Virus record (IMG/VR): IMGVR_UViG_3300031111_000036
Location: 1-23,761 of that record
DNA: 23,761 nucleotides
Strand: one strand, 5' to 3'
DNA from: a virus
Shown here: positions 1-23,761 of the stretch, piece after piece
How positions within the stretch are numbered: position 1 is the first letter of the stretch
Layout: each line of letters begins with the position of its first letter
Made by a program: the position numbers and the translations under genes
The notes under the pieces: generated by a model
Databases searched by the model: none
What the model was told of the DNA's origin: nothing
Seen by the model: the letters and a program-made list of their open reading frames with translations, nothing else

Positions 1-2
1 TT

Positions 3-25
3 ACAATATTAATATATAACATTGT
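3..25. promoter_or_regulatory. Inverted repeat over the -10 box, possible operator
   Basis: Arms ACAATATTA (3-11) and TAACATTGT (17-25) match at 8 of 9 positions around a 5-base AT centre. The dyad covers the -10 box and start region of the left-pointing promoter, so a dimeric repressor bound here would block it. It is AT-rich, so chance symmetry is possible. Confidence 0.45.
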
Positions 26-39
26 TTCGATGTTGTCAA
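11..39 (-). promoter_or_regulatory. Sigma-70-type promoter pointing left out of the window
   Basis: -35 box TTGACA (34-39, full consensus) and -10 box TATATT (11-16, five of six), with the ideal 17-base spacer, on the minus strand. It starts 23 bases after the phosphoesterase stop. Transcription would begin near position 4 and serve genes beyond the left edge. Confidence 0.75.
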
Positions 40-61
40 GGGATTTTTGCCGTCTGAAAAA

Positions 62-898
62 TTAATGCTTAATAAGCAACTCCTTTCCGTTTTTGCCGAT
101 CTTGCATTCGAGGATTGCGCCGCCCATCGGGTTAGGGCTGAACCCCCTTTCAACGGCGAACTGGCTGGAGAGCGGACGCACAAACGTACTCGTGATTACG
201 TGGATACACTCCCGCGTATATACTTTGCACTGTTCGGACAGCCCCATCCTGACGGACTTATCGGAGATGGAAACGTGCTTGTGTCCGAACCAGATTACAT
301 CAGCCTTGTCGATCTGAACGTCCATTCGATTGAAATCGATCATGCCCTTGCTTACGGGTGCGTGACCGCCCATCCCATGATGATAATAGATAACCAGGTT
401 GCGCCCAGATGAGTCCCCGTTCCTGAAGAAAAACTTGTAGAACCCGCAGAACCCGCCGTATGCAATATGATCGCCAAGCATTTTAATAAGGAGCTTCGTT
501 ACGTTTATGCTGTGATATTTCTGAAGGACGGATTCATGATTGCCGTCGCCCATCAGGACGATCTTGTCTGCATATGGTTCAAGCGTCTTGGCTGCGTATT
601 CAAGCGAGGCGTTTATGATGTCAGAGCGATTGCCAAATTTAGGATCGACAACATCCGGCGAATACCGCTTGTAATCCTTTGGCAACAGCAAGTCCATCGT
701 GTCGCCGTTTATCAGGATAAAGTCGCATTCGTCGTGCATCCTCTCCATGTAGCGATGAAAGTAGTTCTTGTCGAATCCCGCCGCGCCGATATGGATGTCT
801 GAAATCAGCCCGAAGCGAAACGTCTGATTTATCGCATATTGAATCGTGTCCGGATAACGATGCCCCAGGATGAGCGTCTTGTCGCTTTCAGTTTTCAC
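62..898 (-). CDS. Calcineurin-like metallophosphoesterase
   Basis: 278 residues from a GTG start. All metal-binding motifs are visible: ISDIHIG (Asp34, His36), INGDTMDL (Asp66), GDGNHES (Asn120, His121), YYHHGMGG (His173/174) and WFGHKHVS (His206, His208). The GNHE form in place of GNHD is a common variant. Members cleave phosphomono- or diesters and some act on nucleic acids or cyclic nucleotides; the substrate here is unknown. It is the last gene before the left-pointing promoter. A role against host nucleotide signalling or in DNA processing is possible but only a guess. Confidence 0.9.
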   Translation of the reverse strand: MKTESDKTLILGHRYPDTIQYAINQTFRFGLISDIHIGAAGFDKNYFHRYMERMHDECDFILINGDTMDLLLPKDYKRYSPDVVDPKFGNRSDIINASLEYAAKTLEPYADKIVLMGDGNHESVLQKYHSINVTKLLIKMLGDHIAYGGFCGFYKFFFRNGDSSGRNLVIYYHHGMGGHAPVSKGMIDFNRMDVQIDKADVIWFGHKHVSISDKSVRMGLSEQCKVYTRECIHVITSTFVRPLSSQFAVERGFSPNPMGGAILECKIGKNGKELLIKH

Positions 899-1250
899 CT
901 AACTCTCGGTGTTCGTGTGATTCGATTAGCCGGTTCAGGTAAAATCCGGCTTTGGTTGCGTTTTCAAGCGGAGTACTTTTCCTATATAGACGAATTAAAT
1001 ATTTCAGAATTGAACCGATCCAGTAAGCGTCTGTTCCCGTTGCGCCGGTAAACTCAATGAAGTCTTCAATGATGTCAATCGCCTGCTTGTCGCCGCGAAC
1101 GTAATGCGAATCATCCGGCTTTGACTCTGGATGGGGATGACATTCATCAACATCATGCTCAAGATACCTCCTGCGCTCAGCCGCTGGGGTGCTCATTAGA
1201 AATTTGCGCTTTTCTTTGCCGGGAAGTTTTTCATAACATTCAATTTTCAT
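888..1250 (-). CDS. DUF3310 protein (phage nucleotide-kinase-like, unknown)
   Basis: 120 residues from the ATG at 1250; GAGGTGGGAG stands just upstream and the start overlaps the small basic ORF as ATGA. Residues 1-45 are a charged lead. Residues ~46-110 fit DUF3310: SHYVRGDKQAIDIIEDFIEF, then GSILKYLIRLYRKS and ENATKAGFYLNRLIE, matching the family's HY..G..xxID...KY..R...K...A..YL pattern. Many phages carry it near DNA metabolism genes; its biochemical role is not established. It overlaps the phosphoesterase start by 11 bases. Confidence 0.85.
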   Translation of the reverse strand: MKIECYEKLPGKEKRKFLMSTPAAERRRYLEHDVDECHPHPESKPDDSHYVRGDKQAIDIIEDFIEFTGATGTDAYWIGSILKYLIRLYRKSTPLENATKAGFYLNRLIESHEHRELGEN

Positions 1251-1393
1251 CTCTCCCACCTCTGAGGATATTTTGGCTTTCGCCGGTACTGGTTCTTCGG
1301 CGTGTGCGCTCGTTCCTTAGCGAAGTCCGGCGTTTTTCGCCGCGACTTCTTGCGTTTGTAGATGAGCCGAAGTTCATCCTTGTCAAAGTTCAT
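1247..1393 (-). CDS. Small very basic protein, 48 residues
   Basis: Short ORF of 48 residues: ATG at 1393, TGA at 1247-1249 overlapping the next ATG as ATGA. It begins MNFDKDELRLIYKRKKSRRK and is rich in Lys and Arg throughout, ending YPQRWER. It fills the stretch between the amidase terminator and the DUF3310 gene. The coupling to the next start and consistent codon use support it as real; the ribosome site is weak. The charge suggests nucleic acid binding. No family recognised. Confidence 0.6.
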   Translation of the reverse strand: MNFDKDELRLIYKRKKSRRKTPDFAKERAHTPKNQYRRKPKYPQRWER

Positions 1394-1427
1394 TGCCGTT
1401 CATTTTAATAGCGTTGGCGTTGTTAAA

Positions 1428-1455
1428 ACCATTTTGCTGACGTTAGCAAAATGGT
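1428..1455 (-). terminator. Hairpin terminator after the amidase gene
   Basis: Perfect 11-base stem (ACCATTTTGCT / AGCAAAATGGT) with a 6-base loop, 5 bases past the amidase stop, followed on the minus strand by a short T run. The T run is only 3-4 bases and the stem is rather AT-rich, so termination may be partial and allow read-through to the last three genes. Confidence 0.65.
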
Positions 1456-1460
1456 CCCCC

Positions 1461-1871
1461 TTAAATCGGCTTCCCCAACACGATCATCCTCCGCACCTCG
1501 TCCATGTCCATGTTTGGGCAGGTCTTGTGAGTCTTGGTTTGCGCCTCGTAATGTCCCTGAACCTGAACCTTTTCGGGACGAAACATGGCGATCAAGCCGT
1601 TGCAAAGAATGACCAGGCTCTGCATTTGTTCTTTATTGAATCCGCGAACTCCGGTCAGACAAATTCCAATCGAGTTGCGGTTTTTGCCTTGAACGTGCGC
1701 CCCGACCTCACTGATCTTTCGACCCGTCCGAACCGACCCGTCTTCCTCTATCACATAGTGATAGCCGATACGTTTCCACCCCCGCCCCCTGTGCCAATCA
1801 TCAATCTCAGCGGCGGTTGTACCAGGCGGCGAGTCGGAACAATGGATGATAATACGGTCTATCTTCCGCAT
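1461..1871 (-). CDS. Endolysin: N-acetylmuramoyl-L-alanine amidase (Amidase_2, T7 lysozyme-like)
   Basis: 136 residues, one domain, close to T7 lysozyme in length. It cuts the amide bond between muramic acid and L-Ala in peptidoglycan. Zn ligands expected from the T7 enzyme are His10 (IIIHCSDSP), His107 (GHYEAQTK) and Cys118 (THKTCPN); Tyr37 (RIGYHYVI) and Lys116 match the catalytic Tyr and Lys. GAHVQGKNRNSIGICL is the usual core. There is no signal peptide and no wall-binding domain, as in phages of Gram-negative hosts, so release should depend on a holin. A hairpin terminator follows directly. Confidence 0.95.
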   Translation of the reverse strand: MRKIDRIIIHCSDSPPGTTAAEIDDWHRGRGWKRIGYHYVIEEDGSVRTGRKISEVGAHVQGKNRNSIGICLTGVRGFNKEQMQSLVILCNGLIAMFRPEKVQVQGHYEAQTKTHKTCPNMDMDEVRRMIVLGKPI

Positions 1872-2134
1872 TAGTCGTCGTTTTTCGGAGCGTCATCCGA
1901 GTCAAGCCCGCGAATGTAGCCGCGCATATAGGCGAAAATCCTTTCTTGAAAGACGGTCTCAATCTTCTCCCACAGCTTACCGAGCTTTTTATTGCCCGTT
2001 ACGGTTGACCATCGCCCGTGCCTTTCCCCTAACGCCTCAGCCTTTTTCTCGGTGACGAACATCGGGATGACCGACGTTATAACCCCGCCGAGGGCAAGTG
2101 ACCCAATGGGAACTAAAATTGATTGCCAGTCCAT
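1871..2134 (-). CDS. Small one-span membrane protein, holin candidate
   Basis: 87 residues. The N-terminal span is ILVPIGSLALGGVITSVIPMFV (residues 6-27); the rest is charged and helical (EKKAEALGERHGRW, KLWEKIETVFQERIFAYMRG) with an acidic end. It starts 1 base after the upstream stop with a weak GGAT site and runs into the amidase gene as TAATG. A short membrane protein right before an endolysin gene is the usual place for a holin; one span and a long cytoplasmic-type tail are compatible with class III-like holins. No sequence family recognised, so this rests on place and topology. Confidence 0.65.
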   Translation of the reverse strand: MDWQSILVPIGSLALGGVITSVIPMFVTEKKAEALGERHGRWSTVTGNKKLGKLWEKIETVFQERIFAYMRGYIRGLDSDDAPKNDD

Positions 2135-2135
2135 A

Positions 2136-2399
2136 TCAAATCCAAAGTTTCATAAAAATGTTTATCCCCGTGATGATCCCACCGCCGCCGATGAACGCAA
2201 GAACGACATCCCATTTTCTATTGCGCTGTTTGTCCTCATTCACGTGTATTCGTTCGAGGCGGTCGACCTGCATTATCAGACCTGGCTTACCGTTTCCGCG
2301 AAGGATCTTATCGATCGCGTCAATTTTTCCCTCAATGCGCATCAGCGTTTTCTTTTGTTGCGATTCGCTGACGCGCCGGTCATCGCCATTCCACGTCAT
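2136..2399 (-). CDS. Small coiled-coil plus one-span membrane protein (XhlA-like, lysis accessory candidate)
   Basis: 87 residues from the ATG at 2399; GGAGGTG ends 5 bases upstream and the start overlaps the previous stop as ATGA, so the longer form to 2432 is rejected. The N-terminal part is polar and helical (QQKKTLMRIEGKIDAIDKIL, MQVDRLERIHVNEDKQRN). The C-terminus is one membrane span (WDVVLAFIGGGGIITGINIFM). Coiled coil plus C-terminal span is the plan of XhlA-type proteins that accompany holins. It stands two genes before the amidase, so a role in lysis is likely but not shown. Confidence 0.72.
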   Translation of the reverse strand: MTWNGDDRRVSESQQKKTLMRIEGKIDAIDKILRGNGKPGLIMQVDRLERIHVNEDKQRNRKWDVVLAFIGGGGIITGINIFMKLWI

Positions 2400-3145
2400 A
2401 GCGTCACCTCCACACCAAATTTGATCTTCCACGTCTCAAGTCCATCTTTGCGGTAAATTCCTCGAATAAACGGGGCGTAGCGGCGTTCATTCTGGCTCTT
2501 TATATCAATCGTCGCATCGACGGAGTGAACGTCTAAGAAGTCTGTTAAATAGGTTAATTTGCCATAATCCAAAAGCGGGGTTTTGAAGACGAACACTCCG
2601 TCAGCGTTAGCCCACGCTTCAGCCGTTACTCCGCCTCCAAAGTCAAGGGAGCCAACGTCGCGGAAAATGGTTACGGATTGCCGGTCGATATTAGCCGCTT
2701 CATGTAGATTTGACTGCAATTCGACAGCCCATTTGTTTGTTATCGGCTTCAAACAGGCAATGCCGTAACCCCAATAGTACAAGCCGTTCTCGCGCTCGCC
2801 GAATGCGCTTACGTTGAGAACGCCCCACGTCGCGCCGCCGCTCAGTTCCCAGTCGGCGGGATTTCCCTGAACGTTGGCGGTACGGATTGACAGCGCCCCT
2901 TCGATCACGTCGGGGGCGAATATGGTTAAAAAGGATTTTTTTCGAGGAGTAGCCGCAGGTTGCGGATCATATGGGTTGAGTAATTCGTCAGTTAATCCGA
3001 ACAGTGAGTCCGTTTTCTCTTCAGCGCGGACGGCGGCTGATCTAAAATCGTCCGTCCTTTCATCTCCTCGCGCCAAAGAAAAGCCGATCAGCAGCAGAAT
3101 GATGCCGATTGTAAGTGTGATCAGATATTTGATCCGTTCACTCAT
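2396..3145 (-). CDS. Membrane-anchored or exported protein, possible outer-membrane beta-barrel
   Basis: 249 residues. The N-terminus has a long hydrophobic segment (YLITLTIGIILLLIGFSLA) after basic residues, either a signal peptide cut near SLA-RG or an anchor. Residues ~30-75 are a charged/Pro linker. The rest, ~75-249, has repeated amphipathic strands (WGVLNVSAFGERENGLYYWG, KWAVELQSNLHE, GGGVTAEAWANADGVFVFK, VDATIDIKSQNERRYAPFIR, ETWKIKFGVEVTL), as in small outer-membrane barrels. The last residue is Leu rather than the usual Phe, which weakens that reading. It is joined to neighbours by ATGA overlaps on both sides. No family recognised. A barrel in the lysis-proximal part of a phage operon would be unusual. 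Confidence 0.7.
   Translation of the reverse strand: MSERIKYLITLTIGIILLLIGFSLARGDERTDDFRSAAVRAEEKTDSLFGLTDELLNPYDPQPAATPRKKSFLTIFAPDVIEGALSIRTANVQGNPADWELSGGATWGVLNVSAFGERENGLYYWGYGIACLKPITNKWAVELQSNLHEAANIDRQSVTIFRDVGSLDFGGGVTAEAWANADGVFVFKTPLLDYGKLTYLTDFLDVHSVDATIDIKSQNERRYAPFIRGIYRKDGLETWKIKFGVEVTL
2405..2411 (-). promoter_or_regulatory. Strong ribosome binding site of the coiled-coil membrane protein
   Basis: GGAGGTG ending 5 bases before the ATG at 2399, one of the best sites in the window. It shows that the lysis-accessory protein starts here and not at 2432. Confidence 0.85.
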
Positions 3146-5784
3146 CGCTCTGTCCGAATGTCATATAGTTTACTATTTGTAAACATTATAGTAACATTTT
3201 CGCCGTTTGTCAAGGCTGCCCACCATCTTTCTCGCGCCGTCGCCTGGTCATAGTCGTACCAATAGGGATAACTGGCAAGCGCAATCGGCGCAACTAACGC
3301 GGTTTCAGCGTGATTGTGGTATGCCCCGTTCGTTGGATAAGCATACGTCGAATACCCCAGCGAGGCGGAGATGACGTTGCCGCCGAGATCGTATGGAACA
3401 TAGATCACAGACTGGGCAGGTTGCTGAACCATAGACATTATGACTGGATCTGTGTAGCCCTTTTGAATGACGTGTGCGAGCCCGTACATCGTATAGTCAT
3501 TTGAAAAATAGTTCTTGCCCCAAACGCCCTCGTTTGGCCACATCCACAACGCCCACTGTTGAATTTTCTCGGCGATGAGATTAGTCTCAACGTCCTTCTC
3601 CAGCATGATATAGGCCATGAATTTATCGTAACCGCCAGATAATGCCCCCGTTCCATCCTGGTAGAGGTTCCAGTCTGACTCAACCCCAGCTTGTGAATAT
3701 CCGAATAATAGCGTTTTCGCAAATCCGTCCATGTCATCAGCATCGAACACTATTCCAGCATCGTAGAGTGGCTGAACGCAATACATCATTGTCCACGCGC
3801 CATGAGGCCCGTCTTCGAGGAGTCCTTCGGGCACGGGATCGCCGGGGTTGTACTCATACAGATACTCACCATCGCCCCCCGTGCTGATTGAATCGGCGAA
3901 CCATGTTCCATAATGCGCCGCATAGGTTGAATCAACCGTATTCCCGTCATACATATAGAGTTCAGCGTGCGCCCCCGCCAACGCCCCATCGAGATTAATC
4001 GGGAATGAATGGTTTTCAAGGTTGTCAATCCAATATCCAAATGTCGTCGAGTCTGCCCACTGTAAAGAATCAAATAACGCCAATGTAACCCTGACAGTAT
4101 CGATCCAATCCGTCAATTTTGGATAATCGCCAGCCAAACCGTCTTCGATTCCATAACGGCACATTCGGGCAATCGCCGCACTGGGAAGAGCTGACTTAGA
4201 GTTGACCGTCCAATTCAATGAGCTCTGCTGTTCCCCCCATCCTGGTGAATAATCTCCCCCGCGCTGATCGTCGCCATTCGTCTGTTCAACGTTGTCGCGC
4301 AAATACATAATAGTATCCGCCATCGCATAGGCGAGGTCGAGAAAATTTGTGTTATCGAATGTGCGATAGAGTTCAATGTTTGCAATGATGCACGCCGAGG
4401 CGTTTTGGTTTATGTTAATCCCGCGGATTGAATCGTTTGCAGCGTCATTGATCGAGTTGTAAGAGACGAGGAACCTGTCCTGCATGTGTTCGAGCGCAAG
4501 CGTCTCAATATTCGGGGTTGCTGCCAGCCCCCACGCAATGCCTTCAACCGGGTAATCAACTCCGTTAACAACGAGTGTGTCATATTCACCTTTCGCCGTC
4601 GAATCAGGAGAATAGCTTATTGTTCCCGTATAAGCCGCGCCATCAGCGAGAATTATTTGAGAAGGAAGGTCGGTCGTGAATGAAACAGCCCCCTCTTCCA
4701 GAGCGACATTGAATGTATCTCTTGCCCCTGAGATGTTGGTTATCACGATGCGAGATTTGCTCGTCGTTCCCAGATGAGTATAACCGAAATCAAACGCCGT
4801 AGGATGAACGGTAATATCTTGCCCGTCCTGTCCGACTTCGTGCGCGGCAAATCCCATATTGACGTTGTAATGGAAATTGTCTTGCGTCGCGCCCCAGGCT
4901 CCGTCCGTTATTGTCCCGTGATAACCGCTTCCTGAAACGTCATAAGAAACTTCGCCGTAACCCTCTGCGAGCGGATACATCAGCAGAGAGTTGGACGTTG
5001 CAACGTCTATGCCGCCGTTCTTTATTTCCGTTACTTCGGACGACGTTAGTTCATCGTCGAACAGCCTCACATCGCAGATATAACCATCGAATGGAGTATG
5101 GATTGATCCGTCGTCCAACTGGCTCCCGACGCTTACGTCTGCGGTCGTGTTGTTCATCGCGCCATAACCGTTGTCGTCTTTTGTCTGATCAACGGCAACC
5201 CCGTTTATGTAGATTTTAATCCCGGAAACGTCTTTATTCCCGCTGTAAGTACCGGCGATATGAATCCATGTGCTGTCATCGAGGGCGTCATCAACGATTG
5301 TATTTATTCGTTTCCCGTCGTCTGAGTCAAATATCGCGAACTGAGCCTTGCTTGAATAAATCGCAAGCCGCCACTCCTTCGTCGAATTATCGTCCACGTC
5401 GCATTTTGCAAAAATAACCTGGCTCGTCGTTATGTCATCAGTGTTAATCCACGCGCTTACGCTGAACGGGAGATCGTCGCCGTCTGTGAAACTGAGATCC
5501 GCCTCGTCTGATTTAACGATGAACGTCGTCGATCCGTCAAACGTCAGACAGTTAGATCCGGCGAATGATGAATTTCTCGCGTTGCGCGTGCGGTCATAGA
5601 TCGTCTGCCCAGAGAATCCTTTAACGCCCATGATCCATTGTACATCCGGCATATAGCCGCCGGGGAGCAAATACGAGAACTGTGACCGCCCTGAGACGAT
5701 GCGCCAGTCTATGCGCCCCCAACTGGAAGCGCATAGAAAGACGGCGACGATCATTATCAGCGCATAGCCGGATCGTTTCATCAT
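3142..5784 (-). CDS. Exported LamG-containing giant protein, possible glycan-active tail protein
   Basis: 880 residues from the ATG at 5784, chosen for its ATGA overlap; an extension to 5823 would bury the leader. Residues 1-~24 are a signal peptide (MMKRSGYALIMIVAVFLCAS). Residues ~70-260 form a LamG/concanavalin-like jellyroll: FSVSAWINTDD, WIHIAGTYSG, IKIYINGVAVD, and DGYICDVRLFDDELTSSEV. Then YDVSGSGYHGTITDG and TQDNFHYN follow, a phrase common in phage LamG tail proteins. Residues ~320-425 look like an ASPM/SPD-2/Hydin-type Ig fold (FDFGYTHLGTTSKSRIVITN). Residues ~430-880 are long, aromatic-rich and helical with regular Trp/Tyr/Gly turns, like an alpha/alpha-toroid glycan lyase or hydrolase, but no catalytic motif is certain. 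The Cys in FLCAS is not a proper lipobox. It may bind and cut surface polysaccharide. Confidence 0.75.
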   Translation of the reverse strand: MMKRSGYALIMIVAVFLCASSWGRIDWRIVSGRSQFSYLLPGGYMPDVQWIMGVKGFSGQTIYDRTRNARNSSFAGSNCLTFDGSTTFIVKSDEADLSFTDGDDLPFSVSAWINTDDITTSQVIFAKCDVDDNSTKEWRLAIYSSKAQFAIFDSDDGKRINTIVDDALDDSTWIHIAGTYSGNKDVSGIKIYINGVAVDQTKDDNGYGAMNNTTADVSVGSQLDDGSIHTPFDGYICDVRLFDDELTSSEVTEIKNGGIDVATSNSLLMYPLAEGYGEVSYDVSGSGYHGTITDGAWGATQDNFHYNVNMGFAAHEVGQDGQDITVHPTAFDFGYTHLGTTSKSRIVITNISGARDTFNVALEEGAVSFTTDLPSQIILADGAAYTGTISYSPDSTAKGEYDTLVVNGVDYPVEGIAWGLAATPNIETLALEHMQDRFLVSYNSINDAANDSIRGININQNASACIIANIELYRTFDNTNFLDLAYAMADTIMYLRDNVEQTNGDDQRGGDYSPGWGEQQSSLNWTVNSKSALPSAAIARMCRYGIEDGLAGDYPKLTDWIDTVRVTLALFDSLQWADSTTFGYWIDNLENHSFPINLDGALAGAHAELYMYDGNTVDSTYAAHYGTWFADSISTGGDGEYLYEYNPGDPVPEGLLEDGPHGAWTMMYCVQPLYDAGIVFDADDMDGFAKTLLFGYSQAGVESDWNLYQDGTGALSGGYDKFMAYIMLEKDVETNLIAEKIQQWALWMWPNEGVWGKNYFSNDYTMYGLAHVIQKGYTDPVIMSMVQQPAQSVIYVPYDLGGNVISASLGYSTYAYPTNGAYHNHAETALVAPIALASYPYWYDYDQATARERWWAALTNGENVTIMFTNSKLYDIRTER

Positions 5785-6833
5785 TTTACAAATACCTTTC
5801 TCAAAGTTGAATCGGTCGTACACATTTCAAGCAACCTCGCAACCGGGAATTGCTCGCCGGTCAGCGTCGCGGTCCCGCTTACATAAGTCGTGCAGGCAAG
5901 TGATGAGTAAACCGTAAGCGAGTCGAGGGGAAATGCCTCGTCTGGATCAACTGTATTCAGAGAGTCTTGAGTTATAACAGCGAGAATCGAGTCCTGCGAA
6001 ACGCTGATCGTTCCCGTTACCGCTGTAAACGCTCCAAGACACCCACCGGCGGCGGGATAAAGTTGCTGTCCCGGCCATAAATAGCTCCCGTCGGTTTCAA
6101 TCCTGGCGTCGGTCATCCCCTGAATACAGACAAATCCAATGTCGTTATCGGGAATGTAGTCTTCCCATGCCCCGCTCGCGTCTTTACCTCCAACGACAAC
6201 GCCGGCGAAATCGCCCTCAGCCTGATCGGACGCGCGAACGCCACAGATAGGCAATGCGATAACCTGGTACGTTGTCCATCCGCTGGTAGCCTGGCTATCC
6301 ATTACGCTGTCTATCTGCGTCCACCAATACGCCGAGGCAGTCAATACCTGGTCATCGCCGTCTGTAATCGGGAGAGTTTCTGATTGTGCAGCCCCGTCAG
6401 CATCGAGTCCGTATATCCACAGCGAATCATCAGAAGACGACCCCGACGCTGCGTAAACGTACAATGAATGCGCCCCGCCCTCATCGGACAAGTCAATCTC
6501 TATTCGCGCAGTCTTGCCTGCTGCGGTGTCACAGACAGCTATCCTCGTCGTGTCCCAAACAACAGTCGCGCCGACATCGAGTGTATCGCCCTCTTTATTG
6601 AGAACAGTAAACAGCAAACGCCCCTCTTCGGCTATGGTCGTTCCCAAATATCGAGGCGTAAGAACCTGCCCGCGCAGTTCCTCGTATTGAATCCAATCGC
6701 GCAACTGAATCCAGTTTGAAGGAATCGTCGGATAATAATCTGTATAGCTCGTCCGAGGAGTCTGCGCAAATGCTGAAGCGATTATCATAATCACAACAAA
6801 CAGCGAGCCAACATAAGCGATCTTTTTAAACAT
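5781..6833 (-). CDS. Exported six-cysteine beta-rich protein of unknown function
   Basis: 350 residues. Clear Sec signal peptide: Lys3-Lys4, core YVGSLFVVIMIIASA, cleavage AFA-QTP at ~23. The mature part is beta-rich and acidic. The block WIYGLDADGAAQSETLPI, then DGDDQVLTASAYWWTQIDSV, reads like phage structural proteins. A late block, YLWPGQQLYPAAGGCLGAF followed by SILAVITQDS, resembles small capsid-decoration proteins; both are inferences. There are six Cys, as in the upstream neighbour. An AGGAG site precedes the ATG, and the stop overlaps the next start as ATGA. Function unknown. Confidence 0.75.
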   Translation of the reverse strand: MFKKIAYVGSLFVVIMIIASAFAQTPRTSYTDYYPTIPSNWIQLRDWIQYEELRGQVLTPRYLGTTIAEEGRLLFTVLNKEGDTLDVGATVVWDTTRIAVCDTAAGKTARIEIDLSDEGGAHSLYVYAASGSSSDDSLWIYGLDADGAAQSETLPITDGDDQVLTASAYWWTQIDSVMDSQATSGWTTYQVIALPICGVRASDQAEGDFAGVVVGGKDASGAWEDYIPDNDIGFVCIQGMTDARIETDGSYLWPGQQLYPAAGGCLGAFTAVTGTISVSQDSILAVITQDSLNTVDPDEAFPLDSLTVYSSLACTTYVSGTATLTGEQFPVARLLEMCTTDSTLRKVFVK

Positions 6834-6842
6834 CAGTATCTC

Positions 6843-7511
6843 CTAATTTTTGCAGACGAGCCGCCAGTTGACGATTGCCTGTTCGAGGATGTCGTCAGCG
6901 GCGTAAAACTTGAATCTCGCAGCCTCACAGACCGGAAGCCTGACAGGATAAACAACCCATTGACCCGTCGGAGCCGCTGATTCAATCGGCGGCAACCATC
7001 TCCAGAGTCCGTAAAACGGATGAGTGTAGTTGTCGAAGTTAATGAATTGATCTGACGAGTCAGCCCAGGTGCATATATCGTTGTCAGAAAGTTTGCACTC
7101 GAAAATAATCTTCAACAAATTGGAACTGTCAGCATCGTTAATCGCCGTTGAGCAAGTGTAGCTGGTCGTCAACGTGTCCAGCTTCACCCAGAGATCAAAT
7201 AGTTGCGGGTTGTGAGCCGTTATTGAGTCGCTTAGTGCATAATTCGGCGGGAGTGTCGTGCTATAATTCGACCCCCACTGGACTTGCATCCAGTCGGTCG
7301 AAAGCGTATCGTTTCCCCAGGATGAATCCTCAAGAGCCGCCGCGCACAATGTGTCAACGCCTTCATAGTAAAACATGGACGTTTGTCCGGTAATCACCGG
7401 AGCCGATGGCTGTGACTTCCAGTTTGGGTTAAAGTTCACCGCCTCAGCCGCGCCTGAGACCGTCGTAAAAATGAGCGCGGCGAATACGGTCAAGAAAATT
7501 AAGGCGCGCAT
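6843..7511 (-). CDS. Exported six-cysteine protein of unknown function
   Basis: 222 residues. Sec signal peptide at 1-~21: Arg2, hydrophobic core LIFLTVFAALIFTTV, cleavage near SGA-AEA. The mature part is rich in Trp, Tyr, Asp and Ser and holds exactly six Cys, an even count that suits disulphide bonds in the periplasm. The end contains WVVYPVRLPVCEAARFKFYA, echoing YQVIALPICGVRAS of the next gene. A perfect AGGAGGG site lies 4 bases before the ATG, so expression should be high. It sits between the fibre gene and another exported protein. No family recognised; it may be a virion accessory protein or a cell-surface protein. Confidence 0.75.
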   Translation of the reverse strand: MRALIFLTVFAALIFTTVSGAAEAVNFNPNWKSQPSAPVITGQTSMFYYEGVDTLCAAALEDSSWGNDTLSTDWMQVQWGSNYSTTLPPNYALSDSITAHNPQLFDLWVKLDTLTTSYTCSTAINDADSSNLLKIIFECKLSDNDICTWADSSDQFINFDNYTHPFYGLWRWLPPIESAAPTGQWVVYPVRLPVCEAARFKFYAADDILEQAIVNWRLVCKN

Positions 7512-7529
7512 ATCGCCCTCCTGTTTATG

Positions 7530-9086
7530 TTATCCAATTATGGTCTGTTGTTCAAATTCAATGTCAAGAGCGCGGGATAATTTCGCCGCGCCGCTGGCGT
7601 CTGCGGTCTTGATCGAAATCTCAATCTCGTAAACGGTTCCCGCCGTTAGCCCAGATGTCAGGTCGAGTTCAAGAACAGACGGAGTCGCCGGGGTTATAGA
7701 CGTGTTTACAATCCCTGTTTTTTCAACAGACATGACCTCTGTTGACTCAAGAGCCGTTATTGCGAACTTTACTGATCCGGCATAGCTGGCGTTTGCTACG
7801 AATGGCAGACAATACAGAGCCGCTCGCTGGTTTTCAGCCTTGTGTCGATAGAACCGGCGATATTTCACGACGTAGCTCTCTGTCGTGTCCTGGAACTCAT
7901 CGAACTCGGCGGCGGCGTTTGTGTCTGCAGTCGTCGCCATAATTTCCGGCGGAGTTCCAAGCGTTAGCGTTATTGCTTCGCCGTCCGCGTCTCGATTCGG
8001 CGGAATGTTTCCGGCGGCAATCGTAGCTACGTCGGAATTGTATGGATCTGAGGCTGTGTCGAATGCGACGACGACAACGGAGAATGGCTCATTTCCAATC
8101 TTGAAATAGGTCATCGTAGCCATACCGTCCGAGTCCGGCGTCAGTCTGTGTCGCTGGCAGCTCGCCCTTAGCGTCGCCAAAGTCGCCGCAAGCGTAGCCC
8201 CAGCAGACACCCCCGCAATCGATCCCGTCTTGATGTAAACCTCATAAAGGTTCACCTTTGCAACTTCAGCGGCGTTGACCGACATACTGATTGAAACATA
8301 GCGGTTTCCGTGCCGGTCAGGCTGCCCGGCGTTGACAGCGCAACCGACGGAAGGCGTCCCCGCCCACGCATCACCTACAACCAGAGAATCGACGGTTGTT
8401 TTCACAGCGTCGAACTGATCATATTCAACCGCATCACCGCTCGTTGCGCCAGCCGCCAGCCCCGACAACTGAATAGCCGAACCGCCATTGTCGAGAACCA
8501 GTTCAGCGCAGTCTATCTTCAGATTGCGGCGCGTTGACTTTGCTGCGTCGGAACAGGTAATCTCCAGCGTTGACCCGTCGGCTGTGTCAACATGAAGAAC
8601 CGTATCTGACCCAGATGCTGGCTTTACTTTGATTGTAGGATGTTCATTCCCCGACGTGTCGGCCTTGTGTTGCGCCCCCTGGAGATTGCTTATCGTGTTT
8701 GAGTCGGAGTCTATCGTTTTATTTTCAAGAGTCTGCGTGTCGTCGTCTCCTACAATCTCGCCAGTAACCCCGTGAGTCCCGCTCCCAGAACCTTCATGCG
8801 TGGCAAGGTCAGCTGAGGCATTGCCATCAGCGAGCGTTATGTCTTCAACAATTGTGGTCGTTGATACGCCCCCGTCGTCTGAGGCGATAATCGAGTGTTT
8901 GTAGGTCGGATCATATTTATCGGAGTCGTCGATGTCTATTGTGAAGATGTACGCCGATGAACCCGCCGTCCACGCCGCTTGTACGTTGTCAGCATCACCG
9001 AACGACCGCCCGTCTCTGACAAGCTCCCAGGTGAACCCCGTATGCTCTTCAGCCCGATAAAAATATAGTTTTCTGTTATCTGCCAT
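7530..9086 (-). CDS. Tail fibre / receptor-binding candidate
   Basis: 518 residues. The N-terminal ~90 residues form a beta-rich attachment-like region (ELVRDGRSFGDADNVQAAW, AYIFTIDIDDSD). The phrase DDDTQTLENKTIDSDSNTISNL region (~115-137) is a motif found again and again in phage tail fibres. It is followed by Asp/Ser/Gly-rich beta segments, and a C-terminal part (~395-518) with Tyr/Arg-rich start (KYRRFYRHKAENQ) and beta-sandwich-like strands (VYEIEISIKTADASGAA). There is no signal peptide, unlike its four downstream neighbours. Ribosome site AAGGA precedes the ATG. It most likely forms the host-binding fibre; the receptor is unknown. Confidence 0.8.
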   Translation of the reverse strand: MADNRKLYFYRAEEHTGFTWELVRDGRSFGDADNVQAAWTAGSSAYIFTIDIDDSDKYDPTYKHSIIASDDGGVSTTTIVEDITLADGNASADLATHEGSGSGTHGVTGEIVGDDDTQTLENKTIDSDSNTISNLQGAQHKADTSGNEHPTIKVKPASGSDTVLHVDTADGSTLEITCSDAAKSTRRNLKIDCAELVLDNGGSAIQLSGLAAGATSGDAVEYDQFDAVKTTVDSLVVGDAWAGTPSVGCAVNAGQPDRHGNRYVSISMSVNAAEVAKVNLYEVYIKTGSIAGVSAGATLAATLATLRASCQRHRLTPDSDGMATMTYFKIGNEPFSVVVVAFDTASDPYNSDVATIAAGNIPPNRDADGEAITLTLGTPPEIMATTADTNAAAEFDEFQDTTESYVVKYRRFYRHKAENQRAALYCLPFVANASYAGSVKFAITALESTEVMSVEKTGIVNTSITPATPSVLELDLTSGLTAGTVYEIEISIKTADASGAAKLSRALDIEFEQQTIIG

Positions 9087-9097
9087 GTCCTATCCTT

Positions 9098-9610
9098 TTA
9101 AAATGGCATTGCGCCATAGTTGCCCGTCACTCCTGCGAGCGCGGTCCCAGATCCAAGCGTTCTTGGCGGGACGAGGACCAGCCCAACCGATTCGAGAACC
9201 AGTTCCGGCGAATGTCCAACATACAGTCCGCCCGTATAAGCCGCCATCCATTCGCTTGTAGGAGTTACTTCAACGCTGAAATCCACGTCATTATGAGGCG
9301 TAAACATCAGCGTCGCGCCTGCGCGTGCGTGTGCAACCATGATTTCGAGGAAGTTAGCCGCCGTCAGCCCCTCCCACTTCATCCGAGCAACCATCCTGAA
9401 CCCGTCATGTCTCCGAACGATCCGCCCGTTGTCCAGCCTCATCGTCACAGCCCCGCCGTCATATCGTTCAGGGCTAAAAGTAATCTCATAATCTTTGGGA
9501 TGTTCAAGCGTGCTATGAATCCTGCGCCCTGGTCGTCGTCCAGCATCACCGTAAAGCAGTTGAATTTCAGGCGCGCCCGCTCCCATGACAGTTGAAATTG
9601 GGTAGCTCAT
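9098..9610 (-). CDS. Minor tail protein, unassigned
   Basis: 170 residues, no named family recognised. It is mixed beta with DYEITFSPERYDGGAVTMRL, GRIVRRHDGFRMVARMKWEG, a helix TAANFLEIMVAHARAG, and LMFTPHNDVDFSVEVTPT, ending in a Gly-rich tail. The pattern of a strand pair, a central helix and a phrase for an edge position resembles distal tail or tail-tip proteins, but I cannot assign one. It lies between the hub and fibre genes with an ATGA overlap upstream and an 11-base gap downstream, so a tail-tip role is inferred from place. Confidence 0.68.
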   Translation of the reverse strand: MSYPISTVMGAGAPEIQLLYGDAGRRPGRRIHSTLEHPKDYEITFSPERYDGGAVTMRLDNGRIVRRHDGFRMVARMKWEGLTAANFLEIMVAHARAGATLMFTPHNDVDFSVEVTPTSEWMAAYTGGLYVGHSPELVLESVGLVLVPPRTLGSGTALAGVTGNYGAMPF

Positions 9611-11550
9611 CGTTTCCTCGCAACTGTTAGCATCAGCGCATCCGCCCCGTATGTTATCCGCCAGATTGCGGGTTCAACCGCGCCGAGCTGCGGATCTGTG
9701 AATGTGACCTTGTCAAACAGGTTAAACGCCGCCGATGTCGCGTCGTGCAATATCTCGACCTCCCACATATCATATTTCCCCGCAAGCTCCGCCTCGTAAT
9801 AGTCGCGCAGTATCTCATAATAATTGTCGTTTTCAATAAACGATGAATTGATTGACGGGATTTCATCGCCATAGTAATCGACAATCGAAGCCGTCTTGCG
9901 AATCGTCGCGCCGGAGATGTCGTGAGTTACGCCCGTATTGTAATCCCGCTGAACGATGTTGATCGTTTTATCATCACCAATCCAGAAAATAGAATCGGTC
10001 AGTATTGCAATATCGAGCAAGAACTTGCTCAAAGCCTGGTCGCGGACTTCAAATCCGACGTTGGTAATTTGGGGATCTCCGGCGTATGTCAACAAAGCTC
10101 CCGTCAGAGAATACGTCCCAGCGTCGGATGTAATAGACAATATGTGTTCCGGCTGTTCACGTAGCAGCGTAATCAGCAGATATTCGTCGGAGACAATATC
10201 AAGCAAAAACTCAACGCCCTTGTAAATCGCGGGGAGTCTGTCATAAACATCGTTAATCGGAAGAGGGGTGTTCGCTCCAACAAATGCGCCAAACGAACTT
10301 TTAACGCCGTCCGTTTCGAGAGTATCCGTCAAGTCTTGCCCCGTTGCCATGTTGACGCGATAGACCCGCGCCGCGCTTAGGTTGTATGCTGAATAGAGTT
10401 GCCCGTTGTCGTTATCCTGAACGATGAGGATATGGCTCCAGATTTGATAGACGTTTAAATAGTCGTTATCCTGGTCATAGATAACGCCAACGTCATTGAA
10501 CCTCAGGTCGCCATCAGTCGCTCCGAGCCGCTTTAAATCTTCGTGGTATGAATAGTTCGCGAACGATGCGCCGTATGGCATTCCCGCCCGGCTGAACGTC
10601 CACTCATAGCGTTGAACAAGCTGAAACTGATTCGTAATCTCATATAGCCTTACAACGTTATATTCATACGGCGCATTGTTCTTCCTGAACATTGCGAGTA
10701 CGTAATTGACGGTCTCCCCGTCAACATCTCGCGTAAAGAATCGGACATTGTTTACGAGTTCATCCAGCAGCGTTATTGAAGTCGTGGTATCAGATGAAAC
10801 CGTTCCTGGATCATAGAGTCCGCTCGAAAACCCGCCGCCCGTTTCTTCCTCTATCTGTCTGACGATTTCGGCGAACAGGGCTGAAAACGGGACTTTGAAT
10901 ATCGTCCCGCGAGTCGTCTTGCGCGAATAGTTGAAGCCGGGATCAAACGGGTTTGGATATTCGCCGGCAAGCGGGTTAAAATACAGGTCGCGCCGCTGAT
11001 CCTCGTTTAAGAACACAGTGTCATAGTACATCGCAAGCGTATCGAACAAGTATGTTTTTTTATAGCCAAGCCTCTGCGCTGGTTCGTTCTCCCACGTCGT
11101 CTCGAACGTGTCCGCTCCGACAATGTATTGCACGTCATAAGGTTCTTCGTCGTCAGGTTCAATATGGCTGACTGATTCATAACGATACCGCGCCCCGTCG
11201 AATGTAGGACGCCCGGCGAGGATTCTGTTTATTGCCGAAATCCATCCGAGAGCCGAGAACGTCATCATCCCCTCTGCATAGTCAACCGTGATTTCACGGT
11301 CAACAGATCCGGCGAATATCAGGTTGTCATAGCTGTATATTTCAATCAAGTCACCCCGCGAAATCTCCCAAGCCCCGCCAGGAAAGAACCGAGCCTCTGA
11401 TTCTGCAAAGATTGTCATATTGGCGACCGGCGAGCGAAACGAAAACATTCCGCTTTCATCAAATCGCTTTGTCACAACTGGAGGTCGCCCCGCAACAAAC
11501 GGAAGCCTTCGCCATGCGCTGTCTTTATATATGTAGGCTGTGAACGCCAT
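9607..11550 (-). CDS. Tail tip / baseplate hub-like protein
   Basis: 647 residues, directly after the tape measure gene (TAATG overlap). Residues ~1-110 look like the N-terminal barrel of hub proteins (GMFSFRSPVAN, ISRGDLIEIYSYDNLIFAGSV, then FSALGWISAINRIL), seen in Tal/gp27/gpD-type proteins. The middle (~130-420) is aromatic and Asp-rich with no recognised domain. The end (~430-647) again looks hub-like: LLDIVSDEYLLITLLREQPE, SKFLLDIAILTDSIFWIGDD, and FNLFDKVTFTDPQLG near the C-terminus. No peptidoglycan hydrolase motif is visible. It probably forms the tail tip and anchors the fibre. It overlaps the next gene by ATGA. Confidence 0.72.
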   Translation of the reverse strand: MAFTAYIYKDSAWRRLPFVAGRPPVVTKRFDESGMFSFRSPVANMTIFAESEARFFPGGAWEISRGDLIEIYSYDNLIFAGSVDREITVDYAEGMMTFSALGWISAINRILAGRPTFDGARYRYESVSHIEPDDEEPYDVQYIVGADTFETTWENEPAQRLGYKKTYLFDTLAMYYDTVFLNEDQRRDLYFNPLAGEYPNPFDPGFNYSRKTTRGTIFKVPFSALFAEIVRQIEEETGGGFSSGLYDPGTVSSDTTTSITLLDELVNNVRFFTRDVDGETVNYVLAMFRKNNAPYEYNVVRLYEITNQFQLVQRYEWTFSRAGMPYGASFANYSYHEDLKRLGATDGDLRFNDVGVIYDQDNDYLNVYQIWSHILIVQDNDNGQLYSAYNLSAARVYRVNMATGQDLTDTLETDGVKSSFGAFVGANTPLPINDVYDRLPAIYKGVEFLLDIVSDEYLLITLLREQPEHILSITSDAGTYSLTGALLTYAGDPQITNVGFEVRDQALSKFLLDIAILTDSIFWIGDDKTINIVQRDYNTGVTHDISGATIRKTASIVDYYGDEIPSINSSFIENDNYYEILRDYYEAELAGKYDMWEVEILHDATSAAFNLFDKVTFTDPQLGAVEPAIWRITYGADALMLTVARKR

Positions 11551-13169
11551 TACAGGGCCGCCCTCAATTCCTGCCTGTCAATTGCATTAAGAACACTAAC
11601 AAGCCGCCGTCCATCGACATTCAGATTGATTGCTACATCTCCGGAGCCGCCGAATCCAGTTGACCCGCCGCCAGAATCAAACGCGGTTTTTCCGCCGCCG
11701 GTAATCAGTGATCCAAATGCTGGAAACGCCGCCGCCGCAAAGTTGGGAAAGAAGGGCGCGAGTATGGCAAATATTGCCGCTTTAGCCAATAGTTCAGCGA
11801 CCATTCGCCCCAACATTTTTGCAAACGCTTCCGCAACCTGGCTGAAGTTTTTCTCCGTCGATGTTGCAAATTGCGCGAACGCCGATGCGAGTTGCTGCGC
11901 TGCGCTGACTCCAAGATCATAAAACTCTTTGAAAGCAACGTCTGCGATCTTCTGTTTCATCGTCATCGCCCCAATCGCTTCACCGGTCTCACCCAGCGCA
12001 AGCGTTATCCCCTGGATTTCGACCTTCATTTTCTCATAAGCCGGAATTGCTTTATCCTTCAGCGTTGACGCGGCGAGTTCAGCAGCTTCGACCTGTGCAA
12101 GCGAAACCTCGTTCTGAGCTTTAGCCCCGCTTACTGCAACATCATTAACGGCGGCGGCAGCATCATACTCTTCCCACAGAGCAGTGACAGCCTTCTTATA
12201 CCCCTTGACGGTCTCTTCAATAGCAGCCCGGTTTTCCTTCGATATGAACCGCCCGCCGAATAAGGCGTTATCGAGTTGACCCTGCGCCATATTCTGGAGT
12301 CGCTGGAGTCCGATTATCCTGTCATAAATGCGCTGCGCTTCAGCATTCGGCGCAAATGATTTCTGCCCCTGGAAGAGTGAAGATGCGTCAGAGAACTTGT
12401 TCAGATAATCGAGAGCCTTGTTCACCGCCGGCGAAGTCATCTCAAGGATGAACGCGCCAAACCTTTCCTTCGCGTCACCGAAGGCGTTAGACATTTGTTC
12501 AACCTTTCCGGCGTATGTTTCAGCCTTTGCCTGTGCCGATCCGCCGAATTGATTGTTGATTTCAGCGAGGATAATCGCTTGCGCCTCGCCGAGTCGATTC
12601 GTTTCAGTCAGAGCTTTAATTAGCCGCTTTTGCATGTCACTAAACGTGACGCCCGATCGACTTAAATATGTAAGTCCCACAGCAGGATCGTTAAGGGCCT
12701 TCCCAAGCTGTATTGCTGCCGACTTAAGATCCGTTCCCATTCTTGCCGCCATGTCCTGAACAGCGGGAACAGTTTTAGTTAATATCTCGCCCCTTATGTT
12801 TGTGAACGTTAAGAGGATCGACTCCATAGCGATGGTCGCCTCATCACCGTATGTCGTTATCTTCTGAAGCTCAGAGGCAAGATTCTGCAGTTCCTGACTC
12901 GTCACTCCTGCGATGCTTCCAGTCGATGCAAGGCCAGCATTAAGCTGCGCGACAGCTTGCTCCTGAACGCCGGCGAGCCTTGTGAAATCCTTAATAGCTG
13001 CGCCAACTCCAAGCGTAATAAACGCCGCGCCAAGCCCCTTGAACAATCCAGAAACGCGGTCGATAGATTTCCTCGACCGCGACTCCATCTTCTTCAGGTC
13101 TTTATCAAGCTTGTCAAGGTGGACACCCACCTCAACATATGCGTCGCCTAATTTACCGAGTTGCGCCAA
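11550..13169 (-). CDS. Tail tape measure protein
   Basis: 539 residues from a TTG start, the only usable start in this frame before a TAA. The N-terminus is helical and coiled (VGVHLDKLDKDLKKMESRSRK), then a hydrophobic Gly/Ala segment (GLGAAFITLGVGAAIKDF) and long Gln/Ala/Glu-rich helices. Typical tape measure phrases are ATIAMESILLTFTNIRG, DMAARMGTDLKSAAIQLGKAL and NNQFGGSAQAKAET. A hydrophobic Ala/Phe stretch (~465-500) and a Gly-rich tail close it. It sets tail length; by the usual ~0.15 nm per residue it predicts a tail of roughly 80 nm (inference), short for a siphovirus. The stop joins the hub start as TAATG. Confidence 0.93.
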   Translation of the reverse strand: MAQLGKLGDAYVEVGVHLDKLDKDLKKMESRSRKSIDRVSGLFKGLGAAFITLGVGAAIKDFTRLAGVQEQAVAQLNAGLASTGSIAGVTSQELQNLASELQKITTYGDEATIAMESILLTFTNIRGEILTKTVPAVQDMAARMGTDLKSAAIQLGKALNDPAVGLTYLSRSGVTFSDMQKRLIKALTETNRLGEAQAIILAEINNQFGGSAQAKAETYAGKVEQMSNAFGDAKERFGAFILEMTSPAVNKALDYLNKFSDASSLFQGQKSFAPNAEAQRIYDRIIGLQRLQNMAQGQLDNALFGGRFISKENRAAIEETVKGYKKAVTALWEEYDAAAAVNDVAVSGAKAQNEVSLAQVEAAELAASTLKDKAIPAYEKMKVEIQGITLALGETGEAIGAMTMKQKIADVAFKEFYDLGVSAAQQLASAFAQFATSTEKNFSQVAEAFAKMLGRMVAELLAKAAIFAILAPFFPNFAAAAFPAFGSLITGGGKTAFDSGGGSTGFGGSGDVAINLNVDGRRLVSVLNAIDRQELRAAL

Positions 13170-13461
13170 GTCGTTCCATTAGCCTCTTGTGTTGTTCAGC
13201 CCGTTTGTTAAGGTTTTCAGAGCCACTCTTCGTCAGATACGCTTTAAGCGGTTTGATCTTCCGTTGGTTCTGCATTACAGCCGTCATCCATGCCTGTGTC
13301 GTGATGTTATCCTGGTACGATTCGCAGACTATCGCGAACTCATACGGCGTAAGCGTCCAGAACGAGTCTAATGCTAGGCCCGCCTGAACGCCCCGCTTTA
13401 TCAGGTCTCTCCATTCTGGCCAGTCGTTTCCGTCGTCTCGCCCGGCGGCGTCGGAGGGAGT
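13153..13461 (-). CDS. Tail assembly chaperone, second frame (TAC2), expressed by probable -1 frameshift
   Basis: Open frame of up to 102 residues, -1 relative to TAC1, opening just after a TGA at 13462-13464 and ending at TAA 13153-13155. It has no ATG, GTG or TTG in the N-terminal part; the first ATG lies well inside. The protein reads NDWPEWRDLIKRGVQAGLA, then DSFWTLTPYEFAIV, the W-x-x-L...G and FWxLTPxE pattern of the second chaperone in GTA/HK97-like tails. It continues as a basic helical tail (NQRKIKPLKAY, QHKRLMERLGATR). Because the conserved block starts before the TAC1 stop, ribosomes most likely enter by slipping back one base on TAC1, giving a TAC1-TAC2 fusion. An alternative is a rare CTG start near 13413. 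It overlaps the tape measure start by 17 bases. Confidence 0.8.
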   Translation of the reverse strand, partial: TPSDAAGRDDGNDWPEWRDLIKRGVQAGLALDSFWTLTPYEFAIVCESYQDNITTQAWMTAVMQNQRKIKPLKAYLTKSGSENLNKRAEQHKRLMERLGATR

Positions 13462-13721
13462 TCATCCCCAAACAGCGAAGCCGAAATAGCCCCGACCATC
13501 TGGGTTATCAGTTCGCTCGTCGAACATCCGCAGGTCTCTGGATCAATCTTAAAGTGATCGAGAATAATTCCAATCATATCGAGATCCATGTTTGCGCACC
13601 GGTCGATAACGTCCCGCAAACCGGACGAACCGGATTCCTTCTGAATCACACGGAGATCGTTGAAGGTCACGCGGATTTTAACGTCGCCGACCATCGCTTC
13701 GCCGCGTTCAGGGTTTATCAT
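13401..13721 (-). CDS. Tail assembly chaperone, first frame (TAC1)
   Basis: 106 residues from the ATG at 13721, chosen for its ATGA overlap with the tail tube gene and GGAG 6 bases upstream. The N-terminus has a strand-helix pattern (DVKIRVTFNDLRVIQKESG), then helices (DLDMIGIILDHFKI, STSELITQMVGAISASLFG) and a Pro/Thr/Gly-rich tail. It matches the first chaperone of lambda G/GTA-type systems, which coats the tape measure during tail assembly. The second chaperone frame overlaps its last ~20 codons in the -1 frame. Confidence 0.82.
   Translation of the reverse strand: MINPERGEAMVGDVKIRVTFNDLRVIQKESGSSGLRDVIDRCANMDLDMIGIILDHFKIDPETCGCSTSELITQMVGAISASLFGDELPPTPPGETTETTGQNGET
13423..13461 (-). 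other. Probable -1 programmed frameshift zone in tail chaperone genes
   Basis: The zone runs from the upstream TGA limit of the -1 frame to the start of the conserved DWPEW block. No canonical X-XXY-YYZ heptamer is in phase. The best P-site re-pairing tetramers in phase are CCCT (from 13458) and GGGC (from 13443). GGAAAC occurs nearby but in the wrong phase. The exact slip point is undecided. Confidence 0.5.
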
Positions 13722-14095
13722 GCTGCGCTCCAATCTCCTGTGATTTCAAGCGTGACAGACAGCGTCGCCGGAGCCTGATCGGGAAAGCCCTCATTGATTG
13801 AAGTCACAATCGCGTCGGCTTCCTCAAAGTCCGCGCCATAATATCTCACAATTTCGACCGCCCCGTCGCTTCTGATCGCCGTTTTCAGCGTTGCGAGAGC
13901 CGTATCGTCTGGAACGAACATCGCGTCCAGCGTTACGGTTGCGGAATATCGCCCGCCGATCAGCTTCCTTGACCGAGAATCCTTTGACGAAACGTCCAGC
14001 GCATCGAGGTTCTCGTTGAACGTGACATTCGTCTGTGATCCCACTGTATTACCGCCGACCTTCAGCAGAACGGCGGCGCCATTGATTTCAGCCAT
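13718..14095 (-). CDS. Major tail tube protein (TP901-1-type)
   Basis: 125 residues. The sequence NGAAVLLKVGGNTVGSQTNVTF, then LDVSSKDSRSRKLIGG, SATVTLDAMFVPDD, and ATLSVTLEITGDWSA at the end is the pattern of TP901-1-family major tail proteins, which stack as hexameric rings to make the tail tube. A GGAG site precedes the ATG. The stop overlaps the chaperone start as ATGA. Size and position between tail terminator and chaperone genes fit. Confidence 0.9.
   Translation of the reverse strand: MAEINGAAVLLKVGGNTVGSQTNVTFNENLDALDVSSKDSRSRKLIGGRYSATVTLDAMFVPDDTALATLKTAIRSDGAVEIVRYYGADFEEADAIVTSINEGFPDQAPATLSVTLEITGDWSAA
13728..13731 (-). promoter_or_regulatory. Ribosome binding site fixing the TAC1 start
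   Basis: GGAG 6 bases before the ATG at 13721, in an ATGA overlap with the tail tube stop. It favours this start over one 12 bases upstream. Confidence 0.7.
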
Positions 14096-14098
14096 TTA

Positions 14099-14539
14099 TT
14101 ACTCCTTCGCCAGTTTGAAAACCGCGACTTTCATTCTGTTCGCTTCGTCAACCGTGATCGTCGCCATGCCACTCGAATTGTAACGCATCGGCACTTTAAA
14201 ATAGGCGATGTTTGGTTTGCTTGAGCCGCTTTCAAGTGGGATCGTAAGGTCTGACAGCGTTACAGTTCCATAACCAGCAATCCTGATGGTTGAAGCCGGG
14301 GCGGAAACAGTCGCAGTACAAGTCCCGCCGGTCGAGTCATAGAGTACAACGAATGTCAGGTTATTGTTCGGAAACGTCACCCCGTCCGTTGTCGTGATCA
14401 GCGCAAAGTTTGTCCTCGTGAACGTACTGTCAACGAGTTCAACGCTCGTAATCTCAACGGGCGTGATTTCAGTCGCGGCAGCCCAGACGATTGAGACCCC
14501 AATCGTCAACACCAGCAGCGACATTAAAAAATGCTTCAT
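14099..14539 (-). CDS. Signal-peptide protein inside the tail module, beta-rich
   Basis: 146 residues. The first ~21 residues form a textbook Sec signal peptide: Lys2, hydrophobic core LMSLLVLTIGVSIV, and an Ala-type cleavage site near WAAA. The mature part is beta-rich (GVTFPNNNLTFVVLYDS, TCTATVSAP, TVTLSDLTIPL, YNSSGMATITVD). Its plan, with 'TFPN', a short strand pair, and a 'tvtvp' phrase before a final strand, resembles small phage structural proteins that normally lack a leader. It overlaps the tail terminator gene by ATGA and precedes the major tail protein by 3 bases, so it is firmly in the operon. The role is unknown: a virion decoration protein with an added leader, or an exported protein. 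Confidence 0.8.
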   Translation of the reverse strand: MKHFLMSLLVLTIGVSIVWAAATEITPVEITSVELVDSTFTRTNFALITTTDGVTFPNNNLTFVVLYDSTGGTCTATVSAPASTIRIAGYGTVTLSDLTIPLESGSSKPNIAYFKVPMRYNSSGMATITVDEANRMKVAVFKLAKE

Positions 14540-14949
14540 GATGTTTTCTCCATTAAAAGCCTGAGTTCAACATTAAGCCCAATCGCATCATCGTCGGGGC
14601 CGAGTTGAGTGATTGTTGTCGATGATAAAATGAACGTGTAATTTGAAATCGAAAATGTTCCCCTGTGCAACAAGTCGCGGATCGTCTCGGCTGCGGCGTG
14701 TGCATCGAGAACTGAACCATTATCGGGAAACCATATTTGAACGTCTGTAATTATTTCGCGTCCGCGTGTTGTCTTTGTGTCATGAGGTTCATCTACAACC
14801 ATTCCAATATGTACATAAGGCAGGTCAGCGTCACGGGGCGCGAGTCCGCCCGTGAATATCGCGGGATTGCCTCGATATGTTGACAGATAATCCGTCAGCG
14901 ACGTTGAAGCCGCCAGCTTTGAATATAGCGTTGAAAGCAAATCGTTCAC
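14536..14949 (-). CDS. Tail terminator / tail completion protein (DUF3168-like)
   Basis: 137 residues from a GTG start in a GTGA overlap. The layout fits DUF3168/gp17-type tail terminators: N-terminal helix (LLSTLYSKLAAS), then DADLPYVHIGMVVDEPHDTK, REIITDVQIWFPDNGS, a helix LDAHAAAETIRDLLHR, and a C-terminal strand ELRLLMEKTS. Such proteins cap the tail tube and join it to the head connector. Position between the gp10-like and tail tube genes agrees. It overlaps the next gene by ATGA. Confidence 0.85.
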   Translation of the reverse strand: MNDLLSTLYSKLAASTSLTDYLSTYRGNPAIFTGGLAPRDADLPYVHIGMVVDEPHDTKTTRGREIITDVQIWFPDNGSVLDAHAAAETIRDLLHRGTFSISNYTFILSSTTITQLGPDDDAIGLNVELRLLMEKTS

Positions 14950-15404
14950 TTGCCGCCCACTATCTTTTGGAAGATCTTATCGCGATTGCGAAAGATTGTC
15001 GGGCGCAGGTATGGACGCTTTTTAATGTAACGCCCCCCAAACTCCAAGCGTCTCGCATATTCAACGCCATCTATAACGCCGAGAAACAAGCCGGGCGCAT
15101 CCTTTCGGCTTTTATCTATTTCATAATCAATGTTAGATTGAAGCGTACTCGACTGGGCAAAAGGCGGCTCTCCTGGCTTAGAGTGAACCCTTGATCTCGG
15201 GCCGCGAGGGCCTCCAGCACGATGTAGATTTTGCCGCTGATTGTGCGTGAGATTTGGATTTTTAGTGTTTGCTCCTGGTCCACGATTCACAAGTATTTTT
15301 GCTTTGTTTCTAAGCATCCTCCCTGCCGAGTTCATCCCTATAAGCACCCGTTTCCGCACATTTCCCTTGAGCTTATCGCCATACCACATCATTTTCTGGT
15401 TCAT
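14946..15404 (-). CDS. HK97 gp10-like neck / tail completion protein
   Basis: 152 residues from the ATG at 15404, chosen because it overlaps the previous stop as ATGA and has GGAG 8 bases upstream; an in-frame extension to 15434 has no support. The protein is very basic. It starts with a helical segment (LKGNVRKRVLIGMNSAGRML) and has a Gly/Pro/Arg-rich middle (HRAGGPRGPRSRVHSKPGEP). It ends with VEYARRLEFGG followed by KRPYLRPTIFRNRD, the signature of HK97 gp10-family proteins. The family acts at the head-tail junction. It ends in a GTGA overlap with the tail terminator gene. Confidence 0.87.
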   Translation of the reverse strand: MNQKMMWYGDKLKGNVRKRVLIGMNSAGRMLRNKAKILVNRGPGANTKNPNLTHNQRQNLHRAGGPRGPRSRVHSKPGEPPFAQSSTLQSNIDYEIDKSRKDAPGLFLGVIDGVEYARRLEFGGRYIKKRPYLRPTIFRNRDKIFQKIVGGK

Positions 15405-15712
15405 GACTGAATCTCCGAGCAATCTATTTCGCAATGCAATCCGCGACCGCCGGGAATCCTGACGACGTGAACATCATAGAATTTATCGCCAGATTCAAGC
15501 CTGTCGCCGGGTTTGATAGGCGCGGAGCTACGCAGATAGGCGACGTGCGTCAGCCTGGTTCGCGCCTGTTCAGCCGCAACCAGTTCGCGCCCCGTTGCAG
15601 GTCGAATCCGTCCGCGTTCATCAGAAACATGCGCCCATCCGTCGATAAATCCGCCCTGTCCGTCTGACACTCCCGCCGGAGTCTGAATTGCTATTTTGCG
15701 AATCCCTATCAT
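15401..15712 (-). CDS. Head closure protein (SPP1 gp16 / Phage_H_T_join type)
   Basis: 103 residues, the normal size. Compact beta-barrel pattern: IQTPAGVSDGQGGFIDGW, then GRIRPATGRELVAAEQ (the R-P-x-x-G-x-E block typical of the family), a strand pair with IKPGDRLESGDKFYDV, and VVRIPGGRGLHCEIDC at the end. It would plug the connector and hold DNA in the filled head until tail joining. It overlaps both neighbours by ATGA, in the standard order connector, head closure, gp10-like, tail terminator. Confidence 0.9.
   Translation of the reverse strand: MIGIRKIAIQTPAGVSDGQGGFIDGWAHVSDERGRIRPATGRELVAAEQARTRLTHVAYLRSSAPIKPGDRLESGDKFYDVHVVRIPGGRGLHCEIDCSEIQS
15413..15416 (-). promoter_or_regulatory. 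Ribosome binding site fixing the gp10-like start
   Basis: GGAG 8 bases before the ATG at 15404, which also overlaps the previous stop as ATGA. It favours the 152-residue form. Confidence 0.7.
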
Positions 15713-16254
15713 ATCGAGATGATCCTGTGCGGAGCCAGCATCAGCCTCACCCTGTCTGGCATTCTCTGCGCGTCCCGCGTATAATTCATATCACCAATTC
15801 GCCCGGATGAAACCGCGTCGCGATGTTCGTACAAATCAGCAATCCACGTCAGCGCGGCAGCCTTAACGTCATCGGGCGCGCCGTCTGTCCCGCCGTCATA
15901 AACGACTTTCCACCTGCGCCGCCCGTCGAGCCAGTCAGACTGCGAGACGCTGGTCGGATCGCGATAAATCAGACCGCCGATTGGGTCATAGTCATAATCG
16001 TCGGAGTCCTCTTCAGCGTCAGAGTCGAACGTGTCATATATTGCGTCTATCGAGGCAATCGGAGGATTAGTTACGACAAGATTCTTGCTGCCGCCGTCCA
16101 GATAGTCGGTTGTTTCCGCTTCGGTATAGCTGCGGTCAGTGTGTTTCTCGACAGCCGCCGTAACCTGATCGACTAATTCACCGATCAGCGTGTCGTCATC
16201 TGTGTGATCTATTCCGAGAAACAGCTTTGCCTCTGCTGAAGTTACAAGACTCAT
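15709..16254 (-). CDS. Head-tail connector protein, HK97 gp6-like
   Basis: 181 residues. The N-terminus (VTSAEAKLFLGIDHTDDDTLI, then LVDQVTAAVEKHTDRSY) is the classic opening of gp6/gp15-type connectors, all-helical proteins forming a 12- or 13-mer ring under the portal. The C-terminal helix region VKAAALTWIADLYEHRDAV also fits. Between them, residues ~65-110 contain an acidic insertion (DSDAEEDSDDYDYDP) and a short beta segment. It overlaps the preceding gene by ATGA and the head-closure gene by ATGA. Family assignment is confident; the acidic insert is the only oddity. Confidence 0.9.
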   Translation of the reverse strand: MSLVTSAEAKLFLGIDHTDDDTLIGELVDQVTAAVEKHTDRSYTEAETTDYLDGGSKNLVVTNPPIASIDAIYDTFDSDAEEDSDDYDYDPIGGLIYRDPTSVSQSDWLDGRRRWKVVYDGGTDGAPDDVKAAALTWIADLYEHRDAVSSGRIGDMNYTRDAQRMPDRVRLMLAPHRIISI

Positions 16255-16511
16255 TTCGCTTTTAACCTCTTTGGATTCTTGCGCTTCGGAGTGTGCTTCT
16301 TTTCAGGCGGTCGCGTTATCGCCTGAACATTCTCAGGAGCCTCAATCGCTTGGACTTCAACTTCATCTATTGCGTCAGGCAATACGTCAACAAATCCCCT
16401 GCGCCTAACCGTATCAATTAACCGATCAGCGAACTCGGCGTCAGGGCAGGAGTCCCCCTTATTCAGGATTCTCCTGCCCATAACGTCAAGGTTTTTCAAT
16501 GCGAGAATCAC
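16251..16511 (-). CDS. Small hypothetical protein of the head-completion cluster
   Basis: 86 residues from a GTG start 2 bases after the previous stop; no good Shine-Dalgarno is visible, so the start is uncertain. The N-terminal half is mixed alpha/beta (LDVMGRRILNKGDSCPDAEF, IDTVRRRGFVDVL) and the C-terminus is a basic, Pro/Lys-rich tail (PPEKKHTPKRKNPKRLKAK) that could bind DNA or be disordered. It ends in an ATGA overlap with the connector gene. Small proteins with this opening are common between capsid and connector genes, but I do not know a function. Confidence 0.65.
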   Translation of the reverse strand: MILALKNLDVMGRRILNKGDSCPDAEFADRLIDTVRRRGFVDVLPDAIDEVEVQAIEAPENVQAITRPPEKKHTPKRKNPKRLKAK

Positions 16512-16513
16512 AT

Positions 16514-17023
16514 TTAGACCGCAGCAACCGCAGCCACGCCGGTATTGCCCGCGCTCAGGTCGGGAATATCACCGCCGCCAGCCGATTTCAGACCGACGAC
16601 GTGCGCATTAACAGCCGCCAACGTGTTGGGACCCGAAGCCGCCTTTGTGAAAACAAGCCGCGCATATCGCTTATTACCGCGATACGAGAACCGGTGAACC
16701 ATCGACTTAACCGCGTCGCGAATTGTGTTTGAAGTGATCGCCAGCCAGATGCCGGACGCGATCGTTGCGAACGTCCCGCCAACATCAGCGGCGTCAGTCA
16801 CAACGGCGAAGTCGGAATCGCTCGTAGTGTCGGAAACCTCAAGCGTGATCGTGTACTTATCGGTTGACGAATATGTCCCGGAAAGCGCGCCAAACGATAC
16901 CTCAAAATCTATCTGCTCACCGCCCTTTTTGTCAACGATGCCGGTTGTGGTCGTCGCGGAAATCGAAACAGGGGCGAGAGGCATTGCGATCTTGCTCGCA
17001 TAGAGTGGATCATAGTAACTCAT
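16514..17023 (-). CDS. Unassigned virion protein downstream of capsid gene
   Basis: 169 residues, no named family recognised. The sequence is rich in Ser, Thr, Gly, Ala and Val with alternating beta-type patterns (TGIVDKKGGEQIDFEVSFG, DKYTITLEVSDTTSD, KRYARLVFTKA), ending in an Ala/Val-rich tail. There is no signal peptide or membrane span. It has a strong GGAGGG ribosome site 4 bases before the ATG and follows the major capsid gene by 11 bases. Beta-rich proteins in this slot are often decoration proteins or abundant structural proteins, so a head-surface role is a reasonable inference, not shown. The segment that pairs measured-signal phrasing with RYARLVF resembles other uncharacterised phage structural proteins. 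Confidence 0.7.
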   Translation of the reverse strand: MSYYDPLYASKIAMPLAPVSISATTTTGIVDKKGGEQIDFEVSFGALSGTYSSTDKYTITLEVSDTTSDSDFAVVTDAADVGGTFATIASGIWLAITSNTIRDAVKSMVHRFSYRGNKRYARLVFTKAASGPNTLAAVNAHVVGLKSAGGGDIPDLSAGNTGVAAVAAV

Positions 17024-17034
17024 TAGACCCTCCT

Positions 17035-18276
17035 CTAAGTGCGGTTCAACCGGATGAAGGCGTTCGTGTCGATGACCGTTCCATCGACAGCCATCATCGC
17101 GATGAACTGCGTTTGATTGTAGGATGCCTTGACCTCAGTCAAAGCGCGAACGGAGATTCCAACGCGGTCAGCGATTGCGTAACCCTGGCGGAAGTCGCCG
17201 AGAATCAGCAGCGCGTCGCCGTCGGAAGTTGACCCGGAAGCAGTGAATCCGTATTCGGTCTCCCGAACGGGATAACCAAGCAACCGATCAGGCTGTCCGA
17301 GCGTAAAGTCCGGCTCCCAGATAAACCGACCAGTGCCGTCTCCGCCATCTTCGGTTTTCAGAAGCTTGATTTGGTTGCGGACGTAACGGGGCATCAGCCA
17401 GGTCAGGTTGGTTCTGTATGCAGCCGTGAACTGACCATCCAAATCGCCAAGGTCAACAGTTTCGATAGTGTCGGACGTACCGGTCGTGATGTCGTGTCCA
17501 GTCAGCCCAGCGTTCAGAAGTCCGAGCGGTTTCGCAACGCCGTTACCGCTGATATACGTTTCCTCTTCAGCAGCAGCAAGCGCGCGGGCGAGGCGACGAA
17601 TTATATACCCGTTCAGGTCGAATGAAGCGTCCCTCAGCAGACTGTTTGGAACGTTAAGCAACGCGCCGCAGTCGTGAGGAACCAGCGTCAGTTGACCCGC
17701 CGGAGTTGTCGGATCTGATTCGGTGATTTCCACATTATCGCCGACCCAGTACGCCGTCGCGTCGAGATCGCCGACCGGGATTCCGTGAGTCCCCGCGCCA
17801 ACGGTCATCACGTCGCAGATCTCCCTCATGTACAGGAAGTTATCCTTCGCCGAGCGGATTTGCGATTCCATTTCGTTGCTGACCCAGAACCCGCCGTCGG
17901 GAGCCGACAGCCGGGTCAAGGTCTTGCGGGATTCGGGCGAGATCATCGACATATCGTCGCTGTGACGCATGTAATCGACAATCGCCTTAGTCGCCATGTC
18001 TTCGCCGCTCTTTGCGGCCGGTTTGTCGCTTTCAAAGGGTGTGATAATGCGGTCGGAATTGTAGAACGATTCGAGTTCGTTCTTTTCTTCGTCCGCTTTA
18101 GTCATGGCTTCGGCTTTGGATTTCATGGCGAGCGCGTCCTTGAACATCTTCTCGACCTTCTCCCGCTCTTCAGCGGTCATGTCGCGCTCTTCACTTTTTG
18201 CCTTTTCGCCAATGTCAACGCCCTGCTGATACAGAGCCTTTCCCTTTTCAAGCAACGCCTTCACTTCAGGATTCAT
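17035..18276 (-). CDS. Major capsid protein, HK97 fold
   Basis: 413 residues. Residues 1-~75 form a charged, helical coiled-coil region (AEEREKVEKMFKDALAMKSK), a built-in scaffold (delta domain) expected to be removed by the upstream protease at a Lys/Arg site near residue 95-115. The rest looks like the HK97-fold shell protein: GGFWVSNEMESQIRSA, an N-arm/E-loop region rich in Thr/Asp, LARALAAAEEETYISGNG, TWLMPRYVRNQIKLLK, LLGYPVRETEYG, and RVGISVRALTEV near the end. It starts directly after the protease stop with GGAGGG 6 bases upstream. The domain order and protease neighbour agree with self-scaffolding capsids. The exact cleavage site and any cross-linking residues cannot be fixed from sequence alone. 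Confidence 0.95.
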   Translation of the reverse strand: MNPEVKALLEKGKALYQQGVDIGEKAKSEERDMTAEEREKVEKMFKDALAMKSKAEAMTKADEEKNELESFYNSDRIITPFESDKPAAKSGEDMATKAIVDYMRHSDDMSMISPESRKTLTRLSAPDGGFWVSNEMESQIRSAKDNFLYMREICDVMTVGAGTHGIPVGDLDATAYWVGDNVEITESDPTTPAGQLTLVPHDCGALLNVPNSLLRDASFDLNGYIIRRLARALAAAEEETYISGNGVAKPLGLLNAGLTGHDITTGTSDTIETVDLGDLDGQFTAAYRTNLTWLMPRYVRNQIKLLKTEDGGDGTGRFIWEPDFTLGQPDRLLGYPVRETEYGFTASGSTSDGDALLILGDFRQGYAIADRVGISVRALTEVKASYNQTQFIAMMAVDGTVIDTNAFIRLNRT

Positions 18277-19194
18277 CTAAAACCCTCCAAGAAATTGCGT
18301 TTCGAGTTGTGCTATTCGCGCCATTTGGAGATTGGTTTCAGTGAGTGGCTCTGTGACCGGCTCGGCTGAGTCTTTCCGTTCAGCGCATTTCCAGGGTGGG
18401 AGTAAATCAGGCCTGTTGAACTCCCGCCTCATTTTATTATAATATCTGTCAATGACAGGTTTGTGATTCTTCGCGTCGTCGCCTTTAGCCGCATCGATGA
18501 TGGCTGCAGGAATGACAACCATTCTATTGCCAATAACATCGGCGATTAATTCGGAATATCCGTCGAGTGTGTGCGCCTTTTCGCCATTGACGCTCAGGAA
18601 CGCCTTTTCATAGCGATAATTTGGCGATTCTTTCGCCTGTGTAAATTCCCTGACGCGCTCAAGCGCAGCCTCAGCATCCCACTCCGTCTCCATCGGCGCA
18701 AGCGGCAGATCATAGAACTCTCCCTTGACATTTGTCACGGCGGCCTCTTCATTCATCGGAAACGGGACGACGCTTACTTCATACAGCCTAATTTCTTCCA
18801 ACTTGCGGATTGAATCTTCGTTGTCGTCCTTTTCATAGCTCCATTTTATTGCGCTGTATCCTATTGAGAGCCTGTCGAGATGACCCTCGATTAGTTTCTG
18901 GCGAATGTTGGCTACATCTGAAGCCTGTGACATTTCGGCTTTGAACCACAGCCCCTTAGCATCTTCACGAGCTTCTCGAACCGTGCCGAGAACGTCGTTT
19001 GGATCCCAGCTATGACCGGACAACAGCTTGACCCTCCCCGTAGCAACCCGCTCGTTTATCGTTTTCGTGAATGCGCCGGGCATAACAACATCGCCGCCCT
19101 GATCGACGTTTCCAAACGTGGAAGCATAGCCCTCCAACACTCCCGGCTCGCCGTCAACGGCTTTAAACTGAACTGCAAACGTCAACCGTTTCAT
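18277..19194 (-). CDS. Prohead maturation protease (HK97 family, S78/U35)
   Basis: 305 residues from the ATG at 19194. That start is chosen because GGAGG lies 4 bases upstream and the start shares its A with the portal TAA; a longer in-frame extension to 19227 lacks these. The protease domain is ~1-160: GYASTFGNVDQGGDVV (22-37), SGHSWDP with probable catalytic His61, DRLSIGYSA with probable nucleophile Ser110, and YEVSVVPFP with Glu139. Residues ~160-305 are a C-terminal extension (VIDRYYNKMRREF, then a Glu/Thr-rich tail) of unknown role. It would cleave the capsid N-terminal delta domain during prohead maturation. It abuts the capsid gene, as in HK97-like genomes. Confidence 0.95.
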   Translation of the reverse strand: MKRLTFAVQFKAVDGEPGVLEGYASTFGNVDQGGDVVMPGAFTKTINERVATGRVKLLSGHSWDPNDVLGTVREAREDAKGLWFKAEMSQASDVANIRQKLIEGHLDRLSIGYSAIKWSYEKDDNEDSIRKLEEIRLYEVSVVPFPMNEEAAVTNVKGEFYDLPLAPMETEWDAEAALERVREFTQAKESPNYRYEKAFLSVNGEKAHTLDGYSELIADVIGNRMVVIPAAIIDAAKGDDAKNHKPVIDRYYNKMRREFNRPDLLPPWKCAERKDSAEPVTEPLTETNLQMARIAQLETQFLGGF

Positions 19195-21311
19195 TATTCC
19201 TCCACAGTTAGCAACGTACACCTGCATTGAGGATGCAAAGGCGGCGCGCCTATGTCTTCATAATTGATTTTAAGCGGGGCGTCGGCTCCCTCTGGCAGAA
19301 ACTCATCGCCAACATTAAAAAAGTTTTCGTTGATCCCAACAACTTTTCCGTCAAGATCGATGCAATACCCGCAAGCGTCATCCGAAGCCAACCATTGAAC
19401 CTCTTCAACGCCGGCCTGTCGCCATGCTTCCTTTGCCCCGTAGTTCGAGGCGCGAATGACTTCGGTCCGCGCAACCATCTCAGCCCTCGTCGAGGACCAG
19501 TCGCCGAACTTGTCCGCCAGGTTGGTTATTATCTCATCGAAGTCAATCCCGCTCTCAAAACCGTTGCGAATGACCTGGCGCACGCCTTCTGCCGACGTCT
19601 CGCTGATCTTCGCCGCGAATTTGTAGGTATAGTTATCGATAAACTTTAACAACCTGTGATTGTCTATGTTAAATGACAGCCCGATCTCTTCGGCAGCCAT
19701 GCGCGCCGCAGTCGTTATCTGTTCAGCCATCGCTGAGCCAAACTTCTGCGCTGCGTTCGCCGTCCAGATCGTCATTAGCTCCTGCCATTGCGACTCTGTC
19801 AAATCAAGAGACTGAAGCGGCGGAGGATCTTTGCGCTCCATTCCATCGGCGGACTTAACGCCAGCCATTTTCAGATATTCGGCGTGCTGATCTTTGATAA
19901 CGCCGTCCATCAGCGCAAACATCCGGTCATACCATTTCTCGGCCGTCTTGATCCGACCGAGCGCCCCCTGAACAAGTCCAACGCTACGAGAACCGACCGG
20001 CTTCTCCGTCGCCTTGTGAGTGTGACTGCATGAATGCTTGCCGGAAACGTCCAGAGTATCGTCGCGATCTACATCCACGTCGTCAACGCCTGGATCAGCG
20101 GCAGCCGTCCCAGTCAGGAATATATCTCCCCCTTCGACAACCGGAAGCCCGACTCTTTCCCGCGCCTCGTTGCGAGTAAACAGTCCAGACCCAAGCCCCT
20201 TAACAGCGGTCTCAATCTTTGAGTTCTGTACTGGCGCAAGAGCGGAAATCGACGAATTGTCAAAGGTGCAATAAGTCTGATTATCAAACTCCGGCATAAG
20301 AAACGCATTCATCAGGTCATCAACGCGGTTTTGGAGCGGTTCAACTGTATCTTCCCAAAATGCTTTGCGCGCCTCTTCAAAGTTGCTGAACGTCGAACGG
20401 TCTAACCCCGCCTTGACTCCAGCGATGATCGGAGGAACGCCGAACAACGAGCAAATCCGAGCTTCATCCAGAGAGCGCAGGTCAGGCATCATCATGTCTT
20501 TCATGTTCAAGGAAACGACTTTAGCATCCTTAACTCCCTGCATTAGCCCGACGCGCCCACGATTCTCCCCGCTGTAATTCGTCTGCCAGGTCTCTTTAAA
20601 CCTGTCCTGCATTGCCTTATCGAGCCTCGCTGATTCGTCAAGAAATAACATAATTCCCGGCGCAACGCTACGATTCTCAAGAGTCGATTTAACAAAGTCG
20701 GTCGCTTCATTGTCCGTATCGATTTCGCGCAATCCGGCGAGGAGCGGAGATTGTCCGAACCAGTCATCCGTCGGATTGTAAGCCATGTCATGAATAATGT
20801 CACTTGGATCGATGGGATAGTCGACGCCGTTCAACGTGTAAATGTACTGTCTGATCAGACTATCACCGGCGACGATCTTCACCCGGTCGGGGCGCAGTAA
20901 CCAAAGCTCTTTAACCCCACGAGTGGAAGCAAGCCTCGCCTTGTACAGCATGACATTGCCAGATATGAACCAATGAATCCAGTATGTCTCCCAAAACCTG
21001 AAACCCGTCATCATTTGAGACGGGCGTTTGAATATCAATTCTGCGGGATGATTCGGGACGGGATCATTGTCCGACGTTGTAAAACACTTCAGCGGAGCGG
21101 CGGCGAAGTTCTGAACGATTGCCTGAATACAGCGATAGACTACGCTATTCGCCTGATAGCCGTATTTCGCATAGTTTTCCCAACTTGCATCGGTATATTT
21201 AGGCGATGATCCGGCTGCCTGCATGAGAGCGGCGGCTGGAACGGACGGCTCCGCCTTTGCAACGATGCCTAACCTGTTGGCGGCTCGCAATAGTGACCCC
21301 ATCATATCCAT
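19194..21311 (-). CDS. Portal protein fused to MuF-like minor head protein
   Basis: 705 residues, far longer than a simple HK97-type portal (about 400). Residues ~30-420 are portal: NSVVYRCIQAIVQNFA, ELWLLRPDRVKI, IIHDMAYNPTDDWFGQSPL and FGVPPIIAGV are typical. Residues ~420-500 are a linker with an Asp-rich run and KHSCSHTHK. Residues ~510-705 resemble Mu gpF/SPP1 gp7 head-morphogenesis domains: ARTEVIRASNYGAKEAWRQ, then Cys647-x2-Cys650 and HPQCRC (Cys696, Cys698) in the final 13 residues. The portal ring is the DNA entry channel; MuF proteins sit inside or at the neck of the head and are often separate genes downstream. The start at 21311 overlaps terL by 10 bases; the in-frame ATG at 21305 gives a typical ATGA overlap and is an alternative. 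The stop is joined to the protease gene as TAATG. Confidence 0.93.
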   Translation of the reverse strand: MDMMGSLLRAANRLGIVAKAEPSVPAAALMQAAGSSPKYTDASWENYAKYGYQANSVVYRCIQAIVQNFAAAPLKCFTTSDNDPVPNHPAELIFKRPSQMMTGFRFWETYWIHWFISGNVMLYKARLASTRGVKELWLLRPDRVKIVAGDSLIRQYIYTLNGVDYPIDPSDIIHDMAYNPTDDWFGQSPLLAGLREIDTDNEATDFVKSTLENRSVAPGIMLFLDESARLDKAMQDRFKETWQTNYSGENRGRVGLMQGVKDAKVVSLNMKDMMMPDLRSLDEARICSLFGVPPIIAGVKAGLDRSTFSNFEEARKAFWEDTVEPLQNRVDDLMNAFLMPEFDNQTYCTFDNSSISALAPVQNSKIETAVKGLGSGLFTRNEARERVGLPVVEGGDIFLTGTAAADPGVDDVDVDRDDTLDVSGKHSCSHTHKATEKPVGSRSVGLVQGALGRIKTAEKWYDRMFALMDGVIKDQHAEYLKMAGVKSADGMERKDPPPLQSLDLTESQWQELMTIWTANAAQKFGSAMAEQITTAARMAAEEIGLSFNIDNHRLLKFIDNYTYKFAAKISETSAEGVRQVIRNGFESGIDFDEIITNLADKFGDWSSTRAEMVARTEVIRASNYGAKEAWRQAGVEEVQWLASDDACGYCIDLDGKVVGINENFFNVGDEFLPEGADAPLKINYEDIGAPPLHPQCRCTLLTVEE
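19199..19203 (-). promoter_or_regulatory. Ribosome binding site fixing the protease start
   Basis: GGAGG 4 bases before the ATG at 19194. It decides against the longer in-frame protease start at 19227. Confidence 0.85.
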
Positions 21312-22528
21312 GCGAACTCAAACGTTTTCGCCTTCCCGAAACGCATCATTAGGGCATAGCGCACAGCGTCGAGGAGGTGATTGTTCTCATCGAGCGGAAC
21401 GTCTAAAGTATTTCCCATCTTGTCCTCCTTCCATTTATGCGTCTGCCGCTCGTTCTCCAGGTTGACGTTTTCAGGCTTTGAATGAATCCGCAATGTCTTG
21501 ACCAGGTCGATTCCAGACTTGACGCTGCCAGGCGATTTGTCTGCGGCGATTGCCCGGTACCCGGCGCGTTTAATCATCTTGATCCGGTCCGGCTCAGCCG
21601 AGTCACAATAAATCGTTGCATTTGACTCAACGCCGAGTCCCGGCAGGTCGCGGATCAGGTCATCGGTCGTCTGTTCACGCTCATAATAGACCTCAGTCAA
21701 GTAAACGTCTTCATCCCCGACAATGTCGGCGCGAACAAGAGCCATGGGGTTATTATAACCGAAGTCCAGCCCGTAGATCGTCTCATCGAACTCATCCGGC
21801 CATTTGTCCATAAGGAACGGCTTATCATAGATCAGGCCCCGAAGCTCGCCCCAATCGCCCAGCGCATAGATTTTGTGATACTGCTCATCCCTGTTGACCA
21901 GGTCTTGAATGACGTTGACCTGTTCGCGGCTCAAATGCGGGTTATCGTTGTATGTCGAATGATGTGTCAGCGTTTTGCCACGCTGATCAGAATCAAAGAA
22001 TCGCCGCTTGATCCAGTGATTGGCGGAGATTGGGTTGAATGATAAAATTAACTGCTGATACGTCGGCGTATAAGCCCTGACGCGCAAGTCAATCTGTGTA
22101 AAGTCGTCGAATGAAAGCTCGGTCGATTCCTCAATCCAGCAGCTCGTAATCCCTTCGATGGACTTCAGCTTCTGTTCGTCGTCGGTTCCCGTGAATATGA
22201 ACGAGTTTCCGTTGGGAATGAACGTTATCGTCTGATCAGATTTGTTTGTCGCGAAAAGGCTCGTCATCCCCCAAGCGGCAATAGTCGCTATGATCAGCTT
22301 CCATGCCGAATGCTTGATGGTCCTGTTGATCTTGCGAATGACGAGTATCGTATGCCTTTCCTCACTTACAACGCGATAAACTAATTTCTGCGCCGTGAAC
22401 CACGACTTCCCAGACCCGGCTCCGCCCCTGAGAACCAAATACCGATGCTGGTCGAACAACAGCGGATAAAACGCCTGGTTGATGACTTCCGGCAGCCGCG
22501 AGAAGTCTATATGCGTCCCGTTGCTCAT
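21302..22528 (-). CDS. terL: Terminase large subunit (ATPase/nuclease)
   Basis: 408 residues, normal for PBSX/Terminase_3-type large subunits. The N-terminal ATPase has Walker A GGAGSGKS (35-42), Walker B ending CWIEE (130-134) with the catalytic Glu, and a coupling motif SFNP (163-166). The C-terminal RNase H-like nuclease has acidic residues in YGLDFGYNNP (Asp255), IYCDSAEP (Asp309) and LLDAVRYALM (Asp387), the expected three-Asp set for metal binding. It powers packaging of DNA into the prohead through the portal and cuts the concatemer. It starts in an ATGA overlap with terS and overlaps the portal start by 10 bases. All key residues appear intact. Confidence 0.97.
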   Translation of the reverse strand: MSNGTHIDFSRLPEVINQAFYPLLFDQHRYLVLRGGAGSGKSWFTAQKLVYRVVSEERHTILVIRKINRTIKHSAWKLIIATIAAWGMTSLFATNKSDQTITFIPNGNSFIFTGTDDEQKLKSIEGITSCWIEESTELSFDDFTQIDLRVRAYTPTYQQLILSFNPISANHWIKRRFFDSDQRGKTLTHHSTYNDNPHLSREQVNVIQDLVNRDEQYHKIYALGDWGELRGLIYDKPFLMDKWPDEFDETIYGLDFGYNNPMALVRADIVGDEDVYLTEVYYEREQTTDDLIRDLPGLGVESNATIYCDSAEPDRIKMIKRAGYRAIAADKSPGSVKSGIDLVKTLRIHSKPENVNLENERQTHKWKEDKMGNTLDVPLDENNHLLDAVRYALMMRFGKAKTFEFAWI

Positions 22529-22932
22529 GCATCCTGTTCTGGCCTCGGAGCCGGAGTTACTACAATTTCAACCTCGCCGGAGTGATCGATCTTTGTCGGT
22601 GAATCAAGTCCGAGCAACTTGGCGCGCCTGTCACAGATTGAAAGCCAAGTCTTTATTGCGCCGTGATGACCTGCCTGAATTGACGCGGATAATTTTGTTT
22701 CCATCAAGTCGAGCTTTTCACATTCCATCTTTTGTAATTGCTTGGCGTTCAGGCTCGCCTTGTCGATCAATTTCTGCAGCTCTTCCTTAACGATCTTATA
22801 TGCGTATGATTTGACACAGCCGACGGTCTTTCCGATTTCTTCATATGTGTAGCCATGCAGACGGAGCTTCATAATCCTTGAACGCCTCTCAGCCGCGTCG
22901 ATCTTTTTGGGCGTTGTTTTCTGTTCAGGCAT
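22525..22932 (-). CDS. terS: Terminase small subunit
   Basis: 135 residues. The N-terminal half carries a helix-turn-helix-like stretch (about residues 18-50: LRLHGYTYEEIGKTVGC, then KSYAYKIVKEEL) suited to binding the packaging site. It is followed by a helical region (about 50-110). The end of that region, RRAKLLGLDSPTKID, is characteristic of many small terminase subunits and related phage HTH proteins. The C-terminus is a Pro/Glu-rich tail. It starts with ATG coupled to the methyltransferase stop and ends in an ATGA overlap with terL, the usual terS-terL arrangement. It would recognise viral DNA and load the large-subunit motor. Similarity is to a general pattern rather than one named family, but position makes the call strong. 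Confidence 0.85.
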   Translation of the reverse strand: MPEQKTTPKKIDAAERRSRIMKLRLHGYTYEEIGKTVGCVKSYAYKIVKEELQKLIDKASLNAKQLQKMECEKLDLMETKLSASIQAGHHGAIKTWLSICDRRAKLLGLDSPTKIDHSGEVEIVVTPAPRPEQDA

Positions 22933-23761
22933 CAGGCAAGACTCGGCTCTATTCCTGTCGCGAGTTTAAACCGCTCTAATGTGATCGCGACGTAATCTGG
23001 CGATATTTCAATCGCCCGGCACTTGCGACCGAGCTCCTGACAGGCGATGATTGTCGTTCCGCTCCCGCAATATGGGTCATAGACGACCCCTTGAGTGCAA
23101 TTACCAATAAGCATCGCTATCCAGTCCAGCGGCTTTGAATACTTATGCTCTGATTCGGCGTGCAACTTTGTAATTGGGTTTTGATATAAATCCGATAAAT
23201 GTTTTCCGTTTTCGTTTGGTGTAAATAAATACGTGCCGCGAGAATTGCTAACGACTCTCGGACTCCCAGAATCTCCATAATGATGCCCATCCGTATTATA
23301 TGAGTTAATGTCACCATACCACGCGCACAGCTTCATCCTTCGTAGCGGTCGATTAGGAGTCCACCAACTCGTTACACAGTCCCAAACAAACAACCACGTT
23401 GGGGGGCCAAATCTGGTAAATAGGGCGCCAATGGTGGATCCGTCTCCAAACGCTAAAATAGTATTAAACCCTTCAGGAGTTTTGACGTCATCATCCCAAT
23501 TTGGATCAAAAAACAAGGTTTCTGCATTGGCTCCTTGAAGTACGTACTCAGCGGAGTCACCATTGGTCGCGTCCCCACACAGAAGACGATGATCGCCGAG
23601 ACTCCATACCTGTCCAACCTCAACCCCGTACTTTTCCCGCAGATCCGCACCATGATCAACAAGTTCTTCGATATTCGTTTCGTCGTCTGCGTCTGCCGCT
23701 CCGGTTCCTAACGGCTCAATCATGGCAGATTCAGAGATAGACTCCAAAAGCTCGATCAAGT
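22932..23761 (-). CDS. DNA methyltransferase, 5' end outside window
   Basis: Class I adenine-N6/cytosine-N4 type DNA methyltransferase, partial. The visible part is about 275 residues; the frame is open to the right edge, so the true start lies beyond it, and the TTG at 23759 is probably not the start. Near the visible N-terminus, VWSLGDHRLLCGDAT is the block typical of phage methylases that often carry a ParB/sulfiredoxin-like domain upstream. The SAM-binding motif I is DPYCGSGTT near the C-terminus, followed by GRKCRAIEISPDY, so the order is catalytic motif first and SAM motif last (beta-type arrangement). The catalytic motif IV, normally DPPY/W, reads DPNW here (FFDPNWDDD), which may affect activity. 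The stop TGA shares its A with the ATG of the small terminase gene (TGATG). In phages such enzymes usually protect DNA from host restriction. The family is clear; the target sequence and activity are unknown. Confidence 0.88.
   Translation of the reverse strand, partial: LIELLESISESAMIEPLGTGAADADDETNIEELVDHGADLREKYGVEVGQVWSLGDHRLLCGDATNGDSAEYVLQGANAETLFFDPNWDDDVKTPEGFNTILAFGDGSTIGALFTRFGPPTWLFVWDCVTSWWTPNRPLRRMKLCAWYGDINSYNTDGHHYGDSGSPRVVSNSRGTYLFTPNENGKHLSDLYQNPITKLHAESEHKYSKPLDWIAMLIGNCTQGVVYDPYCGSGTTIIACQELGRKCRAIEISPDYVAITLERFKLATGIEPSLA

Follow-up and report, generated by a model that had tools for sequence, protein, structure and literature searches.

Introduction

Export of virion proteins is established for the inoviruses, whose coat proteins pIII and pVIII carry signal peptides and are inserted through the host export machinery. 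A tailed phage can also encode exported proteins: in phage lambda, lom and bor, which specify proteins of the cell envelope, lie among the tail and lysis genes. The virions of tailed phages are generally assumed to be completed inside the cytoplasm. An endolysin with a signal peptide provides one case of a tailed-phage late protein that is sent through Sec (PMC8951688), and a survey of DGR variable proteins found that those of phages, unlike those of bacteria, are without signal peptides or transmembrane regions (PMC6199706). Our search of the full-text literature, which had partial coverage and is weak evidence on this point, returned no description of Sec leaders on virion proteins of tailed phages.

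Here we analyze an IMG/VR virus record of 23,761 bases (the window, taken at its full length), which is part of a siphovirus-like genome with all late genes on the minus strand. Gene order runs from a methyltransferase, small and large terminase subunits, a portal with a MuF-like end, a protease and the major capsid protein, through a phrog_5707 protein, adaptors, head closure, neck, tail terminator, gene 14099 and the major tail protein, to a probable tail chaperone, the tape measure, tail-tip-like genes, the tail-fibre-like gene 7530 and a block of four genes; two small membrane proteins, an amidase and two further genes lie beyond the block (genes are named here by their lower coordinate). 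The phage is distant from catalogued phages, with 48.5% identity between its terminase and the best match. We find predicted Sec leaders on five of its late genes, and we relate these to leader gains on virion-type proteins of other phages.

Results

The original prediction had singled out four consecutive genes between the tail fibre and the lysis genes, and all four open reading frames are confirmed on the minus strand, together with their ribosome sites or ATGA coupling. Gene 6843 (6843-7511) has an AGGAGG site and follows an 18-nt gap, and gene 5781 (5781-6833) has an AGGAG site and a 9-nt gap. Genes 3142 (3142-5784) and 2396 (2396-3145) start within ATGA overlaps, as does the neighboring gene 2136-2399 on the lysis side. 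For the 880-residue product of gene 3142 the start is the ATG at 5784, which overlaps the preceding stop, and a longer reading from the GTG at 5823 is unnecessary. The base composition of the block is the same as that of the rest of the phage. Directly upstream lies the leaderless tail-fibre-like gene (7530-9086, minus strand), which matches phrog_12150 weakly (6e-6). Downstream are the probable lysis genes (1461-2399, minus strand): 2136-2399 with a C-terminal span, 1871-2134 with an N-terminal span, and 1461-1871, an amidase without a leader whose match to phrog_822 (2e-39) is the basis for the lysis label.

It had also been proposed that each of the four proteins begins with a signal peptide or an N-terminal span, and in all four we find a Sec-type leader with no later membrane span. 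A fifth leader gene had been overlooked. This gene (14099-14539, minus strand; 146 residues) belongs to the tail module, where it is flanked by the genes for the tail terminator and the major tail protein. Leaders were called with a heuristic tripartite rule that asks for K/R, a hydrophobic core and an AXA-type site. The five genes conform to it, each with a positive n-region, an uninterrupted core and small residues at -3/-1, and gene 3142 is the weakest. Near the N-terminus, the highest Kyte-Doolittle mean over 11 residues reaches 2.9-3.3 in the four block proteins and 2.83 in 14099, against 2.23 in a holin-like gene and at most 1.61 in all other genes of the window. A second span is absent from all five (inner 19-residue maximum at most 1.28). 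By eye, plausible cleavage sites are AFA|QTP in 5781, SLA|RGD in 2396, VWA|AAT in 14099 and a position near GAAEA in 6843; the site in 3142, SWG|RID or LCA|SSW, is weaker. A lipobox is found in none of the five. The rule selects 5 of 25 genes in the window, compared with 31 of 1844 N-termini (1.7%) in related phage late regions, a background that includes some lipoproteins and host flanks (P(≥5 of 25) = 5e-5). Leader proteins are also richer in cysteine than the products of the other structural genes (1.15 versus 0.54 per 100 residues; Fisher p 0.016), a modest difference found post hoc, and each of the three upstream block proteins has six cysteines after its leader. This excess is compatible with an oxidizing destination. 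Their sequences make it most likely that the leaders work as Sec signals, with export and cleavage as the predicted outcome.

The block proteins have no whole-length homologue. None of the four was matched to virion families, and searches against PDB sequences returned nothing substantial. Single-sequence scans with four proteins of the window found no close relative of the phage. In tblastn searches against phages, three block proteins and 14099 returned nothing; the remaining block protein matched through its LamG domain only. Gene 6843 encodes 222 residues, with the leader at about residues 1-24, and matches no known family. The 350-residue product of 5781, with a leader that ends at AFA|Q, has no family above threshold: Phage_cement_2 (PF09956) scored 13.6 bits over 34 residues, below the curated cut-off of 24. 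Profile comparison of these two proteins with two virion families gave no match. Both look like small accessory proteins.

Gene 3142, in turn, looks like an exported carbohydrate-active protein. After the leader there is a LamG lectin domain at about residues 104-251 (PF13385; 78.6 bits against a curated cut-off of 27.6, E 7e-22), a weak Ig-like segment at about 322-396 and a helical domain (about 455-692 matched). Choice-of-anchor D (NF012200) scored 23.8 bits, below its curated cut-off of 45. In a genome search the helical domain matched an uncharacterized protein of the Planctomycetota group (E 6e-9), and pairwise BLASTP of the two gave 9e-11. A profile built from the two sequences recovered more of the family, and among seven such proteins five have leader-like N-termini; the domain has no Pfam match and was not found in 289 genomes of the Verrucomicrobiota group. 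From its sequence pattern, we suspect that it is an alpha/alpha-toroid carbohydrate-active enzyme. AlphaFold2 models made without an alignment were not used (pLDDT 30 for this domain and 36 for 2396).

The 249-residue product of 2396 matches no known family. We considered an Ail/Lom-type outer-membrane barrel for this protein and found it unsupported, as there is no Pfam match and its amphipathic strands score z 0.6 against shuffles. Some 40 nt upstream of its start is a perfect sigma-70 promoter, TTGACA-17-TATAAT (3185-3213, minus strand), inside the 3' end of the 880-residue gene. It is the sole perfect match in the window, where 0.03 would be expected by chance. Because it has this promoter of its own, 2396 may be transcribed with the lysis genes; it may thus join the lysis transcript and take part in lysis. 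Overall, the four-gene block is probably not one uniform module.

The fifth leader protein can be placed more closely. Past its leader, 14099 is homologous to a leaderless protein of another phage, L052 2150-2494 (phmmer 3e-9; 7e-9 in an enlarged set), which in turn matches phrog_16194, annotated 'tail protein' (6.6e-13); 14099 itself has no direct match to phrog_16194. In the alignment, the leader of 14099 is an N-terminal extension relative to the L052 protein. A further leaderless member adjoins the tail tube gene of phage MW202777, and a position beside the major tail protein is common to all three. A similar slot in L152 is also taken by a leader gene, with a weak family match (0.012). 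UOF81700 of MW202777, labeled 'putative secreted protein', was considered as a precedent and set aside: its translation is without a leader and resembles a tail tube protein.

The main evidence combines 14099 with cases from other phages, in which virion-type families that are otherwise leaderless bear leaders as clean N-terminal additions. In L120, gene 4228-4707 adjoins the capsid gene and begins with a 20-residue leader, followed by a nearly complete phrog_5707 domain (1.5e-15). This family, of unknown function, has leaders in 0 of 24 other matches from two phyla, and its member in the window (16514-17023, minus strand, after the major capsid gene) is likewise leaderless. L204 8012-8575 begins with a 26-residue leader, which is missing from the members of its family in L046 and L203 (about 5e-30) and in L209, L211 and L217; in all of these phages the gene comes right after the capsid gene. 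L204 has four consecutive leader genes after its capsid gene, in parallel to the block in the window. In L130, a Desulfobulbaceae contig, a protein with tail-fibre motifs (7.8e-9) and one with head-decoration repeats (5e-33) bear leaders, and their genes are preceded by a fibre-like gene without a leader. Two leader genes occupy the fibre slot of L046.

In three other families the leader has been kept: L074 5331, L209 12598 and L204 9030; L203 12504 and L204 9623; and L074 4495, L209 12054 and L211 5069. Pairwise E-values within these families range from 1e-3 to 3e-24. Because leaders are retained across diverged phages in all three, they are likely to be under selection. In the first family they are alike in kind and hardly in sequence, as signal peptides would be.

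Other leader-like starts and gene arrangements were seen in this set. Leader genes stand in the tail-fibre slot of prophage-like regions of Bacteroidota (L095 15247-16383, Tenacibaculum soleae; L132 15404-16285, Aquimarina sp. 2201CG14-23; L098 14830-20763), the first two with weak family matches. Homologous proteins with signal-peptide-like starts occupy the tail-tip slot of Alphaproteobacteria-type phages (L114 13687-15147, L067 6955-9564, L094 13324-15576). A 52-residue reading frame, L046 6276-6434, resembles a shrunken copy of L074 5331 that has kept the leader and the last residues and lost the middle. A glycosyltransferase-like gene, read from sequence, lies among the head genes of L204 (4262-5413), L203 (7809-8990), L046 (1967-3121) and L209 (14432-15577). 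A contig of the Verrucomicrobiota group with a related capsid gene has no leader genes nearby, and the host of L046 and L204 is not fixed by it.

Discussion

Our tentative preference is for genuine Sec export of proteins that are mostly of accessory virion type and that would attach to particles, or act in their vicinity, when the cell lyses or later; we put this at somewhat short of an even chance. Exported accessory virion proteins are the simplest reading because several leaders sit on families that occupy virion slots. At least five proteins with Sec signal peptides would be synthesized late and exported by the Sec machinery of the host. These accessory parts, which could be a fibre, decoration, adhesin or depolymerase, would then wait in the periplasm or envelope until lysis, when they would have to find particles. 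We infer that signal peptidase would remove the leaders and that attachment would follow the opening of the cytoplasm. A broader proposal, about which we are more doubtful, is that accessory proteins of head and tail have gained Sec leaders repeatedly, in several tailed phages that are only distantly related. Part of the virion would in that case be produced beyond the cytoplasm, where it might fold oxidatively, and be fitted to particles only at lysis.

The original prediction had left the choice between a module that remodels the surface of the infected cell and structural proteins added outside the cytoplasm. The structural alternative gains from the tail-slot homology of 14099 and from the leaders added to virion-slot families elsewhere. 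Surface remodeling fits the lectin- or enzyme-like 880-residue protein, and it leaves those same observations unexplained. In its developed form, as the main rival, it holds that the exported block never enters the virion: 3142, with the other proteins as helpers, would strip or alter polysaccharide on the surface of the infected cell and of neighboring cells, aiding release or excluding competitors. The leaders on all four block proteins are real by our measures, 2396 adjoins the lysis genes and has its own promoter, and 3142 combines LamG with a helical domain whose relatives include exported proteins of Planctomycetota. LamG domains are found in annotated phage structural proteins too, however, and no catalytic family was identified for 3142. 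With 14099 in the tail module and leaders on virion-slot families also to be accounted for, we regard this explanation as rather unlikely. It is compatible with export of virion parts, and we do not claim one role for all five proteins.

The host-like domains of 3142 and the perfect promoter of 2396 also suggest morons, which are captured host genes for exported proteins, signal peptides included, that are expressed apart from the late operon and benefit the lysogen or exclude superinfecting phages. Lambda carries lom and bor, for exported envelope proteins, near its tail and lysis genes. Yet the spacing of 6843, 5781 and 3142, with gaps of 18 and 9 nt and ATGA overlaps, is too tight for each to form a unit of its own. 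Gene 2396 does have a perfect promoter, but no terminator-like site follows it. The composition of the block matches the phage, and capture fails to explain leaders added to virion families; we consider it quite improbable that the block is a set of morons. Least probable, in our judgment, is that the leaders are hydrophobic segments retained in the mature proteins, as membrane anchors during assembly or in the virion for a role in DNA entry. The long core of 2396 (about 14 hydrophobic residues), the weak site of 3142 and the hydrophobic starts of some tail-tip proteins (L114, L067, L094) would suit such a role. The starts are mostly positive, however, with AXA-type sites directly after the core, and the leaders of homologues drift in sequence while keeping their kind, as signal peptides do. 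Moreover, leaderless sisters function in the same slot.

If accessory proteins of head and tail are exported first, virion maturation gains a stage outside the cytoplasm. Disulfides would become possible in virion proteins, as would the sharing of parts among particles from neighboring cells, and parts of the virion would be overlooked wherever annotation sets aside late genes with leaders as contamination from the host. Since families that have gained a leader also have sisters without one in the same gene slot, the question can be tested directly.

The proposed export resembles and departs from described systems in several respects. As with pIII and pVIII of inoviruses, virion proteins would carry signal peptides. 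Inoviruses assemble in the membrane and are extruded, whereas the HK97-type capsid, terminase, tape measure and lysis genes of the window are those of a tailed phage. Compared with lom and bor, the window has no Pfam match to such families, leaders are also present on virion-slot proteins, and three of the four block genes are without a unit of their own. Sec-dependent endolysins are lysis enzymes, whereas the leaders described here are on proteins of fibre, head and tail slots. They also depart from the norm of the DGR survey, which examined phage proteins of receptor-binding type (PMC6199706). The comparison at the level of families is with phrog_16194 and phrog_5707: the cores of 14099 (through L052) and of L120 4228, respectively, appear homologous to these families and occupy the same slots, and the typical members of both are leaderless.
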